Shown in pieces: positions 1-42,019 of a stretch of DNA of 42,019 bases (position 1 is the stretch's first letter; the number at the start of each line of letters is the position of its first letter). A program made the position numbers and the translations under genes. This DNA is from a virus, in the IMG/VR virus record IMGVR_UViG_3300026484_000122, positions 1-42,019 of that record. One strand, 5' to 3'. Below the pieces are notes generated by a model. That model worked only from the letters and a program-made list of their open reading frames with translations, was not told the DNA's origin and searched no databases.

Positions 1-48
1 GTGTATATCTTTGTTTATCTCTTTTGTAAACTGTATTTCACTTACCAT
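1..48 (-). CDS. 5' fragment of HTH protein (partial, runs off window)
   Basis: Read on the minus strand, these bases give the first 16 codons of the same protein that is complete at 40776-41261 (starts MVSEIQFTKEINKDIH). The reading frame leaves the window at base 1. It overlaps the stop end of the terminase gene by 7 bases, exactly as at 41255-41261, so it is a product of the overlapping contig ends and not a separate gene. Confidence 0.9.
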   Translation of the reverse strand, partial: MVSEIQFTKEINKDIH

Positions 49-806
49 AATCCACCGCCGTATGAATAGGTTAAAGGAATATTGTCCAACATTTCAAACT
101 CCTCTTCGCTTTCAGTTTCAAATTCAATCAAAGCCTCGTCAGCAAAAGTCATAGCGAATGCGTCCGCAATATCTGGCGAACGACCAAGCCTGTCACGTAT
201 TTTCTTTTTGGCTTCGATTTGAAGTTTGCCTGTCTGCTCGTTGATGAAATATGTTATTGCGCCAAGCTCACCTATGAGGTCGTCGTCGTGCATAAGTTTA
301 CCCTCTTCTCTCAATGCGTCACGCATTTTAAAAAACCACTCGGCTCTTGCATTCTGGTATTCGTCAGTATTAAAAGGTTTATGTGAGGCTTTTACGCCTA
401 TCACATTTTTTAGCCCTACCTTTTGGCACATAGACGGGATTGAAGCACCAGAGCCAATGGTGTCCACAAATATAACTTTCGGCTTTCTTTTAGCCTGCTT
501 GTATTCTCTCACAAGCCAACCGACCAAATCAGAGGCGTCATAGTTTCTCACTGCCTTATATTCATACAGGTGTTTTCCGTATCTTTTAGCTATAACACTT
601 CTGTCAGCTCCGTAATCGGCAACATCTAATGCCCATACTTCTACGCCTGTTTTATCCCAGATGTCTCTGTATATCGCAGTCTCAATCAAATCGACAGGAA
701 ATACTGCGTCGTCAGACCCTCTCGGAAATTCGCCAAGCACCCTTACACGATAAACATCGCTGTCGTAGCCGTATTTTTTTCTAAACATCTCAATGGCTTT
801 ACGGCT
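1..806. repeat. Left copy of terminal redundancy
   Basis: Bases 1-806 align without gaps to 41214-42019. By eye there are 28 mismatches (for example at 128, 189, 216, 246, 476, 549 and 687). All but two (128 and 476) fall on third codon positions of the terminase gene, and those two exchange Ile and Val. The overlap means the contig runs past one full turn of a circular or terminally redundant genome of about 41,213 bp. The mismatches mean the two ends come from closely related but different molecules. Confidence 0.95.
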
Positions 807-1472
807 AACATTTTCGCTGTCCTCACCGCTGAATGTAAATAGCTTCCAAGTTCCGTCGTTAGATACAAAGGTGTCGTAGAAAAACCCTGATGTCCTTGTA
901 GGGTTACCAGCCATAATAGCCCAAGAGTTGTCTGAAGTCAAAGCACCCTCTGCAACCTCAAACACTTTTTCAGGGATACCAGAGGCTTCCTCTAAAATAA
1001 ACGCAATGTTAGTTCCGTGAAACCCTTGTAACGCCTCTGGCTTATCCATTCTCGCAGTTCTCGCAATAGCAAAGTTTCCGTTAGCGAACACTGCCTTTTC
1101 TTTTTGGACTTCAATTTCGTCTTGTAGCCAATCAGGCAGTTTGTCCCGCCACTTTTTAATCTCTGGTATCAAAATATCATAGAGCTGTGAAGCGGTAGGA
1201 GCAGTCATAGGGATTTTAGTATCTTCTCTGAACAAGCCAAACCAAATAACAAACCAAGAGATTGTGGTAGTTTTTCCGACCCCGTGACCAGACTTGATGG
1301 CTATATGCGTATTTCCTTCGTCAATGGCACGGATAACCTGAAGCTGTTGCTTTGTAGGTATAACGCCAAGAAGTTTGGTAACAAAAAACTCGAAACTTTT
1401 AGCACAGGCTTTGAGGATTATCTTATCCTCTTCGCTCAACTGCTGGTATATCTCTTCTCTATTTTTTGCCAT
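42..1472 (-). CDS. terL: Terminase large subunit (packaging ATPase/nuclease)
   Basis: This is the motor ATPase and headful/site-cutting nuclease that drives DNA into the prohead. In its 476 residues, Walker A is at about 61-69 (SGHGVGKTT) and Walker B at about 156-163 (IAFILEEA). The coupling motif lies near 187-192 (MAGNPT). The C-terminal RNase H-like nuclease carries Asp283 (ALDVADYGAD), Asp337 (FVDTIGSG) and Asp434/437 (SPDIADAF). Length and motif order fit a typical TerL. It overlaps the end of terS by 14 bp and its stop overlaps the start of the next late gene across the contig joint, so it belongs to the leftward late operon. A variant of its C-terminal half is repeated at the right end of the window. 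Confidence 0.96.
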   Translation of the reverse strand: MAKNREEIYQQLSEEDKIILKACAKSFEFFVTKLLGVIPTKQQLQVIRAIDEGNTHIAIKSGHGVGKTTTISWFVIWFGLFREDTKIPMTAPTASQLYDILIPEIKKWRDKLPDWLQDEIEVQKEKAVFANGNFAIARTARMDKPEALQGFHGTNIAFILEEASGIPEKVFEVAEGALTSDNSWAIMAGNPTRTSGFFYDTFVSNDGTWKLFTFSGEDSENVSRKAIEMFRKKYGYDSDVYRVRVLGEFPRGSDDAVFPVDLIETAIYRDIWDKTGVEVWALDVADYGADRSVIAKRYGKHLYEYKAVRNYDASDLVGWLVREYKQAKRKPKVIFVDTIGSGASIPSMCQKVGLKNVIGVKASHKPFNTDEYQNARAEWFFKMRDALREEGKLMHDDDLIGELGAITYFINEQTGKLQIEAKKKIRDRLGRSPDIADAFAMTFADEALIEFETESEEEFEMLDNIPLTYSYGGGLW

Positions 1473-2268
1473 CGGATTTAACCTTTTCAGTTTCTTCTAT
1501 CGTAGCGTCGATAACCTGCTCCTCTTTAAACTGCAAGTATCTCTCGTTGACTTTCTGCTCGACAGCCTCTTTGGCTTTTTTAATCAGCGTGTCTATATCC
1601 ACATCATCGTCTTTCTTGATAACATCAAGCAGGTGCGTAATCTTAACATCAACCTCTTTTTTCTCGTTGAACATCTGATAATATTTTCCGACAAGCTGAA
1701 TGGCTTTCATCTTATCTTCCAGCTCAATGGTCTCTTCCATAAGCTCGCCAGACTTGTGGTATCTCCTTGTCAGCTTTTTAATCGCTACGGCGCTGTCTTC
1801 GTCTATTTCGTCAACGCTTTTTATAGTTCCGTCAGGATTTAAGAAACGCTTGATGTTGGTATTTATAATCGTATCCAAAACAAACAGGACATTGAATTTG
1901 TCTTCTATAAACCTGTTTCTCAACTCCTCGACTATCTCGTTGGCATACGCACGGATAAAAGGAAGTTTAAGCAGAAATGTAGCTTTCCTGTAAACCTCTC
2001 TGTTGTTTAAGCCGACTGCGGACGGAAAGGCTGTCCTGTATGAATTGACGACATTTTTTGTCTTCACATACTCATACACAAAATCTTTCTGATTGTCTGA
2101 TAAAGGAAGCTCTGCGGGGTCTGTGATGTGTTCTAATTGCTCTTTTTTGTATCCCTCTTTCTCGATTAAATACTCTCTCTGCTGTTCCGCATACATACAG
2201 GTCTTTGAGCAGAATTTGCTTTCGATTACTGCGGGATTTTCCTTGCAGAACACACACTTTTTAGCCAT
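1459..2268 (-). CDS. terS: Terminase small subunit with N-terminal zinc finger
   Basis: It recognises phage DNA and recruits TerL. The 269 residues start with a probable zinc ribbon (Cys5, Cys8, Cys20, Cys24). Residues of about 57-115 match the Terminase_2/XtmA core: LSDNQKDFVYEY, a helix-turn-helix-like segment, then ATFLLKLPFIRAYANE. The rest is charged and helical (likely oligomerisation and TerL-binding). The position immediately upstream of terL with a 14-bp overlap supports the call. The N-terminal zinc finger is an addition to the minimal family architecture and may contribute to DNA binding. The acidic/lysine-rich C-terminus ends in a basic tail. Confidence 0.85.
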   Translation of the reverse strand: MAKKCVFCKENPAVIESKFCSKTCMYAEQQREYLIEKEGYKKEQLEHITDPAELPLSDNQKDFVYEYVKTKNVVNSYRTAFPSAVGLNNREVYRKATFLLKLPFIRAYANEIVEELRNRFIEDKFNVLFVLDTIINTNIKRFLNPDGTIKSVDEIDEDSAVAIKKLTRRYHKSGELMEETIELEDKMKAIQLVGKYYQMFNEKKEVDVKITHLLDVIKKDDDVDIDTLIKKAKEAVEQKVNERYLQFKEEQVIDATIEETEKVKSDGKK

Positions 2269-2780
2269 TAAACAAACTCCAGCAGTATTTCAAGAGCGGT
2301 GTCTTTCTCACCTTTAAGCAGTGCTTTGATGACCATTTTCAAAACCTCAACATCGTCTCTGGCTGAATAATCAATAACCTTTGCTTTAGCCTCATTCTCA
2401 AGTTTCTCAAGCTCTTCTTTTAAAAGCTCTTTCTCCGTAAGGCATTCATCAAGCCTCTGCGTCTGAATGTTTAATCTGTCCAAATCTTTGTCGCTCTGTT
2501 GTTTCCAAAATTTAGCCTGATTTTTGTATTTTTCACAGCTCTCCTGAAGCTCGTCAAGCTTCCTGTAAAGGTTGATACCAGCGAAGCCTTTAGATGAGAA
2601 GTCAAGCTCTTTCTCTTCAAGCACCCTCTGCTTGTCAATCAGCAGTTTTTCTCCAGCGTATTCGTCCACAACTTCACAAATTCCAAACTCTTTTGGCAAC
2701 TCTCCGACATAAGCCTTAAATTCCACCACTGAATAAGTTTTGTTTTTCGGGTCGTATATTCTCAAATACATTCTTCGCAC
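2268..2780 (-). CDS. Coiled-coil protein of unknown function (late operon)
   Basis: This 170-residue protein sits between rusA and terS. The N-terminal third looks globular. Residues of about 65-135 are highly charged and heptad-like (repeated KLDELQES, KEELEKLENEAK type segments), so a coiled coil is likely. No catalytic motif was recognised. It overlaps rusA by 19 bp and abuts terS by one base, which means it is tightly co-translated with the packaging genes. A packaging accessory or DNA-binding role is possible but is only inferred from position. Confidence 0.75.
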   Translation of the reverse strand: MRRMYLRIYDPKNKTYSVVEFKAYVGELPKEFGICEVVDEYAGEKLLIDKQRVLEEKELDFSSKGFAGINLYRKLDELQESCEKYKNQAKFWKQQSDKDLDRLNIQTQRLDECLTEKELLKEELEKLENEAKAKVIDYSARDDVEVLKMVIKALLKGEKDTALEILLEFV

Positions 2781-3121
2781 CTTATGATTATTTTGTTGGC
2801 TTTTTGTTTTCTAACCTTTCTAACTTTCAGCTCTACAATCTGCTTGTCGTCATTGTAAACAACTCCGTTAAGGCTGTCTAAAATCGCCTTTAGAATATTG
2901 TCGATGTCTTTTCCGACTTTGCCTGTTATGTGATACTCAATATCAAGCGATATGTCGTTTTCGTAAGGCTTTTTGATGTGCTGTTTAGCTATCCAGCCCA
3001 TTGCCTCTTTGAATTCTTTGCCCTTTTTTGAGATGTAAACCTGCGGAAATTTGCCACGACAGGTTGTTCGCCAATAAGCGTTAACACTCGGCGGTATCAG
3101 CTTTGCTTCAAATTCAACCAT
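2762..3121 (-). CDS. rusA: RusA-like Holliday junction resolvase
   Basis: A dimeric endonuclease that cuts Holliday and branched junctions. It probably debranches replicating DNA before packaging. The 119 residues show the RusA signature: PPSVNAYWR near the N-terminus and the catalytic block with Asp72, Asp74, Asn75, Lys78, Asp82 and Asn85, followed by YNDDKQI (Asp91/Asp92). Length matches the family (about 120). It is the first gene of the leftward late operon, directly downstream of a good promoter (3142-3170), and its placement just before terS/terL fits a role in resolving concatemers for packaging. Confidence 0.93.
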   Translation of the reverse strand: MVEFEAKLIPPSVNAYWRTTCRGKFPQVYISKKGKEFKEAMGWIAKQHIKKPYENDISLDIEYHITGKVGKDIDNILKAILDSLNGVVYNDDKQIVELKVRKVRKQKANKIIIRCEECI

Positions 3122-3141
3122 TTCCGACCTTTGTTTTTCTT

Positions 3142-3170
3142 ATTGTAACAAAATAGTGACAAAAATGCAA
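3142..3170 (-). promoter_or_regulatory. Putative leftward late promoter
   Basis: On the minus strand, TTGCAT (3165-3170) and TACAAT (3142-3147) are separated by exactly 17 bp. Transcription would start near 3135, about 14 bases before the rusA ATG, with AAAGG as ribosome binding site. It is the only evident strong promoter ahead of the late operon. Confidence 0.6.
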
Positions 3171-3203
3171 GGAAAAAGGCTTCACGTAGTAAAAATTTTA
3201 CAA

Positions 3204-3257
3204 GGGGGGATGTGGGATTATAAGGGTATATCGGCACGAAAATCGGGGGGTAGGGGG
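3204..3257 (+). other. G-run cluster, possible G-quadruplex
   Basis: Five G runs lie on the plus strand (3204-3209, 3214-3216, 3224-3226, 3245-3250, 3253-3257) within otherwise AT-rich DNA. They could form an intramolecular quadruplex close to the late promoter. No function can be assigned from sequence alone. Confidence 0.4.
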
Positions 3258-3277
3258 TGTCGCAAATCGCTACACCC
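3255..3277. repeat. Inverted repeat GGGTGT...ACACCC
   Basis: GGGTGT (3255-3260) pairs with ACACCC (3272-3277) around an 11-base loop that could add a short CG/CG pairing. It has no following T-run, so it is not a standard terminator. It sits directly after the G-run cluster in the control region. Confidence 0.4.
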
Positions 3278-3661
3278 TTAAAGCAGGAAAAAAACAAGCA
3301 AGAAATACCCGCACAAACCGCAGGAATTACGCTAAAAAAAACAAAAAAGCCCGAAATCTCGGCATTCTTTAGTTAACATAATGTATGTTCTCGGGAAACA
3401 GATAAAAAAATGGACGGCAGGTATATATACGCACATACGCACGCACGGAGTGGAACAGATACAGGACAAATCCAAAAGCACTACAAAGCAGTTACAGCAG
3501 ACAAAGCAGATAAACAATACAAGCAACTAAAGCATAGCAAAAGCAGGAACAACTAAAAGCGAACTAAACAAGCTAAATGCTTCAAGCAGGACAGCAGAGC
3601 GGACGGCGGACTGATTAAGTTTAAAAAGTTAAGTTAATTATATTCTTTACAAAACATTACA

Positions 3662-3694
3662 GACTAAAGTTAGTTAATTGATTAACTAATAGTC
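3662..3694. repeat. Long AT-rich inverted repeat in control region
   Basis: GACTA (3662-3666) pairs with TAGTC (3690-3694), and TTAGTTAA (3670-3677) with TTAACTAA (3682-3689), leaving a 4-base loop and a 3-base bulge. The near-perfect dyad could be an operator, origin element or cruciform. It lies mid-way between the two divergent promoters. Confidence 0.55.
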
Positions 3695-3751
3695 TATTAA
3701 GATACGATTATAGCGATAGCGTTAAGAAAAGAAAAAAAGAAGCAAAAAAAG

Positions 3752-3776
3752 AAAAGAATTTTTATAAAATTCTTTT
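3752..3776. repeat. Perfect 11-bp hairpin in control region
   Basis: AAAAGAATTTT (3752-3762) and AAAATTCTTTT (3766-3776) form a perfect dyad around the 3-base loop TAT. It contains one G-C pair only and is followed by T-rich and A-rich DNA on each side. It could be a weak bidirectional terminator insulating the two divergent units, or part of an easily melted origin region. Confidence 0.5.
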
Positions 3777-4065
3777 ATTTAATTATATATATTAAAAAAA
3801 AGAAAATATAAAAAGAAAAAAAAAGAGAAAGAGAGAAAATAAGAGAGAAAGAAAAGAAAAGAAAAAGAATTAATCCCCCCTATAATCCCCCCTTGATAAG
3901 AAAAAGAAAAGAAACGAAAGAGAGAAACAAAGAGAGACAGAGAAACAAAAAGACAAAAACAAAAGACAAAAAATTCCGTCCTAATTGCTACGCCTTAAAA
4001 GAAAAAAAAGAAAAAAAAGACAGATAGTAAAAATTGCCCTCTAAAATCAATTTTGAGCGATTTTC

Positions 4066-4446
4066 TACCCTTGCAAGTATATTTGCCTATAAAAACAAAA
4101 AAAATGCGACAGCGTTTAAGTTAGATAGCAAAAAAGCATATAAATATATTACAACACTACACAAAAATATATCCGAATAAATTTACCACAAAGGTATAAA
4201 AAAAGTGACAATGACCTACACAGGTAAACGCTTTAAAGAGCAGATACATCTCAAGCAGTTAGTCCTAAAAGCTACCCGTTTATAAGTTTGAATTATAATT
4301 CCTAATAAGTTTTAGTTATACCCTTGAAATTTTTTTCAAATTTTTTTAAATTCCTTTTAAACCCCCGAAAATACGACATTTTGAAAGCATAAAACTACCC
4401 TAAATTCATCTTTTTTTGAAAAATTTTTAAAATTTACCCTTGAAAT
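4066..4446 (+). repeat. Dispersed TACCCTTG repeats upstream of early promoter
   Basis: TACCCTTG occurs at 4066-4073, 4319-4326 and 4435-4442. The last two extend to the identical 12-mer TACCCTTGAAAT. The third copy ends 3 bases before the -35 box of the early promoter, a natural place for an activator or repressor site. Whether a phage or host protein binds is unknown. Confidence 0.4.
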
Positions 4447-4449
4447 CCC

Positions 4450-4478
4450 TTGACATTCATTTTTTTTTGATTTATAAT
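4450..4478 (+). promoter_or_regulatory. Rightward early promoter, perfect sigma-70 consensus
   Basis: TTGACA (4450-4455), a 17-base spacer and TATAAT (4473-4478) match the bacterial housekeeping consensus exactly. Transcription would start near 4485 and leave a leader of about 74 nt before the first early gene. It lies just upstream of the whole rightward gene block, so this is the likely main early promoter, recognised by the unmodified host RNA polymerase. Confidence 0.85.
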
Positions 4479-4514
4479 TGCAGTCGTAAAGCATACGAAA
4501 CAACAAAAGCAAAG

Positions 4515-4558
4515 CCTTAATTAAGGGTAACACCCAAAATCAAGACAAGGAGAAAACG
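4515..4558 (+). promoter_or_regulatory. Leader element 1 with RBS
   Basis: The end of the first early 5' UTR holds the palindrome CCTTAATTAAGG (4515-4526), a small hairpin GGGT-AAC-ACCC (4525-4535), then the A-rich linker and ribosome site AAAATCAAGACAAGGAG. The hairpin-linker-RBS order recurs before several other early genes (6513, 6926, 7986, 8995). The linker is nearly identical each time while the hairpin sequence differs. Confidence 0.55.
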
Positions 4559-4798
4559 ATGATTAACATTTTAATAGGCGACAACGTCGGGACAGCATTC
4601 GGATTTAATTCCGATGAAGTTACAGACATATTCAGGGATAATGAATATGTAAAAATTTACCTACCACACAGCAGAATTTTGAACGTTGAAGCAAAAAACA
4701 ACGCTCAAGCATTTGACATCGCTACGGCGGTGTGGGAAAATGACAAAAAAAGAGCATTCGCAGTAAACAGGGTATGGGAAACAATCAGGGCGGATTAA
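4559..4798 (+). CDS. Small early protein, unknown function
   Basis: This is the first gene after the early promoter (79 residues), with a strong RBS (AAGGAG, 7 bases before ATG). It is a mixed alpha/beta, soluble-looking, mildly acidic protein with no recognised motif. As the first and probably most strongly transcribed early gene it is a good candidate for a host take-over or anti-defence factor, but that is inference from position only. Its stop codon lies in the loop of a 7-bp hairpin (4788-4807). Confidence 0.75.
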   Translation: MINILIGDNVGTAFGFNSDEVTDIFRDNEYVKIYLPHSRILNVEAKNNAQAFDIATAVWENDKKRAFAVNRVWETIRAD

Positions 4799-4807
4799 TT
4801 TCCGTCC
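4788..4807 (+). other. Hairpin with stop codon in its loop
   Basis: GGGCGGA (4788-4794) pairs with TCCGTCC (4801-4807), allowing one G-T wobble. The 6-base loop TTAATT contains the TAA stop of the preceding gene. No T-run follows, so it is unlikely to be an intrinsic terminator. It may stabilise or mark an RNA processing point between cistrons. Similar arrangements are at 6900-6912 and 9644-9665. Confidence 0.5.
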
Positions 4808-4853
4808 GTTACTCTTAATTAAGGCTTTAAACCTAAAAAACAAGGAGAGAACA

Positions 4854-5126
4854 ATGGAAAAAACAGCAACATTAAAAAAATTCAAAAAAATTTTTCCCGA
4901 TTGGGGCAAAATCCCCGTTGGGCTATGCGGGTGGTTTTGGGGAGAAAAAGCAAGAAACAACTTAAGTGAATACCTTTATGGTGCGGATGATGGAACAAGT
5001 GGATACGAAACATACACTACATTAGAAAGGGCTTTAAGAGGTGTCAATAAAGACATCTTAAAAAAAGCGTCTGTAAGTTATAGAATAGATAGAGGGGAGC
5101 TAAAATACTTTTATTTATCTTTATAA
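4854..5126 (+). CDS. Small early protein, unknown function
   Basis: This 90-residue protein has RBS AACAAGGAG. It starts basic (Lys-rich residues 8-13), then has a Trp/Gly-rich stretch (VGLCGWFWGEK, about 22-32) and a Tyr-rich C-terminus. No family was recognised. It follows the first early gene after a short leader that shares the CTTAATTAAGG palindrome and the ACAAGGAG ribosome site with leader element 1. Probably a phage-specific early protein. Confidence 0.72.
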   Translation: MEKTATLKKFKKIFPDWGKIPVGLCGWFWGEKARNNLSEYLYGADDGTSGYETYTTLERALRGVNKDILKKASVSYRIDRGELKYFYLSL

Positions 5127-5146
5127 TCAAAAGAAAGGAGCTAAAA

Positions 5147-5806
5147 ATGAAAAAAATAAGATTTAAAGTTATTGAATCAGCATTCGAAAAAGGAATTGCT
5201 GAAGGACTCGGCTGGAGTGCTGATATATATGCAGAGGGAGAAGACAGTCCCTTCGCATTTGCATATGCGGGGGATATGTCCTCTCCAAACAGAGTTTGTT
5301 TCAAGGATGTTATAATCGAAAAAGTTTTAGGGAGATTCGAAAATCTCCCAACAAAAGAGGCGTGGTTAGAAGAGAAAGAGAAACTCCTTTCTTTAGAGAG
5401 ATTTGAAAAAGAATTTTATTTATATGATGTAGAAAACAAAGTCTTCTACAAAGAAGACGACCCAAAAATTTATGGAGATGAATTGCTTTACGAAGTGATT
5501 GACGAGGTTGAAGCTCTCATAGAAAGAAAGGATACTTATACCCTTTTCAAATATAAAAAAGTTAAAAACGTAAGGTCTAAAATAGACCTTATTGTTTCTT
5601 TGTTAGAAGAGGCAGGTATCGAAGTATACCTGTCAAGAGAAACCGGAACACTTGCTTGGATGACTGAAGGCGGCTCAATTGCTTTTCAAACCTATGACGC
5701 CGCTCACATAAAATATTGGGAGATAACATCCCTTGGAAAAAGGATTTTGGAAGAAGGCGTTACACCCGAAATAATAAAACTAATTGAAAAAAGGAGAAAA
5801 AAATGA
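5147..5806 (+). CDS. Early protein, unknown function
   Basis: This 219-residue protein with a good RBS (AAAGGAG) is largely charged and soluble. It has an N-terminal alpha/beta portion containing Gly/Ser/Ala-rich AYAGDMSSPN near residue 40 and a lysine-rich C-terminal helix. Residues of about 140-165 (SKIDLIVSLLEEAGIEVYLSR) look like a small alpha/beta fold, but no catalytic motif was recognised. Its stop overlaps the next gene's start (ATGA), so the two are translationally coupled, and a third gene follows in the same way. Confidence 0.75.
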   Translation: MKKIRFKVIESAFEKGIAEGLGWSADIYAEGEDSPFAFAYAGDMSSPNRVCFKDVIIEKVLGRFENLPTKEAWLEEKEKLLSLERFEKEFYLYDVENKVFYKEDDPKIYGDELLYEVIDEVEALIERKDTYTLFKYKKVKNVRSKIDLIVSLLEEAGIEVYLSRETGTLAWMTEGGSIAFQTYDAAHIKYWEITSLGKRILEEGVTPEIIKLIEKRRKK

Positions 5807-6210
5807 AAGTTTATATAAACAAAGAGCAACTAAACAAACCTATACATTTTGAACATGAGGACTTCGTTCCTCGTTGTGTCGACAAAGAATGGTTGTTGGA
5901 GATGACAGAAGAAATTAAAGGATTTGGTTGCGTTACAGTTTACGCGAACGGCGAGAAAATCGCCGATAAATATGAAGAGGTTGTTAAATTTTTAAATACG
6001 TTAGAGGATAAATATCTTCTAATTGATTATGAAGATAGGGAAACAGGAGAACTTCGTTTCCCTAACAAAATTCCCGGAAGCACTAAAAGTTTCTGGGTAG
6101 GAAAAGACATCGAATGGGAAAGAACGGGGATAAGGGTAGTTTTCGAGGAAGACTTCGATTTCTTCCTCGGAGTTTATCTTTACAAAGTGATAGAGGAGAC
6201 ACAAAAATGA
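5803..6210 (+). CDS. Early protein, unknown function
   Basis: This acidic 135-residue protein is coupled by 4-base ATGA overlaps to the genes on both sides. The sequence alternates beta-strand-like and charged segments (VTVYANGEKIADKYEE, about 44-59) and ends with aromatic EEDFDFFLGVYLY. No family was recognised. Genes 5147-6500 behave as a three-gene coupled cassette, and equal expression of the three is likely. Confidence 0.72.
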   Translation: MKVYINKEQLNKPIHFEHEDFVPRCVDKEWLLEMTEEIKGFGCVTVYANGEKIADKYEEVVKFLNTLEDKYLLIDYEDRETGELRFPNKIPGSTKSFWVGKDIEWERTGIRVVFEEDFDFFLGVYLYKVIEETQK

Positions 6211-6500
6211 AAGAAATAACACTAAAAGAAGCAAAAGAAATTTTAAAAGAAGCAGAAGAAATTAAAAGAAAAGGTTGCAGAGATTATAGGGACTTGCTCC
6301 CTATAGTCGAAAAATACGAGTTTGAGCTTAAAACGTTAGGAACAGGGCATAGCGCTTATACGTATAGTTGCGATACAGGGATTAAAAACATAAAAAGCCG
6401 TAAGTATCTTAACGGCACTTATTTAGTTATAGGTGTCGCTAATGAGGGGAGCAGAAAAGGCGTATATTACAGGGGATACGTCTTAAAAATAAAGGATTAA
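6207..6500 (+). CDS. Early protein, unknown function
   Basis: A 97-residue protein. The start at 6207 was chosen because it overlaps the preceding stop (ATGA) and has GAGGAG upstream. A longer in-frame extension to 6114 exists but lies inside the preceding gene and has no RBS. The first 25 residues are an amphipathic Lys/Glu/Ala helix. The remainder is beta-like with several Gly/Tyr residues. No family was recognised. The stop codon lies in the short palindrome GGATTAATCC. Confidence 0.72.
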   Translation: MKEITLKEAKEILKEAEEIKRKGCRDYRDLLPIVEKYEFELKTLGTGHSAYTYSCDTGIKNIKSRKYLNGTYLVIGVANEGSRKGVYYRGYVLKIKD

Positions 6501-6512
6501 TCCCCGCTTGGT

Positions 6513-6581
6513 TTTATACAGGCTCACGGGCTGGGTTTGTATAAAGTCCAGCAGGGCTAAAATCAAAACAAGGAGCGAAAA
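6513..6581 (+). promoter_or_regulatory. Leader element 3: two hairpins, A-rich linker, RBS
   Basis: Hairpin 1 pairs 6513-6526 with 6532-6545 (14 bp including three or four G-T wobbles, loop CGGGC). Hairpin 2 pairs AGTCC (6545-6549) with GGGCT (6554-6558). An alternative pairing GCTGG (6530-6534) with CCAGC (6548-6552) would break both, as in a pseudoknot or switch. The linker and RBS AAAATCAAAACAAGGAG follow. No promoter-like boxes are visible, so it acts on an existing transcript. Confidence 0.6.
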
Positions 6582-6908
6582 ATGGTAAGAGTTAGAAATT
6601 TAATCAGTCCAAATGGGAATACAATCCCCAATCAGTTTGAAATTGAGGTTGGAAATTGGGTCGTATTCCAAAGTTACGAAACGATAATTGGTGCTTATAA
6701 TAGAGGTAGTGGGGAACTGCTACTGCTTGACGGAGCGGGAGAGTTTAGCAGGACTACAAGCAAATATCTTTACATTTGGTTGCAGGATAACGGATTTAAC
6801 ATAACAAACAAAAAAGAACTCTTAAAAATAAGAGAGATTTACGGAGATAATGTAAAATGGGTTAGAGACCAATTTCACATAGAAAAAGCAGTCGAGAGAG
6901 GGAACTAA
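6582..6908 (+). CDS. Small early protein with phage/plasmid 'IPNQF...FQSY' domain
   Basis: This 108-residue protein contains a pattern I recall from a small family common in phages and plasmids: NGN-IPNQFEI (about 11-22), VVFQSYETII (about 28-37) and TTSKYLYIWL (about 58-67). The function of that family is unknown, and the family assignment rests on memory of the motif, not on a search. It is preceded by a structured leader and followed by another, with its stop in a GGGA/TCCC hairpin loop, so it is a one-gene cassette in the early region. Confidence 0.72.
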   Translation: MVRVRNLISPNGNTIPNQFEIEVGNWVVFQSYETIIGAYNRGSGELLLLDGAGEFSRTTSKYLYIWLQDNGFNITNKKELLKIREIYGDNVKWVRDQFHIEKAVERGN

Positions 6909-6912
6909 TCCC
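6900..6912 (+). other. Hairpin with stop codon in its loop
   Basis: GGGA (6900-6903) pairs with TCCC (6909-6912) and the loop ACTAA includes the TAA stop of the preceding gene. The stem is short. It is listed because the same placement recurs at 4788-4807 and 9644-9665. Confidence 0.35.
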
Positions 6913-6925
6913 GCCCGTCCGTTTA

Positions 6926-6993
6926 TATAGCTTGACAGGGTGTCGGGCTATACAAGCCGACAGGGGCTAAAAATCAAAAACAAGGGGTAAGAA
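6926..6993 (+). promoter_or_regulatory. Leader element 4: two hairpins, A-rich linker, RBS
   Basis: Hairpin 1 pairs 6926-6937 with 6941-6952 (12 bp with two G-T wobbles, loop GGG). Hairpin 2 pairs AGCC (6955-6958) with GGCT (6965-6968). An alternative pairing of TGTCGG (6941-6946) with CCGACA (6957-6962) would disrupt both. The linker AAAAATCAAAAACAAGGGG leads to the ATG at 6994. The architecture matches leader element 3 although the stem sequences differ. Confidence 0.6.
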
Positions 6994-7245
6994 ATGAAAG
7001 TTGATTTTTTTCTAAATGTAAACGGAGAAAGAAAATTGGTGAAAGTTGATAAAGACGACATTATGACCGCATATAAAAGAACTATATGCGGTTGTCTGTA
7101 TAAAGATGAAGCTGACGGATTTATGGGGTTAGCCATAAATGAACTTGCTTATTTAGGTGTATATAATGAGGGTATGGCGGAAGCGTTAGCGTATCAGATG
7201 AAAAAATACGCACACGATGAAGTTAAAAAAATTTTAGATATATAA
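6994..7245 (+). CDS. Small early protein, unknown function
   Basis: This 83-residue protein follows leader element 4 (RBS CAAGGGG). The N-terminus looks like a beta-hairpin (VDFFLNVNGERKLVKVD) followed by helices containing CGCLYKDEADGFMGLAINELA (Cys33, Cys35 only, so no full zinc site). No family was recognised. The next gene starts 10 bases after its stop and shares the transcript. Confidence 0.7.
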   Translation: MKVDFFLNVNGERKLVKVDKDDIMTAYKRTICGCLYKDEADGFMGLAINELAYLGVYNEGMAEALAYQMKKYAHDEVKKILDI

Positions 7246-7255
7246 GGAGCAAAAA

Positions 7256-7900
7256 ATGGAAGTTAGAAAATATTGTGAAAAAAGATACGTATTTGACAGT
7301 ATAGAGGAAGTTAAAAAGTTTGTTGATATAGAAAAATGGAGAGAACAGAACTATGAATGGCTAAACGAGGAAATCGATATTTCAATAAGGTGTCAAGCCG
7401 ATTATATTGTAGAGTTTTTGAAAAAAAACGGTTTTTTTAAAGTAGAGCCGTGTTGGAGCTTTAGCTATTCACAAGGAGACGGAGCAAGTTTTTTGGCTGA
7501 ATGGAGCAGACCAGACAGATGGTTGCTTAAAAAGTGGGCTAAAGAGTATTTTCCAAAAGACGACGAAATCACAGACATTATGGAAAGATTAAGAGAGGTA
7601 GTGGACGAATACAAAATCGGTTGGTTTAAAATCGGTAACAATTCATACGGGTGGCATTATTGTCACTCAAACACTAAACAGATTGACGATGTGGAATTTG
7701 AGGCGGACGAATACATAGATGTGGTTGAGAGAGAGCTTGAAGAGGTAGTAAGCGAGTTAATGAGTTGGTTTGAAAATAGACTTGAGGCAATAGCTTATTA
7801 TGAATACACAGATGATGAAATAGCCGAATTAATAGTCACTAATGAGTGGGAAATAGACGAAAGTTGCTTAAAAGAAATACCAGACGGGGGCGAAAAATGA
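7256..7900 (+). CDS. Early protein with 'SQGDGASF' motif, unknown function
   Basis: This acidic 214-residue protein is rich in Trp, Tyr and Glu. Residues of about 69-80 (SFSYSQGDGASF) match a motif I recall from a group of phage-encoded proteins of unknown function, in which the phrase 'SQGDGA' is conserved. That is recall and not a database result. It could be an early inhibitor or mimic given its strong negative charge, but there is no direct evidence. It is coupled by ATGA to a 27-residue membrane peptide gene. Confidence 0.75.
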   Translation: MEVRKYCEKRYVFDSIEEVKKFVDIEKWREQNYEWLNEEIDISIRCQADYIVEFLKKNGFFKVEPCWSFSYSQGDGASFLAEWSRPDRWLLKKWAKEYFPKDDEITDIMERLREVVDEYKIGWFKIGNNSYGWHYCHSNTKQIDDVEFEADEYIDVVERELEEVVSELMSWFENRLEAIAYYEYTDDEIAELIVTNEWEIDESCLKEIPDGGEK

Positions 7901-7980
7901 ACTTTTTAGCTCCGTTGATATTGGTTGTATGGCTTTTAGTTTATGTAATAATAGAAGAAAACAAAAAAGCGAGTGAATAG
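7897..7980 (+). CDS. 27-residue single-span membrane peptide
   Basis: This very short ORF starts in an ATGA overlap with the preceding gene. Residues of about 3-19 (FLAPLILVVWLLVYVII) form one hydrophobic span, followed by a charged tail (EENKKASE). Small early membrane peptides in phages often act on host membrane processes or exclusion, but no specific function can be stated. The coupled start, a GGGGCG stretch as weak RBS and the clean TM profile argue that it is real. Its stop lies 5 bases before hairpin 1 of leader element 5. Confidence 0.6.
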   Translation: MNFLAPLILVVWLLVYVIIEENKKASE

Positions 7981-7985
7981 GTTTT

Positions 7986-8053
7986 TAGTCCTCACTCTTG
8001 GTGAGGATTATAAAGCCTATACGGGCTAACAAAATCAAAACAAGGAGCGAAAA
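7986..8053 (+). promoter_or_regulatory. Leader element 5: two hairpins, A-rich linker, RBS
   Basis: Hairpin 1 pairs TAGTCCTCAC (7986-7995) with GTGAGGATTA (8001-8010), loop TCTTG. Hairpin 2 pairs AGCC (8014-8017) with GGCT (8024-8027). ATAGG (7976-7980) can alternatively pair with CCTAT (8016-8020), competing with hairpin 2. The linker and RBS AAAATCAAAACAAGGAG are identical to those of leader element 3. Confidence 0.6.
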
Positions 8054-8377
8054 ATGGAAGTTTACGTAACTACAAAAGCAAACAGGGTTGCATATATTAA
8101 AATCGACGGAGAAGAGGTAAAATACATTACCGAGATTATCGACAAATACGTCGAGAGTAAAGGGTATAAAATAAGAAACGGATATTTAACAGATGAAAGC
8201 GAAGTTAAGTTATATCTACCACTATACGATGAAGTGTATAACGACAACGACGTTGATTGTGTTTACAATTACGAATACGAAAAACTTGAAAATAAAATAC
8301 AGGAGCTAAAAGAGGAGGTTGTAAAAGCAATAAAAGAGATGGAAAAAGAACAAACACAGATTATCACTTTAGATTAA
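8054..8377 (+). CDS. Small early protein, unknown function
   Basis: This 107-residue protein follows leader element 5. It has a Tyr/Asp/Asn-rich, negatively charged middle (about 52-75) and a C-terminal Lys/Glu helix likely to form a coiled coil (about 78-102). No family was recognised. The overall acidity might fit a DNA-mimic or protein-binding role, which is speculation. Confidence 0.7.
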   Translation: MEVYVTTKANRVAYIKIDGEEVKYITEIIDKYVESKGYKIRNGYLTDESEVKLYLPLYDEVYNDNDVDCVYNYEYEKLENKIQELKEEVVKAIKEMEKEQTQIITLD

Positions 8378-8389
8378 AAGGAGCGGAAA

Positions 8390-8611
8390 ATGAACGAGAG
8401 ATACAGAAGACTTGCTGATTATGCGAGAAAATGTTTCAAAGAAAAAGCAAGCGTAAGTGATAATGATTTTGTAACAGGACAAGGTTTACATTATGTAAGG
8501 TTGCCAAATAATCAAGCGGTCGTAATTGACCGCTTGAACGGTGATATTGCAAGGTTTTGGTTTAATGAGAACGGGGAAATAGTAAAAATGAGAGCTATGA
8601 AAGGGGAGTGA
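8390..8611 (+). CDS. Small early protein, unknown function
   Basis: This 73-residue protein has RBS AAAGGAG. The N-terminal 20 residues are a basic helix (NERYRRLADYARKCFKEK), and the rest looks like a small beta-sheet (HYVRLPNNQAVVIDRLNGDIARFWF). Its TGA stop is immediately followed by the ATG of the winged-helix gene, so the two are coupled. It may cooperate with that DNA-binding protein, but no family was recognised. Confidence 0.7.
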   Translation: MNERYRRLADYARKCFKEKASVSDNDFVTGQGLHYVRLPNNQAVVIDRLNGDIARFWFNENGEIVKMRAMKGE

Positions 8612-8860
8612 ATGCTATTAACGATTGATACAAAAATGGTGAGAGAATTTGGTTGTAGCGGGGCGATGATATACGAGTATATCCGTGAGAAGTGCTTTAA
8701 GGCAAGAGGCGAGGTTGAAATAGGATATGATGAATTTATGAATAACTTAAATATAGGGAGTGACAAAACAGTCACAAAAGCGATAAGAAAATTACAAGAC
8801 AGGGGATTATTAAGCGTTAAAAAAACAGGAGGCAAAAGTAAATACAGGGTCGCGTGGTGA
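8612..8860 (+). CDS. Winged helix-turn-helix DNA-binding protein
   Basis: This 82-residue protein has the layout of a MarR/GntR- or replication-initiator-type winged helix: helix 1 (GAMIYEYIREKCF), helix 2 (YDEFMNNLNI), recognition helix (SDKTVTKAIRKLQDRGLL) and a wing (SVKKTGGKSKYRV). It probably regulates early transcription or helps start replication by binding the control region. The family is inferred from fold-like pattern only. Its TGA stop lies inside the stem of the hairpin of leader element 6. Confidence 0.7.
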   Translation: MLLTIDTKMVREFGCSGAMIYEYIREKCFKARGEVEIGYDEFMNNLNIGSDKTVTKAIRKLQDRGLLSVKKTGGKSKYRVAW

Positions 8861-8920
8861 GGACGGAGGGAAAGTCCTCACTAAAAGTCTATGTCAAAAA
8901 ATCAAAACAAGGAGAAAGAA
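8855..8920 (+). promoter_or_regulatory. Leader element 6: hairpin, A-rich linker, RBS
   Basis: TGGTGAGGAC (8855-8864) pairs with GTCCTCACTA (8874-8883) to give 10 bp with one wobble around a 9-base loop. The GAGGAC/GTCCTC core resembles the stem of leader element 5. A second hairpin is not obvious. The linker AAAAAATCAAAACAAGGAG precedes the start of a 17-codon ORF. No T-run follows the hairpin. Confidence 0.5.
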
Positions 8921-8974
8921 ATGAAAAAACTTTCACAAGAAAATTATAACACATATCATTTAAGTTTAAATTAA
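8921..8974 (+). CDS. 17-codon micro-ORF (possible leader peptide)
   Basis: ATG at 8921 has the same strong leader and RBS as the larger early genes (AATCAAAACAAGGAG, 7 bases), yet encodes only MKKLSQENYNTYHLSLN. It is followed by a TATAAT-like box and leader element 7. It may be a translated leader peptide controlling the downstream gene, a tiny toxin or inhibitor, or the remains of a deleted gene whose leader survived. The conserved translation signals are the main evidence. Confidence 0.4.
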   Translation: MKKLSQENYNTYHLSLN

Positions 8975-8994
8975 GATTTAAGTAGTATAATACG

Positions 8995-9067
8995 GAATGA
9001 GGTCGTGGTTACGGCTTCATTCGGTGTTATACACCAACAAACAAAAATCAAAACAAGGAGTGAAACA
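8995..9067 (+). promoter_or_regulatory. Leader element 7: two hairpins, A-rich linker, RBS
   Basis: Hairpin 1 pairs 8995-9006 with 9011-9022 (12 bp, two wobbles, loop GGTT). Hairpin 2 is GGTGT-TAT-ACACC (9023-9035). The linker AAAAATCAAAACAAGGAG leads to ATG 9068. GTATAA (8985-8990) can also pair with TTATAC (9027-9032), extending hairpin 1 at the expense of hairpin 2. A TATAAT at 8986-8991 has no good -35 box. Confidence 0.6.
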
Positions 9068-9655
9068 ATGAAAGCTATTGAAGTAGAGGTAGAATTAAGA
9101 GAGGTAAGAGGTAAATTAATCGCCGACGTTTTTGTAGAGCAAGACATTAGCAAAGAAGACGCTAAAGTTATAGCGAAACGAATTAAAAAAGCCGTCGAAA
9201 GAAGATACGGTAAAACTCCTATTGTAAAAATAAGCAAAAAAGTTGAAGATGTGAAAAAAGAAGTTGATACAGAGGTGGTTGAAAAAGTTATCAAACATCT
9301 TAAAAATGTGCTTGATTTTGAAGACAGATATTCCGTAAAAAAAGCAAGTGAAAGGACTCTTAAAATCTTAAAAAAAGAAGAAGACCCAGAAGTAGCACAT
9401 AAATTATCAGTGACGTTGGCTATTTTCATAGGGCTTGAAGAAAGTGGGATGGAAGCAGTAAAATCTTTAACATTGTATGGGTTTCGAGAGGAAAAAATCA
9501 CAGACAGCTATATTAAGTTTTTATCAAGTATATTAAGAAATGGATTTGAAAATTCTATTTTATACTACATCCTCACTATTATGGAAAATATGGGGCTTGA
9601 CAATACGTCAGCATATAATTTAGCATACGACATCTTAAAACAAGAGAGAGATTAA
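9068..9655 (+). CDS. Early protein, unknown function (helical repeat-like)
   Basis: A 195-residue protein. The start at 9068 was chosen over an upstream in-frame ATG at 9005 because 9068 follows the standard leader and RBS while 9005 lies within leader element 7. Residues 1-55 are beta/alpha with many Val/Glu/Lys. Residues of about 65-190 are helical and leucine-rich with repeated ERTLKILKKEED/NGFENSILYYIL-type segments, resembling a HEAT/ARM-like solenoid. No family was recognised. The stop lies in the loop of a 7-bp hairpin. Confidence 0.75.
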   Translation: MKAIEVEVELREVRGKLIADVFVEQDISKEDAKVIAKRIKKAVERRYGKTPIVKISKKVEDVKKEVDTEVVEKVIKHLKNVLDFEDRYSVKKASERTLKILKKEEDPEVAHKLSVTLAIFIGLEESGMEAVKSLTLYGFREEKITDSYIKFLSSILRNGFENSILYYILTIMENMGLDNTSAYNLAYDILKQERD

Positions 9656-9665
9656 TTCCTCTCTC
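9644..9665 (+). other. Hairpin with stop codon in its loop
   Basis: GAGAGAG (9644-9650) pairs perfectly with CTCTCTC (9659-9665). The 8-base loop ATTAATTC contains the TAA stop at 9653-9655. The next gene's RBS follows at once (AAGGAG near 9671). It is the clearest of three such hairpins in the early operon and lacks a terminator T-run. Confidence 0.5.
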
Positions 9666-9682
9666 ACAATAAGGAGCAAGAG

Positions 9683-10168
9683 ATGAAAGAATATAAATTT
9701 TTCGGTGGCGATTACTATGAAGTAAAGTATAATATAGACAAATACGCAAAAGAGGGCTATGAAGTAGAGCAAATGATACAGGATACTTCAGCGCCAGAAC
9801 AGCATATTTTGGTGCTTATGGGTAAAGAGATTAAAGAACAAAAGAAAAAAGTATCAAGGGCGGAGCAGTTAGAAAAAAAAGCCTATGAAGCTATTAAAAA
9901 CAAAAATTATGACTGTATATGGGGCTTAATTGACGAGGGTGTCGTGGGCGATTTTATTGAATATAGGAAGTCCATTAAAAAGCCACTTAAAACTGAAAAG
10001 CCTATAATTTCTTTTTTAAATGAACTTGAAAAAATTTGCAAAGCTGGGCTTGATGTTAACGAGGCTATCGAAACAATGAAAGAGAGGGAATGGCAAACTC
10101 TTAAGCTTGAATACATTGATAATACTATCGGCAAGGGTGTAGGAGCGGACGACAGAGCTTTTATGTAA
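9683..10168 (+). CDS. Possible replication accessory protein
   Basis: This 161-residue protein has a small N-terminal alpha/beta domain (about 1-50) and a Lys/Glu-rich middle. Its C-terminal segment (about 94-145: YRKSIKKPLKTEKPIISFLNEL, then EAIETMKEREWQTLK) resembles the C-terminal motif of many phage replication-initiation or helicase-loader proteins (pattern KKPLT..A...L..L......AI..SI..GW). This is pattern recall only. Its position directly before the possible DnaB N-domain gene fits a helicase-loading role. Confidence 0.6.
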   Translation: MKEYKFFGGDYYEVKYNIDKYAKEGYEVEQMIQDTSAPEQHILVLMGKEIKEQKKKVSRAEQLEKKAYEAIKNKNYDCIWGLIDEGVVGDFIEYRKSIKKPLKTEKPIISFLNELEKICKAGLDVNEAIETMKEREWQTLKLEYIDNTIGKGVGADDRAFM

Positions 10169-10180
10169 CAGGTGTAGAAA

Positions 10181-10564
10181 ATGTATAAATACAGAGAAGA
10201 GTTGGAAAAGAGTGTCGTGGTTTCTCTTTTTGGCGATTGGACGGATAATCCTTTTGAAATTGACGACATAAAAAAGGTGATTGGAAATTTAGATGTTAGT
10301 CTGTTTACCCACAAAGGAAGACAGCTGGTAGTGAGGGCTGTCAAAAAAATGAATACGCTTGACGAATACAAAAACTCACTGCCGACTATTGATATGGTGT
10401 TGGCGTGGGTTGAGTTAAGCGTTAAAAAGCAGGTATTTAAAGTTGTTGAGGCGACAATTTTTGACTGCATTGATAAGACGCCTTTATGTTTAGATAGCTT
10501 AAACAATACAATCGACTTATTAAAGCAATACAAACTAAAAGACGAGTTAAGGAGTATAGAATGA
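10181..10564 (+). CDS. Possible stand-alone DnaB N-terminal domain protein
   Basis: The all-helical 127-residue protein resembles the collar domain of DnaB helicases: LEKSVVVSLFGDW at the start, LFTHKGRQLVVRAVKKM (about 41-57, matching the 'F....HR.IF.A...L' region) and PTIDMVLAWVE. It has no ATPase motifs. A DnaB/RecA-type ATPase without this domain is encoded at 12426-13367. Together they could form a split helicase. The match is moderate and unverified. The end overlaps the next gene by ATGA. Confidence 0.45.
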   Translation: MYKYREELEKSVVVSLFGDWTDNPFEIDDIKKVIGNLDVSLFTHKGRQLVVRAVKKMNTLDEYKNSLPTIDMVLAWVELSVKKQVFKVVEATIFDCIDKTPLCLDSLNNTIDLLKQYKLKDELRSIE

Positions 10565-10878
10565 ACGTGACTGAACTTATCGGACAAAGGGCTACATTAA
10601 GTGAGAAGATTGAAAATGAATTAGATAAAATTTGGAACAAATATGCAAGCAATAAATTTCATATATGCTTTCACAATCATTACGCAGGCGGGGCTATTTC
10701 AATATACAAATACCCAGAAAGCGCAAATTACAGGACTTATGAAGTTGAAGACAAAAAAACTGGCTACATAATCAGATTTGAGATAGATAAGGTTGTAGAA
10801 GACCTATATCCAAAAGCATTAAACGATGTGATGAAAGAAATAACAGGAGAGGAATATGGTAGAATTAAAAAACAATAA
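10561..10878 (+). CDS. Hypothetical protein in replication operon
   Basis: This 105-residue protein starts in an ATGA overlap with RBS AAGGAG. A helical N-terminus (residues 1-30) is followed by a His/Asn/Tyr-rich beta region (FHICFHNHYAGGAISIYKY) and a C-terminal helix. The His cluster might bind metal, but no family was recognised. It overlaps the next gene by 23 bp. Its position among replication genes suggests an accessory role only. Confidence 0.7.
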   Translation: MNVTELIGQRATLSEKIENELDKIWNKYASNKFHICFHNHYAGGAISIYKYPESANYRTYEVEDKKTGYIIRFEIDKVVEDLYPKALNDVMKEITGEEYGRIKKQ

Positions 10879-11230
10879 ACTTATTGTCAACGGAGTTGAG
10901 GTAAAAGGATACAGAGAGGGAAGTTTTGCAAAAAAAATTATTCAGTTTTTAATTTCAAACAAAGCGTTTACAAGAGAATACGCAATGTCGTGGTGTGCCT
11001 ACGAAGAAATACCAGAAACATCTTTTAATGCGGAACTTTCGATGATTAACAAGGCTACGGAAGAAAAACTTGGCTTTCCTTTGTTTGTAGCGACAGGAGA
11101 TAGAAATCCCGAATACAGACTGCACGAGAAATTTAATGACGGGTCGGCAATGATTAAACTTTATATGCCGTTAACCGAATGGGTAAAGTTTGAAGACAAA
11201 CTTGAAAAATACAGAATAAAGGAGCTATAA
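10856..11230 (+). CDS. Hypothetical protein in replication operon
   Basis: This 124-residue protein has RBS GGAGAGG located inside the preceding gene. It begins with a beta-hairpin (ELKNNKLIVNGVEVKGY), followed by helices (FAKKIIQFLISNKAFTREYAMSW) that could form a winged-helix-like unit. No family was recognised. It abuts the MazG-like gene (TAA-ATG). Confidence 0.7.
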   Translation: MVELKNNKLIVNGVEVKGYREGSFAKKIIQFLISNKAFTREYAMSWCAYEEIPETSFNAELSMINKATEEKLGFPLFVATGDRNPEYRLHEKFNDGSAMIKLYMPLTEWVKFEDKLEKYRIKEL

Positions 11231-11782
11231 ATGAACTATTTGCAGTTTCAAAAAAATGTAACCGAATGGGCGAAAGAAAGAAAAATAATCCCTAATTCAT
11301 CCTTTACGGCTCAATGGATAAAACTAAAAGAGGAATTTGGCGAGTTATGGAATGCGGTCAGGAAAAACGATAAAGAAGCAATACTTGACGCAGTGGGTGA
11401 CACGATAGTAGTTTTAACAATTTTGTCTAAACTGATAAGAAACAGCCAAAACGACGCAATAGTGGATTTGCCGTCTTGGAGCTTAACACGTGGTATGTTT
11501 GAGGATATGCCTATGAATTTCTTGTTTAGGGCAGACGCAGTGATAAGCGAAATGAGTATTTATGTTGCTGGTAAAACAAAGTCAAATGGTAATGTTGAGT
11601 TTAACGAAATCCCGTTGGAGTGGTTTGAGAGAAAAGCAGAACGGGCTATTAATTATTTGGCTGATTTTTTAGAAGCACGAGGAGAACATATTTATAAAGC
11701 CCTTGATAAAGCGTGGAATGAAATTAAGGACAGAAAAGGGTATTTGAGGGCAGACGGAATTTTTGTTAAAGAGGGGGATTAA
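11231..11782 (+). CDS. MazG-like nucleotide pyrophosphohydrolase
   Basis: An all-alpha NTP pyrophosphohydrolase that would cleave (d)NTPs or alarmones to monophosphates plus pyrophosphate. In phages it is thought to tune nucleotide pools or host stress signals. The signature metal-binding helices are visible: KLKEEFGELWNAV (Glu34, Glu35, Glu38) and AILDAVGDTIVVL (Asp53, Asp57). The C-terminus (AWNEIKDRKGYLRADGIFVKE) is typical of phage MazG-like proteins. The insert of about 60 residues between the halves is longer than in minimal MazG. It lies in the replication block between unknown genes. Confidence 0.85.
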   Translation: MNYLQFQKNVTEWAKERKIIPNSSFTAQWIKLKEEFGELWNAVRKNDKEAILDAVGDTIVVLTILSKLIRNSQNDAIVDLPSWSLTRGMFEDMPMNFLFRADAVISEMSIYVAGKTKSNGNVEFNEIPLEWFERKAERAINYLADFLEARGEHIYKALDKAWNEIKDRKGYLRADGIFVKEGD

Positions 11783-12007
11783 ATGACTGAAATGGTGTAT
11801 AAACACGACACAAGATTTAAAGTTGTGAAACACACGGAGAAAGTCTTTAACGGGGTCGGGAAAAAGGACGCTTATAAAGACTTTTTCGATTTGTATGTTG
11901 ATGGAAAACTGCACTCAAAACATTTCAATTTGGGAAGCGTCAATCAGGTTATCTTTCAGCTCACTGATGGAAAATACGGCTATATAACGGAGGAGGACTA
12001 TGAATAA
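11783..12007 (+). CDS. Small hypothetical protein
   Basis: This 74-residue, beta-rich protein abuts the MazG-like gene and has RBS GAGGGGG. It has the pattern of a small antiparallel sheet (FFDLYVDGKLHSKHFNLGSV) and ends acidic. No family was recognised. Its end overlaps the possible upstream start of the following gene by 8 bases. Confidence 0.68.
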   Translation: MTEMVYKHDTRFKVVKHTEKVFNGVGKKDAYKDFFDLYVDGKLHSKHFNLGSVNQVIFQLTDGKYGYITEEDYE

Positions 12008-12056
12008 AAAAATGTGGGAATATCCAATGTCAAATTCAAAACAAAAAGGGGATAAA

Positions 12057-12293
12057 ATGGTAGATAAAATCTTACAGGCAATCAATTTAGCAAGTTACGA
12101 CTATAAGCCAGAGGACGAGTTAAATGTAAAGTTGTCTTATCTTTTGGAACTACGAAAAGAAATACTTAATCAAAGAGATGAAATTAACCGCCTTAAAAAA
12201 GAAGTAAATTTTCAGTCGGCTCAAAACAAAGTTTTAACAGGTAAACTTATAGAATGCTCTCTTGAAAGAAAAAGCATTGACACATATATGTAA
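12057..12293 (+). CDS. Small coiled-coil protein, possible frameshift partner
   Basis: A 78-residue protein if started at 12057, where the early-type linker and RBS (TTCAAAACAAAAAGGGG) precede ATG. An in-frame ATG at 12000 with GGAGGAGG upstream would add 19 residues, so both starts are possible. Residues of about 27-60 (LLELRKEILNQRDEINRLKKEV) form a coiled coil. It ends where another open frame (12262-12441) is running, so a ribosomal frameshift or an indel could join the two. Confidence 0.65.
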   Translation: MVDKILQAINLASYDYKPEDELNVKLSYLLELRKEILNQRDEINRLKKEVNFQSAQNKVLTGKLIECSLERKSIDTYM

Positions 12294-12441
12294 ACTGCGA
12301 AGAGGTATTGATGTAGATGTCGTGGAATACGACGAAAAAACAAAACGCATTAAATATAGAAACAAATTACAGGGCTGGATAAAAGAGGGCATTCTTGTTA
12401 ATTACATCAAAGATAAGGACGAGCTATGGATAAAAAAATAA
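12262..12441 (+). CDS. Small ORF without clear ATG, overlaps two genes
   Basis: An open frame ends at TAA 12439-12441, 16 bases into the helicase gene. It encodes a plausible protein (GIDVDVVEYDEKTKRIKY and LQGWIKEGILVNYIKDKDEL). There is no in-frame ATG; TTG at 12262 or 12277 are the only early starts and have weak RBSs. It may be a non-ATG gene or the continuation of the preceding coiled-coil ORF through a frameshift in the shared stretch 12254-12293, which contains A-runs. It fills the otherwise empty 132-base gap before the helicase gene. Confidence 0.5.
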   Translation: MKEKALTHICKLRRGIDVDVVEYDEKTKRIKYRNKLQGWIKEGILVNYIKDKDELWIKK

Positions 12442-13367
12442 AAGAATTAAAAGACGAAATTCAGTCATTAAAAATAAAATTAGGAAACACTGCCGACTTT
12501 CAGGAAGAGATAAAAATTAAAAAGAAAATAGCAGAGCTTAAAACAAAAATTTACGATATGATATTAAACTCTCAAAAAGGCAATCAGTATGTAACCGCAT
12601 ACGAATTGCTACAAAGGAAACAAAAGCCCCCTATTTTTTGGGAAACGGGCTTTAAATTTATAGACAGAGCAGGCGGGATACCAAAGGGTGCATTTATACA
12701 ATTTGGTGCTTCAAGTGAAGCAGGGAAAACAACCCTCACCATAGCACTTGCATTAAAGTTAGCAAACTACAAAAAGGTTTGCCATTTTAACTTTGAGATG
12801 AATGAAAATCTTTTGGCTAAAAAGATTAAAATGTTTCTTCCAAATGAAACACAGCTTAACAATTACAGGATAGATAGTGTATCTAACGATTTGGAAGACC
12901 TTAAAAGAGAAATACTGTTACATATTCAGGACGGCGTAGAATTTTTTATTATTGACAGCCGTATGAAAATAAAAGCACAAGGAAATTCAAGGTCGGAAAA
13001 AGCCTCTTTAATTTCAAACGAATTAGCCAGAATATGTCAGATAAACGAAGTAACGATAATTTTAATCAATCAGTTAAGCGAAGAGAGCCAAAAGACAGGT
13101 CTTCCAAACTTAAAGGAAAGCGGAGACCAGATTTATGACGCAGATATGGTGTGGTTTTTGCTGAAGCCGATAGCTAAAAAGCCGAGAGGCGGTGAGATGA
13201 TAGAATTCGACAATTCATACAGGCGTTTTATTATGTTTAAAAATAGATACGATGAGGACGGAAGCGGTCATTACACAACCGATGTTCCAAAAGAAGAGGT
13301 TATCCCGCAGTCACAATTTACGACTGCCAAAGAGATTGAGCCACAGGTTGATATGCCACAAATTTAA
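12426..13367 (+). CDS. DnaB-like RecA-fold replicative helicase ATPase
   Basis: A 313-residue P-loop ATPase most like the C-terminal motor of DnaB helicases. Walker A is GASSEAGKTT (about 94-103), the catalytic Glu is in FNFEM (Glu124), Walker B is FFIIDS (Asp177), a sensor Gln is in LINQL (Gln216), and the DnaB-type segment LKESGDQIYDADMVWFLL is at about 229-246. The first 50 residues are a coiled coil instead of the usual DnaB N-terminal domain and linker. A possible separate N-domain gene lies at 10181-10564. A RadA/KaiC-like or recombinase ATPase is the main alternative. It precedes ssb. Confidence 0.8.
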   Translation: MDKKIKELKDEIQSLKIKLGNTADFQEEIKIKKKIAELKTKIYDMILNSQKGNQYVTAYELLQRKQKPPIFWETGFKFIDRAGGIPKGAFIQFGASSEAGKTTLTIALALKLANYKKVCHFNFEMNENLLAKKIKMFLPNETQLNNYRIDSVSNDLEDLKREILLHIQDGVEFFIIDSRMKIKAQGNSRSEKASLISNELARICQINEVTIILINQLSEESQKTGLPNLKESGDQIYDADMVWFLLKPIAKKPRGGEMIEFDNSYRRFIMFKNRYDEDGSGHYTTDVPKEEVIPQSQFTTAKEIEPQVDMPQI

Positions 13368-13382
13368 CAAAAAGGATTTAAA

Positions 13383-13847
13383 ATGTTTAATCATATAACT
13401 CTTGTAGGGAATGCTACACAAGACCCTGAATTAAAATATTCACCCAGCGGAACAGCAATAGCAAAGTTTAATGTCGCTTGTAATGAATATTATAACGACA
13501 AAAACACAGGAGAAAAAAGAGAGGACACATTGTTTATTGAAATAAATTGCTTTGGTAAAACGGCTGAAATGGCTCATCAGTACATTAAGAGAGGAATGCG
13601 TGTGCTTGTGGATGGAAAGTTAGGTTTCGACCAATGGGTAGATAATAACGGGCATAAAAGGTCAAGACATTTTGTTAAAGCCAACAAGGTTGTGTTCTTG
13701 CAACGTAAGAACAGTAACAATAATGAGGAGCAAACTCAACAACAGCAAACACAGGCACAACAACAGCCGAGATACGATAAAAGTGTATATGAAGAGGCAA
13801 AAAGAATTGCGGACGACTTGCCTAATGATGAGGAAATACCATTTTAA
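13383..13847 (+). CDS. ssb: Single-stranded DNA-binding protein
   Basis: This 154-residue SSB has a typical OB fold (MFNHITLVGNATQDPELKYS, then AKFNVACNE, DTLFIEINCFGKTAE and VDGKLGFDQWVD). A Gln-rich linker (about 116-130) and the acidic tip DDLPNDEEIPF follow, matching the conserved bacterial C-terminal tip that recruits replication and recombination proteins. It coats ssDNA at the phage fork and during RecE/RecT recombination. Retention of the host-like tip suggests it can interact with host replication proteins. It is transcribed with the helicase gene. Confidence 0.96.
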   Translation: MFNHITLVGNATQDPELKYSPSGTAIAKFNVACNEYYNDKNTGEKREDTLFIEINCFGKTAEMAHQYIKRGMRVLVDGKLGFDQWVDNNGHKRSRHFVKANKVVFLQRKNSNNNEEQTQQQQTQAQQQPRYDKSVYEEAKRIADDLPNDEEIPF

Positions 13848-13858
13848 AAGGAGCAATA

Positions 13859-14083
13859 ATGGCTACGAGGCACGATGTAGTGGAATATATAAGAGATAGA
13901 ATTGTGGACGCAGGGTTTGAAATAAAAGCAATATACGAGAAAGAAAAGATATGTTTGCAGATAAGCAATAACAAATATGAAACACCAAAAATTTGCAGTA
14001 AAAGCGAGTTGTATGCATACGCAAAAGCATTCTTCTATGTATTTATTCAAAAAAAATTGAAAAAAACTTCTGAAAGCTCTTGA
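13859..14083 (+). CDS. Small hypothetical protein
   Basis: This 74-residue basic protein follows ssb by 11 bases with RBS AAAAGGAG. The first 20 residues form a helix (HDVVEYIRDRIVDAGF), then beta strands and a second helix with an aromatic stretch (YAKAFFYVFIQKKLKK). No family was recognised. Its 3' end overlaps the -35 region of the second strong rightward promoter. Confidence 0.68.
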   Translation: MATRHDVVEYIRDRIVDAGFEIKAIYEKEKICLQISNNKYETPKICSKSELYAYAKAFFYVFIQKKLKKTSESS

Positions 14084-14108
14084 CAAATATTTCAAAAAGT
14101 TTTATAAT
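14080..14108 (+). promoter_or_regulatory. Second perfect sigma-70 promoter
   Basis: TTGACA (14080-14085), a 17-base spacer and TATAAT (14103-14108) are again an exact consensus. Transcription would start near 14115, so the RNA begins at the left arm of a stem that includes the next start codon. It would boost expression of the 51-residue protein, RecE-like nuclease, RecT and the rightmost HTH genes independently of the upstream early promoter. Confidence 0.85.
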
Positions 14109-14111
14109 TTC

Positions 14112-14161
14112 AACATAGCAGGCTTTAACCTGCGTGTTCTTTTAAAAGGTGTTGCTATGTT
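14112..14161 (+). promoter_or_regulatory. 5' UTR structure occluding a start codon
   Basis: AACATAGCA (14112-14120) pairs perfectly with TGCTATGTT (14153-14161), which contains the ATG at 14157-14159. Inside the loop are a GCAGG-CTTTAA-CCTGC hairpin (14118-14133, sharing GCA with the outer stem) and the ribosome site AAAAGG (about 14144-14149). Because transcription starts at about 14112-14116, the whole leader is this fold. The arrangement looks like translational control (thermosensor, protein- or ligand-controlled switch). Confidence 0.55.
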
Positions 14162-14312
14162 AGTAGTTCCTGTCAACGGAAAATATGAGGTCAGGTGGGA
14201 AAGAAGCAATAGAAAAGTTGCCGAATTTAAAACATTAAAGGAAGCGCTTGACTATGCTTTTGAGTTAGAAAAAGCCAGAGTTGCAAAATATCAAAACAAG
14301 GGGAAACAATGA
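14157..14312 (+). CDS. 51-residue protein with structured start
   Basis: This short gene begins with the ATG held in the leader stem and ends in an overlap with the next gene's ATG (14309). It encodes a small beta-plus-helix protein (VNGKYEVRWERSNRKVAEF, then LKEALDYAFELEKARV) ending with QNKGKQ. Its 3' end also encodes the standard linker and RBS (ATCAAAACAAGGGG) of the next gene, so coding and translation signals overlap. No family was recognised. Confidence 0.65.
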   Translation: MLVVPVNGKYEVRWERSNRKVAEFKTLKEALDYAFELEKARVAKYQNKGKQ

Positions 14313-14533
14313 TGGCAGATTACACAATCGAGAAAAACATTTACCTGCATTTTAACAAAGAAGACAAGCAGAAAATCGGTGAGATTTTGGATACACAAAT
14401 AAACAACGATGAAATTGAAATTACTTTTGGCGATGTTGAAGTGTTATTTTACACTGATATGATAAGCAAGAAACACTACGAGGAAATAGAAAACGAAGTC
14501 GATGTAACAAGCTACATTTTGCTATTTAACTAA
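14309..14533 (+). CDS. Small acidic hypothetical protein
   Basis: This 74-residue acidic protein has two possible starts in tandem (ATGATG), with RBS AAGGGG encoded inside the preceding gene. The sequence alternates beta and helix (ITFGDVEVLFYTDMISKKHYEE). No family was recognised. It lies directly before the RecE-like nuclease and could modulate recombination, although that is only positional inference. Confidence 0.68.
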   Translation: MMADYTIEKNIYLHFNKEDKQKIGEILDTQINNDEIEITFGDVEVLFYTDMISKKHYEEIENEVDVTSYILLFN

Positions 14534-14551
14534 AACAAAAGGAGAAAGAAA

Positions 14552-15325
14552 ATGACTAACAAAGAATACAGAATGTCACCGGGAATTTCAAGCACTGACT
14601 TAAAATATATGGCTATAAGTCCGCTACACTATGAAGCCTATAAAGACGGATTGTTTAGCGTAGATAATCAAAACTTTACTTTTGGCGACGCATTTCACTC
14701 TCTTGTGTTAGAGCCAGAGAGATTTGAAAAAGAGTTCGTAGTTGAGAATTTTGAGGGGTGCAACCTTAACAAGAACACGAAAGCCTACAAAGAGGCAAAA
14801 GCTAAATGGCTTGAGAGTGTAGGCGATAGACAAATTCTTTCGGTTAGTGAATATGAAGAGTTGCAAAAAATGAAAGCGGTTGTGGATAAACTTGCTTCAC
14901 CTCTTTTTAAAGGCGGTAAAGCAGAGCAGAGCTTCTTTGCTACCGATAGACACGGAATAGTTAGAAAGTGTCGTCCTGATTATTACAGAGAGGATATTGG
15001 ACTTGTGGTTGATTTAAAAACTACAAGCGCCAGAACGGACGATGAATTTCAGAAATCCGTGTGGAATTTTAAATACCATTGGCAACAATATTGGTATCAA
15101 GAAGTGTTAAGACTTGCTGGTAAACCTGTAAACAAATTCGTGTTTGTGGTAGTCAGTAAATCACCAGAGCATTTGGCGTGGGTTGTTGAACTTGATGACA
15201 GCTGGATTGAGGTTGCAGAACAAGAGGTTGAAGAGGTTATCAACGGATATGTAAGATATTTACAATCTGGCGTAGCAGATGTTGTTAAAAAATTAGAATT
15301 ACCTTTCTGGGTAAGAAGAGATTAA
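14552..15325 (+). CDS. recE: RecE-like (exonuclease VIII-type) PD-(D/E)XK nuclease
   Basis: This 257-residue protein matches the nuclease core of RecE/DUF3799-type 5'-3' exonucleases. FGDAFHSLVLEP carries His49, followed by KCRPDYYRED (Asp143) and VVDLKTTS (Asp154, Lys156), the PD-(D/E)XK metal site, then a C-terminal helix with QYWYQEVLRLAG. It would resect dsDNA ends to give 3' overhangs for the partner RecT, encoded 10 bases downstream. Only the C-terminal nuclease part of long RecE is present, as usual in phages. Confidence 0.9.
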   Translation: MTNKEYRMSPGISSTDLKYMAISPLHYEAYKDGLFSVDNQNFTFGDAFHSLVLEPERFEKEFVVENFEGCNLNKNTKAYKEAKAKWLESVGDRQILSVSEYEELQKMKAVVDKLASPLFKGGKAEQSFFATDRHGIVRKCRPDYYREDIGLVVDLKTTSARTDDEFQKSVWNFKYHWQQYWYQEVLRLAGKPVNKFVFVVVSKSPEHLAWVVELDDSWIEVAEQEVEEVINGYVRYLQSGVADVVKKLELPFWVRRD

Positions 15326-15335
15326 GGAGAATATA

Positions 15336-16226
15336 ATGGCAGGAAAAACACAAAGCACAGCAGTAGCACCGAGAGAGCAAAAAATAAAAACTCTTTTGGC
15401 GCAGACACACAAACAAATCAAAAGCATTTTAGCAGACGAAAAAAAAGCAAACAGGTTTACGGCGATGGCATTGGCTATCGCACAAAGCAAAGAGTTGAGT
15501 GAGTGTGACGAGTTAAGTATTATAGAGGCTTTAACGGGCGTTGCTATGCTTGATTTGTCGCCAGATAAAAATTTGGGTCAAGCGTATGTAGTTCCGTATT
15601 CAACTAAAAACGGGAAGATAGCACAGCTACAAGTTGGATATAAAGGATATATCAGTATTCTTGACAGAAGCGGTTATGCAGTTAAAGCGTATCCTGTGTA
15701 TGACGTGGATGAGTTTTCTATTGATATCAGTCCAGACGGCTGGGAAGAAACTATTAACTTTAAACCTAACTACGATGAAAGAGATGAGGGCGACCCTCAA
15801 TGGGAGTGGGAGCATTTAAAATATGTGGTAGCCCTTGCTAAAAACAAGCAGACGGGTGACATTCATAAACTTGTTTTGAATAAGAAACAAATTGATAAAA
15901 TCCGTAGAATGAGTGCGTCTCAAAAGGTGTATAACAGTCAAACAAAGAAATATGAAGTAAGCGACAAGCCTATTTATATATGGGCGGATTTTCCTATTGA
16001 GATGGCTCTTAAAACCGCTATCAAAAAACTTGCTAAAACATTACCTCTTAACGAGTTTGGGGCAAGAGCGGTTGCGATTGATGAGCTTAACGATATAGGT
16101 AAAAGAATTGATTATGCACAAACTGCTAAAAGTGGCGTGATTATAGAGGCACAAACTATTGAAGAAAAAGCACAAGAGCAAAATGGTGGCGTGGATATCA
16201 ATGAGATGTTGTCTAACAAGGGGTAA
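15336..16226 (+). CDS. recT: RecT single-strand annealing protein
   Basis: This 296-residue protein is a RecT/Redbeta-type annealing protein that pairs complementary ssDNA. The family core is clear: FTAMALAIAQSKELSECD, the AMLDLSPDKNLGQAYVVPY region, QLQVGYKGYISILDRSG, and later YIWADFPIEMALKTAIKKLAK. Length is close to E. coli RecT (269). With the adjacent RecE-like nuclease and SSB it forms the phage recombination system, probably used to build concatemers and repair ends. The RBS is AAGGAG. Confidence 0.95.
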   Translation: MAGKTQSTAVAPREQKIKTLLAQTHKQIKSILADEKKANRFTAMALAIAQSKELSECDELSIIEALTGVAMLDLSPDKNLGQAYVVPYSTKNGKIAQLQVGYKGYISILDRSGYAVKAYPVYDVDEFSIDISPDGWEETINFKPNYDERDEGDPQWEWEHLKYVVALAKNKQTGDIHKLVLNKKQIDKIRRMSASQKVYNSQTKKYEVSDKPIYIWADFPIEMALKTAIKKLAKTLPLNEFGARAVAIDELNDIGKRIDYAQTAKSGVIIEAQTIEEKAQEQNGGVDINEMLSNKG

Positions 16227-16228
16227 AA

Positions 16229-16531
16229 ATGGAAATCCAAAAAGTAACAATGAATAAGCTGTCGCAGATTTTAGGGTTTAAAAACCCTCAAAACCTGTAT
16301 CACCTTGAAAAAAGCGGAAAATTTAACCCGTCAAAAAATATGACGGGCAAAGTGTATTTGACAAAAGATTTTCAAGAATTGTATAATATGGGCTACACTC
16401 CATTTCATTGGGGTGCATATCAGGAATTAAAATCAAAAGTTCCTGTTAATCTTGTGAAGATAGTGGACTTTTACGGGTTACCCGTCGCATTTGTTGAATT
16501 TAAAACTAACAACAAAAGGAGTGAAAAATGA
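16229..16531 (+). CDS. Small HTH-like protein
   Basis: This 100-residue basic protein starts 3 bases after recT. Residues of about 7-47 (MNKLSQILGFKNPQNLYHLEK... then a MTGKVYLTKDF wing-like turn) resemble a MerR/excisionase-type winged HTH. It is probably a DNA-binding regulator of the late switch or of the recombination genes, although the family is not certain. It is coupled to the next gene by a 4-base overlap. Confidence 0.65.
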   Translation: MEIQKVTMNKLSQILGFKNPQNLYHLEKSGKFNPSKNMTGKVYLTKDFQELYNMGYTPFHWGAYQELKSKVPVNLVKIVDFYGLPVAFVEFKTNNKRSEK

Positions 16532-16710
16532 AAGAAAGATTAGAAGAAATGAGAAACTTACTTGAGGAAGCATTAAACGACGCAAATGTTTTGCTTGATA
16601 AAAAATATGTTAAAGCAAGAGCTAAAAGATTTAGAGCAAGACTTGATAAAATAGCCAACCTAAAAATTCAATTAAGAAAAGATATGATTGAATTTGAAAA
16701 GAACAATTAA
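16528..16710 (+). CDS. Small helical protein
   Basis: This 60-residue protein is almost wholly helical and highly charged (KERLEEMRNLLEEALND, then KARAKRFRARLDKIANLK). A short two-helix coiled coil is likely. It is coupled to the preceding HTH-like gene by an ATGA overlap with RBS AAAGGAG. No function was recognised. It may act as a partner or antagonist of a neighbouring DNA-binding protein. Confidence 0.68.
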   Translation: MKERLEEMRNLLEEALNDANVLLDKKYVKARAKRFRARLDKIANLKIQLRKDMIEFEKNN

Positions 16711-16719
16711 GGAGGGGCA

Positions 16720-16995
16720 ATGGCAACAACACAGAGGGAGTTTGTTCTCTCACGCCTCTGCAAATACGGAAAAATAACAAGAAACGAATGCTTGAGAAAC
16801 TATATAAGCAGATTATCGGCTATTATTTACAACTTAAAAATAGATGGATTTGACTTTGAGGCATATTATGAGCCGATAATAAAAAACGGGGTTAAAATAG
16901 GTGAGGATTATGTTTACAGGTTAATCAAAAAACCAAAAGATTTCGACAAAAAATGTAAGGAACTTGCTAACAAAGCTCCTCTTTTATTTGCGTAG
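16720..16995 (+). CDS. Phage HTH-domain protein (last rightward gene)
   Basis: This 91-residue protein carries a helix-turn-helix of a type common in small phage proteins: QREFVLSRLCKYGKITRNEC, then ISRLSAIIYNLKIDGFDFEA, in which a recognition helix is followed by a short beta wing. It is probably a DNA-binding regulator. Its last 29 bases overlap, on the opposite strand, the 3' end of the lysozyme gene, so it marks the point where the two transcription units converge. Confidence 0.75.
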   Translation: MATTQREFVLSRLCKYGKITRNECLRNYISRLSAIIYNLKIDGFDFEAYYEPIIKNGVKIGEDYVYRLIKKPKDFDKKCKELANKAPLLFA

Positions 16996-16999
16996 CAAG
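16963..16999. repeat. Inverted repeat at convergence point
   Basis: CTTGCTA (16963-16969) and TAGCAAG (16993-16999) are perfect inverted copies around a 23-base loop. Each arm carries a stop codon of one of the convergent genes (minus-strand TAG at 16967-16969, plus-strand TAG at 16993-16995). The loop is too large and lacks T-runs for a classical terminator, so a termination role is uncertain. Confidence 0.35.
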
Positions 17000-17377
17000 T
17001 CTATTAGCTCTCGCTGGGCTGTCTTCTCTTGCCCACTTGCTGTCAAGCATTTCTCTTACCATTCCGCACCAATCTTCATTCTCTATTGCTTCCCACATTT
17101 TTTTAAATTTAAGCAGTTTTGGAACTCCAAGCTGGTATGCCATATTAGCTAAAACATTTTGCGCCACTTCTGGCAACCTTGCTACGATAGGTTTTTCAAG
17201 CAGTAATTCATTGTAGTGTGTAGTCAGTCTATGCTCTAAAAGCATTTTAGCTTCATCTTCAGTGATAGGAAGTTTTGTTCCGTAACCTATGGTAAGATAC
17301 CCTCTCGTATCTGTATAAGGCATTCCTTTAAAGCCCTCGTCTGAAGTTAATTCCCTCACAACTTTTAAACTGTTCAT
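16967..17377 (-). CDS. T4-type lysozyme (GH24 endolysin)
   Basis: This 136-residue muramidase cleaves peptidoglycan at lysis. The GH24 catalytic triad has T4 lysozyme spacing: Glu14 (DEGFKGMPY), Asp23 (TDTRGYLT) and Thr29, followed by IGYGT. No signal peptide or SAR anchor is visible, so it should leave the cell through the holin pore. It is the last gene of the leftward late operon and follows the membrane-anchored coiled coil and the holin. Its 3' end overlaps the last early gene by 29 bp. Confidence 0.95.
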   Translation of the reverse strand: MNSLKVVRELTSDEGFKGMPYTDTRGYLTIGYGTKLPITEDEAKMLLEHRLTTHYNELLLEKPIVARLPEVAQNVLANMAYQLGVPKLLKFKKMWEAIENEDWCGMVREMLDSKWAREDSPARANRLATQIKEELC

Positions 17378-17387
17378 AACGCTCCTT

Positions 17388-17828
17388 TTATTTTAGCACT
17401 GAATTAACAACTGCTGTAATAACCAGCCCAATGATAGCCGTAGAAACCCACCAGAATATCTTTGCGTGTTTCTCTTGTTGTTTTCTTAAAATTTCAATAT
17501 CTTTTTCAAGAACATCGTGTTTAGGGCAGACTGCGTTTTTTTGGTTTAATATTTTCTCAATCTTTGTTTTATTGTCGGCAATTCTTTCTTCACATAGTCT
17601 TAACTGTTCATCAATTCTATAATGCACTCTTTTAATCGCTTCAGTATATTTATCATCAAGGTTTGATACTTTTTCTAATATGACTTCCTGTTTAGAAATG
17701 CTGTCGCTTATTTTAGATAATTGCTCGTTTTGAATTTTATTTTGCTCTACCAGCTCGTCAAGAGTTTTTTTGATGTAATGTATCTCAAGTTCCTGTTTTT
17801 CAACCTTTGTAACTATATGTTCCATCAC
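17388..17828 (-). CDS. Coiled-coil protein with C-terminal membrane anchor (lysis cassette)
   Basis: This 146-residue protein has about 115 residues of charged coiled coil (repeated LDELVEQNKIQNEQLSKI-type heptads). A short linker and one C-terminal membrane span (about 124-143, FWWVSTAIIGLVITAVVNSV) follow. The layout resembles XhlA-type lysis accessory proteins, though it is longer. A spanin role is less likely because the span is at the C-terminus and no lipobox partner is seen. It lies between holin and lysozyme. Confidence 0.7.
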   Translation of the reverse strand: MMEHIVTKVEKQELEIHYIKKTLDELVEQNKIQNEQLSKISDSISKQEVILEKVSNLDDKYTEAIKRVHYRIDEQLRLCEERIADNKTKIEKILNQKNAVCPKHDVLEKDIEILRKQQEKHAKIFWWVSTAIIGLVITAVVNSVLK

Positions 17829-17834
17829 TCCCCT

Positions 17835-18251
17835 TTAATGTCGATTGTGAACGTTTTTTGATTTTTCGTATGTTCTCATTCCGCCAAGACCAAGTAATGC
17901 AAGAATGAGATTAAAAAGCATACCCATATCTGGACGTGGCGTAGCAACGTGGATACCTGCTATTGCACAGCCCCAATCAATGAGCGGACTTAAAATATAA
18001 ACATACGCAAGTGCAAATCCGCCCGTCCAGCCGATAAACGGACGCCACCCTGCTACAAACCAATTAGGATTAGACGCTTCGGCTTTGTTTATTTCTATCT
18101 GCCCCATATCAAGAGCCTGCTCAAGCTCTTTTAATTTTAGCTCTATTTCAGCTTTTTTTGTAGGGTCTTCTATGCCTTTGCCTGTAATCGCCTCTCTTAT
18201 ATCTTTAAACAAGTTCCCTACATCGCCGAGTGAAAAATTTACAAGAGCCAA
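17835..18251 (-). CDS. Holin of the 3-TM (GTA-type) family
   Basis: This 138-residue protein starts with an amphipathic helix and a Lys/Glu-rich region. The conserved NWFVAGWRPFIGWTGG motif (about 62-77) leads into a membrane span (ALAYVYILSPLIDW), and a last hydrophobic segment (MLFNLILALLGLGGM) precedes a basic tail. This is the pattern of 3-TM holins found in gene-transfer agents and phages of Gram-negative bacteria. It forms the lesion that releases the lysozyme. It is followed by the membrane-anchored coiled coil and the endolysin. Confidence 0.85.
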   Translation of the reverse strand: MALVNFSLGDVGNLFKDIREAITGKGIEDPTKKAEIELKLKELEQALDMGQIEINKAEASNPNWFVAGWRPFIGWTGGFALAYVYILSPLIDWGCAIAGIHVATPRPDMGMLFNLILALLGLGGMRTYEKSKNVHNRH

Positions 18252-18310
18252 AGCAAATCCTTTTTAAAAAGATTATAATTTAAAAGAAAAACAAAAAGAA
18301 TTATTTTTTG

Positions 18311-21300
18311 TCACTTTCTGTTTTTCTTTCTTTGTATTTCTCTTTTTAATTCTTTTTGGTCGTAGCTTAATGTATTTACGCCTGTTAATAGTTTTAGCCA
18401 ATTCTGTGTAGGCGTTCTGTCTAAATATAGTTGCACCCCTCTTTTTTTCTGATTTGGATACAAGGCTTTTTTCACATAAGGGTCTGCAAATGTATCCCAC
18501 GCTTGTGTAGCTGTCGCTGGAACAGGCGCGTAGCTTTCAACTAAATACTTAAGCCAATCATACCCTTGCCTTGCAACAGGTCTGCTTTCGTATGTGACGG
18601 GTCTTCCATTGTATGCCTTTGCCCCAAACATAAAAGCACTCCATAGTGACGGAGTAACTCCACTGAATGTTTGTTTAAATTGACCGACCCATTGTGTAGG
18701 CAACAACATTGTCTGCGGTATCAGTCTGTCTATTTTTAAAGTATCAATAACCCCGTTGTGTTCCCCAATTCCCATTCTGATAAATTTAGTATTTGTCGGC
18801 TTTGTCTCATCAAATGGATTTAGGTCAGCAAACAAATCAACCTTTCCGTTTGTGAGTAAATATTGTAGCCCCTCAATAGTAGCTATAAGAGCCAGCATTT
18901 TTCTTGTAGCAGGTGAGTTAATGCCGCCTTTCAAAGTGTATTTAATTAAATGAGGAACTACATAATAAGTCCACGAAATAAACGGAGCAAATCCTGTATC
19001 TCTCAATGCTCTCCATCCAATAGGTAAAGGCTCTGAATAGTCTGGCATAAATACAGTCACCATCTCTCTTGCTTTTTGAGGGCTATATCCTTTTTCTCTT
19101 AACACCTTATACATAGCAAGTTTAGCTACATTGTCCTCACCTTGATACATATCGTTGGCAAATTTGGCAGTCTTTCCAAGAATGCCTTTACCCCCGATTA
19201 AATTTTCTGCGCTGTCTTCAATTCCCCCGTAGCTTAATATGTCTCTTACCATAGATGTGTCAAGCAGTCCGACTTCTTTTGCTTCGTTTAGATATTTAAG
19301 TTCGTTTTTGAGTTTAGATAACTTTTGTAGGTCATCTTCAGTAGCTATTCCTTTGTATAGTTTCATTTCAAGCTCATCTAACTGCTTCGCTTTTCTTAAA
19401 TCTTTAAAAGCGTTTGCAAAGTATTTTGGTATTTGGTGTATAGGCATTCCAGCATACCAAGCTAAAGCGATGTTGTTCATAAAGTTGTTGAAATGAGCCG
19501 AAGTGTTATATACCGTTTTAGATTTTTTCCAAGCAGTAAGATATTTTCTCCACATATCCTCTAAAACTGACGGCTCAAATACCTGTTTTTTTAAGTAATG
19601 AATGTCATCGGCGATATCTCTTCTTACATATTTCCCAGATAACGCTCCGTATGCTTCATTTTTTGGCAATTTTTCAAAGCCCTGCTCTTTTAATTCAGCG
19701 TCTATTTTAGCAGGGTCTTTTATACCAGCTTTCTCCATAAACTCTTTCGGGTCGATTATTGCTCCGTTAATTCCTTTAACTTTTTCAAAAAAGTCTTTCA
19801 TTGCTTTCATACTTTGCAATCTCATTAAAGTTAGAGGGATTACAATATCGGCGTCTTTTATTTGCCCCATTCTTTCTCTTTCTTCTGGCGTCCAATCTCT
19901 TCTGATTTTATAATACCCCTCTTTATTGGCAATCGGGATTTTCTCCCACCCGCCATTGATAAATTTTTCTCCCTCTTTTGCGGGGTCAAGTTCACCGCTT
20001 TCTATCATTTTTTGTAGCTCGTCTTCAGATACAACGACACTCTTGCCTCTCACGCCTTTCTGTTGGTAAATACCTTTTGTTGCTTGCTTCAACACATCGC
20101 TCAACCTTTTAACACCAAGTTTATCTTTGTAAAGCCTTGCGACATAGTTTACTCCGTATTTGTCAATATATTCTGGCGGAAATCCAGCGTCTTTTAGCTC
20201 CTGCTGTATCTGACCGATAGTATTTTTTATATGCTCACCAAGCTCTTTTATTTCCTGTGGATAGTCTTTTTTAACATTTTCTATATAATCAATCAAGTCC
20301 GCTTTTGCCTGTGTAGGCATTTCGTTAAGCACTTTAAATAAGTTTTCAAGTTTGGCGTTGTATTTGTTTTTTTCTATATTCATTTCTTTAAACACTCTCA
20401 TATATTCACCACTTCTTGTGTTTGTGAACAATCTTTGGACATCGCCAAACCAGCCCTTGCTCACATCACCCCAACCCCTGTGTTTAGCGTTGTTTTCTAC
20501 ATAATCGGATAAGTATTTGTATGTGTCTTTGCCTGCGTTTTCTGCTACATTCTCAACATCTTTTTTAGCTCCGTTAAAGAAAGCGCCAGCGACAGGCTGT
20601 CCGTTTGTTTCAGTCTTTGCAAGGCTCATTATTTTTTCGTAAGTTTTAGGCGACGTTTTTTGTAATATCTTCAACGCTTCTGGTGATAAAGCGCCTATCC
20701 CAAACCCTTTTAGAAAAGCTAACGCTCTTTCCTCATCTGTTACGTAGCCGTCATTGTTCTGGTCTGGGTTTTCTATTGCGTTATAAGTTCCGCCAAGCAT
20801 ACCACCAGCAAGTCTTTGATTAGCGTTAGCAAATAGATATTGCCCTGCTATACTTCCTGCTCTTTCATCTGGCTCTACGCTTAACTTATTTGCTACATCG
20901 CTAACAAATTCCTCGTCTTTTATTTGGGGTAGTAATTCCTCTATTGTGTCGTAATCTTTCTTATCAAGAGCGTGCATTATTTGGGCTTTCAATTCATTCT
21001 CATCAACTCCGTTTTTTAAATATAGCTCTGGGTTGTTCTTATAGTCGTGCAAAATTCTTTCAGTCTCATACTGTAAGTCCTCTTTTAATTTCTCAAGGTC
21101 TTTTGCGGTCGGCTTTCCTTTTAAAATCCTCTGTATAGGAGCTTTTGAAAGTTTGTATTCAAAATGATAATTTGGCTCATACAAAGCTGGGTCTTCTCTT
21201 CCCTCGTATTGATTGTAATATCTTTTAGAAACAAGTTTTTGAGGGTATCTTTTATCTTTTGCGCTTACATCTTTTAAGCTGTTTATTATATGCTCAAAAT

Positions 21301-22378
21301 AAGGGTGCTGTTTCAACTCTTCAAGAGTAAGTTTGTCATAGTTGTTAGCAAATTTATCAGACCAATCCATAAGATTTTTTATTTCTTGCGGATGGTCAAC
21401 AGGCTCTGGCGACAGGTTTTCAACAAGTTTAGGCTCAACCTTTCCACTTTGATAAACAGGAAGTAGTTTATTCTCATCAATGTCGTTTATCTCTTTTTCT
21501 GATACAGGGATTAATTTCATTCCATTTTTATTGTTCGGTAAAACAGCATTATCGTAATTAGGATACATTTCAATAGGCGGTTTCTCATCTATTAATTCTG
21601 GCTCAATAGGCTTCTCATAAGCAATCATTTCAAATTTTTTAGCCTCATTTGGTGTAATTCCGAACGCTTCTGGGTTGCTTTTGATTGTTTGTAGCACTTC
21701 TTTAACTTTTGTAGTGTCGCCTTTTTTATACGCTTCATCAAGCTGTGCCATAACCTCTGGAGCTTTGCCCTCTATCTTTTTAATAATAGGCACAAATATT
21801 CCGTTACCTATTGCTCCGATAGTTGAGGCAAAAGCCACTCTGTTTAGCTTTTGTTTGTTAGTTAAATCCTGTCTTCCAGCAACTTCAAGAGCTTGTTCTC
21901 CACCATTTATTAAAGCGCCAGCACCAGCAGATTTAGCTAAATCAATAGCAAGTTTTCCTTTTGTAAACACCCCAGCAGGCATTAATAGCGTAGGGTTTAG
22001 TAACTCTCCAACAAAATGTGCGGTCTTATGTTTTTCAGTTTCTATATCATTCAATTTAGCTTGACCATTCCACCAAGTTCTATTCTGATGGAAAAAGTTT
22101 TTAGCGCTATCCCAGCCGATAGCACCCGTAGCTTTTTCGCCAACCCAATTCACACCGCTTGCTAAATTGTCGAAAGTTTTAGTCCATCCTTTAAAGAAAG
22201 AGCCAAAAGTTCCGCTTTCTTTATTAGGATTTACCCAGAGCGTAGGCAGTTTTTCAAGGTCTTTGTTAGTGGCAACATCGCCAGCATACTCTATTTTAAA
22301 CGATTTTTGTTTGGGTTTTTCCCAAACGCTTTGTAGCTTTTTGTGGTCTATACTTTCGTTAACAGGGATTAATTCCAT
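18311..22378 (-). CDS. Very large internal virion/DNA-ejection protein (putative)
   Basis: At 1355 residues this is the largest gene, placed late in the virion block just before lysis. It is charged and helical in the middle (about 640-800) and has several Gly/Ala-rich, weakly hydrophobic stretches (GAGALINGGEQALE, ALAFLKGFGIGALSPEA). It has a perfect EF-hand loop at residues 539-550 (DQNNDGYVTDEE). Size, location and Gly/Ala-rich segments fit an ejectosome-type protein delivered into the host to build a trans-envelope channel. No transglycosylase motif was recognised. The family assignment is inference. Confidence 0.7.
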   Translation of the reverse strand: MELIPVNESIDHKKLQSVWEKPKQKSFKIEYAGDVATNKDLEKLPTLWVNPNKESGTFGSFFKGWTKTFDNLASGVNWVGEKATGAIGWDSAKNFFHQNRTWWNGQAKLNDIETEKHKTAHFVGELLNPTLLMPAGVFTKGKLAIDLAKSAGAGALINGGEQALEVAGRQDLTNKQKLNRVAFASTIGAIGNGIFVPIIKKIEGKAPEVMAQLDEAYKKGDTTKVKEVLQTIKSNPEAFGITPNEAKKFEMIAYEKPIEPELIDEKPPIEMYPNYDNAVLPNNKNGMKLIPVSEKEINDIDENKLLPVYQSGKVEPKLVENLSPEPVDHPQEIKNLMDWSDKFANNYDKLTLEELKQHPYFEHIINSLKDVSAKDKRYPQKLVSKRYYNQYEGREDPALYEPNYHFEYKLSKAPIQRILKGKPTAKDLEKLKEDLQYETERILHDYKNNPELYLKNGVDENELKAQIMHALDKKDYDTIEELLPQIKDEEFVSDVANKLSVEPDERAGSIAGQYLFANANQRLAGGMLGGTYNAIENPDQNNDGYVTDEERALAFLKGFGIGALSPEALKILQKTSPKTYEKIMSLAKTETNGQPVAGAFFNGAKKDVENVAENAGKDTYKYLSDYVENNAKHRGWGDVSKGWFGDVQRLFTNTRSGEYMRVFKEMNIEKNKYNAKLENLFKVLNEMPTQAKADLIDYIENVKKDYPQEIKELGEHIKNTIGQIQQELKDAGFPPEYIDKYGVNYVARLYKDKLGVKRLSDVLKQATKGIYQQKGVRGKSVVVSEDELQKMIESGELDPAKEGEKFINGGWEKIPIANKEGYYKIRRDWTPEERERMGQIKDADIVIPLTLMRLQSMKAMKDFFEKVKGINGAIIDPKEFMEKAGIKDPAKIDAELKEQGFEKLPKNEAYGALSGKYVRRDIADDIHYLKKQVFEPSVLEDMWRKYLTAWKKSKTVYNTSAHFNNFMNNIALAWYAGMPIHQIPKYFANAFKDLRKAKQLDELEMKLYKGIATEDDLQKLSKLKNELKYLNEAKEVGLLDTSMVRDILSYGGIEDSAENLIGGKGILGKTAKFANDMYQGEDNVAKLAMYKVLREKGYSPQKAREMVTVFMPDYSEPLPIGWRALRDTGFAPFISWTYYVVPHLIKYTLKGGINSPATRKMLALIATIEGLQYLLTNGKVDLFADLNPFDETKPTNTKFIRMGIGEHNGVIDTLKIDRLIPQTMLLPTQWVGQFKQTFSGVTPSLWSAFMFGAKAYNGRPVTYESRPVARQGYDWLKYLVESYAPVPATATQAWDTFADPYVKKALYPNQKKRGVQLYLDRTPTQNWLKLLTGVNTLSYDQKELKREIQRKKNRK

Positions 22379-22387
22379 TTTAAATCC

Positions 22388-23452
22388 TTATCGTATCCAA
22401 TATTGTTTGCGGTTTGTATCTATTAACAGATATGCTTTTTTGTTTGGGTCATATTTAATTGCCTCTGGCTCTAACCCTCTTTGTCTTGCAAACTCTAAAA
22501 CATCATTGTATGTTGCGTTTTGGGCAATATGTTGAGCGTTTTGCATTTGCCTCTGTGCTTGTTCTTGCGGTAATTCAAATCCTGTATATTCAGGGCTATT
22601 AAAGAAACTGCCCTCTTCTTGTGTTGCTTTTGGCTTCGGTAAATTCCCTGTCTTTAAATAATATTGATACGCTTTATTAATTTCGTTAGGGTCTTTTATG
22701 TCAAGGTCATATCCCATCTCTGTGTAAGCGTTAGACATACTATTCCACCAAGTCTGCGGGTCAGGATATTTTTTCACTCTTGCCTGAAATGCTATCTGCG
22801 CTAAATGGTCTTGCGGATTTTTTATACCAAGTTTTTTTAACTCAATTTCCGCTTTTCTCGTATCCAGCAATCCTTTGTAATAATTATCCATAATATTATT
22901 GTATTGTTGTTTCACCTGAAGCAGTTTGTCGTTCATCTGTTCTTGTGATTGAATTTTTTGATTAGCTATATCTCTTTGCGCTTGTGTTTGCATATTAGTT
23001 CTAACAATACTGCCAAGAACATTAGATAGAGCCATATTATATTTCATCTGATTTCTTGCATTTACGTTTGCCAATACTTGATTATACCAATCACTGCTTA
23101 ATGGGTCTTGTGCTGTAATAGGTTTTAATTGAGGTCTGTTGCTTACCAAAGATTTTATCATACCCAAATATCCGTTACCCCCCTGATTAACCCCATTGTA
23201 TCCCTGAACGGGAGCAGTTCCGTTGTATGCGGTTGTCTTTCTTGCAGGGTTTGGAGCTATTTGTTGAATGTTTTGTTGTATTTGCCTTTGGTCTGGAATA
23301 GATGATACAGCATTTTGCAAATCTGATGATACATTTGTTAAAGGTTGATTTGTCCCATATGCAGATAGACCAGATGTGTTAATTTGTGACCCAAAGCCCG
23401 TTTTTCTTTTTTGATTTGCTTTTTTTATAAAATCGTTTAAATTGATAGCCAT
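22388..23452 (-). CDS. Gln/Asn-rich virion-associated protein
   Basis: This 354-residue protein starts 10 bases downstream from the gene above in the operon. The first 110 residues are low-complexity and rich in Gln, Asn, Gly and Pro. Residues of about 120-200 are helical and Gln-rich (NQKIQSQEQMNDKLLQVKQQ), and the C-terminus is mixed. Like the adjacent large protein it may be an internal or ejected protein, because podoviruses commonly encode two or three in a row. No family was recognised. Confidence 0.65.
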   Translation of the reverse strand: MAINLNDFIKKANQKRKTGFGSQINTSGLSAYGTNQPLTNVSSDLQNAVSSIPDQRQIQQNIQQIAPNPARKTTAYNGTAPVQGYNGVNQGGNGYLGMIKSLVSNRPQLKPITAQDPLSSDWYNQVLANVNARNQMKYNMALSNVLGSIVRTNMQTQAQRDIANQKIQSQEQMNDKLLQVKQQYNNIMDNYYKGLLDTRKAEIELKKLGIKNPQDHLAQIAFQARVKKYPDPQTWWNSMSNAYTEMGYDLDIKDPNEINKAYQYYLKTGNLPKPKATQEEGSFFNSPEYTGFELPQEQAQRQMQNAQHIAQNATYNDVLEFARQRGLEPEAIKYDPNKKAYLLIDTNRKQYWIR

Positions 23453-23461
23453 AATCTTCTC

Positions 23462-24772
23462 CTATTTATAAAATTCAATTCCTTTAAATTTTACACCTTG
23501 ATTTCCATCAGCGTCAGTTCCGATAGTCAGTTTCCCCATATATCCAACTATCCCGTTACCAAAATCTCCCCATATTCTATAAATATAATCGCTTACATCT
23601 AAATTAAATGAAGCTGGGTCTATTTGTATCCAATTATTAAAGTCGTATGTATAATACAGCTTGTCGTCATCTACAAAAAAATCACATTCGTTTGTAAGAC
23701 AGCCTATATTTTCCTTTGTTTTAAGCGCTTTAAACTTTTCAGGAAACCTTGTAACAAAAAACACACCTCTTTTTATGTAATTATATCGTAAAACTTTAAA
23801 GTTTTTAAAGTAAGAATTATCATCATAAGCCCTATACATAGGAGCATATCCAAATTTAGTTTTTGAGGCGAACATTCCATAAGCATTTTTTACAAGTGTG
23901 AGGGTTTTAGTTTTTCTGTGAAATCTAACACACGCTTTATTGCTACCTATAAAACCATACCAAATTCCATCAATTACAGCTCCAGCGTTTCTGTTTCCGC
24001 TGTCTTTCCCCATAAATGTGCTTACAGGAACGTAGCCCGATTTATTCTCTCCAACCTTGTTGAAGTTTGTGTCATAGATACCGTCTTTCATTATTATATA
24101 CGGAGCAAAATTTCCCATTGCTAAAAACTTTTTATCTTTTAAAAATGTTGTTACACCTCTCACAGACCAAGTGTTAAGGTCAAGCAAGTAGTAATTGTTA
24201 TCATCGTCTTTATATATAGCAAAATCTTTACCCCAACTGCCACTTAAGAGATACGCATTTTTAGGTAAGTTGATTTTATGAACATCGCCGTAAATCGTAA
24301 CATAAAACACTTCTCCGTCCTCATTGTAAACCACAATGCCCTCTTTTCCTTTTGATAAGCACATATTTTCATTGTTTGTATATAAATGTTTAGTTCCGAG
24401 AACAGCAATCATTTTTTCAGTCTTTTCAAATCTACTATATACAAACGGGGGATAGTAAATATATTTTGGGTCGTTTTGGGGCGCTTCAATTCTAACAGGA
24501 AGCCAACACATTTGTTTAATTTGTTGAGATGTTGTAGCTACTTCGTCCTGATTTTGAGTAAGCGTCTGAACGCTTGTGTCTCCTTTTGCTATATGGTTTA
24601 CAACATTGTTGTAGCTGTCATTGGTATATTCAACATATCTGCTTGACAGAGGCTGTCCGTTTAATAAAGTTAAAGATAGTGCTACTGCAAAAGTTCCGTT
24701 TACTATTTCTTTCATTTCTAAATCCTTATCAGGATACGGGTTGGTATAGGGGATAGTAAAATCCCTATACAT
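23462..24772 (-). CDS. Putative tail/receptor-interaction protein, beta-rich
   Basis: This 436-residue protein is rich in Tyr, Asn, Lys and Gly. Short strand-turn motifs repeat (DDDNNYYLLDLNTWSVRG, DDKLYYTYDFNNWIQID), as in beta-propeller or fibre-tip proteins. It overlaps the DTP-repeat fibre gene by 8 bases, so the two probably form one fibre or tip assembly. No specific family was recognised. The general pattern resembles the other beta-rich protein at 28346-29530. Confidence 0.6.
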   Translation of the reverse strand: MYRDFTIPYTNPYPDKDLEMKEIVNGTFAVALSLTLLNGQPLSSRYVEYTNDSYNNVVNHIAKGDTSVQTLTQNQDEVATTSQQIKQMCWLPVRIEAPQNDPKYIYYPPFVYSRFEKTEKMIAVLGTKHLYTNNENMCLSKGKEGIVVYNEDGEVFYVTIYGDVHKINLPKNAYLLSGSWGKDFAIYKDDDNNYYLLDLNTWSVRGVTTFLKDKKFLAMGNFAPYIIMKDGIYDTNFNKVGENKSGYVPVSTFMGKDSGNRNAGAVIDGIWYGFIGSNKACVRFHRKTKTLTLVKNAYGMFASKTKFGYAPMYRAYDDNSYFKNFKVLRYNYIKRGVFFVTRFPEKFKALKTKENIGCLTNECDFFVDDDKLYYTYDFNNWIQIDPASFNLDVSDYIYRIWGDFGNGIVGYMGKLTIGTDADGNQGVKFKGIEFYK

Positions 24773-26138
24773 CAGTCACCTTTGTATTTTCAATTATAAC
24801 AAATTCTCCGTCTAAATACAACAATCTCATTGTCGTTAAAGTTTGAGACGTGTTACTTGACCCGCTTCCGTCAGAAATGCTTGTATCACCTACATACGTT
24901 ATATTGCCCCCGCTGTCAGACAATGAAGCAGAGTTTTTGTCATACATTATAACATTTAATGTATAAACTTGCCCATTAACTCCATAATTTTTATTACCGT
25001 CATCTTTCCATTCGAGTGTAACATCTCCGTCGTCAGATGGAAATATAGTAAAGGTTGTATATGTAAAACCGTCAAGGGTTATCGTTCCTGCGTCTTCTGT
25101 GTAAAATGGCGCAGTGCTACCACTGCCACTGCCTGATGGCGGGTCAACAAGCTCATACCCGCTTGCGTCAGATTTAACGCTTAACATTTTCCCAGCTGTA
25201 AGAGTGTTAGGCATATCAGATAAATCAGTTGATTTTGCAGGTATAGTTTCATCTACAAATTCGAGACCATTTGCGTCTGCATTAACTTTAACAAATTTAT
25301 TTGCGCTGTCATTATAGTTAGATGGTGTATCGTTTAGGTCTGTGAAGTTTGAAGCTCCTCCATCACCACCGCTTGGCGGGTCGATAAACTCAACTCCGTC
25401 CTCTGTGTCTTTGACTACCACAATTTTTCCTTTGTTTCCTGTGTAGTCTGATGGCGTATCTTTTAAAGCTATAAACTCCGTATCACTGCAAGGAGTTCCA
25501 TCTTTACCAACAAACCTCACGCCAGCAGTCCATTCTCCCGTGTCAGGTCTTTTAAACGAAATATAAATATCTCCGTCTTGATATGTGTCGTGCCAATTTT
25601 CATTATCAGAGCTAAATCTTATAGCAGTCCAAGAGTTATTAGTTGCAGTAGTTCCATTTAATATATCTTGAATAATTGATTTATAAGCGTTATTGAAGTT
25701 CATAATAATCAAACTTGCTTTTTGAGCATACGCACTAAAGCCGTCATATAAATTAGCAAGTGCGTCAAATATAACAGCATAAGCAAGTGCGTCGTCAATG
25801 TCAAGTTTTTGGGTGTCTTTGTTATCATCGGTAACTGCGACAGGGGTAGCAGGAACTCTTACAAATTTTTTGGTCGATACCATTTTTAATATGTTAGCAG
25901 TTGATGTGTTGCTATCTTCTAAAAGAGTGATAGGAATAGTTTGCAGTGCTACATTTACAAGCGAAATCCCAAGTTGGAATATAATATCATCATCATTTAT
26001 AAGAAGTAGCGGACTTGATTTATATCCCGTAACATTGCCATCGCTGTCTTTTATTTGATTTTCAGGATTTTCTTTATACTCCTGAACTTCTTTGTCGATA
26101 ATTTTTTTACATATATCAAACGCTTTTGAAACTAACAT
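24765..26138 (-). CDS. Tail fibre-like protein with DTP repeats
   Basis: A 457-residue protein. Residues 1-160 are mixed and may attach to the virion. Residues of about 180-215 carry the WHDTYQDGDIYISF/GKDGT collar-type motif. Three repeats follow at about 222-256, 264-297 and 303-335, each with an 'L.DTPS.Y.G..GK...V......G.EF.DP'-like pattern, a repeat common in phage fibre shafts. A Ser/Gly linker leads to a C-terminal beta domain. It probably contributes to host recognition. The third repeat is degenerate. Confidence 0.75.
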   Translation of the reverse strand: MLVSKAFDICKKIIDKEVQEYKENPENQIKDSDGNVTGYKSSPLLLINDDDIIFQLGISLVNVALQTIPITLLEDSNTSTANILKMVSTKKFVRVPATPVAVTDDNKDTQKLDIDDALAYAVIFDALANLYDGFSAYAQKASLIIMNFNNAYKSIIQDILNGTTATNNSWTAIRFSSDNENWHDTYQDGDIYISFKRPDTGEWTAGVRFVGKDGTPCSDTEFIALKDTPSDYTGNKGKIVVVKDTEDGVEFIDPPSGGDGGASNFTDLNDTPSNYNDSANKFVKVNADANGLEFVDETIPAKSTDLSDMPNTLTAGKMLSVKSDASGYELVDPPSGSGSGSTAPFYTEDAGTITLDGFTYTTFTIFPSDDGDVTLEWKDDGNKNYGVNGQVYTLNVIMYDKNSASLSDSGGNITYVGDTSISDGSGSSNTSQTLTTMRLLYLDGEFVIIENTKVTDV

Positions 26139-26153
26139 TTTATCTCCTTTTTA

Positions 26154-27083
26154 TTATAATGATTGAACTTGCAAAGACGCTATTTCCAACTGTGTTCTGC
26201 ATTTACACATTTCAATTTCTTTGTTAACATCTAACGCTCTTAATACGGCAACCGCCTGTTGGTCTTTCAAGTTTCTTTCAGCGTTAGTTAAGTCTTTTTG
26301 ATAATCAAGTAAATCTTCTTCTTTTTTGAGTTTATTTATATTTTCAAGTATCTGGTCTTTATTTGCTTTTACAAGGTCTTGATTGTATTGTTCTGTAATC
26401 CCCTGCTGACCTACAAGGAATGCTTTTGCTTTTTCAGTTTCAGCCTGTGCTTGAACTAACGGGATTTGTGCTTGTTTTATTTGAAGCTCACTTCTTGAAA
26501 TATCAACTTCTGCTTTTTTAATCTGTATTTCCGCCTCTTTTACAGTCACCTCTTTGTTTGCAAGTTCTACCTGTTTCTTTTTAAGTTCAATATCTTCTTG
26601 TTTTAGCTCAAGCTCTTTATCCTTTATTTGAGTGTCTTTAATAATATTATCAACCTGTGCAGGCATTAAATGCTCTACCTCATATTTGATTTTAGCCAAC
26701 TCTCCAGCTACTTTGTTTTTATTGACTTCATCTTGCGCTTTCATAGAAGCTATCTGTTGAGCTTTCACCTCTAAATCTTTTGTGGACTGCTCTTGCTTTA
26801 TCTGGTCTTCAATTTGCATAGAAGCGATTTCCTGCTCTATTTTTGCTTGTTGAAGCATAATATTTGTAGCACTCTGCAAAGCACTGTTGATTGAGTTTGT
26901 AACTACATCGGTTAGAAATTTTGAATAGACTTGTGCTTTTTCATTATCAGAAATAGATGTGTTCGTTTCAAGAAAAGTTTTTAGTTTACTCTCTGCGTCT
27001 GACAGCACAGAGTTGTCGTTTATTGCTATCGTTCCAAGCGTGTCAGTAATAAGCGACAAAAAATCCTGTTTATTGAACGCCAT
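26154..27083 (-). CDS. Long coiled-coil virion protein
   Basis: A 309-residue protein. Residues of about 95-260 are an almost unbroken coiled coil with near-repeats (KKQVELANKEVTVKEAEIQI, KKAEVDISRSELQIKQAQI). A helical N-terminal domain and a short helical C-terminus flank it. Such proteins serve as trimeric fibre shafts, internal core proteins or connectors. It shares a base with the stop/start of the upstream gene and is cotranslated with it. No family was recognised. Confidence 0.65.
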   Translation of the reverse strand: MAFNKQDFLSLITDTLGTIAINDNSVLSDAESKLKTFLETNTSISDNEKAQVYSKFLTDVVTNSINSALQSATNIMLQQAKIEQEIASMQIEDQIKQEQSTKDLEVKAQQIASMKAQDEVNKNKVAGELAKIKYEVEHLMPAQVDNIIKDTQIKDKELELKQEDIELKKKQVELANKEVTVKEAEIQIKKAEVDISRSELQIKQAQIPLVQAQAETEKAKAFLVGQQGITEQYNQDLVKANKDQILENINKLKKEEDLLDYQKDLTNAERNLKDQQAVAVLRALDVNKEIEMCKCRTQLEIASLQVQSL

Positions 27084-27694
27084 TATAGCTCCTTGATTTC
27101 ATATTCAGGCAATGTAGCTTCTATCGTTACATCGCCTATTGATGTATCTGGCAACTCAACATCTGGCAATGCTGTATCCCCAAGAGATACATCGCCGATA
27201 GTGGTGCTAAAACTACCCTCTTTTGTCTGTATTATATCATATTCCATTTTAAATTCCCATTTCTGAAGAATTATTTGTTTGTTGTTAAACTCTAAAACTA
27301 TATCGTTTTTATCGTATTGAGTATAAAAAAATTTGCTGACTATCGGCTTCATCTTGCCTTGCTTTGTAAGCTGATAATTTACATCATACATTTTAAACGG
27401 CAGGTCGTATCCCTCTTTATAAGAGACCACAACATATCCGTAAACATAACCTATCTTCTTTATTACGGGAACATTGTTAATTGTGGCAAGCAAGAAGCCG
27501 TTAAACTGCGGAGCTATTCCTTTTATTATGTGAAACGGAGTTCGGCTGTCTATTTCAACATCAATAGGGATATATTCTTTTGTTAAATAATTAAAAGCAT
27601 ATACCTCTATTGATTTAATTTCATTTGTTAAAGCGTAGAGAGAGAATTGTCTCCCCCTTGCTAAATTTGTAGTATCAACCCGAAGAGTTAACAT
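27083..27694 (-). CDS. Beta-rich virion protein with C-terminal LPD/IGD repeats
   Basis: A 203-residue protein, predominantly beta strand. The last 45 residues contain short near-repeats (IGDVSLGDTALPDVELPDTS, IGDVTIEATLPEYEI), suggestive of a triple-stranded beta-helix or a low-complexity fibre tip. It lies between the 192-residue protein with a possible dedicated promoter and the coiled-coil protein. It is probably part of the tail or fibre, with the family unknown. Confidence 0.6.
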   Translation of the reverse strand: MLTLRVDTTNLARGRQFSLYALTNEIKSIEVYAFNYLTKEYIPIDVEIDSRTPFHIIKGIAPQFNGFLLATINNVPVIKKIGYVYGYVVVSYKEGYDLPFKMYDVNYQLTKQGKMKPIVSKFFYTQYDKNDIVLEFNNKQIILQKWEFKMEYDIIQTKEGSFSTTIGDVSLGDTALPDVELPDTSIGDVTIEATLPEYEIKEL

Positions 27695-27697
27695 TGA

Positions 27698-28276
27698 TTA
27701 CACCGCCACAGCAGTTGTATTGTCAGGTGCGTCTCCGTCATAATGAGTTTGAGTATCTACAATAGTCACCCTTTCTTCAATGAAGACATTGTGTTCAGGC
27801 GCATAAATCATTACGATATAGTCGCCAGCGGTTGTCATAGACATATCAGGCGTTTTGTAAATACCTGTGTTACCAGCTTGTTGCAATGTTGTTCCAGCAC
27901 TTACAGCAACCTTAATCGGTCTTTTCAAATACGCTTTTCCATTGATAACTTTAAGCACCATCACATACTTGCCTGTTGCGTATTCAATAACATCTCCTGC
28001 TTCAATAGTTGTTGTAGGATTGTCATCTGCGTCCTTGTCTGTCGGGTCAAAATACAACACTCTGCTTCCAGCTGGAGCATATTGTGATACTTTAATTTGT
28101 CTTGGATTGTCGATTGTTTTCACAAATTCTGAACAACCGCCAGACACTTCCGTTACTTGCGTAAGGTCATTAGCAGGCGCATACGATACTGAAAATTCAT
28201 CAGCAGAAGCACCAAACAAAGTTCCTTTTGTTGTTACATCAAGGTTAAACACTTGATTAACTGCTTTTTGAAACAT
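27698..28276 (-). CDS. Virion protein, possibly abundant (own promoter)
   Basis: This 192-residue, beta-rich, weakly acidic protein is rich in Thr, Val, Gly and Ala (for example DPTDKDADDNPTTTIEAGDV). Its composition resembles decoration or tail tube/sleeve subunits. An extended -10 promoter candidate lies 26-34 bases upstream (28302-28310), one of only a few non-coding gaps in the late operon. No family was recognised, so the role is inferred from composition and context. Confidence 0.6.
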   Translation of the reverse strand: MFQKAVNQVFNLDVTTKGTLFGASADEFSVSYAPANDLTQVTEVSGGCSEFVKTIDNPRQIKVSQYAPAGSRVLYFDPTDKDADDNPTTTIEAGDVIEYATGKYVMVLKVINGKAYLKRPIKVAVSAGTTLQQAGNTGIYKTPDMSMTTAGDYIVMIYAPEHNVFIEERVTIVDTQTHYDGDAPDNTTAVAV

Positions 28277-28301
28277 AGCTTCTCCTTTTTATAGATTTCA
28301 A

Positions 28302-28310
28302 ATTATATCA
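28302..28310 (-). promoter_or_regulatory. Candidate extended -10 promoter within late operon
   Basis: The minus strand reads TGATATAAT, an extended -10 (TGn plus TATAAT), in the 69-base gap between two late genes. No good -35 hexamer is present, as is allowed for this promoter class. It would raise expression of the downstream virion protein and the fibre and lysis genes. Confidence 0.4.
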
Positions 28311-28345
28311 TATAAGAGAAGAAAAGAGGAAGCAATGAAGATGTG

Positions 28346-29530
28346 TCAGATGGTTATTTTGTCTTTTGTTACCTCATGCCCGAAAGAGCCAAGTATTGCG
28401 TTATAAGGAATAGGGGCAATTTTTTTAGTTAAAGCGTCGGTTGACATAATTATTTTACTTGTGCTATCGAAATACAACACATCAAATATTTTGTTTACAT
28501 CATCTGTTATCTCAAAAGTGTGGTCGCTTATAGGAACTACCTGATTGTCTCTAACATAATAAGCACATTCTGTAAAAATAGGGGGGTGTTTACCAGCTTT
28601 AACATACATCTGCCCATTGTTGCTTGGTTTAACATCTGTGGCAGGAGTATCACCAGAGCCAACTCCGCCCCAGCCACTGCTACTACATCCAAATTTAGCA
28701 AGACCTTTTGCAACGCCCGTTGTATGCAAATATTGCGCCTGTTTTCCTTGTGGAACAAAGCAACCCTCTGTCGGCTTGTTAATGTTTACTAAAAAAGCAT
28801 TCAACAATGTGACGTCAGTTGCAAACAAAAAGCCGTTTTTCTCTAAAGCACCATCATCATACAAAGCGTATATATCGCCATTATATACAACAACGTCTAA
28901 TAATACGCTATCCTGCCTTCTGCTAACTATTTTGTCTCCGTATTTAATACTTGCAGAGTTTGCTGACTTATCTTCTTCGATGTTTAAAATCTCAAGAGCG
29001 TCTCCGTATAATGTTGTGAAAACGTTTACAATATCATCATCTTTGTTATTAGTCATCAACGGCAAAACAGGCGAAGTTCCACTACCAAACTTAACAAGTT
29101 TTTCTAAATTAGCAAGATACTCACCGTATTCTGTAATTTTAATTACTTCCCCTTTGCTACTTAACTTCGTTGTGCGAATACTTCCATCTCTATACACTTT
29201 TATTCCCCAAGCTTCTCTTGTAAAAGTGAGGACTTTATAATCATATTCTGCACTCCAATAATACTCTGTTATAGAGTGTGTTCCGTTTAGTTTTTTTAAG
29301 CCGTTAAAATAATTTTTAACGCATACTATTCTTGTAGGAGTTCCTGTTATATCCTCTCCTGTATATTTTTTGGCTTCAACAATAGTGCCGTCAGCAGTTA
29401 TTTTTGCTATATGCAAATCTCTTCCATCAGTATATGCTCCATATACAAAGCCAGAGGGGTTTTTGGATAACGCAAATTGATTGCTTATCTCTTTTGTGTC
29501 GTTCGGTGTAAGTATTTTAAAGTATCCCAT
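28346..29530 (-). CDS. Beta-rich tail/fibre-type protein
   Basis: This 394-residue protein has many short strand-turn units (YTDGRDLHIAKITADGTIVE, NGDIYALYDDGALEKNG) that could be propeller blades or fibre repeats. A Gly/Ser segment (CSSSGWGGVGSGDTP) lies at about residue 285. It is similar in style to the 436-residue protein at 23462-24772, and the two may have diverged from a common fibre-tip gene, although a direct alignment is not obvious by eye. No family was recognised. Confidence 0.6.
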   Translation of the reverse strand: MGYFKILTPNDTKEISNQFALSKNPSGFVYGAYTDGRDLHIAKITADGTIVEAKKYTGEDITGTPTRIVCVKNYFNGLKKLNGTHSITEYYWSAEYDYKVLTFTREAWGIKVYRDGSIRTTKLSSKGEVIKITEYGEYLANLEKLVKFGSGTSPVLPLMTNNKDDDIVNVFTTLYGDALEILNIEEDKSANSASIKYGDKIVSRRQDSVLLDVVVYNGDIYALYDDGALEKNGFLFATDVTLLNAFLVNINKPTEGCFVPQGKQAQYLHTTGVAKGLAKFGCSSSGWGGVGSGDTPATDVKPSNNGQMYVKAGKHPPIFTECAYYVRDNQVVPISDHTFEITDDVNKIFDVLYFDSTSKIIMSTDALTKKIAPIPYNAILGSFGHEVTKDKITI

Positions 29531-29540
29531 ATTCTATCCT

Positions 29541-29990
29541 TTACCAAAAAATTTTTGTAAGAACACCGTCAATTAAAACAGCAGGTGTAACAAGTTTTGT
29601 TTTTGTTTTTCGCAATGAATAAAACTCTGCGTTATCAGTTTCAGGTATTGTTAAGTGATAAGTTTCAAATTGAATAACGCCGTTTTCATCTTTTCCGTTC
29701 GGGAGAAAGATGGTAGCCTCTTCTTTTGGGTTAAAAGTGTTATACCTGACAACATAATCGCAAACAGCAGGAATTTTTGTAGGCATAAACCCTTTTACAG
29801 CGTTAGCTTTACCTGTTACAGCGCCAACATACTCTTTTGGTCTTTTTGTTCTTCTTGTTGAGAGTTTTACCTCAAAGTCTCCCAATTTAAAGACAGGCAT
29901 AGACCTGCCTCTTAAAACAGACACTTTCAGTCTGTGAGAGGCTTTGTCATACTCGTATTTATAAATTCCGCTTTTAATTGTTGTTGCCAT
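29541..29990 (-). CDS. Small basic beta-rich virion protein
   Basis: This 149-residue basic protein lies between the 900-residue tail protein and the 394-residue protein, with a good RBS (GGAG). The sequence is beta-rich (ATTIKSGIYKYEYDKASHRL) and includes a TRRTKRPKEY basic patch. It could be a tail adaptor or a fibre base subunit. No family was recognised. Confidence 0.6.
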   Translation of the reverse strand: MATTIKSGIYKYEYDKASHRLKVSVLRGRSMPVFKLGDFEVKLSTRRTKRPKEYVGAVTGKANAVKGFMPTKIPAVCDYVVRYNTFNPKEEATIFLPNGKDENGVIQFETYHLTIPETDNAEFYSLRKTKTKLVTPAVLIDGVLTKIFW

Positions 29991-32693
29991 TTACTCTCCT
30001 TTAGGGATGATGTTAAACCCGTCTATTGTAGCGTTAGATAATATTTTTTTTCCTATGTCTGTATCAGTAACATCCCTTGTTTTCCATTTATCGCCATCTT
30101 TATATTTTTCGATAACTCGTAACTCATATTCGGCTTCGTCGTATTCATCTTTTTCTGTTAAAGACATCTCTTTTAAAACAATGTTATACCCCTCTTTATA
30201 AGCATTGTTACCATCTGTTTTTGGTAAAACAACAGAGGCGCTTATTTCGTGTTGACAATCACAACCATCAAATTTTTCATATATCGTCTTACCTGTCAAT
30301 AAATCTATTTTTCTTATAAAATGATAAGATTTATCATCAGAACTATCGTCAGAACTATCGTCAGAACTATCGTCAGGGCAATCACCAAAGAACTCAAATG
30401 TCGCAACTCCGTTTGATATAGTAACATATTTAGACGATGTTGTTCCGTTTTTTGTTACATCAAAGCTAACATTGATAGTTACGTCAGCGTCAGAGTTGTA
30501 ATACTCATCGTGATAATATACATCACCAAACTCTGGTAAATCTCCAACTGCTACACTCTCACAATCTACAACTGTTGCTGGATTAAACTCATATACTTCA
30601 TTGTTTTTAAACTTTAAAGGACGTCCGTCAGCATTTTGTTCAGGGTAAAACAAATGAAATAAGTTATCAACTTTAAACTTAAACCCGTTTTCAACTCCAC
30701 TTTTAATTATTGCCTCATTTACAGCACTCCTATCAACCTCTTTTGTAATTCCATATCTTTTACTTATTTGTGCTACATATTTGTCAACAAATTTGTTTAA
30801 AGCGTCCAAATAAACATCAAGATGTGGCTTTAGGTATGAACAATTGTTGACTTCGCCATAAAGAGTAATTTGTTTATCTCTTTGTCGAATTGGGCATTTA
30901 GTTCCTATTAGATTGAAAAGTCGTTGTTTTGTATTACAGGTTAATACGTCATATTTTAACAAATCGTCTATACAGCTTATTGAGCTTGACCCACAATTAC
31001 AAGCATTGTCGGCTAATTTTACACCAAGATAACTCATTATTTTTAAAATACTCGTTCTTATATAGAAATAGCGTGAATAACAAATGTCTTTATCTAATGC
31101 CTCACCTTTTTTAATTTCTATTAATTCTGTTTCATTATCGACTACAAACTTTGTTATTTCTCCGTTTAAAAAATGTTTTTTCATCTTTTCTGCAATTTCG
31201 TTGACCTTTGGTGTGACGTAACCATCATATATTGGCGCGACCGATAAAGTGCTACCCTCTTTTTTAACACCATAAATATAAGAGTTGTCCATTACGCTAT
31301 AATATTTACTGAATATATCAACAGCGTTGTATTTCAGATAATCAGCACTCCCTCTAAAGATGTTAAAGAAAAAGCGTCTATCTTCAGTAAATGTTTTCTT
31401 TAAATTAAAAGAGATAAGACACCCAGAGGCAATTTCAGGATTAATCTTATAACAATCTAAATACTTTGGATTAATACGATATTCAAAAGATAATTCCCCA
31501 TTATTTATCGCTAAATAATGGTGACCACCATTTAGAGTTACTTTTTCTGCACCGCTAATAAAACGGTCTATTATTTTTAAAGCCGTTTGTTGTGAATCTT
31601 GACTTGTCACATATTGTGTGTTTGTTGTATATTTTATTTCTTTTCTATCCCTTGTCAAAAGAAACTCAATACCATCCTCATCAGTGTTACCAATAACCTC
31701 CACCGGATGTTGGTCAAGATAATTAACTACTTTAATTCTTCCATTTTCGTCATACATATTTATGTGTTTATATTTAAAACATAAAACAGGAGTTGAAGTT
31801 TTTATGTTGCAGTTGTATAAATTAGCTAAATAAAGTCTGTTAACGCTGTCAGTGTTGAGGTAAACTTTTTGATTTTTGTAAGAAGAAAAAATGTATAATT
31901 CATAATTGTTATCAGATAAAGACTTAACATAAATATTCGTAGATGTATAAAAACTATCAAGATTTTTGTCTGAATTAATAACTTTAAAAATATCATTTTT
32001 TTCGGCGTCTTCTTGTAAAACCAACAAAATTTGCTTTTCCCCAGATTTCTGAAAAAAAGTAGGGTCTGATTTAGAGCCGTAAACACAAACCTGCCCAATA
32101 GATGTATATCCACCATCATCTCTAATATCTGCCATTACTTTTTTAAAATAAAGAATAGTAAAAAAATATATACTTAATTGTTCCCTGTTTCTCTCCAAAA
32201 TAGAGACAACTTCGCAATCACAATATTTAAGAGGCTCGGGATTAATAAAAATCGAACAACCTGTGTCTTTTCCGTCATTTACTATATTATACTTTTCTAT
32301 CCCTTTTTCTTTTAGTTTGAAATATAGTTCCTCGAAATTTTCTATTTTCACGTGAATAGCAGGAATAAGTGGAGCTATCTCATCTTTTTGTTTTTGTAAA
32401 AAAGCAAATATTTCTACGGCTTTATCCTTATCTTCAAAGCTGTCATAATCCACACATAATTGATATCTATCTATCCCACCGTAACAAATCCTGAACGCTC
32501 CATCTTTAATGTTTAATTGTTTATAGTTAGAAAATTCGGCGACTATGTTTTTAGCTGACGGAAGTAATTTTACGCCAGAGCCTTTAGCACCTTTTGCAAG
32601 ATAAAATGTGTTTGTGTCGCAATCCACAACTCCAACAAACTTATCTAACCATTTTTTTTCTGGGTCGTTCTTTGCTTTAACCATCTTATACAT
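29991..32693 (-). CDS. Large tail protein with Ser-Asp repeat
   Basis: This 900-residue protein is the second largest. It is mixed alpha/beta and Tyr/Asn/Lys-rich, with many Cys. Near residue 774-785 it carries a short Asp-Ser repeat (DDSSDDSSDDSSDD) encoded by a tandem 12-bp DNA repeat. Several Cys clusters (CNCGSSSISCIDD, CDCQHE) could form disulphides or bind metal. Size and place among tail genes suggest a tail hub, spike or fibre. No enzymatic domain was recognised. Confidence 0.65.
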   Translation of the reverse strand: MYKMVKAKNDPEKKWLDKFVGVVDCDTNTFYLAKGAKGSGVKLLPSAKNIVAEFSNYKQLNIKDGAFRICYGGIDRYQLCVDYDSFEDKDKAVEIFAFLQKQKDEIAPLIPAIHVKIENFEELYFKLKEKGIEKYNIVNDGKDTGCSIFINPEPLKYCDCEVVSILERNREQLSIYFFTILYFKKVMADIRDDGGYTSIGQVCVYGSKSDPTFFQKSGEKQILLVLQEDAEKNDIFKVINSDKNLDSFYTSTNIYVKSLSDNNYELYIFSSYKNQKVYLNTDSVNRLYLANLYNCNIKTSTPVLCFKYKHINMYDENGRIKVVNYLDQHPVEVIGNTDEDGIEFLLTRDRKEIKYTTNTQYVTSQDSQQTALKIIDRFISGAEKVTLNGGHHYLAINNGELSFEYRINPKYLDCYKINPEIASGCLISFNLKKTFTEDRRFFFNIFRGSADYLKYNAVDIFSKYYSVMDNSYIYGVKKEGSTLSVAPIYDGYVTPKVNEIAEKMKKHFLNGEITKFVVDNETELIEIKKGEALDKDICYSRYFYIRTSILKIMSYLGVKLADNACNCGSSSISCIDDLLKYDVLTCNTKQRLFNLIGTKCPIRQRDKQITLYGEVNNCSYLKPHLDVYLDALNKFVDKYVAQISKRYGITKEVDRSAVNEAIIKSGVENGFKFKVDNLFHLFYPEQNADGRPLKFKNNEVYEFNPATVVDCESVAVGDLPEFGDVYYHDEYYNSDADVTINVSFDVTKNGTTSSKYVTISNGVATFEFFGDCPDDSSDDSSDDSSDDKSYHFIRKIDLLTGKTIYEKFDGCDCQHEISASVVLPKTDGNNAYKEGYNIVLKEMSLTEKDEYDEAEYELRVIEKYKDGDKWKTRDVTDTDIGKKILSNATIDGFNIIPKGE
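30337..30372. repeat. Tandem 12-bp repeat, three perfect copies
   Basis: TCAGAACTATCG occurs three times head to tail (30337-30348, 30349-30360, 30361-30372), with partial copies on both sides. It encodes Asp-Ser-Ser-Asp units in the 900-residue tail protein. Copy number changes would keep the reading frame, so this is a likely site of length variation. Confidence 0.9.
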
Positions 32694-32704
32694 TGTTCCG
32701 CCTT

Positions 32705-33283
32705 TTATAAGGGTTTAATTCTTACTTCATAATCCGCACATTTTATTTCATCAGGAACTTTTAGCCTAACGCCATTGTCCATTGGGGTGAATGAAGTTTC
32801 TAATAAAACGTTTCCATCAAGTACAAATTCCGCAGTAAACTGTATATTTGACATTTGTCTTTTTACAAATTGAGCGACATGCATTCTTGCAAAATTTTGA
32901 ACAGCCGTTATCGCTTGTTCTTTTACTGCGTCAGTAAAATTCTCAAAAGAAACAAACTGTGTTGTAAAGTTATCATCACCTACAATTAAAGCACCAAACT
33001 CTGGCGCAAACACCATAAACTTGTCTCCATTAGCGTTAGCTTTTGCTTTTGCTACAACATCATCAATATCTTTTCCTGTGCCGTCACTTATATACATTTT
33101 CATAGACCCTGCACTTATCTCACAAGTGCCTACATAACCAACAGCATAATCGCATTCTCCATAATCCTTTTCAAAAACCCTTTTGTCAACTATGTAGTTA
33201 ATTGCAGTTGGGAGGGAAACGCCAGCGTTTCCCTCTATATACCCTTGCTCAACATATCCATCTTGCACATATTTATTGTTCAT
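32705..33283 (-). CDS. Virion/tail protein, unknown
   Basis: This 192-residue protein is rich in Val, Ala, Asp and Gly. It starts with a short repeat (YVQDGYVEQGYIEGN). The middle is mixed alpha/beta (DIDDVVAKAKANANGDKFM) and the C-terminus is beta-rich. It lies between the LT-motif protein (33308-33796) and the 900-residue tail protein. No family was recognised. It is probably a tail subunit or an adaptor for the large tail protein. Confidence 0.6.
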   Translation of the reverse strand: MNNKYVQDGYVEQGYIEGNAGVSLPTAINYIVDKRVFEKDYGECDYAVGYVGTCEISAGSMKMYISDGTGKDIDDVVAKAKANANGDKFMVFAPEFGALIVGDDNFTTQFVSFENFTDAVKEQAITAVQNFARMHVAQFVKRQMSNIQFTAEFVLDGNVLLETSFTPMDNGVRLKVPDEIKCADYEVRIKPL

Positions 33284-33307
33284 TTTTATCTCCTAATTTG
33301 GGCTTAT

Positions 33308-33796
33308 TTATTCTTCCGCATTACCAGAGTTTGATGTTTGTTTCTCTTTTAATGCATAAACAGTCAGTATTGGACATCTTGAGCCATCTATTTCTTTATT
33401 GGTAAACAACAAGTTATTGTAAATTGTTAACACTGCATAAATATCAACTCTTTCTTTATCTATATAAGAACTAATACCTTTTGTATCTCCTTTTTCTGCA
33501 ATAATTACAAATATATAGCACTTTATACGTTCGTCATAATAGTAAGATGGTATAGCTTTAAATAAATCTTCTAACGACGCTTCCCCTTTATTAGAAAGTT
33601 CATTGATAACTTGTGATATAGTTGGCGCTTTTGGCATAAGTGCTATTATGTTAGCAAGCATATCGTTTCTCACAGCTCTCGCCCCTGAAGCAGAAACCGC
33701 CAGCATTCTTAAATTCATATCCATTTCTTCAATAGTAAGAGGCTCATCTTTATATTCTCTTAAGATTAGTCCTGTTTGTAGATTGTCCTGTGCCAT
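33308..33796 (-). CDS. Tail protein with fibre-type N-terminus
   Basis: This 162-residue protein begins with REYKDEPLTIEEMDMNLRML, the 'PLT..E.D.NF..L' pattern typical of phage fibre N-termini. It is shared with the Ser/Ala/Gly-tailed protein at 34536-35279 (TPLTKEQIDENFKNI). This suggests both dock to the same virion site. The remainder is mixed alpha/beta and ends hydrophilic. No catalytic motif was seen. It follows the sugar transferase gene in the operon. Confidence 0.62.
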   Translation of the reverse strand: MAQDNLQTGLILREYKDEPLTIEEMDMNLRMLAVSASGARAVRNDMLANIIALMPKAPTISQVINELSNKGEASLEDLFKAIPSYYYDERIKCYIFVIIAEKGDTKGISSYIDKERVDIYAVLTIYNNLLFTNKEIDGSRCPILTVYALKEKQTSNSGNAEE

Positions 33797-33810
33797 TTTA
33801 TCTCCTTTTT

Positions 33811-34536
33811 TTAAATTTCAAATTTGGATTTTTTTGTAAAACGATTTTTCACAAAATCAAATATACCTGATTTTGCTCCGCTTTCGTCAAAGTTCAAATA
33901 TATCTTACCATCAGCTTCACTCTCTTTGAATGAAGTTTTGTCATATCTTGCAACTCTTACATCATAAACCTGTTTAGCTTCCTTTTCTGCACCTACGTAG
34001 TTGTAATAATAATTTTCAAAAGCAACAAATTCGTCTTTTTCAAACAGCTTAAACACCTCATAAATAACTTTTTTAACAATGTCTGATTTGTAAAATTGAG
34101 GAGTGTGGGTTGCGTAAGAAAGCCCGTAGAAACCTTTTTTCTTAATTTCTTCAAATCCGACTTTAAGTTTTTTTTGATAAAAACGAGTTCCCCAATTTTT
34201 AATCTTATTGAGGTCTTGCAGATAATAGATTTGTTTCAAGTCATCAGCTGTAATATCTTTAATTAAAAAAAAGTCATCATTGAAAAGCACAAACTCATCA
34301 ACAATGTTACACATAATATCGACTGCGTGCAAAGAGTTTCTATACCTTTTGTCGCATTGACCATAATAGATATATCTCACCTTTGAGATGTTAAGCCATT
34401 TAGGTCTGTATCCAACAATCGTGACATCAAAGTCAGTTTTTAAATGAGTTTCAAGAGAGCGTAAAGAATATTTAAGTTCTTCACAATCACCGATAGATGA
34501 TTTGATAAGAGGGTATAGGATATGGACTTTGTCCAT
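33811..34536 (-). CDS. Stealth-type sugar phosphotransferase/glycosyltransferase
   Basis: This 241-residue protein matches the core of the Stealth family, which transfers hexose-1-phosphate from nucleotide sugars. ELKYSLRSLETHL (about 20-32) leads to VTIVGYRPKWLN (about 38-49), then EFVLFNDDFFLIKDI (Phe85-Asn-Asp-Asp88) and YATHTPQFYKSDI (His144 region). It is short, lacking a clear CR1 and CR4, as in minimal versions. Its ATG overlaps the stop of a protein with an 88-residue Ser/Ala/Gly tail (TAATG), so it probably modifies that tail or other virion proteins. Modification of host envelope glycans is the alternative. Confidence 0.72.
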   Translation of the reverse strand: MDKVHILYPLIKSSIGDCEELKYSLRSLETHLKTDFDVTIVGYRPKWLNISKVRYIYYGQCDKRYRNSLHAVDIMCNIVDEFVLFNDDFFLIKDITADDLKQIYYLQDLNKIKNWGTRFYQKKLKVGFEEIKKKGFYGLSYATHTPQFYKSDIVKKVIYEVFKLFEKDEFVAFENYYYNYVGAEKEAKQVYDVRVARYDKTSFKESEADGKIYLNFDESGAKSGIFDFVKNRFTKKSKFEI

Positions 34537-35279
34537 TATCCCTCTCCGCCAGCACTTCCACTTGCACTTGCAGAGCCAGAAGCACTTGCTTCACCGCTTG
34601 CGCTTGCGCTTTCACTTGCTTCACCGCTTGCGCTTGCAGAACTGCTACCTGAAGCACTTGCTTCACCTGACGCAGAAGCAGACCCAGAAGCACTTGCTGA
34701 ACTTGAGGCGCTACCTGTTGAGCTACCGTTACCTGTCGCACTTGCACTTGCAGAGCCACTGCCTGTTGCAGAGCCACTTGCACTTCCGCTACCGCTTTCT
34801 GAAAGAATTAACGGTTTTAATTTATCCGCTAAAACAGTAAGTTGGTCATCAGTAATGTTTTTAAGAATAGCACCAGCAACATATAATGAAATCTTGTCCC
34901 AATCAATCATTCTTTTGTTGTCAGCGTCAACAGTTACATATTCATTAAATGTGTTTAGTTGAGTTTTAATATTCTCAATAGTTGTCGCATTATTGTCAAC
35001 TTTACCTGAAAGGTTTTCAAAATCTTCTCCCAAAGAAGAAAGGTCGTTTTGCAGTCCTGAAACATTGTCTTTTAACTCTGAAATTTTAGTTGAATTTGCA
35101 GTAACTTTTTTATTGACATTTTCCAAATCGCTTTGAATGTCTGAAAAATCACCCTCATAAAAATTTTTAATCCAAGTATTGATAGTTTCAATGTTTTTAA
35201 AATTCTCGTCAATCTGCTCTTTTGTTAAAGGCGTTTCTTGCGAACTTCTATACGTAATATTAATTACAGGTAAATCCAT
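34536..35279 (-). CDS. Fibre-like protein with long Ser/Ala/Gly repeat tail
   Basis: A 247-residue protein. Residues 1-40 carry the fibre-type start (TPLTKEQIDENFKNI). About 45-115 form a coiled coil of trimeric-fibre type, then comes a small domain (about 117-158). Residues of about 160-247 are almost only Ser, Ala and Gly with a few Thr/Glu/Asn, built from SASG/EAS units. The Ser/Thr-rich tail looks like an O-glycosylation target or flexible spacer. The Stealth-like transferase gene follows with a one-base overlap. A similar, shorter tail is on the protein at 35677-36498. Confidence 0.75.
   Translation of the reverse strand: MDLPVINITYRSSQETPLTKEQIDENFKNIETINTWIKNFYEGDFSDIQSDLENVNKKVTANSTKISELKDNVSGLQNDLSSLGEDFENLSGKVDNNATTIENIKTQLNTFNEYVTVDADNKRMIDWDKISLYVAGAILKNITDDQLTVLADKLKPLILSESGSGSASGSATGSGSASASATGNGSSTGSASSSASASGSASASGEASASGSSSASASGEASESASASGEASASGSASASGSAGGEG
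34539..34802. repeat. Degenerate repeat encoding the Ser/Ala/Gly tail
   Basis: About 264 bp are built from variants of CACTTGC, CTTGCGCTTGC and GAAGCACTTGC units, giving a simple periodic pattern unlike the surrounding DNA (higher GC). It encodes residues of about 160-247 of the fibre-like protein. A shorter related stretch at about 35685-35765 encodes the tail of another virion protein. Slippage or recombination between copies is likely. Confidence 0.8.
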
Positions 35280-35301
35280 TTTGTTCTCCTTTTTTTTAGT
35301 T

Positions 35302-35643
35302 TTAAATTACTCCAACCTCAATATCTCCGTCTGTCGCTTCTAACGCTTCAATCCTGTTTTCAAGATTTTGAGCGTCAAGAATTGTAAACGCAATCATATT
35401 GAGATTTGGGTCTTTCTTCATACTGTATTTTGTTTCACAGGCGTCTGAAAACACACGCCAGATTTTTCTATTCTTTGCAAAGAACACATCACCGAAAAAA
35501 TAGTTAATGTAGTTTCCATCTTCATCTTTATTTTCATCAGCGTCCTGAAACTTATTTAACCAATTCTGCGTCCATTTTAAAGCGTCTGTTTCGCTTATTG
35601 TTGAATTTGGTCTGACAAGCACCTCTTTTTTATATAGAGCCAT
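35302..35643 (-). CDS. Small virion protein, unknown
   Basis: A 113-residue protein lying between the two Ser/Ala/Gly-tailed genes. The N-terminal half is helical (TISETDALKWTQNWLNKF) with an acidic DADENKDEDGN loop. The C-terminus (MIAFTILDAQNLENRIEALE) ends in a short coiled coil. Its position suggests an adaptor or chaperone for the fibre-like proteins. No family was recognised. Confidence 0.6.
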   Translation of the reverse strand: MALYKKEVLVRPNSTISETDALKWTQNWLNKFQDADENKDEDGNYINYFFGDVFFAKNRKIWRVFSDACETKYSMKKDPNLNMIAFTILDAQNLENRIEALEATDGDIEVGVI

Positions 35644-35676
35644 TGTATCTCCTTTTAGTAAGATGAGAGGCGTCCA

Positions 35677-36498
35677 TTATAGGACTGCCCCATCGCCGCT
35701 TGCACTACCACTGCCTGAAGCGCTACCACTCGCAGAGCCAGAAGCAGAGCCACTACCACTTGCGTTACACGCAGTATCGCAACATTCACTTTCAGATTTG
35801 CCTTGAAGACCGCAATCAAGCGCCTGTGCGAACATTGAAGCAATAACACAAACATCAACATTGTCGATTTTTTCATCAACATATTGTTTAGCTTCGTCAA
35901 CAGCCCCAGCTTTAGCGTCTGCTATTTCACTTTCAAGTTCAGTTTTAGTTGCGTCAACTTTGTCGTTAACATTTTTTAATTCTGTGTCAAGAATTTGAGT
36001 TGCATTATGAAGACTTGTAGCGTCCTTAATATAATTTGCGTTAGTGTCGGCTACATAGTTTCCGTTTTCATCAAGCCCAGCCCCAGCTTCAATAGCGTCA
36101 ATTTCGTCTTTAAGATTAGCAACGCTCTCGTCGCTGTCACCTTTTAAAGCGTCAATTTGAGCTTGCAGGTCGTCTTTTGCTTGTTTTACTTTATAGTCAA
36201 CTGACCCAGCAGTGCTTTCATCTCCGTTAAGAGTGTTTACTGCATTTTCAAGAGCAACAATTCTGTTTAGATGGTCAGTCAGTTGGGTTACTATATTTTG
36301 ACCGACATCAAATTCTGGTGTATCTGGGTCTGCGTCTAACAGTCCTTGTATTGTTTCAATAGCTGATTGTAGTTTGTTAATGTCAACATTTTCAGCTTGA
36401 ATAACTTTCTCAATTTCAGATTTTACTTTCGCACCAACGGTATAACCAAAATGTTGGGCTACTTGTCCTAAAATTTGCTGTAAATTGTTCTGTGCCAT
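35677..36498 (-). CDS. Coiled-coil virion protein with Cys cluster and Ser/Ala/Gly tail
   Basis: A 273-residue protein. A long helical/coiled-coil body (about 20-210) is followed by a Cys-rich segment with six Cys between about 217 and 244 (including ECCDTAC). A 29-residue tail of Ser, Gly and Ala (SGSGSASGSASGSASG type) ends the protein. The tail resembles that of the protein at 34536-35279. The coiled coil suggests a trimeric fibre or head-tail fibre. The Cys cluster could cross-link the trimer. The family was not recognised. Confidence 0.68.
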   Translation of the reverse strand: MAQNNLQQILGQVAQHFGYTVGAKVKSEIEKVIQAENVDINKLQSAIETIQGLLDADPDTPEFDVGQNIVTQLTDHLNRIVALENAVNTLNGDESTAGSVDYKVKQAKDDLQAQIDALKGDSDESVANLKDEIDAIEAGAGLDENGNYVADTNANYIKDATSLHNATQILDTELKNVNDKVDATKTELESEIADAKAGAVDEAKQYVDEKIDNVDVCVIASMFAQALDCGLQGKSESECCDTACNASGSGSASGSASGSASGSGSASGDGAVL

Positions 36499-36535
36499 TT
36501 TATCTCCTTTTAGTTTTTACCTTACGGCGTAAATA

Positions 36536-36564
36536 ATGATAGTATTTTGTTTTTGAAAAAACAA
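36536..36564 (-). promoter_or_regulatory. Weak promoter candidate upstream of fibre genes
   Basis: On the minus strand TTGTTT (36559-36564) and TATCAT (36536-36541) are 17 bp apart. Between the -10 box and the RBS lies the palindrome TTACGGCGTAA. The -35 box abuts the stop of the upstream gene. It would serve the Ser/Ala/Gly-tailed proteins and sugar transferase. Confidence 0.3.
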
Positions 36565-36975
36565 TTAATAAGTGTCATCTACCTCAAAGCTGTGATTTGA
36601 TTTGTAGATGGAAATAACACCGCTTGCTTTTTGCTCATAGTAATCTTTTTGTTTAAACGATAAGTAAGCACAACACATAAAAACAAATGCAGTATGTAGG
36701 TCAATGTCCAAATCTATTTCTTCACTGTCTGACAACACTTGCGGAGTTCTTATGTATCTTGTGTGAACTACGCCCTTGCTGTCCTCATATTTATCCACAA
36801 CTCTAAAAACATCATTAGGGATAGAAGTTGTATATTCTTTTAAAAGATGGATAGGCTCACACAGCGTGGCTATCTCCTGTAAAGCCTGTTGAGCGACAAG
36901 CTCTGTTACTTCGGTGTTAGAATTATCGCCAAGCAGGAATTGCTTGACGAGAGTTTTAGCCTGTCCGTAAGTCAC
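36565..36975 (-). CDS. Putative head-tail adaptor protein
   Basis: This 136-residue protein is encoded immediately after the major capsid gene (one-base overlap). It is mostly helical at both ends (YGQAKTLVKQFLLGDNS; DLHTAFVFMCCAYLSFKQKDYYEQ) with a beta region between. Size, helical layout and location directly after the capsid gene match adaptor/gateway proteins that bind the portal ring in short-tailed phages. The assignment is by position and fold-like pattern, not by a named motif. Confidence 0.6.
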   Translation of the reverse strand: MTYGQAKTLVKQFLLGDNSNTEVTELVAQQALQEIATLCEPIHLLKEYTTSIPNDVFRVVDKYEDSKGVVHTRYIRTPQVLSDSEEIDLDIDLHTAFVFMCCAYLSFKQKDYYEQKASGVISIYKSNHSFEVDDTY

Positions 36976-37895
36976 TATTTAAGCCCTTTTGCGAACGCAA
37001 ACATATCAGGCTCTTTAACTTCAAGAGTTAAAGATGTATAGTATCTTCCGAATTTAGCAGTTTTACTTGTAGGCACTTCACTGAATTTAGTAGGGATTTT
37101 AAATCTGATGTCCGCACTGTCTAACTGACCTACAAGGATTTTGTCTTTTAGTTTTGCATTGTTAAACAATCTGTGGATTTTAACTTTGATGTCTCCAAAA
37201 TCAGTTGTAACTACATACAATGTCGGGTCGAATTTTCCGTTAGGATTTTGTTGCCATCTGAAATAATCTTTAGCAAATCCATTGATTGTTCTTTTAATAC
37301 CTGTGCCGCATACAAGCGTAAATGTTTCGTTATCAATGTCTGCGTTGTTCCATACCATCTCAATAATTTCATTTAGCCTGTCGTATGTTAATTCGGTAGC
37401 ATTACCGCCATCAGAGTAATCTTTTTTATTTTCGATGTAATGGAAAATACCAGCCATTTTAGCAGGTGTGGTATCAGACATTTCAGTATATCCGTCTTCA
37501 ACACTTGCATTGTGTAATCCAAGTAACGCATATTCAATATCCATTGTATGTTCTTTTCCAACTTTTGCTACCCTGTAAGCCCACTCTTTCTGACCATATT
37601 TTGCGTTGTCGTCTTCTTCCCAAGATAATCCAAATTCATTCTTGATAATTTGGACGACATTATCTTTCATATATTTAGTGTCAGTTGTGTTCTCTTCAAG
37701 GTCTGTTACTTCAAGCTGTGCATTCTCATCAGCTTTTCTGTATCTGTCCAAAATCCAACTATGTTTTGGGGCAGATATTTTTTGCCCTCTTCCAAACCAT
37801 TGCAGGAACGGCGTAGATGTCGCACCTTGTAAAAGTATTGCGTCTAAAACGGACGGCTTTTGGTTAACCGTATTATTATACGAAGTTAAAGGCAT
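36975..37895 (-). CDS. Major capsid protein (SU10/DUF5309 type)
   Basis: This 306-residue protein has the hallmarks of the SU10-like major head protein family: SVLDAILLQGATSTPFLQWFG near the N-terminus, then HSWILDRYR and a DNVVQIIKNEFGLSWEED strand. The central KVGKEHTMDIEYALLGL and C-terminal VKIHRLFNNAKLKDKILVGQ are also typical. It follows the scaffold gene in the operon and forms the HK97-fold shell. A weak promoter candidate upstream (37933-37962) would support high expression. Confidence 0.88.
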   Translation of the reverse strand: MPLTSYNNTVNQKPSVLDAILLQGATSTPFLQWFGRGQKISAPKHSWILDRYRKADENAQLEVTDLEENTTDTKYMKDNVVQIIKNEFGLSWEEDDNAKYGQKEWAYRVAKVGKEHTMDIEYALLGLHNASVEDGYTEMSDTTPAKMAGIFHYIENKKDYSDGGNATELTYDRLNEIIEMVWNNADIDNETFTLVCGTGIKRTINGFAKDYFRWQQNPNGKFDPTLYVVTTDFGDIKVKIHRLFNNAKLKDKILVGQLDSADIRFKIPTKFSEVPTSKTAKFGRYYTSLTLEVKEPDMFAFAKGLK

Positions 37896-37932
37896 AATAG
37901 CTCCTTTTTATTTCATTTTATTTTACAACACA

Positions 37933-37962
37933 ATTATGAATAAAAAAGGAAAGAAAAAACAA
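37933..37962 (-). promoter_or_regulatory. Candidate promoter ahead of major capsid gene
   Basis: The minus strand has TTGTTT (37957-37962), an 18-base spacer and CATAAT (37933-37938) in the 82-base gap before the capsid ATG. This gap is one of the largest in the late operon, which fits extra initiation for the most abundant virion protein. No terminator-like structure is evident in the gap. Confidence 0.4.
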
Positions 37963-37977
37963 GATGGATTTGTCACC

Positions 37978-38589
37978 TTATTTTTTAGAAGAAATATTTA
38001 GTATATAATCTCCAAGAGTTATCTGGTCTGCCTGACCTTTTTTTACTTTGTCTGTAATTTCATCTTCAGGTGTAGTATCTGAAGCTCCAGCACCTTGTGT
38101 AATCTTATCTGGCTCTTCGTTTGGCTTTACGCTTGCCAAAACAGCTTTCACTGCCATTTCCATTAGGTCAGGATTTAGCTTCATAGCTTCGGCAAGTTGA
38201 GGATTTGTTTGTTCAACTTTTGCGATTTCCTGCTCTACAAGGTCGATAGGCACATTTGGATATTTACTCATCACAACGGATTTAGTTCTTTCCATTTCGA
38301 TTTGTTTAAGTTTTTCCTGTGCTTCCTGTGCCTGTTTCTGTATGTCTTCAATACCTAAAAGTTTTTTAGCCATTTCAAGCTCTTCTGGCGTAGGCTGACC
38401 AGCTGGCGCAGGCTGTCCTTGTGGCATTCCCTGTGGCTCTTGCGGCATATTTTGAGGCATACCCTGTGGTGGCATTTCCTGTGGTGCTACCTGTGGCTCT
38501 TGTGGCATACCGCCTTGTGCTTGTGCTTGTGCCTGCTGAATAGCATTAATGTCTTCTGGTGTTAAATTCGGTGCGTTAAAATCTGGCAT
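37978..38589 (-). CDS. Putative scaffold protein
   Basis: A 203-residue protein directly before the capsid gene. The N-terminal third is extremely rich in Pro, Gln, Met and Gly (EMPPQGMPQNMPQEPQGMP). The middle is a charged coiled coil (about 70-105, MAKKLLGIEDIQKQAQEAQE), followed by helical and acidic segments. Such a disordered-plus-helical, acidic layout and the place between portal and capsid genes are standard for scaffold proteins, which guide capsid assembly and then leave. The ending is basic. Confidence 0.8.
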   Translation of the reverse strand: MPDFNAPNLTPEDINAIQQAQAQAQGGMPQEPQVAPQEMPPQGMPQNMPQEPQGMPQGQPAPAGQPTPEELEMAKKLLGIEDIQKQAQEAQEKLKQIEMERTKSVVMSKYPNVPIDLVEQEIAKVEQTNPQLAEAMKLNPDLMEMAVKAVLASVKPNEEPDKITQGAGASDTTPEDEITDKVKKGQADQITLGDYILNISSKK

Positions 38590-38603
38590 TATTCACTCCT
38601 TTT

Positions 38604-38996
38604 TTATTTTACTTGATACCAAAGTTTTTTAATCGCCTCTTCTTGAGACGGTCTGTATGGTGTTCTTGTGTTATGTGTTTCAGATACTGCAAGCATAATA
38701 GTTGTCATTCCTCGTGGAACAAATGCTACAAAACCGATTTTGCGTTTATCCCACTCTCTAAATCTAAATACTCCGCCTTTAAGCATAATCTCATACGCTT
38801 CGGAAAGAGTTAAATACTCGACCTTATCTTTTTCCACAGCTTTTTCAGTTTTTCCTCTGCCAGCGCTCTCTTGATTGTCAGCGTCAGCATTTGAGCTTCC
38901 CACCACGTCTTTATTCTGTTCCACATTATTTTCAACTTTCTCATTTTCTACCTCTTCATTAACCTCTTGTGCTTGTTGATTTTTAGCTTTCGCCAT
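38604..38996 (-). CDS. Protein with Tad2/DUF2829-like C-terminal domain
   Basis: A 130-residue protein. Residues 1-60 are disordered and acidic (Glu/Asn/Lys-rich). Residues of about 61-130 match the DUF2829/Tad2 pattern: LTLSEAYEIMLKGGVFRFREW (like 'ALEALKxGxxVxRxxW'), VAFVPRG, and PYRPSQEEAIKKLWYQV (like 'PWxxSQxDxLAxDWxxV'). Some Tad2 proteins bind the Thoeris signal molecule and block that defence. This copy is unusual in sitting among head genes with an acidic extension. The family match is from memory of the consensus and needs a profile search. Confidence 0.6.
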   Translation of the reverse strand: MAKAKNQQAQEVNEEVENEKVENNVEQNKDVVGSSNADADNQESAGRGKTEKAVEKDKVEYLTLSEAYEIMLKGGVFRFREWDKRKIGFVAFVPRGMTTIMLAVSETHNTRTPYRPSQEEAIKKLWYQVK

Positions 38997-39267
38997 CTTC
39001 GTCTCCTTTCATTTCTTCCAAGATTTGTTCTTCAATAAAATCAAGCATTGACTTCGCTATCCCGATAGCCCTCATAAATTCAAGATGATGAACTCTGTTG
39101 CTATCGGATAGGGCAGTATTCATTGCGTTTTTAAAATGAGCCTGATATTGATTTTCAAGCTCATTCTGCATTTCCTGCCATACTGAAGTCTGCTTGATTA
39201 ATTTGATTTCCTGCAACTTCTGATTGTAAAGTTGCTCCTGCTCCAGCGTCTGATTGCTGTTCTCCAT
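38983..39267 (-). CDS. Small helical protein overlapping the portal gene
   Basis: A 94-residue helical protein. The start at 39267 has a strong RBS (AAAGGAG, 9 bases), which lies inside the portal gene, so the first 107 bp overlap the portal's 3' end in another frame. An internal start at 39171 would reduce this overlap to 11 bp but has a weaker RBS. The protein is Gln/Glu-rich (QEQLYNQKLQEIKLIKQ) and ends acidic. It may be a head assembly factor. It overlaps the Tad2-like gene by 14 bp. Confidence 0.68.
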   Translation of the reverse strand: MENSNQTLEQEQLYNQKLQEIKLIKQTSVWQEMQNELENQYQAHFKNAMNTALSDSNRVHHLEFMRAIGIAKSMLDFIEEQILEEMKGDEDGES

Positions 39268-40789
39268 TGTCCATTACTCCTTTCATATCGTGTTGAATGT
39301 TTTTCAAGCCTATTGTCGCAAGTTTCTCAACGTAAAGTTTGTTTAATATATCCCTATACATTTTTGCCGTTTCAGCGTCTCCCATCTGCATAGCAATTTG
39401 TAAATTCTGCATAGCAGTCTGCTCTGCTGTTGTGATAGCCTGTAACTGAACTTCTTTGTTTGTCGCCCCTACACCTGTATTAATCTGCACTTTAAAGTCT
39501 ATATTCTGGGTTCTGTTTAGTCCGTAGAGCAAAGGATTTTCGTCATATTTGTAAATCAGTTTTACTATTCTCTTGATTAAAGGCTCGAAAAAGCTCTCAT
39601 TCAATGAGCGTATAATATCAGCCACAACTTCGTTGGCTTCCTGTGTAAGAATAGTCATACCCGTAGCGGTTGTATTTTGATGTTTGTCGATAATACCTTG
39701 TGACAGTTTTGTAATACCTGATACTTCCTGTAAATCAAGTTCAACCCTGTCGGTTGTAAGGAATGATTGATTTACATTAGGTTGAGGGAGTTCCCTGACA
39801 TTGTTGAGGTCTGTAACCTGTAAGAGCTTTTTGTTTGAGCGTAAAGTTTTCTCACTTAACCCAGCCTGTTTTGTAGCAAGGAATTGAGGGTTTAACTGTT
39901 TGTCTATTGCGTCAAACTGCTGATTGATTGTGATTGTGTATTGCTCCTGTAAAGGTATCATCAAGTCAACGATAGGATACCCAAGAGCTTTAATTGTTTT
40001 TTCACCTGTGTATGTGAATTGATTTTCCACAATGCCGAACACAAAAGGAAGCCCGTCTTTCAAAGGCTCGTCAACTCTTACGAAAGAATAGTCTGGCAAC
40101 ATAGTTGAAACATACCATTTCCCGTTAATCAGCCTGTAAATGTCATACACTTCAATTCTTGAGGTATCCCCCAAGTCGTCCTGTGAAAAAGGTATCTCAC
40201 TGCTTTCTATCTGTGAGCCGATGTATTTTCTAAAAATCTTTTTGTTCCCAAATTGTTTTTTAAGAAGAGAGATTGTAGTGTAAACTCTGTTGACTACATA
40301 CTGAATGTCGAATATGTTTTCGGCGTTAGGGTCAAGCCAGAAATCGTGTGGCTTAATTCTCTCAAGGTGAAGTCCGTTATTCCAATAAATTTTCGCACAG
40401 CAAGTTCCGTAAACAAGACTGTCTCTTACGATAGGTCTTATCCTTGTGTAAAAATTAACTCTTCTGTTTATCCAATTATCAAAAGCCATTTGGAGTTTTT
40501 GAATTTGTTGCTTGTTTGTGTCAGTGTCAAATATGGGTGTAAGTTTCGCAAACTCGTTATTTTCAAAGTAAGTCTTCATTATTGATATGAGTATTCTTCT
40601 GATTTTAGCATAAATCTTTTTAGGCGTGATAACTGATTTGCCTCTGCGTTTAAGCTCTTCAAGTTTTTCATCTGGCAACTTGTTTAAGTATCCGTATTCA
40701 AGGACTAAAAAGTCTTGTTTGACTAACTCGTAACCTTTTCTTGCCTCTTCAAAGAGAGCTACTATCTGTTCTTTTTTAGATTTCGCCAT
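39161..40789 (-). CDS. Portal protein (P22/SU10 type)
   Basis: This 542-residue dodecameric portal protein forms the DNA entry channel at one vertex. Family features include RRILISIMKTYF near the N-terminus, IKPHDFWLDPNAENIFDIQY (the DP-containing stem/wing region), then PLQEQYTITINQQFDAIDKQ. DLQEVSGITKLSQG with HQNTTATGMTILTQEAN follows, the typical P22-like 'SGI...QG....T.T.M' segment. The size fits the family. Its stop overlaps a downstream gene by 107 bp, and it starts 14 bp inside the upstream HTH gene. Confidence 0.9.
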   Translation of the reverse strand: MAKSKKEQIVALFEEARKGYELVKQDFLVLEYGYLNKLPDEKLEELKRRGKSVITPKKIYAKIRRILISIMKTYFENNEFAKLTPIFDTDTNKQQIQKLQMAFDNWINRRVNFYTRIRPIVRDSLVYGTCCAKIYWNNGLHLERIKPHDFWLDPNAENIFDIQYVVNRVYTTISLLKKQFGNKKIFRKYIGSQIESSEIPFSQDDLGDTSRIEVYDIYRLINGKWYVSTMLPDYSFVRVDEPLKDGLPFVFGIVENQFTYTGEKTIKALGYPIVDLMIPLQEQYTITINQQFDAIDKQLNPQFLATKQAGLSEKTLRSNKKLLQVTDLNNVRELPQPNVNQSFLTTDRVELDLQEVSGITKLSQGIIDKHQNTTATGMTILTQEANEVVADIIRSLNESFFEPLIKRIVKLIYKYDENPLLYGLNRTQNIDFKVQINTGVGATNKEVQLQAITTAEQTAMQNLQIAMQMGDAETAKMYRDILNKLYVEKLATIGLKNIQHDMKGVMDNGEQQSDAGAGATLQSEVAGNQINQADFSMAGNAE

Positions 40790-41261
40790 TTTCTTTCAAC
40801 CTTTTTTTTATTCTGAATGCTTTTCTTATGTGGATACCAAGCATTTTAGAAACTTTGCTTGCAGAGTATCCAGCTTTAAACAGCTCTTCTGCTAAAATCA
40901 GCTCCACGATTTTCCAACTCAAATCTATCTTTAATGAATTATACCGCAAACTTTTTTGATATGCAAGAGTTTCGCCGTAAAAATCTATTAAATTTGTCAC
41001 ACTTTTTGGAAATGTCTTTCTCTTCAGCTTCTTTTTGCAGTTGTCTAAACTCAATCCCATCTTGTTGCATATCGGCTTTTTATTGCCAAGCAAGTGCCAA
41101 ATCTTTTTAAGTATCCACGCTTCCATAGCTTTCTTGCTAAAAAGCACGGGGATTATTTTCTTTTCTTTCCACAGCTTGACAAACCTGTCCATATCTTCAC
41201 GCATAAGCTCTCTGTGTATATCTTTGTTTATCTCTTTTGTAAACTGTATTTCACTTACCAT
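40776..41261 (-). CDS. HTH protein between terminase and portal
   Basis: This 161-residue basic protein has a C-terminal helix-turn-helix (about 128-156: AEELFKAGYSASKVSKMLGI, then HIRKAFRIKKRLKEN). A Lys-rich, Cys-containing middle and a helical N-terminus (INKDIHRELMREDMDRFVKL) precede it. It overlaps terL by 7 bp and the portal gene by 14 bp, so it belongs to the packaging block. It may bind packaging-site DNA as a second terminase-associated protein or regulate the late operon. The family was not recognised. Confidence 0.72.
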   Translation of the reverse strand: MVSEIQFTKEINKDIHRELMREDMDRFVKLWKEKKIIPVLFSKKAMEAWILKKIWHLLGNKKPICNKMGLSLDNCKKKLKRKTFPKSVTNLIDFYGETLAYQKSLRYNSLKIDLSWKIVELILAEELFKAGYSASKVSKMLGIHIRKAFRIKKRLKENGEI

Positions 41262-42019
41262 AATCCACCGCCGTATGAATAGGTTAAAGGAATATTGTCC
41301 AACATTTCAAACTCCTCTTCGCTTTCAGTTTCAAATTCAACCAAAGCCTCGTCAGCAAAAGTCATAGCGAATGCGTCCGCAATATCTGGCGAACGACCAA
41401 GTCTGTCACGTATTTTCTTTTTGGCTTCTATTTGAAGTTTGCCTGTCTGCTCGTTGATAAAATATGTTATTGCTCCAAGCTCACCTATGAGGTCGTCATC
41501 GTGCATAAGTTTGCCCTCTTCTCTCAATGCGTCACGCATTTTAAAAAACCACTCGGCTCTTGCGTTCTGGTATTCGTCAGTGTTAAAGGGCTTATGTGAG
41601 GCTTTTACGCCTATCACATTTTTTAGTCCTACTTTTTGACACATAGACGGAATTGAAGCACCAGAGCCGATAGTATCCACAAAAATGATTTTCGGCTTTC
41701 TTTTAGCCTGCTTGTATTCTCTCACAAGCCAACCGACTAAATCAGAAGCGTCATAGTTCCTAACTGCCTTATATTCATACAGGTGTTTTCCGTATCTTTT
41801 AGCTATAACGCTCCTGTCAGCTCCGTAATCGGCAACATCTAATGCCCATACTTCTACGCCTGTTTTATCCCAGATGTCTCTGTATATCGCAGTCTCAATT
41901 AAATCGACAGGAAATACTGCGTCGTCAGACCCTCTCGGAAATTCGCCAAGCACCCTTACACGATAAACATCGCTGTCGTAGCCGTATTTTTTTCTAAACA
42001 TCTCAATGGCTTTACGGCT
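41214..42019. repeat. Right copy of terminal redundancy
   Basis: This is the second copy of bases 1-806. It covers the first 48 bases of the HTH gene at 40776-41261 and the last 255 codons of the large terminase. It is about 96.5% identical to the left copy by manual count, and the differences are almost all silent. It is therefore not an exact direct terminal repeat of one molecule. Confidence 0.95.
41255..42019 (-). CDS. terL: Terminase large subunit, second variant (partial)
   Basis: This is the C-terminal 254 residues plus stop of TerL. The 5' end is cut off by the window at a codon boundary. It is the same gene as 42-1472 but with 28 nucleotide differences in the shared part and two Ile/Val changes (one near FVDTI, one near EALVEFE). 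The nuclease residues SPDIADAF and FVDTIGSG are conserved. Both variants look functional. Confidence 0.93.
   Translation of the reverse strand, partial: SRKAIEMFRKKYGYDSDVYRVRVLGEFPRGSDDAVFPVDLIETAIYRDIWDKTGVEVWALDVADYGADRSVIAKRYGKHLYEYKAVRNYDASDLVGWLVREYKQAKRKPKIIFVDTIGSGASIPSMCQKVGLKNVIGVKASHKPFNTDEYQNARAEWFFKMRDALREEGKLMHDDDLIGELGAITYFINEQTGKLQIEAKKKIRDRLGRSPDIADAFAMTFADEALVEFETESEEEFEMLDNIPLTYSYGGGLW

Follow-up and report, generated by a model that had tools for sequence, protein, structure and literature searches.

Does a phage that encodes a Stealth-type sugar transferase directly behind proteins with long serine-rich tails use this enzyme to decorate its own virion? The question arose from a preliminary description of the virus record IMGVR_UViG_3300026484_000122 (IMG/VR), all 42,019 nt of which were studied and are called the window here. 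Our work points, with a probability of roughly 0.55, to a dedicated tail-modifying transferase that would act on the co-encoded Ser/Ala/Gly tails. According to profile searches, the window encodes an SU10-type major capsid protein and a portal protein. An 806-bp direct repeat is present at both window ends (1-806 and 41214-42019, 96.5% identity). The repeat lies inside the large terminase gene, with 42-1472 and 41255-42001 each matching phrog_2, and these repeated terminase ends suggest that the genome measures about 41.2 kb, is circular or permuted, and was assembled with an overlap from mixed strains. Since the named phages closest by capsid infect Campylobacter and Helicobacter and capsid relatives are present in Campylobacterota MAGs, the host phylum is probably Campylobacterota. 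The features that matter for the question are all encoded on the minus strand:

33811..34536 (-): Stealth-type (GNPTAB/CpsY-fold) transferase, 241 aa (Stealth_CR2, phrog_7999, AF2, Foldseek)
34536..35279 (-): protein B, 247 aa, with an N-terminal PLTKEQIDENF motif, a coiled coil and an 88-residue Ser/Ala/Gly C-terminal tail
34539..34802 (-): tail of protein B, 88 residues with 38 Ser (ORF translation, composition)
35302..35643 (-): small gene for a 113-aa protein, conserved in the block (homologues in relatives, a distant one in the contig L006)
35677..36498 (-): protein A, 273 aa, with a coiled coil and a tail ending in DGAVL (ORF, composition)
35680..35766 (-): tail of protein A, 29 residues with 11 Ser (ORF translation, composition)
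36975..37895 (-): SU10-type major capsid protein (PF17236, E 1e-54), the lineage marker for the tree

The reading frames, lengths and composition of the two tails are as the preliminary description had given them, and the start of the transferase gene indeed uses the last A of the protein B stop codon TAA (TAATG overlap). Beyond its 38 Ser, the protein B tail holds 22 Ala, 18 Gly, 3 Thr and 6 acidic but no basic residues; the last 29 residues of protein A, NASGSGSASGSASGSASGSGSASGDGAVL, comprise 6 Ala and 8 Gly in addition to the 11 Ser. The Ser codons are mixed (TCA, TCT, AGC and AGT), as are those for Ala and Gly, which rules out replication or DNA slippage as the source of the tails and argues for selection on the protein, with the amino acid composition being what stays. 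The assignment of proteins A and B to the virion or its fibres is based on their position in the structural block, their coiled-coil content and the PLTxEQxDxNF motif, and both probably belong to the fibre or the collar of a podovirus-like virion. Profile searches with the two proteins gave no match to a specific virion profile, and matches to Pfam coiled-coil families were discarded as an effect of composition. Elsewhere in the window, a 900-aa protein (29991-32693) contains an internal acidic tract, DDSSDDSSDDSSDD; no convincing match for this protein was obtained in profile searches.

The family and the fold of the transferase are firmly established. The motifs EFVLFNDDFF and PKWLN, from which a Stealth-like enzyme had initially been proposed, both belong to Stealth CR2 and align with FIYLNDDVMF and PSWLN of GNPTAB. 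The Pfam Stealth_CR2 profile matches the 241-aa protein with 28.2 bits (E 2e-6), below the curated cut-off of 39.4; the four enzymes that are paired with a tail score 17-33 bits, with the scores shown lying below 39.4 and, where shown, covering the same range of the profile. Among 44 aligned phage family members, 42 match CR2 (E<=1e-3), and all 44, including the window protein (E 2e-21), match phrog_7999, a phage protein family with no assigned function. With only the four tail-paired phage enzymes in the profile, GNPTAB is found over CR2 and CR3 (E 5e-5); a second profile, to which more phage sequences and genuine Stealth proteins of bacteria were added, finds GNPTAB (1e-30) and CpsY (8e-23), values that partly reflect its bacterial members. 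The AF2 model obtained from the 44 sequences has a pLDDT of 92 and a pTM of 0.90, and the top 12 Foldseek matches are all GNPTAB or CpsY chains. Over its whole length the model superimposes on the human GlcNAc-1-phosphotransferase (9bgf; Z 20.1, 227 residues, 2.8 A, VIA); Z scores are 17.7-20.1 for Stealth enzymes and 13.2 for the best non-Stealth fold, the next structural neighbours being ordinary glycosyltransferases of GT6 and GT8.

The search with the individual Stealth regions thus confirmed CR2, though below threshold, and nothing beyond it: the CR4 profile does not match the window protein, and CR1 is unrecognisable. The enzyme begins with VHILYPLIKSS, which forms a strand in the model and aligns from residue 1 onward to the end of CR1 of GNPTAB, but no WVDG/TWV of the CR1 motif (IDVVYTF-like) follows this strand. 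Other phage family members begin with MDFVYICR, which is closer to CR1. Moreover, YLNFDE (Asn215, Asp217) resembles the CLND/CIND tetrapeptide of CR4. By its predicted fold and CR2, the 241-aa enzyme is a member of the Stealth family, in a divergent and compact branch. Searching the GTDB genomes with the enzyme returned no relative, and in 397 Campylobacterota genomes the hits were confined to canonical Stealth proteins of bacteria and a single, doubtful match over part of the sequence.

Which chemistry the enzyme might catalyse depends on its active site. R322, E389, N406-D407-D408, H956, R986 and N1151 are essential in the human enzyme (PMC11418123), and in CpsY the CR3 residue is R419, the exchange of which for Lys or Gln abolishes activity (PMC10668966). 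The window enzyme keeps N86-D87-D88, H144 at the position of the general base and, in the CR4-like YLNFDE, N215; K12 is located near the position of R322. The catalytic NDD is found in three of the four tail-paired enzymes and reads MDD in L006, the general base His is present in all, and the CR4-like LN.D is retained in the tail-paired enzymes as well. By contrast, a sequence alignment anchored by Y177 and N179 places Glu174 at the R986/R419 position in all four tail-paired enzymes, as opposed to Arg in 40/40 unpaired phage enzymes, and the CR4 position holds Asn in the tail-paired enzymes and Ser in the 40 unpaired ones. Since the CR3 Arg is needed in both CpsY and GNPTAB, its apparent replacement by Glu suggests either that another residue substitutes for it, a candidate being Arg197, which is invariant across the paired clade, or that the chemistry or the acceptor has changed. 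For the same reason, it is less certain than the preliminary description had assumed that a sugar phosphate is formed.

Two versions of a tail modification have to be distinguished here. The acceptors of the characterised Stealth enzymes are sugars, not Ser (PMC7729866), and in the docked human enzyme R986 touches the sugar acceptor; the loss of its equivalent would fit a non-sugar acceptor. It is tempting to speculate that the enzyme puts sugar-1-phosphate directly on the Ser residues of the virion tails, i. e. a phage protein phosphoglycosylation, with the CR3 Arg having been lost as a peptide took the place of the sugar acceptor; we regard this version as possible, if on the doubtful side. 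The nearest rival, which seems somewhat unlikely to us, is the transfer of the sugar only, i. e. ordinary O-glycosylation of Ser, with the Glu in CR3 having abolished or altered phosphate transfer. The strict distribution of Glu174 and Arg between paired and unpaired enzymes would agree with such a loss, as would the GT-A fold with GT6 and GT8 enzymes as next neighbours; however, H144 and D88, the pair proposed for the phosphotransfer mechanism, are retained together with the CR4-like Asn, and the Z scores of the Stealth enzymes lie far above those of other GT-A folds.

The pairing of enzyme and tail itself is real, and few independent events are behind it. In the window and in L002, L003 and L006, a gene for a tailed protein is followed by the transferase gene, the starts overlapping or nearly abutting. 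L002 and L003 share the gene order of the window (tailed protein A, the 113-aa gene, tailed protein B, enzyme), the first two being separated by one additional gene in L003. In these relatives the enzyme is 70-78% identical and the body of protein B only 35%, but the composition of the tail is kept. L006, a contig of 176 kb, belongs to a different phage; there, the gene for a 60%-identical enzyme comes directly behind that for a 476-aa protein whose tail has a Ser/Gly/Thr/Asp composition, and two other proteins, of 928 and 198 aa, contribute further Ser/Gly tracts, which makes three in total. The 476-aa protein shows no homology to protein B over its body, suggesting that composition is shared rather than ancestry. 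L006 is not fully independent of the window, since it holds distant homologues of the 113-aa gene, located near a Ser/Gly-tract protein, and of the window gene 27698-28276. As the podovirus-like window, L002 and L003 form one clade in the tree (99/100 support), the association is based on about two independent events. Scans with alignments of protein A and of the 113-aa protein found no further genomes.

Relatives that have only one of the two partners define how far the pairing extends. Seven capsid relatives without the enzyme, as judged by searches with the enzyme and CR2 profiles (L016 being a 10-kb fragment), have a protein A homologue that ends similarly in GAVI/L, and none of these carries a long Ser tail (0/7). 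In some enzyme-less homologues of protein A the end is rich in Pro or a short run of Gly/Asp, and the enzyme-less L014 has a Thr/Gly repeat tail (TGTTTGTTTGTATGTATG) on the protein (7512-8102) after the 113-aa homologue. L021 and L022 encode a 255-aa protein with a short Ser/Thr end at the position of protein A; no enzyme was seen in these fragments of 10-11 kb. Long (Ser-Ala-Ser-Gly)n linkers or tails occur in L037 (9150-11636), L040 (1475-3883), L046 (1-1658) and L041 (4319-5839), and no Stealth-like gene was found in these records. Unpaired relatives of the enzyme are present in at least 427 IMG/VR stretches, and none of the 80 loci inspected has a convincing tail near the Stealth-like gene; seven candidate tail ORFs near unpaired loci, mostly on the minus strand and with a GC-rich look, were judged by eye to be out of frame or weak and were not counted. 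Thus, the linkage proposed initially is conserved in the clade and in L006, and enzyme-less relatives lack the long tail, but as a general rule it is not supported.

The surroundings of the unpaired genes vary. Some adjoin glycosyltransferases of the GT4+CAP59 type and FkbM methyltransferases (L093:2045-3961, L101:2029-3939, L101:4666-5319 and L120:4667-5314). In L084 (3063-5584) and L085 (1918-4439), the phrog_7999 gene has 4 bases in common with the end of a capsid gene of the P22/Phage_capsid_2 type, and a gene resembling NAD epimerase/GDP-mannose dehydratase (nucleotide-sugar dehydratase-like) follows. As judged from gene order, this context is an independent putative link of Stealth enzymes to virion proteins, and the neighbours as a whole would fit an enzyme acting on virion or surface glycans. 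In isolated actinophages, homologues are located either among genes with no structural role or ahead of the terminase at the left end.

Fibre regions often hold host-interaction genes, and the enzyme might have reached this site by co-travel, with the tails being flexible linkers and the target a glycan on the surface of the host (capsule or LPS) that is modified for receptor masking or superinfection exclusion. The known Stealth enzymes work on polysaccharides (PMC10668966, PMC5974469), and the varied ends that relatives carry at the same place make a low-complexity end ordinary; yet it is the Ser-rich composition, rather than any linker, that accompanies the enzyme in two distinct types of phage, and the translational coupling and the placement in the structural block also argue against a host target, which we consider distinctly unlikely. 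That enzyme and tails were merely co-inherited in a fibre cassette without acting on each other, by coincidence or shared ancestry, would agree with the single clade and with the distant homologues in L006 but is highly improbable given that the L006 tailed protein has an unrelated body and a tail of Ser/Gly/Thr/Asp instead of Ser/Ala/Gly.

We therefore return to the dedicated tail-modifying enzyme. In its favour are (i) the fold and family with the kept catalytic residues, (ii) the gene order, the tail composition outlasting the divergence of protein B and the mixed Ser codons, and (iii) the lack of a long Ser tail in enzyme-less relatives, the three tracts of L006 and the capsid context of L084 and L085. 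Against it stand the roughly two independent events, Glu174, the sugar acceptors of known Stealth enzymes, the linkers without enzyme, the enzyme family mostly without tails, and the short Ser/Thr tail of L021 and L022. The conserved pattern suggests that the enzyme adds a sugar phosphate, or a sugar, to the tails, and we infer the following course: The compact GT-A-fold transferase would be made together with proteins A and B and would draw on a nucleotide sugar of the infected host cell, the Ser hydroxyls of the disordered tails would be modified before or during assembly, with phosphate co-transfer if Stealth chemistry is kept, and the virion would gain a charged or glycosylated brush that may mask it, alter adsorption or stabilise it.

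Virion glycosylation by phages is already known. For the pairing of a Stealth enzyme with a Ser tail we found no description, nor did we find any paper in the open-licence literature that connects Stealth proteins with phage fibres or virions. The locus provides a candidate enzyme and substrate for the self-glycosylation of virions in phages other than those of mycobacteria, a likely biochemical class for the uncharacterised family phrog_7999 with its more than 400 IMG/VR relatives, and, with just 241 residues, a minimal Stealth enzyme whose acceptor may be a peptide, which bears on the substrate choice of GNPTAB-type enzymes.

GNPTAB (PDB 9bgf/7s6n) and Mtb CpsY (8j2n) share with the window enzyme the whole-chain fold, the NDD, the His general base, the CR2 sequence and the C-terminal F..KS.FE signature. 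They differ in that the window enzyme has only 241 aa, an unrecognisable CR1 motif, no long spacers and Glu for the CR3 Arg; moreover, their known acceptors are sugars, whereas Ser is proposed here. In the other sampled phrog_7999 members, the CR3 Arg is retained, Ser takes the position of the CR4 Asn and no Ser tail lies nearby. In the mycobacteriophages Che8 (gp110), Corndog (gp38) and Myrna, the virion proteins are glycosylated by enzymes that the phage itself encodes (Freeman et al. 2023, as cited in PMC12363180). The targets described there are capsid and tail-tube proteins and the enzymes other glycosyltransferases, and that text mentions neither a Stealth enzyme nor a paired Ser tail. 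Common to both would be a phage enzyme acting on a phage virion protein, as gene linkage suggests for the window. The SD-repeat adhesins of staphylococci have dedicated glycosyltransferases, SdgA and SdgB (PMC3794999). Both these and the serine-rich repeat adhesins combine a low-complexity Ser-rich protein with dedicated glycosyltransferases; co-encoding of the two, by which serine-rich repeat loci are recognised, is found in our four genomes, the substrate relation being putative. The adhesins differ in being bacterial cell-wall proteins and in using other transferase families. Finally, the proteophosphoglycans of Leishmania, although eukaryotic and secreted, carry Man-alpha-1-PO4-Ser on mucin-like tracts (PMC6817596), and this sugar-1-phosphate-Ser is the very product that the window enzyme may form.
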